Positions 1 through 64,000 of a stretch of DNA of 64,000 nucleotides are shown in pieces. A program made the position numbers and the translations under genes. The first letter of the stretch is position 1, and each line of letters starts with the position of its first letter. The notes under the pieces were generated by a model that was given only the letters and a program-made list of their open reading frames with translations, made no database searches and was not told the origin of the DNA. Source of the stretch: Heterotrichella gracilis (lineage: Eukaryota; Sar; Xanthophyceae; Tribonematales; Xanthonemataceae); NCBI GenBank assembly GCA_032358255.1, contig JAULBX010007774.1, forward strand, positions 1 to 64,000, given 5' to 3'.

Positions 1-1011
1 CATGACATTGTGGACTTAGTGTCCCTAATGTGTGCCCTTCAGGGGCACACAAGGCAATAAGCCGATGACGGCTGGGAATGCCTTTTGTTTGTTTGTTGGT
101 TTACACTCTATGATTTTAGCACTACAGTTACAGCTATAATATAGTGGTATCATTTGTGACTTGGTAGTGCCAGCTGGCACTAGTGTTGGGCAGAGTGGAT
201 TGCCTTTTATGCTCAGGCAGCAACCCTTGCACTGCAGCCTGCTGAACAGTGGTCCCAAACCGATACCAAACCGGTTAATAGTTTATTGCAAGATTGTTGC
301 GGGCCAGCGGTCATTTGGGTTCCGTGACCCATCTGGAATAGCGCTATTGCAGGACCTTGGTTTACTAGTCCATATTGTTGACCTGTTGAGGATTATTACT
401 TTAAAAAAATTACATACAGCCTGCACCCTTACTGTAACGAGTGGACCCCACAAAACTGGATACTTGTGCCTTAAGTCTCCCCAAGAGGCTGATGTCAAGC
501 TTCAGCTATGGGTGTGGAGCTAGAGTGGTCAAAGGGACACCATTTTTGGGGCGTGCCAGCCAGTCATGCAAGATGGTGCACAGGCACTGAGTCTGCCTGG
601 GCGGTTTTCGACTTCCACCCACAATACAGAAGTAGGTGTGGAGAGTATTTTGGGCAAAAGAATATGTTACAGGAAAGTGCCGTGGCGTGAGCAATGATAA
701 GCAACACATACATAGTTTTAAGCCAGCGTGCACTACTGCTGAGTCTCCAGGTTTGCACATTGGTGCCAAAGTTGAGTTGGTGACGCCTGAGGAGGTGAAA
801 AAGGCCAAAGACGCTGGTGGCTGGTTACACAGGCTGCCAAACAAGTTCTGTGCAACCCAGTACACAAAAACAACAGTGGTTGGAATGGCTTTCAGGAAAA
901 GGGAGACTGAAAGCACAGGAAGAAGAATGGCTTCTCGCCGCGAGTATGCCAGCCAGTTTATGCTGGCTGGCTGGACTACAGCAAGCTCCAACTCAAGCAG
1001 TGTGTACCAAG
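1..1011. other. No gene seen; 3' flank of the UBC9 gene
   Basis: No exon with a recognisable product was found on either strand. The stretch lies downstream of the minus-strand UBC9 gene. A TTACA at 825-829, which is TGTAA on the minus strand, lies about 185 bases past the UBC9 stop and could be an algal-type polyadenylation signal. That reading is tentative. Confidence 0.5.
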
Positions 1012-1744
1012 CTATCCAATAGTATCTGAAACGTACTTCTTGGCCTGTAGCTTCACTCTCCTGCAAGCAGCAGAGGCACCAGCATGAGCAATGGATGCTG
1101 TTGCCACCAGTTGGACAGTGATGGGTTGGTGGCTGTATCATGGAAACACATACCGCTCATACTCCTTTGGGTTGCTCCTCAACACGTCGTAGGCTTCTCG
1201 TTGCGCTGGGTCACTGTTGTTGGGCTCGGACAGGAGTTCTTGCACACCCAGAACGATTTGCTTGAGGGTGATGGAGGGTTTCCAGGCCTTGCTTTCGTTC
1301 AAAATGGACAGGCATATCTGTCCGTTGTTGAAAACGTTTGGATGGAAAAAGGCTTGAGGAAGCTTCACGATGGGAGGTTTTGCTGGGTAGTCTTGGGTGA
1401 ATTGGAGTGACAAGGGGTAGAAGCCTGCAGGACACAAGACTTGTAAGAATCGGGCCTAGACCATTCCCTGAAAGGGAATGGATGCCACAGCTCTCACACG
1501 TACCCCCTTCCCAAATTGTGCCCGTCTTGCCAGGAATGAGCGCCTCCCATTTGAATATGTCCACAGAGCCTGTACACAGGGCCAGTTGGTAACCAAGGCA
1601 TCAACAATCGAGGTGGGTGCAACACTTTCGAATTGGGGCCAACGTACCATCTGCCCTGGTTTCTGGCCTTGCTACAAAGCCAAATGGCTTATCCTTACGC
1701 CATTGCTTACGTTCCTGCAGGGGAGCCTCAGCAAGCTGAGCCAT
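1012..1744 (-). CDS. UBC9: SUMO-conjugating enzyme E2 (UBC9/SCE1)
   Basis: This is the E2 enzyme that takes SUMO from the E1 and passes it to target lysines, mostly in the nucleus. Four exons join in phase: 1744-1648, 1569-1504, 1424-1154 and 1060-1012, giving 160 residues, the usual UBC9 length. The N-terminus has the UBC9 signature QERKQWRKDKPFGF. The catalytic cysteine is C92, within NNGQICLSILNE, and is preceded by FFHPNV. The last exon supplies the expected basic tail (ERRVKLQAKKY) and ends at TAG. Without it, reading through the third donor (GTATGT) would stop early at 1138. The ATG at 1744 gives an N-terminus that aligns directly with known UBC9. It is transcribed divergently from the TFIIE-alpha gene. 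Assignment is secure. Confidence 0.95.
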
Positions 1745-2585
1745 AGGCTTCTCAAAAGTGAATAGACAGCTAGAATAAGGTTTCAACCCCTTGCCTGTGC
1801 CAGTCGCGACGCTGCCACCCCACCGCTCATTTCTCTCTCACCACCAATACAGGAGTATCTCCCTTCCTATCAAGCACTGCCGACCCTGCTCAGGCTTTAG
1901 CTAGTAGGTTTGTTCCAGAAGCCAGCCGAGCATGCATGCCGTGTTTGCTGTTACAAGGTCTCAGACAGCCCACCACGTTACACAGTGGACCTTTCGTGAG
2001 CGTTGCCCACCACGGCCGTTAGTACAGATAGTACAGCTAACTTTGGACCTTAAGGTTAAGGCATCCTACCTGTTCCCGGTGGTATTCACCAGTTTGAACG
2101 TTCTGTTTTCGAGCTGTTCTTGCCCGCGACATATCCGAATTTTGACAAAATGCTAGGGTATAGATGGGTACCATAAACCCTAAATGCATGCATACGCCAG
2201 CAGATAAAGCTTTATTGCAACGGGTTGCTGGCATATGAACGCCTGCGTGCTTCAGTTAGGTCTTAAATGGAAACCAGTGTGCCTGTTCCAATAGAAACAC
2301 TTGTGCTAAGACGAATCATGAAGGGTTAAAGCTGTTGACAACGTCAAAACATCGTAGAGATATTGTAACGTATTTTTTACACACAGCTAACTTGAAAGCA
2401 AGAGTGATAACAGCATATCCTACATTCAGCTTTCTGCATTGCCACTTCATGTGATCCTATAATGGCATGGAGTCGGGGCCATGTGCATGCATTGCGCGAT
2501 GCACTGGGCACTAACCCCAAACAGACACTACAACAACCTTAATCAACTGATGTAAGTAGGTCTGTAAAACCTGGCTTGAGCAGCC
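1745..2585. promoter_or_regulatory. Divergent intergenic region between UBC9 and TFIIE-alpha
   Basis: These 841 bases separate two genes transcribed away from each other, so both promoters should lie here. No convincing TATA box or coding exon was seen. The alternating purine-pyrimidine palindrome ATGCATGCAT occurs near 2183 and related GCATGC motifs occur near 1932 and 2485. They are common in non-coding DNA throughout the window. Confidence 0.5.
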
Positions 2586-5500
2586 ATGGCCAGCTCGGCG
2601 TTGGCAGGCGTCGCTGGGTTTAAGCGCCTTGTGAAGTTGATAGCTCGGGCGTTCTATTCCGGAGACTGCCCTCCCAAAGACTTTGAGGTGGAAGGGGAGC
2701 AGCCACCCAAGCGCCAGTCAAAGGTACGTAAAGCTGGGGCCGGTCTCAAGGTTCCACTTCCACCAAACGACACATCACTGCGGTGATGCCAAGGACACTG
2801 TTCACAACCCCTATCTGCATATAACAAACCCATAAAGACCAGCTAGCAAGTACACACGCAGGGGCCCATGCGCTCTCAAACACGCATAGCCACCCAACAT
2901 TTGCATGGGTGTAACACTCATAGCCACCCACAGGTACACAGGAACACCCAAGCACCCATATGCACCCCAGGCACCCTTGCGCACACAGCACACTGGTACC
3001 CACAGGCACCCATGCACGCATAGGCGCCCCAAGCGCGGGTAGGCACACTAGACGCACAGCGCCATACTGCAGATGCACGAGTTACAGGCAGCGCAACCCA
3101 TATACTCCAACCTGCCGCAGGCTGGTGAGACCATTGGCTTGGGCTCCGTACTGCTCACCGCTCTTAACTCTCAAACCCTTCACCATTGAAACCCTACACC
3201 AGCCCTTCCAACCCTGCAATTAAGACCCATGCACCCTCACTTGGTCCTGAAACCATACACCTGGGCCTGACCCCCCCCACCTCCCGCAGGCAGCCGAGAC
3301 TGCTGGCATGGGCTATGTGCTGCTCACAGCGCTCACCTCCCGGGAGTGGATCAAGGAGGACGACCTGGCGGGGGAAGTCAAGCTGGGACCAAAGCAGGTA
3401 CCCTAAACCTAAAACCCTACGATGGAAAGCCCAAACCTGCATGGGTACCAATGCGCATTACAAACCAAGGGCACGCCTCACGATTCCTGGTTTATCCTGA
3501 CCTTTCTTTTGCGCGCATGCTCGCGCATCACCATTGCCCTTGTTTAGGGTGACGAAACCCTAACCAGCGGCATATTTCTGACGGTGTTCTTGAGCGCAGG
3601 TGCGGCGAGCGATGCGCTACCTTGAACAGGAGCAGGTGGTCATGCGCGAGCATGTGAGGGAGACGCAGAGGGTAAAAAAGCATTCAGCGCTGGCGGTGGC
3701 GACAGGTGGGGGCGGCGGCGGGGTGGGTGCAGGGGAGAGGGTATGGGTGGGGGCTGGGCGCATGCGTGGGTGTGGGGCACGGGCAGGGGTGCAAATGGAC
3801 AACAGGAAAAGTAAAATTAAAAGCATGAGCTTTCACTGCTGGGTCCATTGATGCTCCCCATGCCCAACCAATCTCCGACCACCCACCCACCACTATGAGC
3901 TGCGAACCCAGCCCAGTGAGCACAGCAGCAATCAATTCACTGTTCACTCCCATGCGTCAACCCACCCAATCCCCTACCAGCCCACTCCACACCCACCCAC
4001 CCCACCCCTGCCAAGGCCCTCGCATCACCCCCCTCCCCCCTCACTCCACCCCCCACCCCCGCAGCCGCTGATGCCGCCGCCAAGCTGGAGGCTGCCGGTG
4101 CTGCTGCGGATGACGATGACGAGCCTACCCGCCCCCCCAAGGCGCTCATGTTCAGCTACTGTGCTGTGGACTACCCCCGCATGGTGGACGTGGTGCAGCT
4201 GCGCATCCACAAAGCAAGGAAGTGGCTCAAAGAGCAGGTGCAGGACAGGTGAGTGTGGTGGTGGTGGTGGTGGTGATGGATGTGGCTCAGCTGCGCATTC
4301 ACAAGGCAAGGAGGTGGCTCAAAGAGCAGATCTGGACATGGCGGCGAACATAAATGGTGTCGTGGTTCTATCTACATAAGCATTGTCGGGCCAGATCGAT
4401 TTTTACGTTACAATAGGCCTCACCCACCCACCCATCCGTTGTGACAACCCCCCCCCATCCCCACCGCAGCAACCCCATCCAGGAGTACGTGTGCCCCACC
4501 TGCGCCACCCGCTTCTCCTCGCTTGACGCCATCCACCTCATGAGGGACGGGGCATTCAGATGCGAGCACTGCGGGGCGGAGCTGGCACAGGTAGGGAAAA
4601 CAAATTTATAATATTTAGTTGAGTAAAAAGTATTATTGCAATTTTTTGTTTGTTGGTAAAGCAGGGATTTGTGCTGTTGGTGATAATGGTGATGGCGATA
4701 GTGGCGATGGCTGTGGTTCCCACCCACTCCTGTTCCGCCCACCCTTGTTTAATCCCCACCCTCCACCCCTGCTCCACCCCCCAACCCCTGTCACCCTTTC
4801 CACCTCCCCCTCCACCCCAGGTGCTTGGCGCCAGCGGCGAGGTGGGCGATGAGGAGCGGCGGCGTGTGCGGCGGGAGGAGATACGCAGCCTGGCAGCGCG
4901 ATTCGAGGCCCTGATCAAGCCGGTGGTGGAGCAGCTGCAGCGGCTGAGGGATGCGGTGCCTCCGGACTATGGGCGGCTGACGGTGCGGGGGGGCGGTCAT
5001 CGCCATTGCTAACATTGCAATTGTTATTGCCATGACTATAATCAATATACTATGCACAATCGTAGCTTCCATCGCCACTGATCAACATTCGTCATCGCCA
5101 CTTTCTTCACCATGCCGGCCAGCTACACCTACGGAAATACCCACCCACATCCACTTCATTGCAGGAGTGGGCCCACATCAAGGCTGCGGAGGTGCAAGCA
5201 GCCGCCGCGCGCGCCGCCCGTGCAGGGGGTGGTGGCTACTCCCGCAATTCCCACGGGGGCCTGGACGGCATCGATGACCCCCTCACAGGGGAGGCGCGGG
5301 TGGAGGTGGATTTTGGTGGCGGTGGGGAGGGTGCCACCGGCAGTGGGGAGGGGGCGGATGGTGGTGCGGGGGTGGCGCCCAGCCGGTTACCCCCCTGGAT
5401 GCTTCAGAAGGACACCACGATGTCATCCTCGGGTGGGTGTGGTGAAATGTATGGGTCTGAAATGGGACCCCGCGTTTGTTGGTTGTGCTCATGTGACGCT

Positions 5501-7137
5501 GCGGGGTACAGGTTTATTCATGTGCATGCATCAAGTTAATAGCTATGAGAAGGTGCATTTGGTCCCTCTCTGGGCATTGAGCAATCCTTGGCCGCACCGG
5601 CCCCCAGCTGTGTAAGCACCCACTTGCAGCCGATACCGTGACCGAGCACTGAAAACACCCGCAACTTGATATTGCGGCCGAGTGCTGGCAGTACTTTGCC
5701 TTCACTCCCCGTGCCCTGGTGGCGTCGCCTCACCCACCCTTGATTTGCCAGCAGGTGCCGTGTCCACTGCCAGTGATGCGGGGGTGAGCTCGGAAGGCCC
5801 AGGGGGGGGCTCAGTGAGCCAGGAGAGTGTGCAAGAGGCGTATGTGAGGGCATACCTGGAGCAAGTGCGGCGGCAGCAGGCGGCGGCAGTGGCAAACAGA
5901 GGCACAACGGTGCGTGGTTAGGGTTTAGGATCTAAATTGAAGTATGTAGGGGTTTAAAGTACGGAGCCTGGAGGAGAGTGCACCTGGAGCAGGGGCGGAG
6001 GCAGGATGCGGCGTCGGTGGCAAGCAGGGTTTGGCTGGGCATCGTGGGTTTACAGCTGGTGGTTGGGGGTTGAGGGTTGAGGGCTAGGGTTGGCGAACGG
6101 GTTTGAGGGTTTGGACTAGCTCTTCATGATGCATGTGTCGGGGGATTGCATGAAGATGGCACAAACCCTGTTTAATTGCACTGCAGTAGAGTCTCTCAGC
6201 AGCGAGGGATTAAGGGACGCGACCGGACTGCTTGTGTAGGGTTTAGGGTTCTGGGTTGGGTAGGGTTTTGGGGACTCACTTGCATGCCTTGGTCAGAGTT
6301 GCGGTGATTGAGCGGGTTGCTTTGGGTGCACTAGGACTCCAAGGACGGCGATCTCAAGGGGGGAGACTACAAATTTGACTTGGAGGGCAAGTCGGAGCCG
6401 CTGGACACCATCGATGAAGATGGCCCTGCCGCCAAGCGCGTCAAGACAGAGCACGTGGGGGTCAAGCCTGAGGATGTGGGTGTGACTGTGGCAATGGCTG
6501 GTAGTGGTGTTGTGGAGGAGGAGGAGGAGGTGGAATGGGAGACTGTGCCAGATCAGCAGCACCAGGTGCGTGGGGGATACCCTTGTGTAGGGTTATTGAT
6601 GGTCCTTGTGTAGGGGTTTCTGTAGACCTTGCAATTGCTCTATAGACATGTGGGTTTTCTGGATACCCTTCTGCAGGGTTTTAGGAGATCCCTGTGTAGG
6701 TTGGGCTGATCGGAGACCCTTGCTGGGTTGTTGGAGGCACCCGTCTAGGATTGTTGTTGACCCTTATGTGGGTTGAGTGGAGGTAAGTGGTGCGTTGTTG
6801 GAGACCCTTGTGTAGGGTGGATGGCATGATGGCGCTTGGTGGGGGTTTGCCCCAAAGCCTTGCACAGGGTTTAGGGTATTTTGGGCAGCCTGATTAGGGC
6901 AGGTACAGAAGGCATGGCTACCCCACCTGGACACTACCCTTGTGCCAAATTTGATTGGTGATCTGCCAACTTAATGTGCAGGTGAAATCTGAGGGTGGGG
7001 CTGTGGATGAAGACATGGGTGGGGAGGATACAGGGGCAGGTGATGGCGCTGGCACTGCGTGGGTCGATGTCAAGATGCAGGAGGATCAAGGAAATGGGGG
7101 AGGAGAGGAGGACGAGCTGGAATGGGAGGACACATGA
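2586..7137 (+). CDS. Transcription initiation factor TFIIE, alpha subunit
   Basis: TFIIE-alpha joins the RNA polymerase II pre-initiation complex and recruits and regulates TFIIH. Ten exons join in phase: 2586-2723, 3290-3397, 3600-3705, 4065-4248, 4470-4590, 4821-4982, 5165-5432, 5755-5909, 6335-6565 and 6982-7137, for 542 residues. The N-terminal winged-helix domain (about 1-115) carries FKRLVKLIARAFY and EVKLGPKQVRRAMRYLE as in plant TFIIE-alpha. Exon 5 encodes the zinc ribbon with two CxxC pairs (CPTC and CEHC) around LDAIHLMRDGAFR. The tail is acidic and low in complexity and ends in EEDELEWED. Exon 3 is taken to the donor at 3706, not the earlier GT at 3672, because only the longer form keeps phase and the plant-like KKHSALAVAT segment. 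A TGTAA at 7301-7305 may serve polyadenylation. Confidence 0.93.
2864..3062. repeat. Degenerate CACCCA/GCACGCA minisatellite in TFIIE-alpha intron 1
   Basis: The stretch is built from loosely repeated units around CACCCA, GCACCCATGCACGCA and TAGGCACAC. It lies wholly inside the first intron and has no coding potential of its own. Units vary too much to give a clear period. Confidence 0.5.
4277..4338 (+). repeat. Partial copy of TFIIE-alpha exon 4 in the next intron
   Basis: These bases match the last 63 bases of exon 4 (4185-4247) at roughly 85 percent. The copy starts 28 bases past the donor site, directly after a GTG microsatellite (4253-4277). It keeps the order of codons for AQLRIHKARRWLKEQ, but no usable donor follows, so it is read as a non-coding duplicate. 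Confidence 0.8.
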
Positions 7138-8459
7138 GTGCTGTGGGTGGCCGTCCGGCACCTGGTTAGGGTGTAGGGTGTAGGGTTTCAGGGTGCAGCG
7201 CACAGGCGTGGATGACCTCGTGTAGCCTCATGGTGGAAGTCTGGCACAGGTTGTGGTGTGGAATATACAAAGACCTGGACCTTGAACAGGCTGTGTTCCT
7301 TGTAAATGTCAAAGATGGAGCTACGAAAGAAAGGGGCCTGAAAATGTGTATTTCTAGTTTGTGGACACCAACAACATGTCGCGCTTGTTTAGCTCCTTTT
7401 TCGGTGCCCCAACTAGCTGGGACTTTCCCTGGCTGGTTGGGGCTAGTCAGAGGTCACATAGGATACCAAACCAGCATGCCGTGCAGCAAACTCCAGCGAT
7501 TGCAGTGGTATGCCACCGTCCATGCCCCCCATGCTCAAGATGGAAAAGCGACGGGGAGAAAGTATCACCCGCCTGCGAGGAAAAGAAAGAAAGAACGACT
7601 CCGTACAGCCGTTGAACCTAGTAGGCCACCAGCAAACACAGCACCAGTCATGAAAAGCCTAACTGCAGAGCGATACACGGCACTGTTACCCCACTAACCA
7701 TCGTTTGCCATCACCTGGATTGCTATCACTTGCCATCCCTGGCCGTGTCCATTCGCGAGTGGCGTTTCGGTACGCCCAGCAATAGACTGAAGCTTCACCA
7801 CACATAGCTCGAGGCGTGCACCCAGGATCGCACATTTGTTGTTCAAGACAGGTAAGCGTTTGCACACTCCTGTTGCGAGCACCCGCATGTGGGTTAACGT
7901 GCATGCATGCATCCTTGGACTCGCCTTGCGAGCCCCCCGAGGCTTGTCAAGGCCTGGACTGGTTGCCTTTTTCTTTCATGGCTTGCGCCCCACAACACGG
8001 GTTTCCACTAGTCTGTGTCAGACAACACCCTTTTGGTGGGTAAGCACAGTGCAAAGTTCGGTGTCGCAGTGCCTGCCTGGGTTTGTCGAGACCTAGCCCA
8101 GCTGCCAGGCACAGTTGTGTGTGGATGTGTCATGCTTTGTAGCTTCGTGACGGCCAAAGGCGCCTCCTTTCTCAGCCTCCAGCCCCCGCCACTCCCGGTG
8201 GTAGCCTGCGTGGTGGTGGAGTGTGGTAACCCTAGGTGTTTCAGGGCTTGCAAGGTTGAGCGTAACCTAGTGAACTTGCCAACGTTACCGAGGGCGGTGG
8301 AGTCAGGTGTATGCGGCCATGGTACCTTTCCTAAAACAGCAGTGAACCTCAGGGGGTGCCGGGACACTTATACGTTTAGACGTTTCCCACCCCCCTGTCG
8401 ACACACCCACGGTACCTCCCCACCTCCCCCCCACAGGCTACCCCTACCACCCCACCGCC
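7138..8459. other. No gene resolved
   Basis: This 1.3 kb lies between two plus-strand genes and should hold the TFIIE-alpha 3' end and the promoter of the next gene. An acceptor-like CCCCACAG at 8429-8436 followed by an open frame into 8460 allows an upstream 5' exon of the next gene, but no matching donor and start could be chosen. A telomere-like run (GGTGTAGGGTGTAGGG) lies near 7170. Confidence 0.4.
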
Positions 8460-11119
8460 ATGTTTGGGTCTTTCTTTGGCCTGGGCCCCTCCATCCCCAC
8501 CCTGGGACCCGGGGAGGCGCCACCAGAGGTGCTCGAAGTCCAGGCGCGCGCCACTAAACCCTCAACCCTAATCCTGAACCCTAAACCCTGCCTCCTACAC
8601 CCTATAGGCTTTTAAAATCGAGGGGTCCTTTTCGAAAAGTACCACCCAGGGTCATGTCCAGCTTTGAATATTTTTTGCACCCGGCATGGTTGAGCTGCTG
8701 AAGTATGCTGCAGAACCAGCCCTCTGACGTTGTCCCTGCCCCCACCTGTCTCAGCGTGTTGCCTATGGATGGCGCAAGGGCAGCTGCACCGTCTTTGAAC
8801 CCATTCCAATTCCCTTCCTTTTTTCTTTTTTCTAGGAGCGCCTGCCCCCCGCCTTTGCCATCAAGCCCGTGCGTGGGCGCCACACCAAGGGGTGCGACAT
8901 GTGCTTCAAAAACGACTGGACCCCGGGGGAGTATTTTATATACTACGCGGTGCAGCCCTGGGGGACAGACAAGGTCTGCCTCGCCTGCGTGGATGCTTGG
9001 ATAGAGGAGCAAGAGGATATGGAGCGCAGGTTCGGTCCAAAGGATCCGATGGTGAAAGAAATCTTCACTGCCCTAGCTGGGATTATGGGGCCTGCGGCAG
9101 TGCCCAGGGGAGGCACTGGTTCAGGAGGGTAGGGGGAGGGCAGGGGGGGAGGCGCAGGAGGGGAGGGGGCACAGCTGGCAGGGGGGCGCGCCAGCGGTGG
9201 CAGCGGCGGGGTTGGGGGTGCTGCTTCGCCCGGTGGTGCAACGCCACCTGCGGGGGGGCTGGGGTCCAAGCCTAGGTGGGGACTGGGCGTGACTGACTAT
9301 GGGCGCCGCATCATGCAGCAGGCAGCGGAAGACGCGCAGCAGCAGCAGCAGTAGCAGCAGCAGGCTGGCCGCAACACATCCAGTGGTCCAGCTGGTGGGT
9401 CCCATTCACCAGGTGCCATCAGCCATCTTCATTGTCCCTGCGGCAAAAGGCAGCCTGCTTTTGCTGTGGTTCTCCTGGCTCTTTTCTTCTGAATTGACTG
9501 ACTGCGTGCTTCCCTGTCTGATTTGTTGCTGGCTGTATTTTGTTTCCATTTCTTGTTCTGTTCTCCTGCATGTTCTGTTGTAGACCTGTGTTCCTGCCTG
9601 TTTGGGCTGCTATCACCTGCTAGTTGTCTGTTCACCCCTTGTACCTTCAGTTTCAGTCTTCCAGACCCCGTTCCTCACCTTGCAAACCTTTCCCAGGTGC
9701 AACCCACGCACCCAGCCCCACAGCACCGTCTCCAAGAAGGCAAGTGCACCAAGCACCCCGCCCAGCACCAGCACCAGCAGCACATGGCGCCAGTGGCACC
9801 AGCGCGCAAGCGGCAAGGGGGTCGCAAATGTCAGAAGAGTCGAGGAGGTGGAGGGAGCACATGATTACCATGTGTGGTGGTCCACCTGGTGTGGCGGTAC
9901 CAGCAGGTGGCAGCAGTCAATCACCTGCCATGGTGAGCTCATCCGCAGGTGGCAACCGCCAATCACCTGGCATGATGCGCTCCCCGCCAGGTGGCAGCAG
10001 CCAGCCACCTGGCATGATGCGCCCACCTGCAGCTGGCAACAGCCAGCCATGTGGCATAATACGCTCGCATCCAGCTGGCGAGAGCATGACCCTTGAAGAG
10101 GCACAGCGCTTTCTTAGGGAGCAGGAGGACACGGCAGCGCCTTGGAGGGAGGGGGAATGGGAGCAGGAGCGGGAGGAACAGGAGTGGGAAAGGCCAAGGG
10201 AACAGGAATTTGACAGAGAAAGGGAGCAGGAAAGGGCAAGGGACAGGGAACGGGGGGAGCGGGAAAGGGAAAGGAGGCGGGAAAGGGAAAGGGTATTGGA
10301 ATTGGAAGTGGAGTGGGAACGGGATCGGAGGGAGCGGGAGTGGGACAGGGAGAGGGAAGTGCAGAGGGAACGGAAGGTTCTGGCGGCTGGCAATCGACAG
10401 GCACTGCTGCATGCTGCTGCTGCTGCTGCTGATGCTGCTGCGTCACTCCCCGGCCAGTCGTATGCACATCCAAGGGGGGTGACATTGGAGTACTACCAGC
10501 GGCGGGGAGGCCGCATGACCATGTCAGAGTATGAGCTCCCCCCGCCCCGCCAGGACCACCAGCAGGTGGGTCGCGCAGTTGCTCAGAATTATTTTGTGCA
10601 TATAGGCAATGCAATTTATTTTTGGCAGTGTGACGGGGGGTAGGTGGTGTGTGCGCTGTGCCAACCTCACCACATGTGTCCTGTGGTTCCCCCATGCGTG
10701 GCACACCCTCTGTAATGCATGTGGACATTGCGGGAATCGCCTTTGGTCACACATGCATGCATGCTAACCAGATTATCCTGCGCCTAGGTCCAGATCTTGG
10801 GTATGCTCATTTATGTTATTTCTGTATTCAGGCCCGCCAGGCATATGCACAGGAACAAGATGACATTGAAGACAGCCTGCGATGGAATGAACCCCGGGGC
10901 AGGGCGAATTCAGTGCGGCACCGCCCCGCAGAGGCAGCAGGTGTGGATTGCGCAGATGCCGAGGATGCACAGACGGGGGGGGGGAGGGGGACGGGTGGCA
11001 GGGACCAGGGTGATGATGAGGGATGGGGCAGGGGGCATGCGGGTGGCGGTGGGGGTTGGGATGAGGGTGGCGATGCTGGGGAGGAGTATGTGATGGGCAA
11101 GAGGCAGAGGCTGGGATAG
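8460..11119 (+). CDS. Unknown protein: CxxC zinc-binding-like region and long Arg/Glu-rich region; two in-frame TAG codons
   Basis: I do not recognise the family. Exons 8460-8528, 8836-9412, 9697-10565 and 10832-11119 join in phase over 600 codons, but the second exon holds TAG at 9130-9132 and at 9352-9354. The first sits in glycine-rich sequence, the second inside a CAG run (five CAG, TAG, three CAG). Taken literally the product stops after 121 residues. Visible parts are two spaced CxxC motifs (CDMC, CLAC) in FKND-WTPGEYFIYY sequence, a Gly/Ala-rich linker, a four-fold 14-residue repeat, about 100 residues of RERERE type that should form a charged helix, an alanine run and a C-terminal basic GKRQRLG. 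Acidic-basic ER-rich tracts are common in nuclear RNA-processing proteins, but that is only suggestive. The 5' end is uncertain; an upstream exon is possible. It could be a pseudogene, carry sequence errors, or be read through. Confidence 0.55.
9906..10073 (+). repeat. 42-base tandem repeat, four units, in coding sequence
   Basis: Units begin at 9906, 9948, 9990 and 10032. Each encodes 14 residues of the pattern GGSSQSPGMMRSPP. Because the period is a multiple of three, copy number can change without frameshift. Confidence 0.85.
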
Positions 11120-12000
11120 GGTGGCGGGGCATGAGTGGGAGGGTGGGTTGCTGGAGGAGGTTGGGCGTGGAGTAGCCAGTAGTGCTTCCTGCAATCCCAA
11201 GGGCAATCCCCTGGCCATTGCGTGAGATATGACAAGGGAAATGGCAAATGAGCAGGGGGTATCTGTTGCCACCTCCATGGCCTGGGGTGGACGTATGGGT
11301 GACTGTGGGATGGTTCAGGAGTACTGCCAGGGTTATGCAGTACGATTGGTGTGCTACCATTGGTTGTATGTGTGTGTTATGCCAAGGTGTGGTAATGCAT
11401 GTAGGTTGTGTGTGTTTTGAACCAAGTTGATGTGTTGTGAACTGTGGATGGTTGAGTATGTCTGGTGTTTGGTGGGTTGCTGGCAGTTTGCCGCCAAATG
11501 TAGTACTGCAAACTTGTGTCTTTTACATTGCATGTGCAGTTTTCTTTGTTACTGTTTTGTGGTTGGCCCCGGGCCTGTGCATGCAAGGTAGTATGGCGTG
11601 TGCGTTCATCAACACTTACGTGGGGACTTGGCCTTGTTGGCATGTTGGCATGTTGGGTGACTTTCCACTTGGCGTGGTGTTGTGTTGGCAAGTAGCAGAC
11701 TTGCCAGTGGATCTGCGTTGGAAACTGTTTGATTCCAGTCTAATTTTGCAAAAGTCAACAATAATTTTGGAAAAATAAAAAAGTAAATCAATTAAAATTT
11801 GCAACACCCCCGCTTTATTGATTTGACCCAGATTTTACCCCACGCTTCCAAAATGTCCAAAATGTTTTCAAAAGCGCAAAGCATTTTGGTTGGGCGCTGG
11901 CACGCAAAGTTAAGCTCCATCGCGTCCCCTTGTGCCGATCCCGTCAAGCGTTGGTGTCTGGTTCAGTCCTTGGTGCAGCCATCAGTGGGCGGGGAGAGCC
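11120..12000. other. No gene seen; intergenic
   Basis: The stretch holds the 3' end of the Arg/Glu-rich gene and the promoter of the RPRD1-like gene. An AT-rich patch at about 11755-11805 stands out in a GC-rich region. No conserved coding exon was found on either strand. Confidence 0.5.
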
Positions 12001-15000
12001 ATGGGCACCCTCAATACCCAGACCCTGGCTGGCAAGTTGGAGCGGCTCAACGCCACGCAGCAGAGCATCGAGAGCGTGTCCCAGTACTGCGTGTTCTTCA
12101 GGAAAGAGAGCAAAAAGGTGGTGGCCACCTGGGAGCAGGAGTTCGTCAAAGCGCCCTTCAACCGCAAGCTCGCCATGTTCTACTTGGTGAACGACATCCT
12201 GCAAAACAGCCGGAAGAAAGGGCCCGAGTTCGTCAACGAGTTCTTCCGAGTGATCCCACGGGCCCTCAAGCACTTGTTCAAACACGGGGACGACAAGACA
12301 AAGACAGCTATCCAACGGGTGCTGGCTGTGTGGGAGGACCGAAAGGTGTTCGGCACCACGAGGATCAAGAACCTGAAGGAGCTCGCAGACGAGAGCGTAA
12401 CGCCACGGAAAGCAGCTGCCAGCCCTGTCACCAAGCCTGAGGCGCCCTCGGTGGACCTGCAAAAGTTCGCCCCTGTGGCTGCCTTGGCCGATGCCCTGCA
12501 ATCTGTGGCGGAGGCATCCAGCAGGGCGGGCGTGTTGGCGGAACGAGCAACCGAGGTCCAGGTATGCAAGGCGTGGATGTGGATCGAACCTCGCACTGCC
12601 CATTTAGCCACTTTGTGGGCACGTCTAGAGTGTTCCCCATATGCATGCATTGCAGCCACCACCACTCCCCGGGAGCGCTGACCGGCAGTGCGGCATGCGG
12701 CACACTGTCGTTGTGCAGCAGTACACCCACTTGGTCACTTTCTGTTGGCAGTGTACCACCTCCCTGTGCATGCATCACTCAAGTGATGGTGGTGGTGGTG
12801 GCATGCACGTGAGCAAGTAGCACTTGTGCACTGTGTGGTAGGGTGTGTGATACCCTGTATGCACGCATCACTGCCCCACGCATTTGGTATCCTGGTCCCG
12901 CAAATATTATGTTCTTGGAGTTGAATTTTGGAAGGGGATCCTCGCCCCGCCGGGATCGGCTTATGGCTTATGGCTGATGCAGCGGGCATTGCGTCATAGT
13001 TGTGATAAATGGCCTTGTGGACTCTAAACCCTAAACCTTAAAACCCTACTTTAAACACTACCCCCTGTTACAGGAGCAAGTTGAGAGCAGCAGCAGTGAG
13101 CAGCTTGTGACAGCCAAGGAGAGGCTGACCGAGTATGACGCCACCCTGGATGCTGAGCTGGCGGCCAGGCAGCACGCGGTGGCTGCACTGAACCAGCTGC
13201 TGGAGGAACAGGTGGGTTGCATGAGCACTACCATCGGCACCATTTGCACTCAGCAACAGCCCTGTGCACCACACGAGTTGGTGACGTACAGGTGGGCGGT
13301 AAGGCCACTGGCTCTGGCCCTGCCTTGCACATACCAGCGGCTGCAGGAACAGGTGGGCTGGGTGGGTTGCATGGCCATTGGCGCCTGCGCAGCCTTGCGC
13401 CCTGACTAGGCGCTGAACCGGCATTGGAATAAGAGCTGCAAGACCACCCTCCAAAACCACCTTGTACAGCCTTGCACCAGCCATTGGCACGTGTGCCTAC
13501 CACAAGCACCGGCATCGCCTTGCACCTACCACTGGCACTGACATGAGCACAGCCACTGGCCCGCCTTACATGTTGCAACGGCCGCGCACTTTATCGTGCA
13601 TGCGCCACATGTGAGCATCGCCATGCAACTCATGCCAGCATGCCGTACTGCCCACCAAGGCTCCAAACTTCCACATGCCTGTGCACTGCTGCATACAGTA
13701 CACTCTGCCTGTGCTCACTCACCGCCCTGTACTTCCTTGCTTCAGAACCGATTCCTTGCCAAAGCCCGGGAAGACAAGCAGGCCTGCCGGGAGCTGGCGG
13801 AGCGAGTAGAAGCCAAGCTGTCGCAACCTGCAACGAACGGGACGTCATACGACACGGTACGTTGGAGGATGTGTGGCGATGTGCAGATCCCCTTTGCACC
13901 CCTCGCCGTCCCATCACAACGGTCATGTCGAGCCACTTTGCAGGCGTGAGGGTTACCTGGGTGCATGACCCTAATTCACCTCCAATACCCCAAGTTGCAT
14001 AAGGCATGCAGGATCACATGGCTTTGGCCCTCAGTGCCCTAGGTTGCGTATGCGCCGGCCACGCAGGGTCACCTCGGTGTGATTCTGAGTCCTACGCATC
14101 CTGTAGCAATGTATTGCACTGGTCAAATGACCAGCGGCATGCAGGACTAGTTATGGCTTTGATCCTAAACCCTAGAAACCCTAAACTGCCCCATGCAGGT
14201 CATGCAAGACCACCTGGCGTCTGCACCGGAGCCTGCTGCGTATGACCCTCTGGATGCTGGGAACTGGGCACCCTATGGCTCAGGGGGGGAGGAGCCAGGT
14301 GCGCGCCCTGTTCAGGGTTTAGGGTTTAGGGTTTCTGAGTGTATGGGGGGAATCCAGGTGCTCGCCCTGCGCAATGATTAGAGTTGAGGGTTTGCGGGGA
14401 AGGACTAGGTGCACGCTTTATCCTATGATGTGGGGGGGAAATCTGTGTAGGTTGGTGGGTGCTGCATACAGGCCTCCCCCTGTGCATACCACGACTCCCC
14501 ACTCAGCGCCACATTCAGCTAGGGGCGCACTGTGCTAGTGGTGGTGCTGCTGCAAAGTCCAGTGCTGGTGCTGGTGAACGCGCGGTCCTAGGGTATAGGG
14601 CACGCGGTCCTTGGGTATATGAGCACACAGTCCTAGGGTACAGCAATCGCGTGGGTGTAGGCACGGGGCATGTGGCGCTGAAACTGACGTTCAATGCTGA
14701 ACCCTAAACGCTAATCATACATGCAAGCTGATTCCTCGCATGCTTATTCCTGTGCCCTGAAGGGAGGAGTTTACTTTGAAATGTCAGCGTATCCCATCAC
14801 TTTTCCAACTGTCAATTGTCCATCCAAAATCCAAGAAACAGCCCAAAGCTTAAGCCACACCCTCCATGCTGAGCCCTACACCCCTCCTCCCGCAGGGACA
14901 AGCATGGGTGACCCCTACGGTATGTCAATGGACTTTGGCGGGGCCCAGCAGATGCCGATGATGGGGACTGAGATGGCGGCGGCAACGCTGGCTGCGCAGC

Positions 15001-15456
15001 TTGCAAACTCTGGCGAATCAGCAAAAGCGCTGATGGACGCGTTGGCGGCACTACCACCGGTGAGCCTGCAGCTATACCCTTAGCCCTAAGCAATCAAGGA
15101 ACCCTGAACTCGAAGCATCCACTTGCACGAGCAGTGCAATGGGCCACCAGGGCGTGCTACTAACCATAAATCACAAGCCCTGGAATCACATGCGGCAGGC
15201 TACCAGGCCATGGCGCTAAACCCTAAAAATCCTGAAAACCTTTTTAAAAAACAATCTTCCCTGGGGATAGGTTTAAGTATGCAATAGGACGCGCGACGCG
15301 TTCATATGGGACTCCCTGTTACCTATTCTAATGTCCACTTGCGTGTTGGCCCTGCAGGAGCAGCAAGCTGAGATTGGTCTCAACATGGCACAAGTGATGC
15401 ACAGCGTGGCCAGCGGACCAGCAGAGGAGTACAACCCGGAGGACGGGTTCTACTGA
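12001..15456 (+). CDS. CID-domain protein, RPRD1/Rtt103-like
   Basis: CID proteins bind the phosphorylated C-terminal repeats of RNA polymerase II and act in transcription termination and CTD dephosphorylation. Seven exons join in phase: 12001-12561, 13074-13211, 13746-13856, 14199-14298, 14523-14573, 14896-15059 and 15358-15456, for 407 residues. The CID spans about 1-135, with KLERLNATQQSIESVSQYC, YLVNDILQNSRKKG and AIQRVLAVWEDRKVF, which are typical of RPRD1/Rtt103. Residues about 188-265 form a likely coiled coil (EQLVTAKERLTEY and KAREDKQACRELAERVE), as in RPRD proteins. The tail is Gly/Met/Ala-rich. The ATG at 12001 directly precedes the CID; an in-frame codon for Met at 11932 would add 23 residues with no family support. 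A TGTAA at 15629-15633 is a plausible polyadenylation signal. Confidence 0.9.
13022..13050 (+). repeat. Telomere-like CCCTAAA motifs near an intron 3' end
   Basis: The run CTAAACCCTAAACC lies 30-50 bases before the acceptor of RPRD1-like exon 2. Each CTAAAC matches a branch-point-like sequence and is followed by a pyrimidine-rich tract ending in TTACAG. Confidence 0.6.
14312..14334 (+). repeat. Short TTTAGGG telomere-type array in an intron
   Basis: About three TTTAGGG units follow the exon 4 donor of the RPRD1-like gene. Being inside a gene, it is interstitial and not a chromosome end. Confidence 0.75.
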
Positions 15457-16581
15457 CGATGCACAGCCTACTGCACAATGCGCTGGGCTGCTGTCCCGGC
15501 TTGTCTGGCCGGGGACCGATCAGTTGTCCCTCAGAGAAGGCACTTGCGACAATGTGGTACAACTGAGTGGCTGGCAAGGCAGTGCTTGCCCACAAATCGT
15601 GCGAGGTGCACAGTCAACCTCTGTTGCTTGTAATGTACATGGTGTTCAGTGCACTGCTGTGACGCGCTTGAGTGGTGGTGTCCACTGACCACACACGCAC
15701 GTATCCATGACGGTCACCGACGCATGCGATATGTTGCCCTGAAATTGTTCTGTAACAACGTTGGGTGATTAGCTCACGTTGACCATTTTCTCAACGGATC
15801 TGGCAAGCTGTCCAGCTGTGTCGCGAGTGGCTGCGGTTGGATGCGTCGATTGGATGAGGAACTATGATTGAATTAAAATGTTGGGCGCTTTACGCAAAAT
15901 TTAATTGCTTGCCAAGTGGATCTGCTAACCCATGACCAGTAAATCACCACACCTATTGATTTGAAGCTCCAGACTCTGAAGGGCCTTAAATAGTTGGGAG
16001 TGCACGCTGAACCCTAAACAGTGATTCATGGGCCGCAAAGGCTTTGCTGGTATTGCGCTGTCAGCACGCAAAATATTGGCCGAAATTCATTTGTTGGACC
16101 AATGGCAATCAGTGCTTGTGCCACTAATGTTCACGGGCTGCTGCTGCAGTTCAATCAATTTGCAGTATCAAATGCAGATGCCGCAGTAGGAGGAAAGACA
16201 TTTTCAACGAGGGCCAGCACAGCAGGCTTGAAGCTCGCACCATGTTGCTCCAGGACCTGTGCATGCGTACCCACTGCGCAGCATTGTCCCCACTGCGCAG
16301 TGCATGCACACACCACAACCCGGCATACAGGTTTAGCCAATCCACAGCTCCTTCCCTATGCCTGTGAGTACGCATGCAAACCAGTGCTCCACCAACAAGC
16401 CCTCGCCTCGTCCAATGGTGCATCCTTGGCCTCGACGCCTCCCCAATCACCACCATCATGCCCTCTGGCCTCTTGAGTCACCTCCACTCCCCGAGCTACA
16501 AGCCGATAATTGCTGTCCGGTACAGCTTAGCTTAGTCATGGCGCGGCACCATTCCGCACCATCCCGCAACATAGGCGTCCC
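15457..16581. other. No gene seen; convergent intergenic region
   Basis: The stretch separates the 3' ends of the plus-strand RPRD1-like gene and the minus-strand M14 gene. It holds the TGTAA at 15629-15633 and an AT-rich, partly self-complementary patch near 15865-15905. No supported exon was found. Confidence 0.5.
15629..15633 (+). terminator. Candidate algal polyadenylation signal TGTAA
   Basis: TGTAA is the common polyadenylation signal of green algae. This one lies 173 bases past the RPRD1-like stop codon. It is assigned by position only. Confidence 0.35.
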
Positions 16582-19500
16582 TCATCGGGCACAATCCTCC
16601 GCCTTGGCTTCTCCCAGCACCGTGATCAGGTCCTCCGGCTTCACCTCCTTGGCCTTGAGCTTCAGCCGGATGTTGGCCGTCTGGTACAGCTCAGCCAGGG
16701 GCGCGCCCGGCGCCGCGGCCGGCAGCTGCACCGCAATCTTGTGCGGGTGGTAGGTGTCGGGGTTGCCGACGTGCAAGCAGTAGGTGGTGCCCGGCATGAG
16801 CAGCTTGTAGAAGGCGCCGGTGGCGTCGGTGGTGGTGGCGCGTGTGTGCGCGGGCTTGGTCACGTTCACGCGTAGGTGCAGCGGGTGGTCGGTGGCGTCG
16901 TCCAACACCCGCCCCCGCAGCCCCACGTGCGCCTGGCGGATGAAGGCCAGCAGGGAGTTGCGGTTCTCCCACCACAGCACCGGCAGCAGCGACGCGTCGG
17001 GCTCCTTGGCGATGTGCGCGTCCACCTGAAACAAGATGGAGACAAACCATTTTAAAACCTTCTTTAATGACGAGATATGCAGAGATCCACTCAGGCTTAC
17101 GAGACTGCTGGAGGGACTCGAAGCAGATGTCACCTTGCTGAAAATTGATGGTGGCAAAACACCGCCACAGTAGTAACAGGCAAACATCCCCAGAGTTTTT
17201 AATACCCCATGTTACTGTGATCTCCAACTGGTGTCCGCCATCTATAAAACATTTTTCCAACACCATGCTTGAAAATTTTCTACATTCACATTAGTATAAT
17301 TTTCAAACAAGGTCCTACCGTGATTTCCATGGTGTCCGCCATGTACCACATCCAGTCCTGCATGCCGCCCAGCAGCGGGGACCGCGCCGCGCCCTGCGTC
17401 ACGCCACCCTCAAACTCCCCGTTGGTGGCCGAGCCAGTGAACTTGTGCTGCATGCGCGGGTGGGCTGACGCGTACACCGATGCGATGTGCTTGGGCAGCT
17501 CGTTGTCGGGCGCGTCGCAACCCTTCTTCTCACCCTGGCCACAAAAAACATACAGATTAAGACAATTTACAAAGATTAAGAAGAACTCATTTGAAAGAGT
17601 TGAAAGGGGGGACGAGGGTGGGTTGTACTGCTGGTGTACGGTCATAAACATACAACTGCTCTATATTGACGGTATAATTGAGATTGGTATGATGGATTTC
17701 AAATTCTTCAAAAACAGGACGGTGCAACAACACATTTATGTATGGGTCACTACTGATGAGCAGAGCCCAACAATGAATGTGCACACTTTCTTCCTGCGCA
17801 CATTCCTCCTGCCTCACCTTGAGGTCGCATGCGTCAAAGGGGTAGCTGGCCACCAGCGCCCCCCCGTGCAGGCTGGCGCTGAGCAGGAACCTGTGCTCCT
17901 TCCTGCTCCAGTACATGGTGGCCACGGTCTCGGACTGCTTCTTGCCGTGGCCGTTGAACTGGTGCCACTCCTTGAGGGCAGGGGTGTCGCTGCTGTTGGG
18001 CGGCTGGCCTGGGGGGGGGGGGAGCAACGCGCATGAGTCAACCTGAAATGAAGAAAATGGATTGACCACATAAAATACTGGCATTCAATATGGTCGCGCT
18101 CTGGCGTTGAGGGACTGACCTGTGCGGGGATCAGATAAGTAATTAATTTATTATCTAATTACTATACATCAATCAATTAACTAATTGATTAATCATTCAA
18201 GTAGAGCGTAACTCACCATCCAGGCCCAGCACAGGGAAGTTGCGGTTCAGATCCACCCCGTTGCTGTTGGTGCGCGTGCGCGGCTTGGCCTCCAGCCCGT
18301 CGGGGTTCAGCGAGGGCAGTATGTGGATGCAGGTGTTGTCCACCAACTCGGTGATGGACGCATCCGCCCCATATGTGGTGGTCAGCTGGTGGATGAGCCT
18401 CAGCAGGATCTCCATGTTTGCAGGCTCGTCACCATGGATGTTGCCCACCAGCTGCAGCAGCAGGAAAGCCAAGAAGGTTAGGCGCCATCCCTTCCTTAAA
18501 CGCACACAACCCCAATGCGCAGTGCACCGTAGCCCTACTCAATCAGCTGGGTGCATGGACACTGCCTGCGTGTGGGTCCGCGCAGATGTACAAACTACTT
18601 CAAATTTATTAGTGCGCCCCTTGTCCACGTTGGGGCTGCCCAACGCAGACCCATATGACAGCTGCTGCTGGGCCCACAGTAAAGTCAATGCATGTATGTT
18701 GTCCCACATGGCATCATATCATGTGGTGGATATACGTGACGGCTGATGCATGTGGTATATATAGGACGCCGGGTGCATGTCACTCCAAATGACAGTCGAT
18801 GCAGTGGCACCTGTCCGCACGCACACTGCCCAAAGATGGACCATATGTGGTTCACACAACCGCTGCTGGCCTCGTCTCCCAGCCTTTATTAGTTCCATGC
18901 ATACAACCCCATGCATGACACCCACCTTCACTTCAGGTTGCAGCCGCGACGATGACAGCCCGCTGTTCTTGCAGATTTGCATCACCCACAGCCCCTTCTT
19001 TTGGACACTGCAGTGCAAACAATCGTGAAAATCATGCTGTAATGGCAAGCTCATGCAAAATTCAATTGAGATCACAGCTGCACTACCACAAGGTACTGTA
19101 AAGCAGTACCCACCTGCCTCCGATCGAGTACAGCTTTGTGATGTTCTTGTATTGCTTGCTGGTCCAATATAGGAACATCACCATCTCGTCAAAGGAGTGG
19201 TACTTGTCGTTCTTCCAGCCCTCGGGATAAGGCAGGTTGGCGTCACCTGCAGGTGAATGGTTGTGTGGGCTGTCTGGTAGGCATTCCCTGATGCATATGT
19301 CGAACACATCGGCGACTGCCTGCCACGCTACTAGTGTAGACAGCGAAGATTGAGTACTCTTGGCCAGGATAGCTTTGCTGAGTATACCTCACCCCACTTT
19401 TGCCCCACCTTCCACTGGGGCAGCTGGAAAACCCTAAATATGTCCCTAAACCCTAGAACCATACCTGCAGCAAACTCGCTGTTCAGGTAGTCCACGTAGC

Positions 19501-20342
19501 CTTTCCACGTGTACTGGAAGCCTGCAGGTAGCTCCAGCTCAGCTGTGGGCGAGACTGCACCGCCAGGGCTGCTCGAGCCACCACCGGAGGTTGCCACGAG
19601 TGCTACGATGATCAACGAGGCGATGACCACTGCCCAGCAACAGACGATACCAACGTCAGTACAGCTACAATTATGCAGTTTGAAGATTGAGAGCACAAAT
19701 CAGGGACTAGCAAAAGGATCCATTCACAAGCATCCAACTGTTACTCTCTAATCACAAGCCTCGCATACATGCACAAAATGAAACGGCCTGATTTCCGCCT
19801 AGCCAGCGCCCACCAGGTGCATTGGGGAAATGGATGCTGCTGGCTGCCTATGTACAAGTTTCCGCCTGACAATATAAGCGAGCTGTCCTCACCTGTGGCG
19901 CCTGCAACCGCTAAATGTAAACGATGGTCGCTGACCCACTCAGCCCAGTCACTGCCTTTGGAGTGGTACTCAATCTCCAGGACTTCCACCTCCGTCTCCT
20001 CTACCTCATCATCTGCAGCTGCTACAGCTGTGCAGGCAGAGAGTATAGTCAGGTCGCCAAACGAGGAGATAACACACACACCAAGGCATGGGGTGGTACC
20101 TGAAGTGGGGCTTACCTGTGGGGGGTACTCCAGTTGGCGAGCTGGAGTCATCTTCACTTTGCACCAGCCGATCTGTGCCAACAACCAGTGAGGGTTCAAC
20201 AACACATCAGACAATCGTGTGCAAGTCAGATGATTCTCAGCAGTTGGATGAAGCCATCAGAGCGCTACGTACATTTCTCAGCTTTCCTCGCTGCGTCCCG
20301 CTCTGCCTTTTCCTCCGTTGAGTTGCGCCGAGGCTTCCCCAT
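16582..20342 (-). CDS. Membrane-anchored M14B carboxypeptidase-like protein, catalytic residues altered
   Basis: Ten exons join in phase: 20342-20273, 20172-20116, 20027-19893, 19629-19465, 19246-19114, 19007-18926, 18451-18217, 18008-17818, 17534-17319 and 17025-16582, for 575 residues. A short cytoplasm-type N-terminus is followed by one membrane helix (about 88-105, [15 protein letters not shown]), then an M14B fold and a transthyretin-like domain (about 455-530), as in carboxypeptidase D and plant SOL1. Zinc ligands are present: H220 and E223 (NIHGDE) and the His of SASLHGG. The Arg of LNRNFP is kept. However, the Tyr of the family motif WYxxxGGMQD is Ser (S408, in [11 protein letters not shown]) and the catalytic Glu of EITxE is Asp (D430, in MEITVDAHI). 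The protein may therefore bind basic C-termini without normal catalysis. Exon 9-10 splicing decides residue 430; both sites are canonical. Function is inferred. Confidence 0.87.
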
Positions 20343-21194
20343 TTCTCAAAGCTAGTGCCTATTCTAAGGAAAAAGATGGTGGTGGGCTAGATATTGCCTA
20401 GTGACACAACAGAGTACGCATATGCATCGTGTGAATGAACCAGTCTAGCACAACTGTATACATGTGCAAGATACTGCTGACGCCAGTTGGGCCACGGTAG
20501 AACAGTGTTCTTCGTTGCGCAAGCTGGAAAGGTGCTCTGCCAGCTGTTGAACCCAATCCTGTTGGGGGTGCAAACAGCTGACAGCCCGCTACAACTAGAT
20601 CACGAGCGGGAACAGGGGGTTGACGGTGGCGGGCGGTTCTTGGAAACGTTGCAGCTAGGAGCTATGTATTGATGTGGGTATTGATGTCCAAGACCACTTG
20701 CATTTGCTTCTAAAACGTTTCCAAACGGGCTTCCATTATGGTTACCTGCAAACTCTACCATAATATCCCCCTTGGGAATGCTCGAGGTCCGAAAGAAGAC
20801 CCACTTGTTTGCCACACGCTATTGATATCGGCAACTATAGAACCTACAGCGCAAGAACTACAAGTGACCAGCCTTGCACAGGGTCTCGGGGGTAATCTTG
20901 GTCTCGTGCTCAACACATGCATGCACACACACTTTGCCTAGTGCCTGGTGAAGCGGTAGGGCTAGTGCCACTAGTAGTGCAGACCCATTGGAGCCAGCAG
21001 GACAATAAACTAGCCTTCTACAGCCTTTGGTAGAGGCTCCTATAGTACTGTACGGAACTTATCCTGTCTCGTCGCTGGATGGTGCGCTACTTGTCTAGTG
21101 GCACGGAGGGGTCACGACCCTAGCGGACAGTTGCTCATAGAGGTGTCTAGCAGTTGACTAACACACAGCAACCCAACACCATCATTCCAACCCA
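20343..21194. promoter_or_regulatory. Divergent intergenic region between the M14 and methylesterase-like genes
   Basis: The two flanking genes start at 20342 (minus) and 21195 (plus), so both promoters should lie in this 852-base stretch. No clear TATA box and no supported exon were found. ACATGCATGCACAC occurs near 20916. Confidence 0.45.
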
Positions 21195-24100
21195 ATGTCG
21201 ATACCGGAAGCTCTGAAAGCCGCAAGGGTACGAAAGATGCCATGCATGCATATTGCCTCGAGCGCACGGCATGCCGCTTTGACTAGCCTTGGAACTGCAA
21301 CCGGCGCCTATGACATACCCATTCCCACCCGTTGGTTCTGCTCCCGCAGCTCGAGATTGCAAGCATACCCGGTCCGGTGGCTAAGCTCCGAAGGGCAGCA
21401 GTGTATTCTGGGATCCTCGCTGGGGAGCTGTTTGGCGCGCTCATGCTCATCCCTTACGGTGGGGCCACTTGCCACTGCACCCTGCCCCAAAACCCTCGTG
21501 ATTTTGCGTGCCACTCGGCTATGCACTGGGTCAAGCCCCTCGAACAGCGCAGTACACATAAGCCCACCTAGGGTCCAGGTCCCTTTTTTGTCTAGGGTGT
21601 AGGGTTGAGGGCGCGCACCTTGACCATTGCAGCCTGCCCCTCTACCCACACCCCAGGTGGCAACCCACATATCTTGTTCACCCCCAACCCAATGCACATC
21701 TACCAGTAAACGCCACAAACCGCCTTCCTTGACGATTGGGGATCCCTAGAGGGTTTATCCTTAAATTCTACGCAATATAGTTAGTAACTCCCACACCCTA
21801 CAACCTGAACCCTTGATTGGTTTGTGCAGGCATCCACGCCCTCTACCTGCACAAAACCCTCCCAGACGGCCGCGGGCCCCTCCGGGCCAGGAAGGGTAGG
21901 GTGTCCATGGTGCGGGACATCGCCTACGGGCGCAAGCCCAGGAACGTGATGGACATCTACCTGCCACCCACAGCCACCCAACAGCACACCGACATGGAGG
22001 GCGAGACCCAGGGGCTGGCGCCTGTGGTGCTGTTTTGCCATGGAGGGGTGTGGGCGACAGGTCAGTCATGCACAGGGTCGAGTCTTGACTCAACAATGGC
22101 CTCGCCAATGCTAGAGCTGCAATTGTGTGCAATAGCAGACCTTCCACAGCTAGATGGAAGGTGGAACTGGTGCAGTGTGCTGGCCATGGCCTCCTGTGCC
22201 ATGTTATCGTTGCAGGTGGCAAGTAACTGTCACGTGATCGACGCTAGTTCTGTTGATTTCCATGTGATGTCCAGGATGTGCCATGCTGTGGCAATGCACT
22301 CGCCCCGTGTGCCCAGTGATCTCCATGTGCTGTACGCTGTTTAGGGTTTAGGTGCCAAGAGAAACCCCAGCTCCCTGGCAATCCCTGAGCGATTGCCATG
22401 TGATCGCTGCATGTGCCCAGTGATCGCCATGTGGCCGCCAACTGATCGCCGTGTGCTGTTTCCAGGTGCCAAGTGGAACTACAGCCCCATGGCGGTGCGC
22501 CTGGCTGAGGTTGGCGTGATGACATGCGTGATGCAGTACAGCCTGTACCCTGAGGTGTGTGGGGGGGAAGATGGGGTCAATGTTGCATGTTCCATTGCTG
22601 GTGTAGTCTACAGCATGTACCTGAATTGCATTGGGTAGGCATCACGCATGTGCGTCCTGTATGGCAGATGTGCCAGCTGTACCATGCAATGTGAATGTGT
22701 GTGTGCTTCATCAAGGGGTAGGATAACAGTGATGCAGAACAGCCTGTACCCGGAAGTAGTGAAGACATGCGTCGTGCCCCATGCAGTGGACGGCCTGTTT
22801 TCACAGCGTTAGGGGGACAGGATTCATGCAGCGTGCAGCTTCTGCGCTAGATGCGGGGACCATTCGACCCTGCATTCACCCTAAGATATCCCCATGCAAA
22901 TACCCTACAATCACCACTCCCTGCAGCCACCCAGCTCTTGACTGCTGCGCCTGTGTGTAAGTCTGTGGCCTGCAATAACCTTACAGTGACCCTACAACCA
23001 CCTTTGCTGCCCGTCCCTAATTGCCGTCTTTGGTTTGTAGAGCTTTGTCCCTGAGATGAATGAGGAGGTTTCGCATGCCATCACCTGGACCCTGGACAAC
23101 ATTGAGCAGTACGGGGGGGATGCATCAAAGGTGCGCTGCAGGCCCCACCTGCCCGCAGATGCGTTGGTGGGTCCCACATGGACCAAGTTCTTCAACAGGC
23201 TTTCTGCCTTTGCCAAAAGCCTCTGCCATGTTGCTCATATCTCGTTATCATAGGTGTGTGTCCGTCAACTAATGCCCTGTGACACCATGTGGCCTATGAT
23301 CCTTTGCCAGGTGTCACTGGTTGGCCACTCCGCCGGTGCCCAGATGTGCGCCATGGCGCTGCTGCACCGCGCGCAGACACTGGAGCAGCAGAAGGCAGTG
23401 GGGCAGCCTAAGGCCTACCGGGACCAGCGCATGCCGCACCTGTTCATCGGTGAGAAACAGCAATGACACATTAGTTTTTTATTTGTGGGATGGAATGAAA
23501 TGGAGTTGAATTGGGGTGGGATGGTGGATGGTGGCATGGAAATAAAATGGAAATGTCCGAATGCATGGAGTTCAGTGGTTCATTGATAGGAACTAGTGGC
23601 ATGCACAGGGTAAATGCTAAGGTCCTGTGCAGTGCATACCTGAACATGCTGTACATACAATGTGCTGGTAAAAGCACCTGGGATGACAAACAGCATACAT
23701 GTACAGTAACCCTCAGATCGGCACAACCCCAATCAGATGCCATGCTGTACAGGTATGGCAGGGGTGTACGACATCGCCAAGCACTACGAGTATGAGACAG
23801 GGCGCAACGTGCACGAGCTGTCAACCATGAAGCGGGCGGTGGGCGGGTTTGAAAAATTTGCATCCCAGTCCCCAGCCCTCATCCTGGCCAAGGCGGTGCT
23901 CAAAAGCAAGCAGCAAAAACAGGTGCCTGACAGGGCAGCGGGGTTGCAAGGGGAGCAAATGGCATCGTATTACAGGTGAGCAAGAAGGGTGGTGCTGTTT
24001 TTATTTGGGTTTAGAGTTTAGGATTCAGGGACTGGGTCGCAACTGCCACCCAGAATATGGCTAATGCAAGAGGTCCTGTGCTTTGTCAGGCTGATTGTCA

Positions 24101-25529
24101 ACGTTTGCTTTGCAAATGTTAGCCCGTGTCTCGCTGTGCATTGTTTGCCGGCATTGCCCTGATGAGTTCGGTGCGTTGCAACTCTTCACAGACCACACGG
24201 TTGCCGTTGCAAGGAGGGGCGATGCTGCAATCTAGGCAATTGATGGGCGGCACTGCAATTTAGACAATCGATGGTGAAGTGCACTGCCTGTCAATGTTAG
24301 ACACCTGTCACACAGTCAGCCCTGTCATTGTAGCCATTGCACCTTCTCTGTGCGGCCTGTTGGACATGCCACCTCATCCTCGGTATTGCCCTTGCAGCAA
24401 ATTCCACCTGGCCGGGGAGGGTATTGCCCACCGGGTAGGGTTTGAGCGGTCCAACAGCCAGATGGCCAAGGTGGTGTCCCAGGCCTATGGCGGCGAGGAT
24501 GACCATCTTGACCTCCCCTTGGAAGACATCCATCGCCTCCCCCCTTGCGTCATCATGACCAGCAGTGGTGACACAACGGTGCCATGGTGGGTCAACATAC
24601 ACAGCTGTTGAACTTCATCACCCCATGGCGTTCACCATAATGATGTGCATGTGGTTGGCTGGATCCACTTGCGCATATTGCAGATATTCCACAGCTGGCG
24701 ATGCAGCAATGCCATGCTTGGCCAGTCCACACTGCACAAACCATTGTGCCGCGCCTGATGCACCAAAGTGGCCAAAATTGACTTGATTTGTGCATGCAGG
24801 CACGAGGGCGCTGAGATGTTTTGGCTGCTGCACGACTGTGGGGTGCCTTGCAAGCACCTGGTGTACAACTCAGTGACGCACGGGGACTTTGTCATCGACT
24901 GGCCGCCAGCACCGCACAACGTCCGGCAGGTAAATATACTGCGTAGCGTGGAATTAACAATCCCATCAAGATTGGCCCTGGGTATCTATACTCCAAAGTG
25001 CATGCATGTTTGCTACCCTACTAGGCTAGTATCATGTGGGATCAAGAATGCCATTTGGAGTCCGTGGCAGTGCACCTATGAGGGGTTGAATTACCGATGG
25101 CGTGCAAGCATGACCTGGCACAGCCTGTGCGCTCAACCCAGTCCCTGTATACAATATGTTGCTAGGGGAGCAAGCACCCTAACACTCTCTATCAGAGGAA
25201 GGCCCCTAACAAACCCTAACAACCATTACATTAACTGAGTTGCAGCAATGCATGGGCCTGTGTGCATTCCCGGATGGCATTACATTCCTGCACAGTGGCA
25301 CTCCCAAGGTCACGTGGCTTGTGAACAGATACTATTTCAGCTATTAGCAGCTAAGCATGATGATTTAAGCAATCTGTCTTGCTTGTTGCAGGCCTGCCAG
25401 CCGGAGCATGCTGCAGACTATTTGCCCCCATCGTCAAGGGATATGATGGCCATTGTGTCTGGGATGAAACGCGTGGGCTTTGTGCAGCAAACGCCCGATG
25501 GCAGGGACAACCAAGTGATCATCAATTGA
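21195..25529 (+). CDS. Alpha/beta hydrolase, isoprenylcysteine methylesterase (ICME)-like
   Basis: ICME removes the methyl ester from prenylated C-terminal cysteines at endomembranes. Ten exons join in phase: 21195-21227, 21350-21458, 21830-22060, 22466-22554, 23041-23130, 23311-23449, 23753-23975, 24398-24586, 24800-24929 and 25392-25529, for 456 residues. The oxyanion-hole motif is HGGVWATG, the nucleophile is S191 in GHSAGA, and the likely acid and base are the Asp of SSGDTTVPW and the His of THGDF. The order of these motifs and QYSLYPE / GGDAS match plant ICME. Residues about 25-48 (VYSGILAGELFGALMLIP) could span a membrane, fitting a membrane-bound substrate. Substrate is inferred from similarity; another carboxylesterase role is possible. 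Intron 3 and intron 4 each carry a decayed copy of part of exon 4. Confidence 0.85.
22340..22382 (+). repeat. Copy of the 5' edge of methylesterase-like exon 4, upstream intron
   Basis: GCTGTTTAGGGTTTAG followed by GTGCCAAGAGAAACC mimics the true acceptor and exon start GCTGTTTCCAG / GTGCCAAGTGGAACT at 22455-22481. The offset is about 120 bases. A telomere-type motif has taken the place of the pyrimidine tract. Confidence 0.65.
22728..22757 (+). repeat. Copy of the 3' edge of methylesterase-like exon 4, downstream intron
   Basis: The copy reads AGTGATGCAGAACAGCCTGT and on through ACCCGGAAGT. It matches exon bases 22527-22556, including the donor region, at an offset of about 200 bases. Confidence 0.7.
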
Positions 25530-26246
25530 GAGCTGCAAGAGCCCAAAGTCTGCGATAGAATGAACAAGTCTTGACAAGAAAGGAAGGGGGGAAATGCCCA
25601 CAAATGGCTGTCTAGGTGGTTCACTGCATGCGCTGCACACTTGGTGGTCACCCACAAGCATGGATATCCTGAATTCATGAGGCATGGAACAAAGCGTTGC
25701 CTTGCCTTCCGAGGAGTCAATTTGAACGGTCAAAAAACAATATATTACACGTGAATTTTACTGGCGGCTAATGGGTGGTCCTGACATAGTATTTGGCAAT
25801 ACATACAGTACAGGTTAGCCGCTCACCCGAGGAATTCATGTGCGCCATCCCAATGGCCGTTATATCATACAATACTATTTTTTTGTCCCCAAGGGCGTTG
25901 CAATGTGCTGTGCTATAATAAACCATGGTTCCAAGGTATCAAGACCGCAGTTCTGGCAGACAGTTGCAGTGATGTGCCAGTGTCTGTTTGTAGTCCAGTA
26001 GCATTCCAAAATGCAGAGACCCGTGCTCAATCTGGCATGTAATATACGAGTAATTGCAATGCCCTGGATTTTCAAGCTACACTCAGCAACCAATAATTAT
26101 TCACAAAACGTTGCTGTTGCAAACATTTAAATGGCCAACTTATTCAAAACACCAAAGCAGGGAAAATGTCCGTTCACCGGGATATGTTGGACAGAGAGAT
26201 CATAATAGACGGGTGGTGGGTTGCTGAAGCGCATAGTGTACAGGTG
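25530..26246. other. No gene seen; convergent intergenic region
   Basis: The stretch holds the 3' ends of the methylesterase-like gene and of the minus-strand RNase T2 gene. It is richer in A and T than the coding parts. No conserved exon was found. Confidence 0.5.
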
Positions 26247-27477
26247 CTACACATAGCTCTTGGGCATCTCGGGCAGCTTCACAGTCGCGGGGCACGCGTA
26301 GTTCTCTTTCTGAGTGGGGCAGTCCATGGGCCTGAGCTTGGTCTTGTGGATACACATCCACACCTCGTTCAGCTTGCCCCAGGAGCAGTGCAGCAGCGGC
26401 AGGGCACCATACTTCTGCTTGATTGCATTGGCTATCAGTGAGGCTGAGTAGCCCTTGGTTGACGAAGCCACGATGCCCTGCTCCTCAAGGACCGTGTTGA
26501 GGTTGTAGCGCAGGTCCAGCTGCAAGATGGCATCAAAATATTCGAATTCGTCCTTAAAGACCCCCAGGGAGCAGGTGCCATGCCTCTCCCATTCGTGAGT
26601 CCAGAAGCCAAGGTCACCCATCCTGCCAAGGCTAGGCCAGTCCTTCTTCATCTCCTCCAGGACCCTGGCGATCTCTGTTTCGTTGAACTTGTACTCGGGG
26701 TTGCAGAACTCGGGCCAGGTGCCGTCGGAGTACTCAGGCCACAACCCGTGGATGGTGAACTCGGCCCTACAATGTGAAAGGTTTTAAGGTCATTGGTGAT
26801 ATGCGTTGACAAAGTGGCCACAGGGGACAAGGTCATGGTGTTATGTGCATGCATAAGACCCAAGCGTTGAGTCCCACAAGATTCACAGTGGTGTATTGCA
26901 AGAATGTACGCCTGTAGCCAGGGTGTTTGGTATGCATTTCCAAGCCAGGATTCCGCAACAGAACGTCCACGTGGTATTCCAACAGCCAAGCCAAACAACC
27001 CACCTGGGAATTCTCGCACAGGCTTCCGGGCTGGCTCCAGAACCACCGCAAAACGTTGGTGCCCACTCCCTGCGGCAAGTAAAGGTGGTCAGGTTGCGTG
27101 CTTTCCTCACCAACTGGGTGCCCACCACCCCTCGACACCCATCCCAAGGCACAGAGCCAGTGCACGTTTTCAGATCAAACGACGCACCTAACAAGGTGGA
27201 AGTAGTCAAACTGTGGGCCTCTTGTTTCGTTCACTTTTGCACCGCTGAGGAAATTGGTCACAAAGGTCGCGCTCTGGGGGTGTTGCTTCACACAGCAACC
27301 CGTGTGCCACAGGATGCCCAGGCCCACAAAAACCGCAACCAGGCACAAAAGACGCCTCCTTTTACAGGTGCCAGACGGGGGTACCGGTGCTTGCTGAGGG
27401 TAAGGAGCTTCTGCGTCGAACACAGGGTTATCTACCAGCGTTGCCATGGTGGTGTTTGCTGTCGGAGACGGGGCCAT
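26247..27477 (-). CDS. RNase T2 family ribonuclease with N-terminal membrane anchor
   Basis: RNase T2 enzymes cut single-stranded RNA in secretory or vacuolar compartments through a 2',3'-cyclic phosphate intermediate. Three exons join in phase: 27477-27188, 27069-27004 and 26766-26247, for 291 residues from the ATG at 27477. Both active-site motifs are intact: CAS-I FTIHGLWPEY and CAS-II FWTHEWERHGTC. FDYFHLVREWAPTFC is the usual start of the core. Before it lies a basic stretch and a hydrophobic helix (CKRRRLLCLVAVFVGLGI), some 40 residues in, so the enzyme looks like a type II membrane protein and not a simply secreted one. A second ATG at 27447 in a strong ACCATGG context would remove 10 residues and is equally possible. 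The gene ends at TAG. It is divergent from the SelD gene. Confidence 0.9.
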
Positions 27478-28020
27478 CTCCAACGGAATTTCAAAAATGG
27501 CTGAACCCCGAAACCTGACCGAAACTTCTCCTGGCAAAAGCAGACGCTAGGACGCTATGCTTCTATTGTCCATGTCAACCTGGGCAAAGCTTGAGATCGG
27601 AGGGTGGGGCTATGATATATATTTTTCAAGTGGACTTCAGAGGAAAGCTGGCTGTGTAGAATAGGCTTTGCCACGCAGACTGCCACTTTGTGCCCACGCA
27701 CCGTGCGGTACCTATTATTGCCGCAGAGCCTCAACCTTCAACGCACAAGCCCGCCCACTCGTTGAGTTCATAGGGGGCAATTTAAGAGCACTCGGACTTG
27801 GGCTTTTATTGACCTTTTCCTTGTCCTCTTGTCCTCTGCATGCATGCATGTGCACCTTGGAACCGATTGCAAGGCATGTCCCACAAACGCCGTTCTTGTG
27901 TTATTTAAACCACAATGGTTGAATGTTATACACCGCCCACGTATCATAGAAAGCACGGAGTGATCCATTGCTAGGTTTCAAGGTGGCATGCCGATGAGCA
28001 AATAAACGACGCAACCTAGG
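27478..28020. promoter_or_regulatory. Divergent promoter region, RNase T2 / SelD fusion
   Basis: These 543 bases lie between two outward-facing genes. A TATA-like stretch, GATATATATTTTT at 27615-27627, is about 140 bases upstream of the RNase T2 start and could serve either direction. GCATGCATGCATG occurs at about 27839-27851. No exon was found. Confidence 0.45.
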
Positions 28021-31000
28021 ATGAAACCAGTCGCGGATGCGCCGTTCGTCAAGGTATGCTTTCAAGCTGTGCATCTGCACCATTACAGCATACGTTATTC
28101 CCGTGTTTTATTGTCACCCACCCATTGTCACCGCAGAACTTGGTGCTGCTGGGTGGGGGCCACAGCCATGTGGTGGTGCTGCGCAGCTTCGGAATGAAAC
28201 CTGTGCCCGGGGTACAGCTCACCCTGGTCACCAAGGATGTGCACACGCCTTACAGGTAGAGCCTTATGAACCTGCTGGTTGTGGCCGCACGCCTTTGTTT
28301 GTGTGGCTCTTGCGTTACACAGCGCAGCTGTGGGTGACGTATACCTCGCAGTCCCCTGCACAACCACCCACCCAAAGGAACCCATACTTGCGTGTTGCGT
28401 TGCTCTTTATACGAAGTGCAAATAGCACCATCGTATTCTGCTCATTGGATGGCATCAGCATGCATATGCGCTCGGGGTGCATGTGCAAATAGCACCAAGT
28501 TGACAGGACATTGCCTCTCGGCCACTGCACCCTAGCTTTGTGGTAACCACACTATTTTGTAACACCCCCTTCACACGCTTGTGCTACGCAACCCATGGCT
28601 GCTGGGTAGCCCCGGGGCGTGCATGGCATTGGCGTGGATATGTTGGCGTCTGTGCTGTGCTGAGCTGCGCCCATGCTCCCTCTGCAGTGGCATGCTACCC
28701 GGTTACATCTCTGGTTTCTACACCTACGATGAGTGCCACATCGACCTGGCGCGGATCGCGCGGTTCGCCAATGCCCGCCTCATCCATGCCGAGGCCACTG
28801 GCGTTGACACAAAGGTGGGCCGCCATGGCATTGACGCATTCGGCATTTTCTGAACATGGCACAGACACTTCCACCATCAGCAGCATTAGTGTAAACGAAT
28901 TGCTACGGCGCTGCCGCTCTATAATCTTCTGATTCTGATCCTGAATTTTTAACAGTTTTTTCGCCTTCACAACGCACATCGCATTGTCCCCGCAGAACCG
29001 CCAAATCCAGTTTGCCAATCGCCCACCGATCCCCTACGATGTGCTCTCCATCGATGTTGGCATTACTCCCAGTCGGGCTGAGGTGCCGGGGGCGGACCAG
29101 CACTCCACGCCGGTCAAGCCCATCTACAGCTTTGTGCAACGATTTCACAAGCTCCTCGAAACAGCCAGAGAAAGCAACAGACCTCTCACGGTGGGTGCAT
29201 GTTGTTAAAATCACGTGCAAGCATTGTGGCACAAGTGCAAGCATTTTGGCACAAATGCCATGTCAGCGATTAACCATGCACAAGCTTGCGTCACCTAACC
29301 CTGTCCTGGCATTGTTTGTACCATTTTTGTTTGATTTTTGCCTGCATTGCTTGCATTGGCTCATGTAATATTGCCGAATCCAGTTGGATGGTGACGCTGG
29401 TGGGCGGTGGCGCAAGGGGGTTGGAGGCATGCCTGGCCCCTGTTGGACTGGCCAGGGTTTAAGGGTTTCGAATGTCGAGATCCTTGCAATTTCCCTGTCA
29501 CCCACGTGTGCTGTGGTGGTGTTCAGGTGGCGGTGGTGGGCGGCGGCGCTGGGGGTGTGGAGGTGTGCCTGGCGCTGCAGTACCGGCTGTTGCGTGAGAG
29601 CAAGCAGGCGGGGAGCACGGTGTCCCCCCCAGTCATGAAGTGCGTGCGCACCCCTGGACATAGACAGGAGCAGAATGAAACAATGTGACTTTTTAATTAA
29701 ATACATGCATTCCCGCTCAAGAGCAAGAAAAGTCTTTGTTATAGACTGAGTATTGTGGAATGTTTGTATTTGTTATTACTATTTTTCCTTGAAATAGTAA
29801 TTTCGTCTTATCTTTTATATGCAGCAACGTTTGAAGCTCTTTCTTGAGCCAAGACGTTAAAAGCCGAACTCATGTTCCCATCTGCAGGCTCATTTCCCGG
29901 AGTCCCATCCTACCCGGCTCCACCTCCTATGCTCGAAAGTCATTCATCAACATCTTGAAGGCCAAGGGCGTGGAGTTGATTCAGGGAGTGGGGGTGAAGG
30001 AGGTGCAAGCCGGGCAGCTGGTCCTCAAGGACGGCCGGACGGTGGCCTTTGACCAATGCGTGTGGTGCACTCAGGCTGCAGCGGCTCCCTGGGTGCAAGC
30101 CATTGGCCTACCTACAGGTTCGGTGCCTTTAAATGCCTTGAATTGTGCTAGATAATCACCATCCCTATATCTTACCCTGCCATCCCGCTTTTTGAACAAC
30201 ATGACAGCGCTTTTTTACTTCAGCATGTCGTGCTCTTTACGGCATTTAAATAGTGCCACTGACATCTGGTGTCCACTGCACCCACTCCAGATGCCAAGGG
30301 CTTCCTGTCCATCAATGCCTGTAATTGATGATAACATTACCTGGTATCGATGATACACGCACCTGGCATTTACAAGTACCCTATTCCAGATGCCAAGGGC
30401 TTCCTGTCCATCAACGAGTACCTGCAGAGCGACGGGGGTCCAGCAGAGGTGTTTGCTGCGGGGGACGTGGCCACAAGCACCAAGCACCCGAGGCCCAAGG
30501 CAGGCGTGTTTGCAGTGCGCCAGGTGGGGACGGTGGTTTGAAGGGCTGGGAATTAAACGCTTTTGTTTGAGTAATTGTGGTGCCCTGGTGCGAGCCAGTG
30601 GCCCCCTAAGTGCGCCTCTGCGCGTCCCCTTTATTTCTTTCTTTATTCTCCATTTTTAGGCAAAGAAAATGTATTGCATTCATATCAACCATCTGCGTGA
30701 CAGGCAGGTCTCGTGTGGTAAATGATGGCATTTGCATTCGCCAATTGGGTTCACTGGAGTAAATCTCCAACCTGTCAGCATGTGTGCAGCGCATGGCTGC
30801 CTTGCATGTGCATTTGGCAACAAATACCGCGCCTGGAATGCAGGGCCCACCTCTAGCTGAGAACCTGCGGAGGTTCCTGTCAAAGCGCCCTCTGCAGCGG
30901 TTTGTGCCCCAGTCCACCTTCCTGAGCCTGATCACCAGGGGGGACAAGTACTGCGTGGGGACCAAGGGATGGTGGGGAGCACAGGTGGGGATAACAGGAG

Positions 31001-33971
31001 GCGGTGCACACCCATCTGTCACTCACATTCTGCGCCACATCCCACGGTATTTCACCCTTCAATTAATCATCACAAAAACCCAATAGCCTTGTGTTTATCA
31101 CAAGGCAATGGTGATGAGCGTAATAAATGGTTTGCAGGGTGCTTGACTGTGGGCTGTAACGAAATGGGTTGATTACCATGCCACGTATGATACGATAACA
31201 GAGAATCTGTTGAGTTGAGATTTGGCCGCAAATGATACATCTGCCCATTGATACCGTTCATCTGCCAAATGCTCCGCAGGGCGGCTGGCTGTGGCCTGTC
31301 AAGGACTGGATTGACCGCCAGTTCATGTATCGGTTCGGGCGCGACCTGCCCTTTGTCCAGATGCTGAAGCAAGGCCCTGGCAGCAGAGCCCAGCAGCCTG
31401 TCCTGGGTCCCGAGGCAAGTGCCCTGGCCCTGGCTGCGCAGATGCGGTGTGGAGGGTGCGGGTCCAAGGTGAGCACCAAAACCCTTATCCTTGAACCCCA
31501 ATATTTTCACACATCTCACGGTAAGATATAAATCAAACCCTACTGTGATGTGGAAACCCTACAGGGATATCAAGGTGAGGCGTAGATCAGAAACCGCGAT
31601 GTATCCCAAAGGTGGCCCAGAAACCGTGAGTCGTGTGTGCCTCGCGGTTGGCAAGTACTGTGAGCGCTGTTTCTACTGCTACTGCTGCCTCAGTATTACG
31701 TTGGTTATCTACTTCTCCGCAGGTGGGCGCCAGCATCCTGTCCCGGGTGCTTGCCCGGCTACCCAAGCAGCCGCATTCAGATACAGTGATGGTGGGGCTG
31801 GATGCTCCAGATGACGCGGCAGTGCTGAGGGGGCCCTCACCGGGCCACGTGTCGGTGCAGACGGTTGATTACCTGAAGACGATCTGCACCGATCCCTTCG
31901 AGTTTGGTGGGGTGGCTGCCAATCATGCCCTAGGGGTAAGGCTGTGATATTTCCAGTACCCCTGGAATTTGTCACCCAACATGCTCGGGGATTCACCTTC
32001 TGCCACACCATAATCTAATTTCTGCGCTGCAGGACTGCTATGCAATGGGCGCCCAGCCCTCCACAGCCCTGGCAGTGGCGGTGGTGCCTTTTGCATCGGA
32101 TGGCATCATGGAGGATGACCTGTTCCAGATGTTGAGTGGCGCGCTAGAGGTGCTGTCGGCCGCTGGGTGCACCCTGGTTGGGGGGCACTCGAGTGAGGGT
32201 GCTGAGCTGGCGCTGGGTACGTGCCAGGCACTCTACTCAAGGGCGTGGAAGGAAGGGTGCAGTCGATTGCTGCATGTAACTGCATCTGGCAAATCATCAG
32301 TTTGTTATTATTCCATGGCGTTGCATTTGGTCTATAACGCAACCTTGGTCTAGCCATTGCAATGGTTGACCAAGGTTGACCCGTGTCGATTGTGCCCGGG
32401 TCTGCCAGTAGATGAAGTGGTTCATACGGTCTCAGCTCAGTGCATGCTTCCTTCCTTCAGGCAACAGGCGTCAGAGTGACGGGTGTGGACAAGGAGGGTA
32501 TGGTTACATCACACTACATCCCCCCCTTCCCCCCCTCCCCTCCCCTTCTTACTTACATCTACCATTTGTCCAACAGGTTTGAGTGTGACCGGCATTGTGA
32601 AGGAGGGCATGTTACTGACAAAGAAAGGGGCTGCGCCAGGCGACGCCCTTGTCCTGACCAAGGCTCTGGGCACAGGCACCATCATGGCGGCAAACATGCG
32701 GGGGGAGGGCAAGGGGCGGTGGGTACTAGGTGCGCAAAAGCCTGAACCACAAACCCCATACCCTGAACCATGGCTTTACCATAGCTTTACCATGTATCTT
32801 TACCACAGCTTCACCAAAGTAGAACTACAAATCATATTAGGAGACTAGTTTCATAACCCATTGGCTGAGAATGGGTTACTACCATATTATGCAGCAGCTT
32901 ATGCGTGTGTGTAAGAGCAATGTGTGGCCATCAATGTGACGACCCCACAACATGTGGTTCTGCCGCAGGCGCTGTGGAGAGCATGAAGCAGAGCAGCGCG
33001 GCAGCTGCACAGGTGCTGAAGGAACATGGAGCAAGTGCGTGCACCGACGTCACTGGCTTTGGCCTGCTTGGCCACCTGGTGGAGATTGCCAGGGCATCGC
33101 AGGTGGGCTGGCACTGCACTTCTGATGGGCGCAGTGTGGCTGTTTATGAAATAATTAGGCACATAACGATAAAGGTAGCTGTGCATTTCTTATTATGTTT
33201 GATTATTTTGCAAGGGCGTGCACTGATGTCACTGGCTTTGGCCTGCTTGGCCATCTGGTGGAGATAGCCAGGGCATCTCAGGTGGGCTGGCATTTTACAG
33301 CCCATGGCGCAGTACTGCACTGTGGTGGTAGAAATAATAGCAGGGGCACACAGTGGTGGTTTTGCAGCCTGTCTCACTTGAGGTCCTGGGGTGTGTTGCA
33401 TCCACGTGTTGGTCAGCTCACCAACTTCAATTGACAGTTATTTATTAGGTAAAATGTATGACCCAGTACAGACTGTGCATGCATTCCGCACGTGCATGCT
33501 GGCATCTACAGCACAGCACAAAGCCCAATGAACCATGCACGCATTGTATTGTACTGTGCATGCATTCCGCAGGTGCATGCCGACATCGCCATGGGCGCCA
33601 TTCCCGAGCTGCCTGGCGCCCGCGAGTGCGCTGCCGCCGGCTACTGGAGCAGCCTCCAGCCCCACAACAGGCGGGTGGCCGCGGCGGTGACCAACGCTGA
33701 CGTGGCATTCCACAGCGCCACCTGGCAGCTGCTCCTAGACCCTCAGACCAGCGGGGGGCTGCTGGCCAGCGTGCCTGCTGACAGGGCAGGTGCCTGTGTG
33801 GATGCGCTGCAGCAGGCGGGGTATGGCAGTGCTTGCGTTGTGGGGGTGGTGAGGGAGCAGGATGGGGAGGCACATGGGCAGTGGATCACCATTGTCCCTG
33901 ATGCGCCAGGGGTGAATGGGGTGGACAAGGGGGCAGCGGGAGTCACCAATGGGCATGCAACTGGTTCTTGA
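28021..33971 (+). CDS. NADH-dehydrogenase-like / selenide, water dikinase fusion (SelD)
   Basis: SelD makes selenophosphate from selenide and ATP for selenocysteine synthesis. Fourteen exons join in phase: 28021-28053, 28137-28255, 28688-28814, 28996-29190, 29527-29639, 29888-30117, 30390-30523, 30844-30984, 31280-31468, 31723-31935, 32033-32216, 32577-32729, 32969-33102 and 33573-33971, for 787 residues. Residues 1 to about 400 form an FAD/NAD-binding oxidoreductase domain with [33 protein letters not shown] and EVFAAGDVA. SelD follows, starting with [12 protein letters not shown] at about 419, where the active position is Cys and not Sec, then [32 protein letters not shown] and DPQTSGG. This fusion is known from some bacteria and algae. 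Exon 13 is joined directly to exon 14 because that matches E. coli SelD in length. Introns 6, 11 and 13 hold partial copies of exons 7, 12 and 13. Confidence 0.93.
30286..30315 (+). repeat. Exact 30-base copy of SelD exon 7 acceptor and start
   Basis: The 30 bases are identical to 30385-30414, which span the last five intron bases and the first 25 exon bases (TCCAG then ATGCCAAGGGCTTCC). The offset is 99 bases. The copy is followed by TGCCTGTAA and so leaves the reading frame. Confidence 0.85.
32462..32506 (+). repeat. Decayed copy of SelD exon 12 acceptor and start
   Basis: CAACAG then GCGTCAGAGTGACGGG parallels the true CAACAG then GTTTGAGTGTGACCGG at 32571. In frame it would read [12 protein letters not shown] against [12 protein letters not shown]. 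The offset is 109 bases. Confidence 0.75.
33216..33292 (+). repeat. 77-base copy of SelD exon 13 end plus donor
   Basis: The copy matches 33037-33113 at 72 of 77 positions and includes the donor GTGGGCTGGCA. All five differences fall at third codon positions and are synonymous. An AG lies just before the copy, but splicing there is out of frame from both exon 12 and exon 13. Confidence 0.9.
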
Positions 33972-34967
33972 CTCGACCCTGCACTGGCTTTGAGGATAAA
34001 AATAGTAGAAGAGATAGTCAGTATTTTTCAAATACATTTATTAGAGTGCACATGAAACTTCTTTTGATCTTGATAAATTACTAGCACCTGCTCCGAGAGA
34101 CTGCTTCTTGGCATGCAAGCCCTATTGGTATGGCTCCCATACTGCACAAATGAAGGGGCATGACATGTGCACAATGTTACACCAGCGCTTGGTACTTTAC
34201 CTAACAGGACAGGTGCTGCAGCGCAATATAGTGTACAGTGTTTTTGCCATGCGTGGCTAGCAGTCACTATCACGATCGATCACCATTACTTACTTGACGT
34301 CCTGGTGTCATTCAATTTGACCGCCTGAGGGGCATCTGCTGCTTATGGTTGGTGAAAGTCCATGGCATTGGACTAAGGTGCTAAAAAATGGAACCTGTTA
34401 ACTAATGTATCAATACATCTGTCAAAGCATCGCCACAGTATGTTCATGTTCCCTTCAAATGAATTATGAAGTAAAATAATTCTTTCACATGGTGTAACTT
34501 GTGAGTGTAACTTGTGAGTCACAGTTGAAGGCTTGCAATGGTTCAACCTCGGCAGTCAATGTCGTACATTTAATGAACAATGCTGCTCTGTGTAGTCTAT
34601 GGGGCTGCCAGTTGCTGTGACAATCATTGAATACCGTTGAGCAAAATTTGAAACAGTGGTACACACATTGCAATACAGTCACTGCAGTGCTGTCGAGCTG
34701 CAAATTTGATGGGATAGTCCAAGACAAAGATGATCACACGCCCAAGATTTGTCACACGTCCAAGGTGGGCACATACTTGAAACAAGGGAAATACCCACTG
34801 GTGACAGTCCAGAGCCTTGAACTTGAATCAGGCAGATCGGTGCATTCGTGACTTCTTCAGTCACCGACGCGCCGATCCGCCTGCTTCAAGTTCAAGGCTC
34901 TGGACTGTCACCAGTGGGCATTTCCCTTTCACGATCCATTGGTACACGGACACCTTGGTACACAATG
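33972..34967. other. Convergent intergenic region with a long hairpin
   Basis: No protein exon was found between the 3' ends of the SelD fusion and the histidine phosphatase gene. The stretch holds a 13-base tandem (TGTAACTTGTGAG twice, at 34493) and the long inverted repeat listed separately. Confidence 0.55.
34784..34928. repeat. Near-perfect inverted repeat, 57-base arms
   Basis: Arms 34784-34840 and 34872-34928 are reverse complements with only three mismatches. The 31-base centre continues the symmetry (TCGTGAC / GTCACCGA), so the whole 145 bases can fold into one hairpin. It lies 40-185 bases downstream of the histidine phosphatase stop codon. It could be a fold-back element, a small-RNA precursor or a 3' UTR structure. 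Confidence 0.85.
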
Positions 34968-36300
34968 TTACTCCATCCAAAGCACCCCTCTCTCTGGCTT
35001 CTGCTGCTCCAGCTCCCACTCCCCCCAGTCACCATCCTCCCCCTTGCTCCTGTGGCACACCGTGAAACCACAATGGAGGGTTTCGTACACGGTGGCCCAG
35101 GGCACCACTCGAGTCACAGACCTGGCTACTGCCTGCGGTACATACGTCAATGGATGGGGTGTCATTATGAGTATTATATAATATGGATGTGAATACGCAT
35201 CTGATCTGATCTGCTGCTGCAACATCAGCGCCCGGTGCAGGCCAGCGCAAGTAGCAAGTAACAACCAACCGCTAGGAGGGACGCAATTGAGGAGGTGCAA
35301 GAACTTGCCAAGAGGCACTGACCTCTCCGTGGGTGACCGCCAGGATGTTCATGCCTTCATGCCTACTTGCAATGTCCTGCAAGACAAATATCATCAGCAT
35401 CCCAGTCCAGGCATCACGTACAAAACCGGCAAATACTGCTTCATACTTGCCCACATGCCCTACCTCAAAGGCAGCAATGTATCGCTTGTGCGCTTGCTCT
35501 GGGGTTTCAGGGTACTCAGGGAAGTCCGAAGTCGCCATTTTCAACTCCTGTACACAGTCTGCAACAAGCACACCGAGACTGATGTCAATTCCGTTCCCCA
35601 GGGTGTCCTATGTGAGTTTAGCGTCCTTATGTGTAATCGCCAACAGTTACCTGGTGTTCCCAAGGCTTGCAGCATACCCACATTGGCTGCTTCACTGCCC
35701 CACATCCAGCTGCTCATCAGTCCCTCGGGTAAGCTCCTTACCAGCCCGTTCAGGTTCTTGGTGGTGAGCATCTGCACCACCCGAGGGTGTCACTTTCTGC
35801 AGCTTCCGCATCAGGTTCCCTCAAACATAAGCCTTGCACCGGCAGCACACCTACCTCGCTCAAGCCATAGTCTACTTCTGTGCTGTCTAAGGGTATGCCA
35901 AGCGCCTGGGTGCACTCTTTTGCTGTCTGAAGGCACCGAGTGAAGGGTGACACCACTACCTGTTGTATGTTCAACTCCTTCAACTGCTCAGCAACAGCCC
36001 CTGCCTGACAAACCAGCAAATGTCAATAAAATCGATCCAGTGAACAGGATGCCCAGAGAAAATCGATACATGGGCAGGTCGTGAACAGGTTGCTATATGA
36101 TCAGTTGGCATCAGTTGTCTGCTGTGTAGGTTGAAGGAGCTAGCCCTGTCAAGTACCTGTTGCCTTCCTGTGTCACTCAGTGGTGGGTCCCAAAACCTTT
36201 CAGCGGTGACCTTCCAGGAATCGTCTTCCTCGTCTAGTCGTTTTCCATGTCTCAGAACAACCAGAACTTGCTTCGAGTGTGTTTCAGTTTGGCCAGTCAT
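34968..36300 (-). CDS. Histidine phosphatase (phosphoglycerate mutase-like) family protein
   Basis: Six exons join in phase: 36300-36157, 36004-35855, 35771-35651, 35558-35464, 35376-35323 and 35132-34968, for 242 residues. The catalytic phospho-acceptor is H18 in LRHGKR; PLSDTGRQQ, SPFTRCLQTA and the second active-site His, H186 in VTHGE, follow in the usual order. The family includes phosphoglycerate mutases, fructose-2,6-bisphosphatases and the UBASH3/TFIIIC-tau55-type protein phosphatases. The RHGKRLDEEDDSW start and long spacing to the second His resemble the plant PGM-like group closest to UBASH3, so a protein or small phosphoester substrate is possible; the substrate cannot be told from sequence. 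Divergent from the WD40-RRM gene. Confidence 0.88.
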
Positions 36301-36807
36301 AACTCTGTGGGTGCTCTCAACTTGAAACGTGCATGCATGGCATGTAACGTCTGAGTTCTACACCAACGCCAGGTCGCCCAACAGAGTACTACGCCACATA
36401 ATCATAAAATAGGGTGTGTTGGGCGCTCGTAGGCAGGGTGCTGGACCATAGTGCGGATGCATGCACGCATGAGCTGAAGGAAATAAGATGCATGCATTCC
36501 ACTGCATTCATCAAGTTGCAAACCCAAAGCAACACGTTGGCTCAGGCCACTGCCACTAGGTCAGGCTCCTTATACCGTTATGTATGTATGCGTCTCACGG
36601 TGATACCAGGTGAATGCACCCGCCATTCAATCCGTTCACCTCCCCGCAGCGTTGAAACTATAGCTCGTTTCTTGGAAGTCTCCTCCCACTTGTGAAGGAG
36701 TCACAAGAACGGCTGGCTTGCCACACGTAGTGCAGATGACGCTCGCATTGCCGCAGAGCACGGCCAGTTAGGTTGCACATTGCCCAGATATGGTTAGGTT
36801 GTGAAGG
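36301..36807. promoter_or_regulatory. Divergent promoter region, histidine phosphatase / WD40-RRM
   Basis: These 507 bases separate two outward-facing genes. GTGCATGCATGGCATG lies near 36330 and GATGCATGCACGCATG near 36456. No TATA box or exon was recognised. Confidence 0.45.
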
Positions 36808-39800
36808 ATGCAGGTCGGAGGTAACGGTATGTTTCAGTACTCTCTCAGTTGCGCCTGGACCCATGCGTTCGACGAGCCCATCACCAGCTTGGACGTCTGT
36901 GACAGTTCACGGCGAATTGCGGCCAGCACAACGCGCCAGGTGCAGGTGATAGATGTGAGCAGACCTGACAGGACTGTCACCAAGCTTGACGTGCAGGCCA
37001 GCAGGGTGACGGGTGTGGGTTTTACGCTTGATGGGTCGTCACTGTTCGTATCCAGCGACCAGGGCGTGCACAGGTACACCCAGTCCAATAGCGGTGCGGC
37101 GAAGGCGACAGTCTACACCCCCGACAGCACGACGCAAGAGGATGCCTTGCAGCATGCAGGGAGGTGGCCTTTGCTGCTGAGGCAACCGAAGGCTGACATT
37201 TTTGCAGCCTGCGTCGGAAGGTACTGTCACTTGCTGCCCTCCTCCGATATGTCGGGGCTGCCGCTCCGATATGCATGTTTCGGTGATGTGGATTCGCAGC
37301 CCACGCCCGATTCCCCTGTCTGGTGCAGAACCCTGTTGATATTCGATGGCACAGCCAAAGTGCACAAGGTGATTGCGGTTCCAGAGCGGGTGCTTCAGCT
37401 TGAGTGGCTTGGCCACAGTACGCTGGTCGTGTGCTGCCCAACGAAGGTGTATACCTGGTTCACGAACGGCGAGGAGGGGGTCAACCTGCAGCCGAGCGCC
37501 GACGAACAAGGGCAGCAATCGTATCTCTGTGTGTCCTCCTCCCCTCAGGCGCAATCGGTGGCATCCGGGACCAGCAGAAAACGGGTACGGCCATGCATTC
37601 GTGGCCTCGCCCTGTGCACCACCCATCAAAACTCCTAGCGCAAGCAGGCGCGCCAAAAACGGCGTGGTCATCTTGACGGCTGATCAGTGTTTTTCTTGTC
37701 GTGCGCCATCACGTGTTTTGGCCAAGTGGAAACAGTTGTGGGCATCTGGCTCCATACCTTGTCACTGCCTTGCCTGAAAAATTGAATGCTCAAAGGCGCC
37801 TGCACTTTCGCCTCTGTACCTGTGGTCTGTCACCGGCGTGTGCACTTGCATTGGGTGGTTTGTGCTAGAGCCTGATGGGGTATTATCACTGGCCATGCTG
37901 ATACAGTCACCCACCTGTGGCAGATCCACCTGTGGAGACTCGACCAGGGAAGCTCCCCTTCACTGTCCTCTTCACCAGTCATCCTCAACGACTACGATGC
38001 TGAGGTACTGCTCTGCCACGTTCCTGGATTGTTTGCCTGATGGTGGTATCCATGGGCAATTGCATTGGCATCCAAAGCATGAGGTGCCCAATGACACAGA
38101 ACTGCCCAGCAAACGGTGACAACTGTCCAAATGCAGGTAACCATTGTCCAATATGACTCTGCTGGGAAGTTCCTAGCTTCCTGCAGTGGCTCTGAGATAA
38201 CTGTGTGGTGAGTTATACCCCCTAATGGCTGCCACGTGCCACGCTGCCCTGCCATGCTGCTGCTGCTCTGCCCCCTAAGCTCTGCCCAAGACTATCACAG
38301 GAGGATATGACTCTCACAGGAGGGTATGTGTGGTTAAAACTGAAAAATAACAACTCTGCAGGGACGTGTCCAACCCCGAGCTGACCAAGTCCTCGAGCAT
38401 CATCTGCTGCGGCCATGAGCCCAAGTCTGCAGTCAGCTGCATCTCCTTCCAGAGGAATGGGAAGTTCCTGGTATGTCGTCACTAATTGTGTAGCACAGGC
38501 ACTTAATACCACCAATTGCAGCACCATCGAAACGCACTGCTGTAGCATAGACACCCAGTGCCACCGGCGGTGATTGCATTGACAACCATCGCCACTTTCC
38601 AGCGGCAGCACGGAAACTCGCAACTGCTGCCTCAGAGGGTGTTGGGTTTAGGGTTTCTGCTCACGCCGGCTGTTTTTGCCTCAAACAGGCCACAGGCGGC
38701 ACAGACGCCAAGGTGCTTCTCTTCGACTCGGTCACGTTCCGGCCGGGGGGCATCGTGGGGCCCCAGGTGGCGGCGCAAATCGGGTTCCAAGGGGAGGTCA
38801 TCACCGCGCTCCAGTGGATGCCCGGCAACATGCTCCTGGCCGCCAGCTCCAGCGGCGCCCTGGTGTGCTGGAAGGTCGGGGAGGGGCTGGGCACCCACAA
38901 CCTCCCCGGCAAGGTGACCTCGATGGAGTCCCATGTGCACCATGTGGTGCAGCCAGCCACGCCTGGTGGCGCCTCCTCCTCGTCCAGCTTCCCAGGGGTG
39001 CAGAGGCCCAGGAGCTCCAATAACAAGCCCGATCTGCCCATGAGCTCCAACAACAGGCTCGATCTGCCCATCCCTGTGCCAGTGCCAATCCCCGTCCCAA
39101 TCCCTGTGGATGCGCTGGAGCTGGAGAGCAAGGTATGGGACAGCTGCCAGGCTCTACTTGAGCTCGGCGCAGCTGCATTAAATTTTACTGCGTCGCGTGG
39201 GACTGGAGTGAGCATGGTCAATGGCTCGCGGGCTGCATTGTTGTATTTACAGCCCATGCCCAGCAGTGTGCAGCTAGCTATATGCCCACAAGTTACACTG
39301 CAGGCGATGCGTTGTACCCTTCTCATGTGCCCCCACCAATCATGCATGAGGGTGGGGCGGCATTGGCACCTCATGCTGGACAACCACGGAGGCGTTGAAA
39401 TGTAAAGCCCTGAACCCTGATCCAGCAGCCTTTCTGGAGGCTGGTGCAGCACACGAGTTGCCCAGCACATGTGTCGCATTGGATCCATCTCACTTGTCCC
39501 ATTCATTGTGCAGCTGAACCTGTCGGGTAAGGGGAGTGAGGGGCTCATGAAGCCGCAGCCGCCCCGCGAGCCCCGCAGCCAGCAAGGGGAGCGTCAGTAC
39601 CCCCAGGGGCCACTGCCCCACCGAGGGAGCACCCCCACCTCCAGCCGAGGCAGCTCCCGGCCGCATTCTGCTCAGCCGGACACCGTCCCCACGCAGCCGG
39701 TACGCCTGGGCTAAGCTCTGAGCCCCAAGCCCTTCTTCGCAGACCTTAACCCTTTTCCCTAAACTCCAGGCTGGGCCGCCTGACTCACGGGGATTGTGCA

Positions 39801-42800
39801 TGCTAGTTGAGTGCACCGGTAGCTTCATTTGAAGGTCAGTGTGCACCATGCTGCGGCGCTAGATCTTCCTATATCAACAAGCATGTTACATGCTGCATGT
39901 GCACTGCACACGTGTCGGAAACCCCACCTAACAGCAAGCTTCCCTAAACAATCCGATACGAACCCTTCACAATTTTAGCAAATTTTTGGTCTGCAGGCCA
40001 AGCCACGCGACATCCCAGGGGCGGGGCGAGACGCCCACCTGAAGAAGCGCGGCAGCAACCCACCGGAAGCCGACACCTGGCACGCGCTCCCCAGCCCAGC
40101 CACTGCGGGGCCCCAAAGGGGCAAGCCCAACCCGCGCAACGCCAGCCACCAGCTGTCCCCACAGCTCATGCAGCACATACAGCAGGTCAGCACTGGTGAC
40201 ATCTTAACTTGAAATCTTCGTTTCTTTGAACCCACAAATTGCCTCTTTCACATTCATTGTAAGGCAGCACGTACAGCAGGTCAGCAGTGGTGACATCCCA
40301 TATATCGAAACCTTAGTCCCCTTTGTATTGGTGCGCATCGAGGTACAGCATTGGCCTGCAAGGGAGACTGGCCAGTCGCACCCCAATTGGCCCTTCTAAT
40401 TCGTTGTATTCTTCATGGTCCAGCCTTTTCACTGCAAAACCCCCAAATCCTCGTCACCAGGGATGGAAACAGGCACCCAGGTGCCCATTAATGCCAGGGA
40501 TTTTGCCATTTTTGAGGGGATAATGACGGGGAATGTGTACCCCCTGCAGGTCAGGGATTCCTCCACCACTGGCCACAGCAGGCAGCAGGCGCCGCAGCAG
40601 CTGCCCAACTGGGGACTGGGAGGCGCTGCCGCAGCCAACCAGTTCAGGTGGGAGTGGTAGCATGAAGGGGGGAGGGGAGGGAATATGGTATTTGGCACCG
40701 TCTCATTCATCACCATCACACGGTTGGGGGATATGAGCTTGCATCTATGTACCTTGAGGGAAATGGCTTGCTTGTGATGTGAGCATCTGCCGTCACACAG
40801 GTGGGCATGGTAATGTCAATGGGGGGAGGGGAGGAGATTGACTTGGCATGTCGTTTGTCATAATCGTAATTTTGGTGCCTGTTTTCACCTGCGGGAGCAG
40901 GGTTGGCAACTACTGGGTAATGCCAGCTGTCAGCAAGGACACATTTCCATGTGACTGAAAGATTGTGCCACCCGCAGGTGGGGGATGCAACCGGTGCCAG
41001 GTGGCGCAATGCCGTACGGCCAGATGGCATCTCCCTATGGGCCGGGGCAAGCCTACAGCCCTCAGATGGGTGGGATGATGGGGGGGATGCCCATGGCATA
41101 CCTTGCTGCGCAGCCTGGCATGGCGGGGATGGGCAGCGTCCCTGGGGCAGCAGGGCCGGCGACCAGCGTACCGGCAGGTATGTGCTCGCACGTGGCATAT
41201 GCACCCTGGCTCCATCCATGCGTCTCCTAGGTGGTTTGCGCGTGACATCGTTAGCTAAATTTGGCATCTGTAAATAGTGCTCAGGAGAGGTGTCCCCCCT
41301 GGCTGGGACGGGAGGCGGCTTAACCCCTATGGACGGGAGGCGGCTTACTTGCCCATGATGTTCACTTCCATGGGCTACCTGTATATGTGCATGTGGAAAA
41401 ACACCCGCAACAAGCTTCGCTCCTGACAAACCAGCTCCTGTGTAAGCATTCTGCCAAAGCCAACTGTGCTGTGACGCTGCCCCCTTGGCTCCAATGTGCA
41501 GGTGTCCCCGTGGCCCCTGGAGGCGGCCTGAACCCTAAGGGTATGCCCATGATGTTCATGCCCATGCCCATGGGCTACCCCCCGCAAGGCTACCAGGCCA
41601 TGCACTGGCAGCATCAGCAGTGGCCCAACCAGGCCATGCAGTGGCAGCCGGCCTACTACCAACTGCCTGGGGGGGCGGTGGTGGGGGCTCCGGGGGCGGA
41701 GGGCGGGGCGCGGCCCCCACCGGGCCCCCCGCCGGGCCCTGGCTACACCCCGACCTCCCCGCTTTCGCCCAAGGCTTCCACCCCTTCCACCACCGCTCAG
41801 TCACACGGGGAGTCAGGTAAGAGATCATCTTCCATTGTGTACGGCTTCAGCAGGTCGCAGCCAACCCCCTAAATCTTAAGGAGGTCATTGTGCAATGTGG
41901 CTGCAGGCATGGCGGCCATCCTTTAAAGCCTAGAATCAATTGCCTGGAAGTCCACAATAAATGCACCCTAACGCCTAAACCCTACACATGTCCTTCACCG
42001 TCTGTCCCATGGCTACAGGCACGTGACCATAATTATGAACCCTTGACTTTGTCCCCATTTACATGCCAATGTGGCAGCAGGCATGGCGGTCGCCATTCAT
42101 CACCGAACATGATCAGTGGCGAGGCACAGGCGAGCACCTTGAAACACACCGAGGATGGCGGCCAGGGCCGCTGCATCTGAACCCTGAAACCCTGAACCTT
42201 AACAGATAGCCTTCAAATTCTGATCAAACCCACCTTGATCACTTAATTTCTCAGTTTGCCCTCAACCATCTGGCAGCAGGCATGGCGGTCATCACGGAGA
42301 GCCCGCGCGTGACCAGCAGCGTGGCGGAGGCAAGCGACACAAGGGACACCGAGGAGGGCGGGTCTGAGCCATTACACCTGGACTCGCCTCTGTCTGAGGA
42401 GTCAGCAAATGCTGTGACCACGCTGTATGTGGGCAACCTGCCTGCCAACATTGATGAGCATGCGCTCGCGGCGCCCTTCTCCTTCTTCGGCCCCATTGCC
42501 CAGGTTCAGGTGAGGCGTGGCTTGGCGCAGTGGCGGCATATAACTATAACGAATTAGGTCATTTTCCCTAAGTTTTCATCACACGTGGCCGTGCAGCATG
42601 CCATCAGTGACACATCCTCTGTTAGGGTTTAGGGCTAGGGTTTAGGGTTTTGACACACGCGCCCCGCCTGCAGGTCATCCGTGACAAGAACGCGCAGTCC
42701 CGAGGCTACGGCTTTGTGACCTACGCCCACCCAGCCTATGCAGCGGTGGCCATGCAGCACATGAACGGCATGTCACTCCCAGGCAACTTTGGGAGCCGGC

Positions 42801-42832
42801 CGCTGCGCGTGGCGCCATCCAACAGGCGCTGA
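36808..42832 (+). CDS. WD40-repeat protein with C-terminal RRM
   Basis: Twelve exons join in phase: 36808-37584, 37924-38004, 38137-38207, 38362-38470, 38689-39132, 39514-39699, 39997-40185, 40550-40647, 40978-41177, 41502-41816, 42280-42509 and 42674-42832, for 952 residues. Residues 1 to about 420 form WD40-like blades, clearest at VTIVQYDSAGKFLASCSGS, EITVWDVSNP, SAVSCISFQRNGKFLATGG and ALQWMPGNMLLAASSSGALV. A low-complexity Pro/Gly/Gln/Met-rich linker follows. The last 85 residues are an RRM, with RNP2 LYVGNL and RNP1 RGYGFVTY. I know no standard family with this order, so an RNA-bound scaffold role is only inference. The alternative is two genes, but no stop or new start breaks the phase chain. 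A TGTAA at 42921-42925 suits polyadenylation. Introns carry copies of exon edges. Confidence 0.78.
40262..40299 (+). repeat. Copy of WD40-RRM exon 7 end and donor
   Basis: CAGCACGTACAGCAGGTCAG then CAGTGGTGACATC matches 40170-40203 with two or three changes. It spans the exon end, the GTCAGC donor and the first intron bases. The offset is 94 bases. Confidence 0.8.
41303..41380 (+). repeat. Copy of WD40-RRM exon 10 start, itself partly duplicated
   Basis: The segment resembles exon bases 41512-41580, including GCCCATGATGTTCA and CATGGGCTACC. Inside it, GGACGGGAGGCGGCTTA occurs twice (41306 and 41331), a second round of local duplication. Confidence 0.7.
41903..42101 (+). repeat. Two extra copies of the WD40-RRM exon 11 acceptor
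   Basis: CAGGCATGGCGGCCATC near 41906 and CAGCAGGCATGGCGGTCGCC near 42076 mimic the true acceptor and exon start CAGCAGGCATGGCGGTCATC at 42274. All three could be read as 3' splice sites. Confidence 0.75.
42624..42653 (+). repeat. Interstitial TTTAGGG telomere-type array
   Basis: Three to four imperfect TTTAGGG units lie just before the acceptor of the last WD40-RRM exon. Confidence 0.75.
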
Positions 42833-44655
42833 ACCGCCCAAAAACCACATCACCAACGCAGCGAAACGAACGCCCAGGCAGCCCTGGCAGCAGGAACAGA
42901 ATGAACACAGCCGGCCCACGTGTAAAGCAGCCGGCTCATGTGAAATGACCATCACAGCCTGTACCAACACGAGAGAGACAGCGCGAGACTGGCAGGGCCC
43001 ATGTGCCTCCCCGGGACCCGGTGAGGGCGGTGTCCCAGGGAGCGAGGCCGAAAAACTGGTTGTGCGGAACATGCTTTACAGTGAGGGAGCAGAGGCAGCA
43101 GCCTTAATAATAACGCCACAGCAGGAGCAGTCGACATTTTTCGGTGCGTTGTGCACCAGCCGGGGTGCGCATGGCGGCGCACAGGCGATCCCAGTGGGCT
43201 TCGTATCATTGGTTAAGAGGGAAGAGAGTGTAGCAGCAGAACTACTACACTACTGAGAAATCCAATATATTTGATTGGCAGTCCGCAGCCCACATGTTTT
43301 TTCCTGTGCTGCTGTGCGTCATAGTGCCAAGGTGGCGAGGGACTGGATGGGCCCAACACTCAGATGCACATGGGACACTGCCTTCTGGGTGACAGACAAG
43401 GTCTACAGAGCATGTTTCAAATACACCTCCACCCCTATGCTGAGTGTCTGTATCCGAGTTTTGACGACTGGCAATCACGCGCAAATGCATCGTCTTCAGA
43501 AGTGCCGCTAAGCAGGTTGCGCAATGCAGTTCAGGTTGTTGCATCGCGTGCGTGCTGTGGGCTGTGGACTTTTATACAGATCAGCGTCGGCAACAACTTA
43601 TTGTGCTAGTTAGCGCAAGTGCCTTTACAGTTTGCTGTGAGTCTCCCATGCCTGCTAGGCCTATCTTACTCTACCTACCTCAGGATGATATTTAGCACGT
43701 CATGCCAGCAATGGCAACTTTATATTTAGGGAGGTTCCAAATAACTATGCATCACAGTTTCGACTTGCTTTTCTCTGCACCCAAACACCACGGTAAATCA
43801 AGTGAACATGAACTTGGTGAAGCAGAATGCTGTGCGCAGCAGGAAGTAGAGGTTTTTCAGGTTAATGTACACTGCAACCCTTGTGGCAGCAGCACAGCAG
43901 CAGCAGCAGCACCCACTATTGGAATGAGGAATTGGTGGGTGCACCCATTCTCCAGCTGCCTCTGTTCCCATGTCGATCTCAGCTGCGCTGACCAAGTGAA
44001 TATGCCTCGCCAGCTGCTGCGCCAGTAGGAGCAGACCTCCTGACATCCCAACGTCAGTCATTTCCATTCTCTGCTGAGTACGCCTTGCAGCCACCTGTTG
44101 GCAACCCTTCCTGGTCCACAGTAGGGTTTTAGGGTTTTCACACGCAAGGGGTTCGATGGGATCCCAGCTTGAATTCGCAGCCAGCTTTGGCATCAAAAGC
44201 ACCGCGTCTCACAGAGACTGCACTGTCCAACGTTTGAAGCGCCTGGATATTGGGGGTTGAAGAAGGCCTGAAGATCACGAGGTGGGTTGTCTGGAGCGCT
44301 ATTGTACTGTGTGGTTCAAAACTTCAGTCTTTGGGAGGTTACATAATCGGTCACTCACACTTGGACTGAGGCAGGTATATACTTAGTTGCTGCGTTGGAA
44401 ACGTACCCTGGCACGTTGCACTAGGCACGGCCAAACCAACGAATACACTCGCTATCAAAATTCGCTTGGTGGTGGCAATGCATGCATGCATCTTTGCGCA
44501 AACAAACTATGAATATTTTACAATACGGATCACCCTGGTTAACGCAACTTATTGGATTGCACTGGGTGCAGTTGAATACTAGCTGGCAGTCTACAGCTGG
44601 CATGCCACAGCTGGCTTTGAACTAGAGTCCAAGGTACTCCCCTTTCACAGCAACC
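42833..44655. other. No gene resolved; longest intergenic stretch
   Basis: This 1.8 kb lies between two plus-strand genes. TGTAA at 42921-42925 is 89 bases past the WD40-RRM stop. Open frames up to 155 codons are present on both strands, but none has a recognisable domain or clear splice chain. A CAGCAGCAGCAG microsatellite is at about 43889. Confidence 0.45.
42921..42925 (+). terminator. Candidate polyadenylation signal TGTAA
   Basis: It lies 89 bases after the WD40-RRM stop codon and matches the usual green-algal signal. Assigned by position only. Confidence 0.35.
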
Positions 44656-46607
44656 ATGAGTGCCTTTACTGCGGCACAGTTCTTTATTGTGGGTTGGCGG
44701 AATTTCACCAACTCCGGATACCACAAGGCCTCAAAGTCTTGGGACAACAGGTAGGAACCCAATGTGTTATGGTTATGTGAAATTGTAGAGCTGTTAACTG
44801 GGTGAGCGTATGGCAACTGGACACACACCACAGTTGCACTTTTCCACCTGACCATCGCTGTCAACTGTGCAGTGTTCTACAACGAGACCTGAAGGGCAAG
44901 TACTGCATGGTGACGGGAGCCAACCAAGGCCTGGGGTTTCAGACCGCAAAAGTGGGTAGCTTGGCATGTCCATGCCTACCTATGTACCAAAGGTCAAACA
45001 TCTGCAAACCATGGTGGAGGTTGGAAAGCAATCACTTGGACCTGTATGTTTGTGGTTGCAGGAGCTTGCCCAGCGGGGCTGCACGCTGTACGTGGTGTGC
45101 AGGAACGAGGAGCGCGGCAAGACGGCTGTAGATCAAATAAAGGAGGACACCGGCAACCCAGCTGTGCACCTACTGGTACGTGCGCTGATCTGTGCACGTG
45201 TCCTTGGTGCCTACCTGCATATAGATGCTTGCTAGTGCAGCTGTGGTTATCATGAAGGTGTGTGCCAATAGCAGTTTCAAACGAGTATGCTTTACTTATT
45301 TTGGGGTTTTAAAATTACAAAATTGTTGTTGAATCCGGGTCGTTCCATGCGGACTGAGTAGGGTTTTGGTAGGGTTTTGGCCGGCGTCCTGTCCTTCGCC
45401 TTCTTCTTACAGTGACATGCGTTCCCCTCCGATGTGAAACACCCACATGGCCGCAGACCCAGGTCGCTTTACACCCTCACTTCAATGATCCTAAAACCCT
45501 TCAGGCACCTTCCACTCTCATGGCGCACCCAAGCGCCAGCATCATGTCACCCGTGTCCATGCCAGGTGTGCGACGTGTCATCTATGAAGGCGATCAAGGA
45601 GCTGGCTGCACAGTACAAGGGCTCCGGCAACCCGCTGCACGTGCTGGTCAACAACGCAGGCGTCATTGCACCCCAGCGCACGCTCACCAGCGAAGGGCTT
45701 GAGTCCAGTTTTGCCACCAACACCATGGGGGCGTTCCTGCTAACCAGGGAGCTGGAGGGGGTGTTGAAGGAATCAGCGCCCTCTAGGGTCGTATTTGTGG
45801 CCTCCGGTGGAATGTATAACGGTGAGGAGGCTCTATATTTGGTACATCAGGGAAGATTAGCACGACCTCGTTAGTAACCACTTTGGTGTTGTTTACCATA
45901 CTCTTTCCTGGATTGGTGCATTGCCATTGTCCCTGTTTACTTGCCTATCAAAAGTGCAGGGGAGTCTTTGTTATTGTGAGGCTGCTGAGGCCGTACAATG
46001 CTGTGTGTGCAGATTCTATGCATCTCGATGACTTGCAAGCGGATGAGATGAAGAACTATGACGGCGTGCTGCAGTACGCCCGTGACAAGCGCAGGATGGT
46101 GGCCTACACAGAGGCCTTTGCAAAGCGCTGGAAGGGCACAGGAGTGGGCGCATACTCCATGCATCCAGGTGGTGCTCTACCTCCGACACCCCCTATACTG
46201 CTTTCCTTTTGCTTAAAACCAAGCTGTTTTGCTGCTCTGCAAAGTGAGGAGTCTGTAGATACCCTACCACGGTGACAAATTGTTGGGCGCTGTGTTTAAT
46301 TTTACTGTTTGTTCTGCATGCAGGATGGACGATAACAGAAGGGGTGAGGACCTCGTTGCCGGGGTTCACCAAACTGGTCAACACCCGCTTCAGGACCCTG
46401 GAGCAAGGGGCTGACACCACGGTGTGGCTGGCACTGGAAGACATGGAGAAGCTCCAGTCTGGCGCGTTCTACCTGGACAGAAAACCGGCCAGCAAGAACC
46501 TGAGCTGGGCCAGCACAGCGTACACGGATGCAGATGTGCAAAAGCTCTGGAGGCAGCTGAACACAATTGCTGATGGGGGCCATGCAACGGCATTGCCGTT
46601 ATCCTAG
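44656..46607 (+). CDS. Short-chain dehydrogenase/reductase, DHRS12-like
   Basis: Six exons join in phase: 44656-44750, 44873-44951, 45062-45175, 45566-45821, 46013-46168 and 46324-46607, for 327 residues, ending at TAG. The cofactor motif is TGANQGLG, the structural motif is LVNNAGV, the catalytic Ser lies in ASGGM and the catalytic pair is YARDK. The N-terminal lead (FIVGWRNFTNSGYHKASKSW), the phrase YSMHPGWTITEGVR and GAFYLDRKPASKN near the end match animal and plant DHRS12. DHRS12 proteins are NAD(P)-dependent oxidoreductases of poorly known substrate, so none is proposed. The SMHPGW motif and total length make the subfamily call firm. Confidence 0.92.
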
Positions 46608-47346
46608 TCGCAAATCATTTCAGATGTGGGTGACCCTTCCCATGATGGGCCACCCCCTCAAGTTGCAGGCAGAGTCTTTACAACAATGTTGCCCCATGCA
46701 AGCCGGCTGCGTTTTGACAATGCGAACAGTTCTGGAGCTGCAGCAACTTGAAATTAGATGCACATGGAGTCCTCATGATCTATTGGCAACCTTTGTTGCC
46801 CGTAATTAAATGCAATATTGCGGTAGGTGCGTGCCAAAGGTTAAGTTATCGAGTGAATCAGTGGAATCAGGTTCAACAGTCAGAATGGTCAATGACATGT
46901 CAAGTTTCAAACGACGACGCTGAATTTAGCAATGTTATATAGCCCATGACGGACATACAGTAGGAACAATCTAGCATAGTAGCTTGAAGAATAATTTGCA
47001 ATTTCTGATGCAAGTTACCGGTACCCTTTGAGGGCGCTTTTAAGACTTCCAATGCGGATAAGCGCTGAGCAATTGCTGCTCCACCACAATTGTATCTGAT
47101 GGTGAATATATCCTGAAGGGCTTGACATTCCCAGCTCACCGTCAGATGGTTCCAATATAACAGCAACTCTAGGAAAACAACAAATGCGCCTCAGAATGAA
47201 CAGCTGCTGCTCTGTATGAGGGCAGCATGCAAGAAAGGCAACTTGCCAGGCGATATCACAATCACTGCCAGAACTTTGTGCCTCACAAGGTGATGTCATC
47301 TGGTCTACACATCTTAGCTGGTCTCCATGCAACTTGCGCAACATGA
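46608..47346. other. No gene seen; convergent intergenic region
   Basis: The stretch lies between the 3' ends of the DHRS12-like and katanin genes. No conserved exon or obvious repeat was found. Confidence 0.5.
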
Positions 47347-50657
<3,311 letters not shown>

Positions 50658-51469
50658 CCTGAACAGGTTTCGCTGTAACTTTGCAAGGTGGAAGCACGTT
50701 TGTCCGAGAGCGAGGTGGTAAGCAACAGTTCAAGCCATCTGACGTGTGAGGAAAGTTTGTCTCGCTATTTGCAGTCTCCTGTGTAAGCAGGTATCGGGCG
50801 TTCAGTGCGGTCAAAGCTGGTGCAGATTGTCAGGTGCATGCGCTTTGACCGAGGAAGCTCAGGTTTTCTAAAAGGTTCAACCTCAAGGCAGGCTACTGAA
50901 CAGCTAGTAATCAGGAACTTGGGAAAGTCTACCTTTAAAGACACAAGCAAAACACAAATAGGCCCCTGTTCAGACAGTTCATGACCATCACTTTCCGTAA
51001 CCACACGGGATTGACACCTGGAGCCGGAACCTCGAGTCGAAGTGCACTGGCCTAGACTCTAGAGTCCGAACATGGCATAAGAACCACGCGTTTGCGTTTC
51101 CAACACGCGAAACTGAAGTCTCCCACTTGTTAAGCTTGCTATGGTCCGCAACTGACGATAGTCCCTACCTTGCACGCTTACTCGTACATATATGCATGCA
51201 TTGTAGACACCACCTAGGCGAGTCCTAGTTTCCGGGGGCTTTTTGCGACTGCTCACCTCTGCAATCGAGCGGCTGGGTAGTGGTTTCAAGTTTATTTGTG
51301 GGTCTGGCAAGTTTTTATATACGGGCAAGGCGCAAATGGTGCTCATCAAAATGCCATATATCGTGGCACTAAGTGGTACCTTCAGCCTGTAGCTAGGAGC
51401 TGTTCCCGGCGGGTACCACCCCTCAAAGCTCATACTTCAGGTCTAAGCAGACAGCATCAATATACACAT
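50658..51469. promoter_or_regulatory. Divergent promoter region, katanin / phosphodiesterase-Smr gene
   Basis: This 812-base stretch lies between two outward-facing genes. TTTATATAC at 51314-51322 is TATA-like and lies about 150 bases before the ATG at 51470. An open frame runs into that ATG from upstream but has no in-frame ATG of its own. Confidence 0.45.
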
Positions 51470-54400
51470 ATGGCAGCACCTAGCCGTAACTGGTGGCCCT
51501 CCTATGCCCCACTGCCGGCAGCTGCTGAGCCACCCACAGTCCACGCACAAGCTGTCAGCTCTGCCACAGGAAGCAACTTCGATCCTGACAAGCAAGAGCA
51601 AGCCAACGCAGGTGCCGAGGAGGACTGTGGGTTGGGATCATACCTCCAGACGCTCCACCTAGACCACAATGGCCCCAGCACTGGTCAGGCACCTCAGCCC
51701 CACCCTCAACCCCCAGCAGTGTCTGGCCCAGCGTCCACCTTTGACGGACTCATTCAGTACTTCCTCACCGCGATGGATGAGCACCCAGACTCTGGAGAGG
51801 AGTCTGATGACGCACAGCCCCAGGTGTCATCTCCCACCGACACACACACAGCGCCCACCCCAGAGGCACAGCAAGAGCCACACAAGTCCAAGCTCAGCAG
51901 CTTGTACGACTTTGTGGCCCCGCACGCAGTGTCTACAAGCAGAAAGGGGGTGACATTCCACTTGGGAAGCTCCATCGGGGCCAAGAGCCACCCAACTTCC
52001 AAAGAGGTAACTTCACTGCGCATATATATTCTCTACATTCCACCATACTATGTTTGGGCTCGTTGTTCCATTGCTAGTGCAAATGCCCTGCTATCTCAGA
52101 CTTTGATGAGAACCTGGTTGTTCCTGGCTCACAGAGGCGCACCTTGTTTTCTGCGGTGTTTCTGGAACCGCTCACTGACCACAGACCCTCAACCCTAAAC
52201 CCTAACAGGGTGAGGCGTGGGGCACACCAAAGCCTGACCTGGGTGTCCCCCCTTGTGCGCAGAGGCGCGTCCTGTTTTCTGCGGTGTTTTTGGATACCCG
52301 CAGCCGCGCGGAGCTGCTTCGCGTGTGCGTCCCCAGGCACGAGAACCTGTTTGCCGACCACATGACCATAGGCTTCAAACCCAGTGCCGAGGATGCGCTG
52401 CGCCTGCCGCTGGGGGCTCCCGTGAACCTGTTTGTGGACGGCATCGTCACAAATGGCAGGGTGCAGGTGAGGCTGGCAGCCGGCAGTAGCAGTAACCCCA
52501 TTATGTGGGATTTTTGTTCAGGGGTGATGGGGTAGGAAATCGTTGTGAATGGCAGGTCACAAGTCAGGTTTCCAGACCTGTAGAGTGCTTGCTGGCAATG
52601 CACATATTGCAGGCGTGGTATACGGGTCAGTACATCGCTTGCCTGGTGCACCCACCCAAGCATTGCTGTGTAATTGTTTATCATCATGGTGCTCATTGGT
52701 TGCTGCATGCGAGGTCGATTACATTAAATCAGACATGGTTGATTTATGTGAAGTCTCATAGTACTCAATGAGGCTGCCTCATCACTGGTTCATGATGAGC
52801 GTCATCGATAGAAAGGGTGCTTATGTGGCTGTCCGCATGCAGGCTGTGCTGGTAACCTCCGATGTGGCGCTGGGCGATTCAAAGGCGCCTCACATTACGG
52901 TGTCGGTGGCACCAGGTATGCACTCTCTCCCTTGCGCTCTCCAAACACAAATGCTACACAAGGCGGCGCTCATGCATGGAATATCACAATGCATGGATTG
53001 AAGGTGTAAACCTAGAATGGGCTCATATTATCAGTGCAATTCATTAGTCGTCCATGGCTGATGTTCTTGCAATGTTGTTACCAGCATATTGCATTATTAG
53101 CCGTTTATGGTTGATTTGTTCAACAACAATACTGGCGCAGGGGTGCCGGCCAAGGAGGCTGGCGAAACTGCTGCAAAGTGCCTCGAGGGAAGCGCCAAGT
53201 GCTGGGTGAAGTCTAAGGGCAGAGTGGTGCTGACAGGTACGTAACTGTCTCAACAGCATGCAGCCTTTTGTGTGCTTGTGTCCTTAGATGTCAACGATTG
53301 TTGCATTGGCTGCCATTGTGGACGCATGTATTTTGGGAAGTGGACCAAAATAGAAGGGAACAGTAGTTCTTCTTTCAAGAAGAACTAGATTTGAAAGAAG
53401 ATGTGAAACAAAATGCATGCATCTTACAGGATTTGTGGGAGTGAAGGTGACTGGCGCCAACATTGTCAAATCCCCTGAGGAGCTCTACGAAGCCCTGGGA
53501 CTACCAACCCCTGCAAACCCCGCCAGGGTTCTGGCGACCCCAGCCGCCACCACAGCGCCCGGCTCGCCCCCACTCCCCACCACACAGCAGCGTCAGGAGG
53601 CTACCAGCCCACCCACGCCGCCTGCGGCAGGGAGGCAGGGTGGGTCACGGCAGGCTTCATCCCGTGGGCCGCGGCCCGCACAGGCGCTGTGGACGCGTGG
53701 AGGGGGCAGTAATGGACCAAATGGACCCGGGAATGGACTATCCAAGGCCACACGTCCCCAAAAGGGTGCATCAGCAGCAACAGCAGGAGGATCCTACACC
53801 CCGGTGCCCCCATCGGCAGCGCCCGCATTCCTTTCCCAGCAAGGCAGCACTCAGCCTTTCAGGGACAATGTTTCACCTGGCTTTGAAGGCGGGAGCGAAG
53901 GGTTTGGCCAGCCTTCAGAATCCTCATTGGCAGGATCAGCACCACCTGTGGTCAGCATATTGCAGCGGCCACCCGCACCCCCTCCGCCCCCACCATCCCT
54001 CATCTCCACCCTCCAGTCCGCGCGCACGGCCCTCCCCCCACCCCTCCTCACCCCCCCCCAGGTCTCTGCCGCCATGGCAGGGCCTGGCGGGGCGCCACCT
54101 GGCAGACCCCCACCTGTCGCCACCTCAGGAACCGACAAAAGGGCGAAAGGGGACGGCGGGCGCAAGCCCGCACCGCCGCCTTCGCCGCCCAAGATCCTCC
54201 TTTCCTCCAACTCCTACAAGCGCTACGACCTAGCCAGTGACCACGGCAGGGCCAAGGCACAGGCCGATGCAGCCATGGAGTCTATTGGGACAGCGGCAGT
54301 CCCCAGGATTCTGAAGAGGGGCGAGGCGCCTGCAACCACCAAGCAGTCCAGCAGTACGCCTGAGGGTGGCACCAGCGCAGGGGCTGCAGGCCCCCCACCC

Positions 54401-57400
54401 AGGGGCGCCTTGGCGGCTGTGTCACCGGCGGCTAAGCCAATGGCAACTGCTCAAACTGCGCCTGGTCAAAAGGTGCGTGGTCCATCATCCGCTGGGCCGA
54501 AACCAGCTGGGTCAAATGCGGCTGATGCTGTGGTTCCTGAGCCATCCGTGGCGAGGCTAATGGCGGGGGGCATGACGTCTGGGCCCATGGGGTCAGTGCG
54601 CAACCTGCTGCAGCGCCCCCCCAACCAGCCGGCAGTGTTCACCCCCAGCAGGATGGAGCGCCCCCCGTCAACCCCACCCCCTGCCGCACCAGCCCCTGCC
54701 GAGCCACACAGGGAGGGACCCTCACCGGGTAGCCAAGGGGGGGCGAGCACATCTAGCGCCGCTGGGGGGGTGGCAGCTAGTCACGTCAATTATCCCATGG
54801 ACCATGGGGGCACCAGCAGCATGACATCACCAGCGGTGGCAGGAGGGGTGGATGGCGCGAGGCAGAAGAGCGTGAAGTGGGAGGACCACCAGCCCCCATG
54901 GCAGTCCCAGGGATCACATGACTCGGATGATGTGCTGGGGGCAGCCTTTCGGGATGTGGGGGTGGGCAGCCAGGTGGGTGGGGTGGGGTGCGCTCTGGAT
55001 TTGATTGAAGATGTGCCCTTGTTTCATTTGAATGCTTGCTGCTTCCCCTGCTTGCCTTTTGTTCGCGATACCCTAGCTGGGGTTCCTTTCCTGTTCTTGT
55101 TTGGGTGTTGAAGCTCATACCCTGTCCCCTTCACCTGCACCTGATTGTAGCACAAAATTATGGACCTGGTCCTGCTCTGATCCTGCTCTAGTTTGCACAA
55201 AATGCACACAAAATGCACACAAAATATGGCTCTGATCCTGACTGCGTTCTGTCCCCAGGTGGGTGGCGATGCGGCTACCAGCAGAGAGGACAAACAGGAG
55301 GTACTCCTGGAGCGGTTGCTGCAGGAAGCGCCTCAGCTGGAAGAGGAGTCAGCGAGGGAAATCCTAGAGGCGAGTGCCGACAGGGCAGGGCAGGGGCTGT
55401 GCAGAATCTTCACATGTGTTTGCAATGTGTTGCACGATATCAATGGAGTTTTGTTGGTTTTGTTGGTGTGGCTGAAGGTGCTTCACAGATCCACTGGTCA
55501 TGGCTGTACATGCATTAATGGACCCTAGCTCCATGCGTGGGCTTACGGGTGACGCAGATTAGGCTTGTAACCCGCAACAATTGTTGGTACCAAATTGTTT
55601 GGACGAGGATTATTTTAAGTAGCATTACCAATGAGCCTTGATGACACCTTCCCCCCCTGTACAGGCATGCAACTATGATTGGCACGCTGCTTGGGAGCTT
55701 GCAAATAGCCTTGCAGCGGGGATGGCATCACCTGTCCATGCCTCCAGGGACCAGGGGACCAGTAGCCGTGGGAAAAACGTGGCCCAGAGCAGTGAAGGTG
55801 AGTGTACGGGTCGGAATTCCCAAAAACAACTGGGATACGTAGCAGTGGGGAGGGGAGAGTCGGGCAGGGGAGACAGTTGTACGGTCAAATTTTGGCGTAA
55901 ATGGTTGTAGAGGCCGTCATTCCACACTCTGTCATGTGTGCTGTGCCTTGCAGGCACCCTGGCGTCCTGGGACCCTACAACCAGGGCCAGCAAGGTCTCA
56001 AGGAGGCAGAAGCAGCGGGTGCAAAAGCAGGCGGGCATCTCCTCAGGGCCCCAAGCCCCAATGCCCAATCAGGTGCAGCCTCCTGAGATGGGGCATGCCA
56101 CGTGTCAGCCCATGGCTGCGCCACGGCAAGGGGGTGCAGCAGCATCGGGAACACAGCCATTGGGATTGGGGGATGACCCCCGGGATGGGACACATTCTGG
56201 AGATCAATTGGGTGATCGCCCAGGCAGTGGGTCTATGCTTGAAAGTGTATTTGGACCTCCAGCGACGACCTCCTCCCTGAACCCCGCCCGCACCCCCACC
56301 CCCTTCTCCTCCCCAGTGCCAGCGTTTACCCTAGGCCAGCAGCCGCAACCTCTGGCTAGGGTTTCACCGCAGCCGCAGTGGGGCAGGGGCGAGCCGTACC
56401 CTAGCGGAACCCTCCACCCCAGGGAAACCATACCGGAGCTTGGGTTTGGACCCGTTTCCCCACTGCCTTCACCGCTGCAAATGAGGAGCAATCTACCTGT
56501 GGGGCTCCCGTTTTCGTCTCAGCCCTATGGACTTCCAAACCCTCCTTCCATGGGCAGCCATCAGGTGTTTAGCATGGGCTCTCACCCCTCCAATCTGGTG
56601 CTCTCCATGAGCAGCCCCGCTGCTGACGTCAGCATCCACTTCAGCAACCCAGCCAACCAGGCGGCGACAAGTGGCACAGGTCGGTGCTTGCATCTGCCTC
56701 AAAACTGGGTGCCCGTTTTGCTGGGCATAATCATGACTTGGAAGGTTATACGCTGTGACGGACCCAAAGACGAAAGTACACTTTGAGTAAGGTCCCAATT
56801 GGCCTGAATCCTGTGATCAAGTAAGACAACATCGAAGTAAAATCTTTATATATTGCGCAGGTCTGCCAACCTCTGGAGGAACGTTCGTGGTCTCGCGTGG
56901 GCTCCCCACAGCCCCCCTGGCGCCCCACCACACACCCCACCACCAGCCCGCACCCGCCTCCTCCGCGCCAAATGACGACATCTGCCGCAGCCTTGCTGAT
57001 GTCACCAGCAAGCTTGCAGCCATCGCACAGCAGCTGGCGGGTGGGGGTGGGGGTGGGAATGGTGGGGGTGGGGGTGCTCACTCCCCCCAACCTGGGCTGA
57101 GGGGGGTGATGGGGATGGATTTGGGGCGGCCGCCGCCGCCACCGCCCCCACCATTGGCACCCATGGCGCAGGGGGTGGCGCTGGGTGCGCCACAGAAACC
57201 AGGCAACACATATATGGGGCTGGGTGAGGCGGTGGGAGGTGGCGGTTATGGGTCGGGTGGCGATGGGTGGAGGGGCGGCCAAGGGGGGCAGCAGCAGTGG
57301 GTGGAGAGGGGAGGGAAGAGGCAGGGGGACAAGGGGAGGTGGACTGGCCAACGCAACAGGTGCGGTGCCGGTGTTGTCTGCCAATTAAAAGCATTTATTT

Positions 57401-59278
57401 TTTGGTACAAGATGGATTCCAAGTAAAAAGCTGTATTGCCTGATTCATCAATGAGCTGCATGGTTGGAGCCTGTGTTACATTATGGATTATAATGATGTG
57501 TTAAATTTCTGGCGATCAGCATGTGCAAGCCCACAGCATTGATAAAACCGTCAGCAACTGCAAAGCCAATCGCACATTGTGTTTTTTGTTGCCATTCACT
57601 CACTGTTTTCTCCCCGATTTGCCCCACACAGGTCTGGCGCAGCCCCCTTGTCTGAAGAGAACCGTGATGAGAAGGAGCGCATGAAGCTGGAGGCGGATGG
57701 AGAGCGAGAGACATTCAACCTGCACATCCAGGCGCAAAAGATGTTCCAAAATGTAAGATGTGGCATTTGTTCACCTTGGAACATTGTCAATTGCAAAAAA
57801 TGGCAATTTTGAACGGTTCTTCCCACACTGTTGGTCATTGTCTTGGGATGCCTGTCTGTGGTCGGCTGGTGGGAGTGTGCGCCATTGTTGGATACGGCTG
57901 TTGTTGGCCTGCATGTCGTGCTTCCCATCTCAATTCCTGCGCCCATGGCCCCCTTACGCACCTGCCCACCGCCTCAGGCAGCCAACGCCAGCTTTGCGCG
58001 TGCTGAACTTAGGCCTATCCACTATCCCTAATGTGGCCCCCAAGCTTTCCGTGTGCAGGCCGCCAACGCCGCCTTTGAGCGCGGCGATGCTGGCGCAGGC
58101 AAGGAGATGGTGCGCAAGGCCAAGGAGCACGCGCAGCTGGCACAGGACTCCAAGCGCAAGGCCAACGAGGCGGCCTACACCAGCAGCAATATAGGGCTGC
58201 AGAACAGGCTGACGGTGCGTTTTGGTGGGGTATGGGGGGGTGGGTGGGATGCATGCTATGTTGGTGTGAGCGCCGGCGGCCCAGAGTGTAATGGGCAAGT
58301 GTGTGTGGCACAGGCATGGCTATTCGTGTACTTGGTATGCTGTGCTTGCATTCCGAAATTGCATTCCATTGGCTGCATCATGCGCAGACGGTTTTTAGGG
58401 TTTAGGGTTTACCCTAAACCCTAAACCCTGACCCCTGCATCATGCGCAGACGCGACAATGAACTCCTGAGCACCATCCTCAGTTCCTTTCGCATGCAAAA
58501 CTTCCCTGGATCTCCTCCCTAATCCTGTTCCCAACCTTTTGTTCTTATGTCTGAAAGTTTGTAAAATTCCTCCCCTGATATATGTTTCAACCCCTTCTCC
58601 GCGTCCAGGTTGACCTGCACGGCATGCATGTTGACGAGGCACTGCAGGCATTGATTAAAATGATTATGCAATTCCTCCCCTGACATGTGTTTAACCCTAC
58701 TCCCTCTCCCCTTGCAGGTTGACCTGCACGGTATGCACGTTGACGAGGCGCTGCAGGCACTTGACCGCCACCTGGTGCACCTGGCGGGGCTGGGCCATCC
58801 TGACGGCATCATCCTGCAGATCATCGTGGGTAAGGGTACTGTAGGCTGTACAGGGTGCAAGAACGTAGACAGTACAGGGACTGAAGCAGGGACAGGGGTA
58901 GGGACGGGGACAGGAAGAGACACTTAGGCAAGGTCCTGGGTTCTGAAAGGGTCAAAATTGAACAAAATGCACGTTATAATCATGTGCAAGTGAGTCTGTA
59001 TGCCTTCCCCATTGCAAGGGTGAACCAAATGCAACTGGGTGAAGTAAGTACGGAACTGGACTCGCATTTGTGAAACCCTAAACCCTAAACCCTCCCTTAC
59101 AGGTGTGGGCAAGCACAGCGAGGGGGGCCGTGCTCGCATCCAGCCTGCAGTGGTGCGCGATCTGGAGGAGCGGGGGGTCAATTCCTGGGAGGAGCCGGGC
59201 AACCCGGGTCAGCTAAATGTGCTCATTGCGGGGCCTGGGAATGTGGGCAAGGGGGACGAAGGGGGGCTGGAGGCGTGA
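51470..59278 (+). CDS. 2H cyclic phosphodiesterase (tRNA-ligase type) - CUE - DUF1771 - Smr protein
   Basis: Thirteen exons join in phase: 51470-52006, 52263-52466, 52843-52915, 53141-53236, 53430-54973, 55259-55369, 55665-55797, 55954-56679, 56861-57359, 57632-57752, 58059-58214, 58718-58829 and 59103-59278, for 1495 residues. Residues about 180-310 resemble the cyclic phosphodiesterase domain of plant tRNA ligase, with both 2H motifs (H212-M-T in ADHMTIGF, H264-I-T in APHITVSVAPGVPAKEA). A 500-residue Pro-rich disordered region follows. A CUE domain (about 828-875, EVLLERLLQEAPQLEEES then ILEACNYDWHAAWEL) should bind ubiquitin. DUF1771 (about 1325-1400) and an Smr domain (1401-1480, VDLHGMHVDEAL, GKHSEGGRARIQPAV) end the chain. 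CUE-DUF1771-Smr is known from N4BP2-type no-go-decay nucleases; the phosphodiesterase partner is unusual. I infer a factor that cuts stalled mRNA and opens the cyclic phosphate. Intron 6 uses a GC donor. Confidence 0.85.
52131..52172 (+). repeat. Copy of the phosphodiesterase exon 2 acceptor and start
   Basis: CACAGAGGCGCACCTTG then TTTTCTGCGGTGTTT parallels GCGCAGAGGCGCGTCCTG then TTTTCTGCGGTGTTT at 52258-52290. The offset is 128 bases. Telomere-like CCCTAAACCC lies between the two. Confidence 0.8.
53364..53387. repeat. Perfect 11-base hairpin in an intron
   Basis: TAGTTCTTCTT and AAGAAGAACTA are exact reverse complements with a two-base loop. It lies 42 bases before the acceptor of exon 5 of the phosphodiesterase-Smr gene. 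Confidence 0.7.
55370..55664 (+). other. GC-AG intron
   Basis: Phase and the CUE domain require a join of ILE to ACNYD. That places the donor at GAG/GCGAGT and the acceptor at GTACAG. The nearest GT donor is out of phase. Confidence 0.7.
57971..58003 (+). repeat. Copy of the DUF1771 exon start
   Basis: CTCAG then GCAGCCAACGCCAGCTTTG parallels TGCAG then GCCGCCAACGCCGCCTTTG at 58054-58077. The offset is 81 bases. In frame it would read AANASFARAE against AANAAFERGD. Confidence 0.75.
58373..58452. repeat. Palindromic telomere-repeat insertion between 18-base direct repeats
   Basis: CTGCATCATGCGCAGACG occurs at 58373-58390 and again at 58435-58452. Between them TTTAGGG units meet CCCTAAA units head to head, making a near-perfect palindrome. 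The layout looks like an insertion with target-site duplication. Confidence 0.85.
58559..58661 (+). repeat. Tandem duplicate of the Smr exon start with its upstream intron
   Basis: The unit matches about 58671-58770 and includes intron sequence (AATTCCTCCCCTGA, ATGTTT), the acceptor and codons for VDLHGMHVDEALQAL. The exon part differs only at synonymous third positions up to that point. The copy has no donor and runs into a stop. Confidence 0.85.
59074..59097 (+). repeat. CCCTAAA array at an intron 3' end
   Basis: Three CCCTAAA units lie directly before the pyrimidine tract and TTACAG acceptor of the last exon of the phosphodiesterase-Smr gene. Confidence 0.75.
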
Positions 59279-59875
59279 GGGGGTGTTACAGCTGCCCAGG
59301 ATGCGTTTGTTGCGGCAGTGTTGGATGTCGCACTGTAAGGGTTTCGGGTTTGGCTGCAGCGCACCCCCCCTCGAGGTTTTGCGCCTCTCGAGGCCCCCCT
59401 CAAGATCGATGTGACGTAATGCAATGGTCCTCGAGTGCGATGATGACGTGAACCATAAAATGGTTCCTTGTAATGACTGCACATGGAAATTGGCACACGG
59501 AAAGCCTTAGGCTGAGCCATGTCTCACTGAGGACCGGTCAGAGCCTGACGTCACAAAACGCCTGGCAGTGCGCATGCAGCCGCTGACTTGGAAACGTGCA
59601 AATTTTTCGATAAAAAAATAGAGAAAAGAAGACACGAGAAAAGAGAAGAGATATTCGTAAGGCACTGTAAGGCGGCGTATCAAATGTGACATAAAACTTG
59701 AAGAATGTGGAGGTGTTGAAATTCAATCACCAATGCAATGCAACACCAAACACTTGGTGCCTGGAGCATCTCCAGCACCAACGCAGCACTTGTGGGACCA
59801 GTTATGACTCAAAAGCGCACCCATGACAAATACTCATATCCATTCATTATTTGACATTTCCGCCAACTTTAGCCC
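59279..59875. other. No gene seen; convergent intergenic region
   Basis: The stretch lies between the 3' ends of the phosphodiesterase-Smr gene and the PP2C-kinase gene. TGTAA at 59334-59338 and 59469-59473 are candidate polyadenylation signals for the former. No exon was found. Confidence 0.5.
59334..59338 (+). terminator. Candidate polyadenylation signal TGTAA
   Basis: It lies 56 bases past the stop of the phosphodiesterase-Smr gene. A second TGTAA follows at 59469. Assigned by position only. Confidence 0.35.
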
Positions 59876-62800
59876 TCAGCACCACCCATCGACCTCCCTG
59901 TCTGCGTGGCACGCCACCTGGTCATGGCTCTCCAGCAGCACTGTGAAGTAGGCATGCCTCAGGGCCTGGAGGGCAGTGGGGCGGTGGCCAGGGATCCAGT
60001 CCAGCAGGCTCCTCAGCAGGCGCACAGCCACCCTGCTGTGCAGCCCCTGGTGGGTGGGGTCCTTCTTCTTCAGGAGCTGCAGCAGCACAGCAGGGATGGG
60101 TTTCAGTGGGGTCTCAATAAACCCCTAAGACCTAAACCCTGAGACCCTACAGCAACCCTACTGCATATGTGCACACCTTGGTGGGTTTCAGGAAAACCCC
60201 AGAATCCTATATCCTGACGTTGTAAAACATGACTAGCTGAGCTAAATGCCATGCCAAAGCCATGCCGAATCATTATGCTGGCATCGAGTATGGATCACCA
60301 TGCAGCGCACACAGCACGCTCACCTCCATGATGGCATCATCTGAGCAGCTCCAAGACACCGGCACGTCACCGCCATCCCCGCACTCCACCCTGCCCCTGC
60401 CATGGGGCACTTCAGAGGTCACATTGACTCCCTCACTCGAGCCACATGGACCCGCGCTGGGTTTTGGTTTGCCCCTTGGTGGATACACACACAGCTCCAT
60501 CAGGCCACGCAGCAGGTAAGCCAGCTGCTGCTCCTCCTCTGTTTTGTCACCCAGCTTGAGGTTGTGATGCAGGAGTGCGCGTGTGTGGTGGCTGATCTCA
60601 AACACGTGGGGGGTCCCAAGTACCAGCTCCAGCCACACCACACCCACGCTCCAGATGTCATAGGACCACGTGTTGGCTGCAGTTTGCTTGCCGTACCAGT
60701 ACCTACATGGCATGGCAGCAGACCGCTTCAGTGGAATTTCACAACTGCAAGTTCTGTCACCTGGCAGCTTCAACTTCATTTGATGTATCAAAACCGCACC
60801 ATGTTGAGTGCTATTTTACTCCAGAGATTCTTTGTCAAAAAATACAAACAGGCAGAACTTACCTGCCAAAAACGGCTTCCGGCGGTGCATACTCCTGAGT
60901 TTGTTCTGCCTCTGAAGGTCCTTGACTGCCATACAACTGGTCAATTGTCGTCCCATCCACAGCAGATCCAAAGTCAATCAACCTCAAGTGAACTGGGCTC
61001 TTACTTGGGTTTTGAATCAGCAAGTTTTCAGGTTTGACATCCCTGCGGCAACAACACAATTTCGATCACTATCATGGGGCAGGCATGCAGAGAGCCAGGT
61101 CACTCTGCAAATTTGCAGATTCGTGCAATTATTGTCGGGCGTGAGATATAATGTGTATGGTGGTGTAATGGCAATGGAGCATGCAGTCATGCCAATGGCC
61201 CATCTGATTGCCAAAAAATACCCTGGATGGCTCAGTCAGGCCTCCACAAGCCATTCCCGATCAATGTTCAATACCAGCTCCAAGGATAACAGCCTCATCA
61301 GCTTTTAACTTTGGCAGCATCAAATATGGAGCATACCTGTGGGTCACGTTGACTGCATGTGTTGCTGCGAGCCCCATCAGCAGCTGTCCCAACATGTCTC
61401 GGATGATCCCCTCCCCGCGCTCACTCTGCCGCAACTCCAGCCACCATCCGCTTGGCCGCATGATCTGCACCTCCCCAATCACGTTGCTCTCTTGTGCATT
61501 GCCAGCTGCTGGCTGTGGCGCAGCAGGGTTTGTGCCTAGTTCCTCCACTGGGAATTGAGTGGTCGACGTGGTGTACATTAATGAATGGATGGATGTGCCC
61601 TCATCTTGGAACACAAGCCACAGATCCATCCCCACACGAAACCTCTCCACAAAGCGCACCTGTTGCATCAAGTACACTACTATATCAAGAATATTTGTAT
61701 GTAGTTGAAAAAAACAAAAAAGGATAGAAAAAAAGCAATCGACAAAAAGCAATAGAAAGAAAAAACCAATATTGGCCCGAAATCATATTCAGTGGGACAC
61801 CAAACGTAACGCACTTACCAGATGATCATACCCATCAAGGGTGGGGCAATTTGCTTGCGCATCAGAGCACAATGACAGCGTTTTCCCCGCCTGCAGCAGG
61901 CTGCCGAAATACGCCTCTCGCAAACCGCTCAACTTGTAGTTCTCGCCCTTTTCCACAAATATGCGTTTCATAACAACAGCTTCGTGACCTGGAAAGATGA
62001 GAAACGATGAGCATACTAGTACGAGCCAGAATGCAAAAGAAATGGTTTGATCAACACACATTGCTTGATTCACTGAATACCTACCGGCCTGCGTTCCAGC
62101 CTTCTGTTGCGCCCGGTATGAGAGGGGCTTCCTGAACGCTTTCCACACCTCACCAAAACCACCTGAAAAATGGTCGATTATTCATGTTGGTTATATGTAA
62201 ACAAATCCATGGTGTGCTCACCTACAACAGATAGAGCTCTCACCTTTGGCAAATTGCTGTTTGAGCTTGTAACCCTGCTTGCTGCTCGCATCACTGTCTG
62301 CCCTGCTGTATGCTTTCAAGCCTCTTCCTGACTGTGAGCGATGAATGTTGGACGCCATGCCTGGCAGCATGTCAAGCAGCAGAGGTATGGTAGCAAGAGA
62401 CTTGATCAAAGCGGTGGACAGTGGAAGTGCGTACTCCTGTTGTTGAGCTGAACAATATCCCTGATCGTCCCACGGCTGCACTGCGCAGGATTTGAGATCA
62501 AACTTTATGACTTCTTTCGACCTGCCACCACTGGCTATCACCTCCTCCTCCTGTGACAAAGTTGCTACACTGCTAGACTGTGAGGCAGCTGCATCTGTCC
62601 TATCTGTCCTGTCTGTCCTGCCCTGGGAGTCAGACGTCCCTGGACCAGGCTGAACCACTGACACAGCTGTGTCAACGTAGCTGGCATACATTTCAGACAG
62701 CTGCAGGTGGTCGGGGAACACATTCTGGCTGCTGGGTACTAACGTGAAACCATCCTCAGGCTCAAACAATGTGTTGCTGTGCCAGTGGTCAACGTCTCCT

Positions 62801-64000
62801 GGCAACACCTCCACCAGCTCAAAGCTGTATTTGCTGTCTGCACACCCCAAGGTAGTGCCTGCCACATATCCGACGCTGGTAGGAGACACTGATTGACTCC
62901 ATGAAGGTTCTGGTAAAGTGGCATGGCACGGCATGTGCGGCAATGTCCCAAACGCCAGCACTTCTTCCACTAGATGACTTCTGTAGCCTGTTGGTAGAGC
63001 TGCTGGCTGCAATGCATTATTATCATCCTCGGCGTTGAGCTGAGGGGCCACAGTAGGCTGTAGATCAACAGCAATCACAGCAATGTTATCAAATGATCTA
63101 CGATTATAAGCCTCTTGTGCAATCCTGCAAGCAAACGCAGCAGGAAGTTAATTCAGCGTGCAGGATGCCCATTGTTTACTAAAAATATTGGAGGCTTACA
63201 TGCCAAATCCCAGGAATTTGGCACAAACACTGAGATCCCTTACATTTTACTTCTACTAACCCACATGGGTGCCTGCATCCATGCTTATGTTTGTTGGTAC
63301 GTATGCGATATTGATTGTTTCCTCACCTGACAGCAACAGTCTGCTGCAAGGATGTCGCTGCGCACACCAATGGGGCTTTAGAGTCCATGACCTGGTCGCC
63401 ACATACTCCCCAACTGTTGGTGGTCTGCTCAAGTATGCCTGCAGGCACAACCCAGGAATTGAATCAAGAACTTAATTTATCTAACATCATGTTCCAGAAG
63501 CTTGCTGTGTTTCAACCAGTACCAACCGCACCTGCTTGTTGCGCTTCATTCCCAGAGGCTCCTGCCTCTATTGGGCCCAAAGCAATGACCGAAACTGTTT
63601 TCGGCTCTGTGGGCACAAAGGTTCCTGGTCTTGATTCCTCAGCCACTTGACATACTTCCTCATCGCTCATACTCTCAGTAACCCCGTCGGTCAACAAAAT
63701 CAAATATGTATCCCCTGCAATTAACCACATGAGAGGTCAGCCAAAACGATGTTGTGATGCAATGCAATCAAAGCTGCTCCTTCAACCTTCTTTTCTTCCA
63801 AGCTACTTTTCTTTCAAGCTACTCACCAGCTGTGATGTTGTAAATCAGTGTCTCTGGTTCTGCGATGAGACCGTGTGGCCTCAGCTCTACATCACCTATT
63901 GACCTGGAGATTGCCAAATCCCCCTGCAACCTTGGCTGGTCACCTGTGTACACCCACCCGCCTATCGCGTCATAAATGCTGTGAAATACATTGGACCGTG
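59876..64000 (-). CDS. PP2C phosphatase - protein kinase fusion (5' end outside window)
   Basis: Ten exons are visible and join in phase: 64000-63827 (partial), 63714-63532, 63438-63327, 63124-62244, 62162-62085, 61988-61819, 61659-61337, 61042-60863, 60702-60324 and 60076-59876, about 890 residues. The first part is the C-terminal half of a PP2C phosphatase with LAISRSIGDVELRPHG, LLTDGVTESMSDEEV and SFDNIAVIAVDL. A 250-residue linker follows. The C-terminal protein kinase has the glycine loop AKGGFGEVWKA, the lysine in VVMKRI, HRDVKPENLL, LIDFGSA and YAPPE, so both ATP-binding and catalytic residues are present. Plants have proteins of this kind with PP2C before kinase, so the fusion is known; a combined switch on one substrate is an inference. 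The missing N-terminus lies beyond 64000. Confidence 0.9.

Follow-up and report, generated by a model that had tools for sequence, protein, structure and literature searches.

The window analysed here (64,000 nucleotides) contains a predicted gene of 13 exons at positions 51470..59278 of the forward strand, to which all coordinates below refer, encoding a chain of 1495 amino acids. The splice model places exons 1-5 at 51470-52006, 52263-52466, 52843-52915, 53141-53236 and 53430-54973, exons 6-9 at 55259-55369, 55665-55797, 55954-56679 and 56861-57359, and exons 10-13 at 57632-57752, 58059-58214, 58718-58829 and 59103-59278, with the stop codon at 59276-59278. A preliminary description of the locus had proposed one phase-consistent chain, and we could rebuild it exactly, with all phases in agreement; intron 6 (55370-55664) is GC-AG and the remaining eleven are GT-AG. 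Exon 1 (51470..52006) encodes a low-complexity N-terminal extension (P/G/S/A/Q/T make up 61% of residues 1-137) that runs into a 2H phosphoesterase (cyclic-phosphodiesterase-like) domain, located by profile scores at residues ~181-320 (52266..53479, exons 2-5). A proline/alanine/glycine-rich linker in exon 5 (53480..54973) connects this domain to the C-terminal part.

The two 2H motifs that had been proposed, H212 and H264, are both present in the rebuilt translation. The first HxT is H212-M-T214 (HMTI, 52359..52367, with the H212 codon at 52359-52361) and the second H264-I-T266 (HITV, 52891..52899, with the H264 codon at 52891-52893). Both align with all ten plant rows of one alignment (A4) and with the five bacterial and two plant rows of another (A5). 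Two HxT motifs by themselves are weak evidence and were rejected as proof of a 2H domain, because shuffling residues 1-340 yields such a pair in 208 of 20000 shuffles; it is the domain match that constitutes the evidence. As for membership of the 2H superfamily, both motifs of the plant tRNA-ligase CPD and of the bacterial relatives line up with H212 and H264, and the fold half of the assignment rests on those relatives.

A profile built from 120 plant tRNA-ligase-type CPD sequences gave the domain 14.5 bits, above all of 2000 shuffles (best shuffle 10.2), and in whole-domain alignment to this profile (z 6.7) none of 1000 shuffles did equally well or better. The full 1495-residue chain scored 10.5 bits, barely over the best domain shuffle of 10.2. 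The local match of the plant HMM covers only ~32 residues around the second HxT, and hhalign of the plant alignment against the domain returned a probability of 56 and an E of 1.1e-4 over 30 columns. In unspliced DNA the plant profile ranks the exon frames of the window only 2 and 6 among 2538, behind a chance frame, because the introns split the HxT motifs. Compared with the plant/fungal tRNA-ligase CPD (PF08302), both HxT motifs and a G-x-x-x-K-x-A stretch align, but the first lobe is shorter and no ligase or kinase was detected on the chain. No Pfam model, PF08302 included, matched the N-terminal domain at E <= 10. A search of PDB sequences with the domain gave no match and one with the plant CPD profile matched no 2H chain, while the plant CPD model itself resembles CNPase (E 4.6e-6).

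The closest sequences to the N-terminal domain that we found belong to a bacterial and phage family, phrog_36523, carried by alphaproteobacterial and Alteromonas plasmids and by large phages and, where annotated, labelled hypothetical. For the relatives, seven of 13 plasmid records were taken and five used (L033, a two-piece match, and L036, a weak one at E 6, were left out), the six set aside being four haloarchaeal records, one from Novosphingobium and a second record of Sphingomonas paucimobilis; to these came six of 23 records in another listing (L042-L047) and four of a further five, the fifth being a second record of one phage. The PHROGs model for the family reaches the 2H domain at E 0.037. 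A 15-member profile built here gave it 35.5 bits, whereas the best of 5000 shuffles reached 9.7; the score was still 22.0 bits, against a shuffle score of 8.3, after removal of the five members that had been found with the window itself. Judged by these scores, the domain is closer to the ~120-residue plasmid and phage proteins than to the plant tRNA-ligase CPD. The spacing between the HxT motifs is 44-54 residues in the 15 members and 52 in the algal domain, although in one member (L045) the first motif reads HVP. The family members stand alone at ~120 aa, with no nuclease fusion at the loci read, whereas the algal domain is fused. The family model resembles, at modest scores, 2H enzymes such as Acb1, CNPase and LigT, and the bacterial relative L035 matches PF08302 at E 4.7e-6; for a family of unknown function in PHROGs, 2H phosphoesterase is a likely enzyme class. 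Other searches for relatives yielded less: tblastn of the 2H domain against phages picked up a single phage, in two records (E 4), and a genome-contig collection scanned with A4 gave none. Among viral contigs, no relatives were recovered with an approximate plant CPD stretch, the window domain, A4, the DUF1771-Smr part, L035 or L039; of the queries tried, only L032 recovered any (n=4). Taken with the plant profile, which also exceeds all of its shuffles, the family-profile scores support the assignment of the N-terminal domain to the 2H cyclic-phosphodiesterase type, so that its proposed match to 2H phosphodiesterases stands at the level of profiles and fails at that of Pfam. Its description as similar to the tRNA-ligase phosphodiesterase holds in part, the resemblance beating shuffles but being greater to the bacterial and phage proteins.

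At the other end of the chain lie DUF1771 (residues 1333-1392, exons 10-11, 57705..58190; PF08590, E 4.5e-6) and an Smr domain (residues 1401-1483, exons 12-13, 58718..59239; PF01713, E 3.2e-5). On the 193-residue tail they score 27.3 and 24.4 bits, slightly below the curated cut-offs of 28.7 and 25.7, and the Smr domain also matches PDB structures of N4BP2 (E 6.8e-10, for 2vkc, to 7.1e-9). In Cue2, mutants indicate that a D-x-H motif and an arginine matter for cleavage (PMC6598757), and DUF1771 is reported often to adjoin Smr in family-2 Smr proteins (PMC3200294). Here D1402-L-H1404 (58721..58729) is the putative counterpart of Cue2 D348/H350, by alignment to N4BP2 and not to Cue2 itself, and R1449 in HSEGGRARI (59135..59137), which aligns with the same Arg of N4BP2, would be that of Cue2 R402. 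Both domains were thus identified as proposed, and we regard the tail as a real, if predicted, family-2 Smr nuclease (DUF1771-Smr) of the Cue2/N4BP2 kind. With N4BP2, Cue2 and NONU-1 the algal chain shares this tail, with its D-x-H and Arg, and a CUE-like stretch upstream, but it adds the N-terminal 2H domain and long low-complexity linkers. N4BP2 proper carries a P-loop polynucleotide kinase, whereas no Walker A motif occurs in any of the 1495 residues of the algal chain, as had been noted.

The CUE domain is a different matter. A CUE-like helical stretch can be recognised by eye at residues ~823-875 (55271..55724, exons 6-7, with the GC-AG intron inside), and we aligned it by MAFFT with the CUE of Tollip and with those of two paralogues; Pfam CUE (PF02845), however, did not match the chain at E <= 10. 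The domain search that had been suggested for the product therefore recovers DUF1771 and Smr just under their cut-offs, and neither tRNA_lig_CPD nor CUE. Moreover, the stretch reads EAP at the position of MFP, the ubiquitin-contact motif of CUE. The paralogues lie elsewhere in this genome, at two loci that have Pfam-recognised CUE and DUF1771 and Smr-like stretches, and at which no 2H domain was detected. They could do the collision work in place of this gene. What is left of the CUE claim is a visible pattern, and the further statement that the protein senses ubiquitinated ribosomes we do not retain, given the substituted motif, the failure of Pfam and the two loci with a recognised CUE; ubiquitin sensing by this protein is conjectural.

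The architecture had been called unfamiliar from other organisms, and we found no second example among the sequences searched. A database of 5.8 billion proteins contained nothing at E <= 10 among 1727 candidates for the 2H part or 654 for the DUF1771-Smr part, under length limits and a word rule that could miss algae. A green-alga-like genome appears to have joined a nuclease resembling mRNA cutters to a domain of the type that opens cyclic phosphates, a combination not found elsewhere in these searches.

In the rest of the genome, RtcB matches occur on contigs C7, C739 and C1. The stretch on C7 has algal composition, and RtcB is thus encoded at least once on a contig of algal composition; the RtcB and Tpt1 matches on C1 were rejected as algal, the stretch having 34% GC and long frames over 93% of its length. 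Removal of a 2'-phosphate would fall to Tpt1, whose only match sits in this bacterial contig, in an exon-by-exon search that could miss an algal copy. Neither PF08302 nor PF08303 matched in the genome, with weak controls (PF08302 was found in none of the control genomes and PF08303 in one, below cut-off), and no plant-type tRNA ligase was found with these models or with an approximate plant stretch, searches that are weak for showing absence. The window 2H domain matched only its own exons, and a match of L032 on C739 (E 0.36) was discarded as a 2H relative after inspection by eye, the frame being carotenoid-isomerase-like. An RNA ligase match was seen on C824, where the neighbours were read by eye only.

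RtcB needs a cyclic or 3'-phosphate. The reading that we prefer, with a probability of about 0.4, is that of a collision-type Smr nuclease with a 2H domain that opens its own cyclic phosphate and guards against rejoining by RtcB. The Smr end would cut mRNA at a stalled ribosome, leaving a 2',3'-cyclic phosphate and a 5'-OH, and the tethered 2H domain would then open the ring, most probably to a 2'-phosphate, as with CNPase and the tRNA-ligase CPD. Since such an end would be of no use to RtcB, the halves could not be rejoined and would be committed to decay. Catalysis, the order of events, the product end and ribosome targeting are what we infer here. More doubtful is the evolutionary version, in which a small 2H enzyme of bacterial or phage type was added to a Cue2/N4BP2-type nuclease in an RtcB-bearing alga, giving it an instant 2'-phosphate lock against RtcB rejoining of mRNA that had been cut on stalled ribosomes. 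There are precedents for the parts. A 2',3'-cyclic phosphate is the end predicted for cuts by Cue2, NONU-1 and N4BP2 (PMC12265940), and CNP converts RNA ends into a 2'-phosphate unusable by RtcB (PMC6456296, PMC13247085). CNPase shares the 2H fold class, opens 2',3'-cyclic phosphates and counteracts RtcB (PMC6456296, PMC13247085), but has no nuclease, and its likeness to the algal domain runs only through the models of relatives. The 2',3'-cyclic phosphatases Angel1 and Angel2 have been proposed to process this kind of RNA end during non-stop decay (PMC12265940); they are, in contrast, CCR4 homologues and separate proteins, and Angel2 further removes the phosphate (PMC13247085). Human non-stop decay is limited by Angel1, which is homologous to a cyclic phosphatase, and yet on Angel1 depletion the cyclic phosphate did not build up on the reporter (PMC12265940), which counts against the role proposed here for the 2H domain. 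In the Angel1 study the cyclic phosphate left by collision nucleases figures as a possible target, which is not directly proven there (PMC12265940). A protein that naturally combines cutting and ring opening would couple both steps and make the fate of this end directly testable.

The kinship with the plant tRNA-ligase CPD also suits a tRNA-healing module placed beside the nuclease, opening the cyclic phosphate of P-site tRNA (after nascent-chain release) or of tRNA halves. We consider this unlikely, as cleavage by the fused nuclease would itself provide a simpler cyclic-phosphate substrate, and the plant-type tRNA ligase that would receive the tRNA was not found, in searches weak for showing absence. 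Less likely still is a changed role, with the 2H domain a non-catalytic binder of RNA ends or the whole protein moved from no-go decay to other RNA processing; the degenerate CUE and the two other CUE-DUF1771-Smr-like loci leave room for it, but neither the two HxT motifs nor the D-x-H and Arg of Smr have been lost, which is unexpected in dead enzymes. 2H enzymes have many substrates, which counts against the ring-opening reading, but action on small molecules (ADP-ribose cyclic phosphate, cyclic nucleotides) in a regulatory or immune role unrelated to the nuclease cut seems improbable.

Equally improbable is that the model merges two adjacent genes or alternative transcripts, with exons 1-5 from a 2H gene and exons 6-13 from a CUE-DUF1771-Smr gene. 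The absence of a detected 2H domain from both paralogue loci speaks for it, as does a frame across exon 5 and intron 5 that is open from 53354 to 55111, where its stop ends, so that a 2H-only product by intron retention is possible. Against it, the reading frame of exon 5 runs through to the splice donor and continues in phase into exon 6; exon 5 has no in-frame stop, against 8 and 13 in the two other forward frames, and none of 2000 shuffles of exon 5 was stop-free. UGUAA is the poly(A) signal of Chlamydomonas (PMC4025486); TGTAA is absent from intron 5 and present 56 bases 3' of the final stop (59334..59338), though further copies lie at the donor of exon 10 and within introns 2, 3, 6 and 11. 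The fusion of the 2H domain and the DUF1771-Smr nuclease on one predicted chain is well supported, and exons 1-13 would form a single mRNA; exon 6, the putative start of a second gene, has no ATG in frame.

The gene model of the preliminary description was recovered exactly on rebuilding, with 13 exons from 51470 to 59278 on the forward strand, 1495 residues and all phases consistent. Eleven of the introns are GT-AG and one is GC-AG, and the start codon is the first ATG in its open frame. The assembly comprises 68.5 Mb in 903 contigs; the window (C80, 1–64000) has a GC content of 54% and contains 33 CCCTAAA/TTTAGGG units, features that together with a TGTAA 3' of the stop are consistent with a green alga. 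In exon 5 the last part of the 2H domain is followed by ca. 500 residues with abundant Pro, Ala, Gly, and Ser. Over 1544 bases the reading frame of this exon contains no stop, against 8 and 13 in the other two forward frames, and none of 2000 shuffles of the exon was stop-free. If intron 5 were retained, a 2H-only product ending at 55111 would result. The poly(A) signal reported for Chlamydomonas is UGUAA (PMC4025486). A scan of intron 5 found no TGTAA; the motif occurs 56 bases 3' of the final stop, and introns 2, 3, 6, and 11 contain it too, as does the exon 10 donor. This placement, the stop-free exon 5, the in-phase splice from exon 5 to exon 6 and the lack of an in-frame ATG in exon 6 together favour a single predicted gene.

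The N-terminal 2H domain matched none of the Pfam or NCBIfam families at E <= 10. When residues 1–340 were shuffled 20000 times, 208 of the shuffles had an HxT pair at the same spacing, so the motif pair alone is weak evidence. For comparison we used plant sequences of the tRNA-ligase cyclic phosphodiesterase (CPD) type, 120 of 134 matches, found with a query alignment made up of the window domain plus a plant stretch; their selection was thus not fully independent of the window. Some carry the name tRNA ligase at source, and the three tested match PF08302 (tRNA_lig_CPD; 2.6e-8 to 4e-10). A profile of the 120 plant sequences alone gave the window domain 14.5 bits (best of 2000 shuffles, 10.2) and the whole 1495-residue chain 10.5 bits, the local match covering only residues 261–292, round the second HxT. 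Alignment of the whole domain with plant CPD gave a z of 6.7, which none of 1000 shuffles equalled; by halves, the second reached z 8.2 (0/1000) and the first z 3.2 (4/1000). Both histidines and threonines are aligned in 10 of 10 plant rows.

To judge from profile scores, a plasmid and phage family is a closer relative of the window domain than plant CPD. In the PHROGs library the domain weakly matched phrog_36523 (E 0.037), and tblastn against plasmids found 13 records with weak but co-linear similarity (best E 5e-2), including proteins of Azospirillum, Sphingobium, and Alteromonas annotated as hypothetical. The three plasmid proteins tested matched phrog_36523 at 4e-20 to 3e-26. The Alteromonas protein (L035) also matched PF08302, at 4.7e-6, a family for which the other four proteins tested alongside it gave no match. 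With a profile of 15 members the window domain scored 35.5 bits (E 4e-13, as a single test), and the match extends through both HxT motifs; the best of 5000 shuffles reached 9.7 bits and the highest-scoring of the 120 plant sequences 18.1. Without the five members found using the window itself the score was 22.0 (shuffle, 8.3), and with four phage members only, 15.5 (shuffle, 9.0). The HxT spacing is 44–54 residues in the 15 relatives and 52 in the window domain; in one relative (L045) the first motif is HVP. These plasmid and large-phage proteins of ca. 120 residues (L030, L031, L032, L034, L035, L038–L047; phrog_36523), hypothetical where annotated, look like a minimal 2H phosphoesterase. 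The Sphingobium relative (L032) is preceded by a cupin gene and lies near ligD.

The CUE assignment of the preliminary description was not confirmed. Exons 6 and 7 together encode a CUE-like stretch. At E <= 10, Pfam CUE matched neither the full-length protein nor pieces of 72 and 46 residues, and EAP occupies the position of MFP, the ubiquitin-contact motif of CUE. On both grounds the proposal that the protein senses ubiquitinated ribosomes is unproven. In the 193-residue tail, Pfam found DUF1771 (4.5e-6) and Smr (3.2e-5), both slightly below the curated cut-off. Three PDB sequences of N4BP2 match this tail (6.8e-10 to 7.1e-9), with identical residues at the positions matching D1402, H1404, and R1449. 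We infer that these are the same positions as D348, H350, and R402 of Cue2, on which its cleavage is reported to depend (PMC6598757).

The genome retains more ordinary members of this family, CUE-DUF1771-Smr-like loci on contigs C320 (L026) and C835 (L027). CUE scores above cut-off at both (7.7e-5 and 1e-5), and both match DUF1771; for Smr, C320 has a sub-threshold match (7.9e-4), whereas C835 shows similarity to the window tail by tblastn. The 2H domain was not detected at either locus, and no second copy of it was detectable in the genome. The parts are known and their combination was not found elsewhere in the searches made. Among the papers searched, none joins an Smr domain, with or without DUF1771, to a cyclic phosphodiesterase, though work on NONU-1 may contain an earlier mention, and none of the literature matches listed has an Smr domain and a 2H phosphoesterase together.

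After a cut by Cue2, NONU-1, or N4BP2 the 5' fragment is predicted to end in a 2',3'-cyclic phosphate (PMC12265940), and in yeast no-go cuts the 3' fragment is described as carrying a 5'-OH (PMC6949252). A tethered 2H domain would be positioned to open the cyclic phosphate from the nuclease cut. The tRNA-ligase CPD product is given as 3'-OH/2'-phosphate (PMC6592678), and CNP is reported to make a 2'-phosphate end that RtcB is unable to use (PMC6456296). The straightforward prediction from these is that the protein probably renders its own cut unligatable, the steps from catalysis onward being inferred. When Angel1 was depleted, cyclic phosphate showed no increase on the reporter used (PMC12265940), which is a caution for such a mechanism.

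RtcB, reported as retained in green algae and lost in land plants (PMC13247085), was found exon by exon on C7 and C739, while C1 carries it in an uninterrupted frame. Around the C7 match GC is 56% and there are ten TTTAGGG/CCCTAAA units; C739 was judged from its split matches only. The stretch on C1 was taken as bacterial because of its 34% GC and the 93% of its length covered by long frames; it also holds the sole Tpt1 match. Besides these RtcB-type ligases, there is a T4-Rnl1-type RNA ligase match (L009–L012; E 6.9e-13) in a 448-codon frame at G000:C824:157361-157702. Bacterial-looking contigs in the assembly (L028, at G000:C1:763000-772900, L001, and L002) have 34–35% GC and >90% long-frame coverage. 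RtcB and Tpt1 lie ca. 5 kb apart on C1, the frame between them resembling a release factor by eye; the group is perhaps an RNA-repair cluster.

In three of the 12 introns, the 3' splice site together with the start of the following exon has a near copy (82–87%) 81–128 bases upstream, within the intron itself (52123–52166, 57975–58000, and 58590–58650). These could be decoy acceptors, and the upstream copy of the Smr exon start retains the protein letters VDLHGMHVDEALQA. Telomere-like CCCTAAA/TTTAGGG runs were read inside introns at 52188–52210, 58375–58452, and 59074–59095, one of them flanked by a repeated GCATCATGCGCAGACG. By eye, the gene is neighboured upstream by the 5' end of a divergent katanin-like gene (50266–50660, reverse strand) and downstream by the end of a convergent protein kinase gene (59876–60815, reverse strand).
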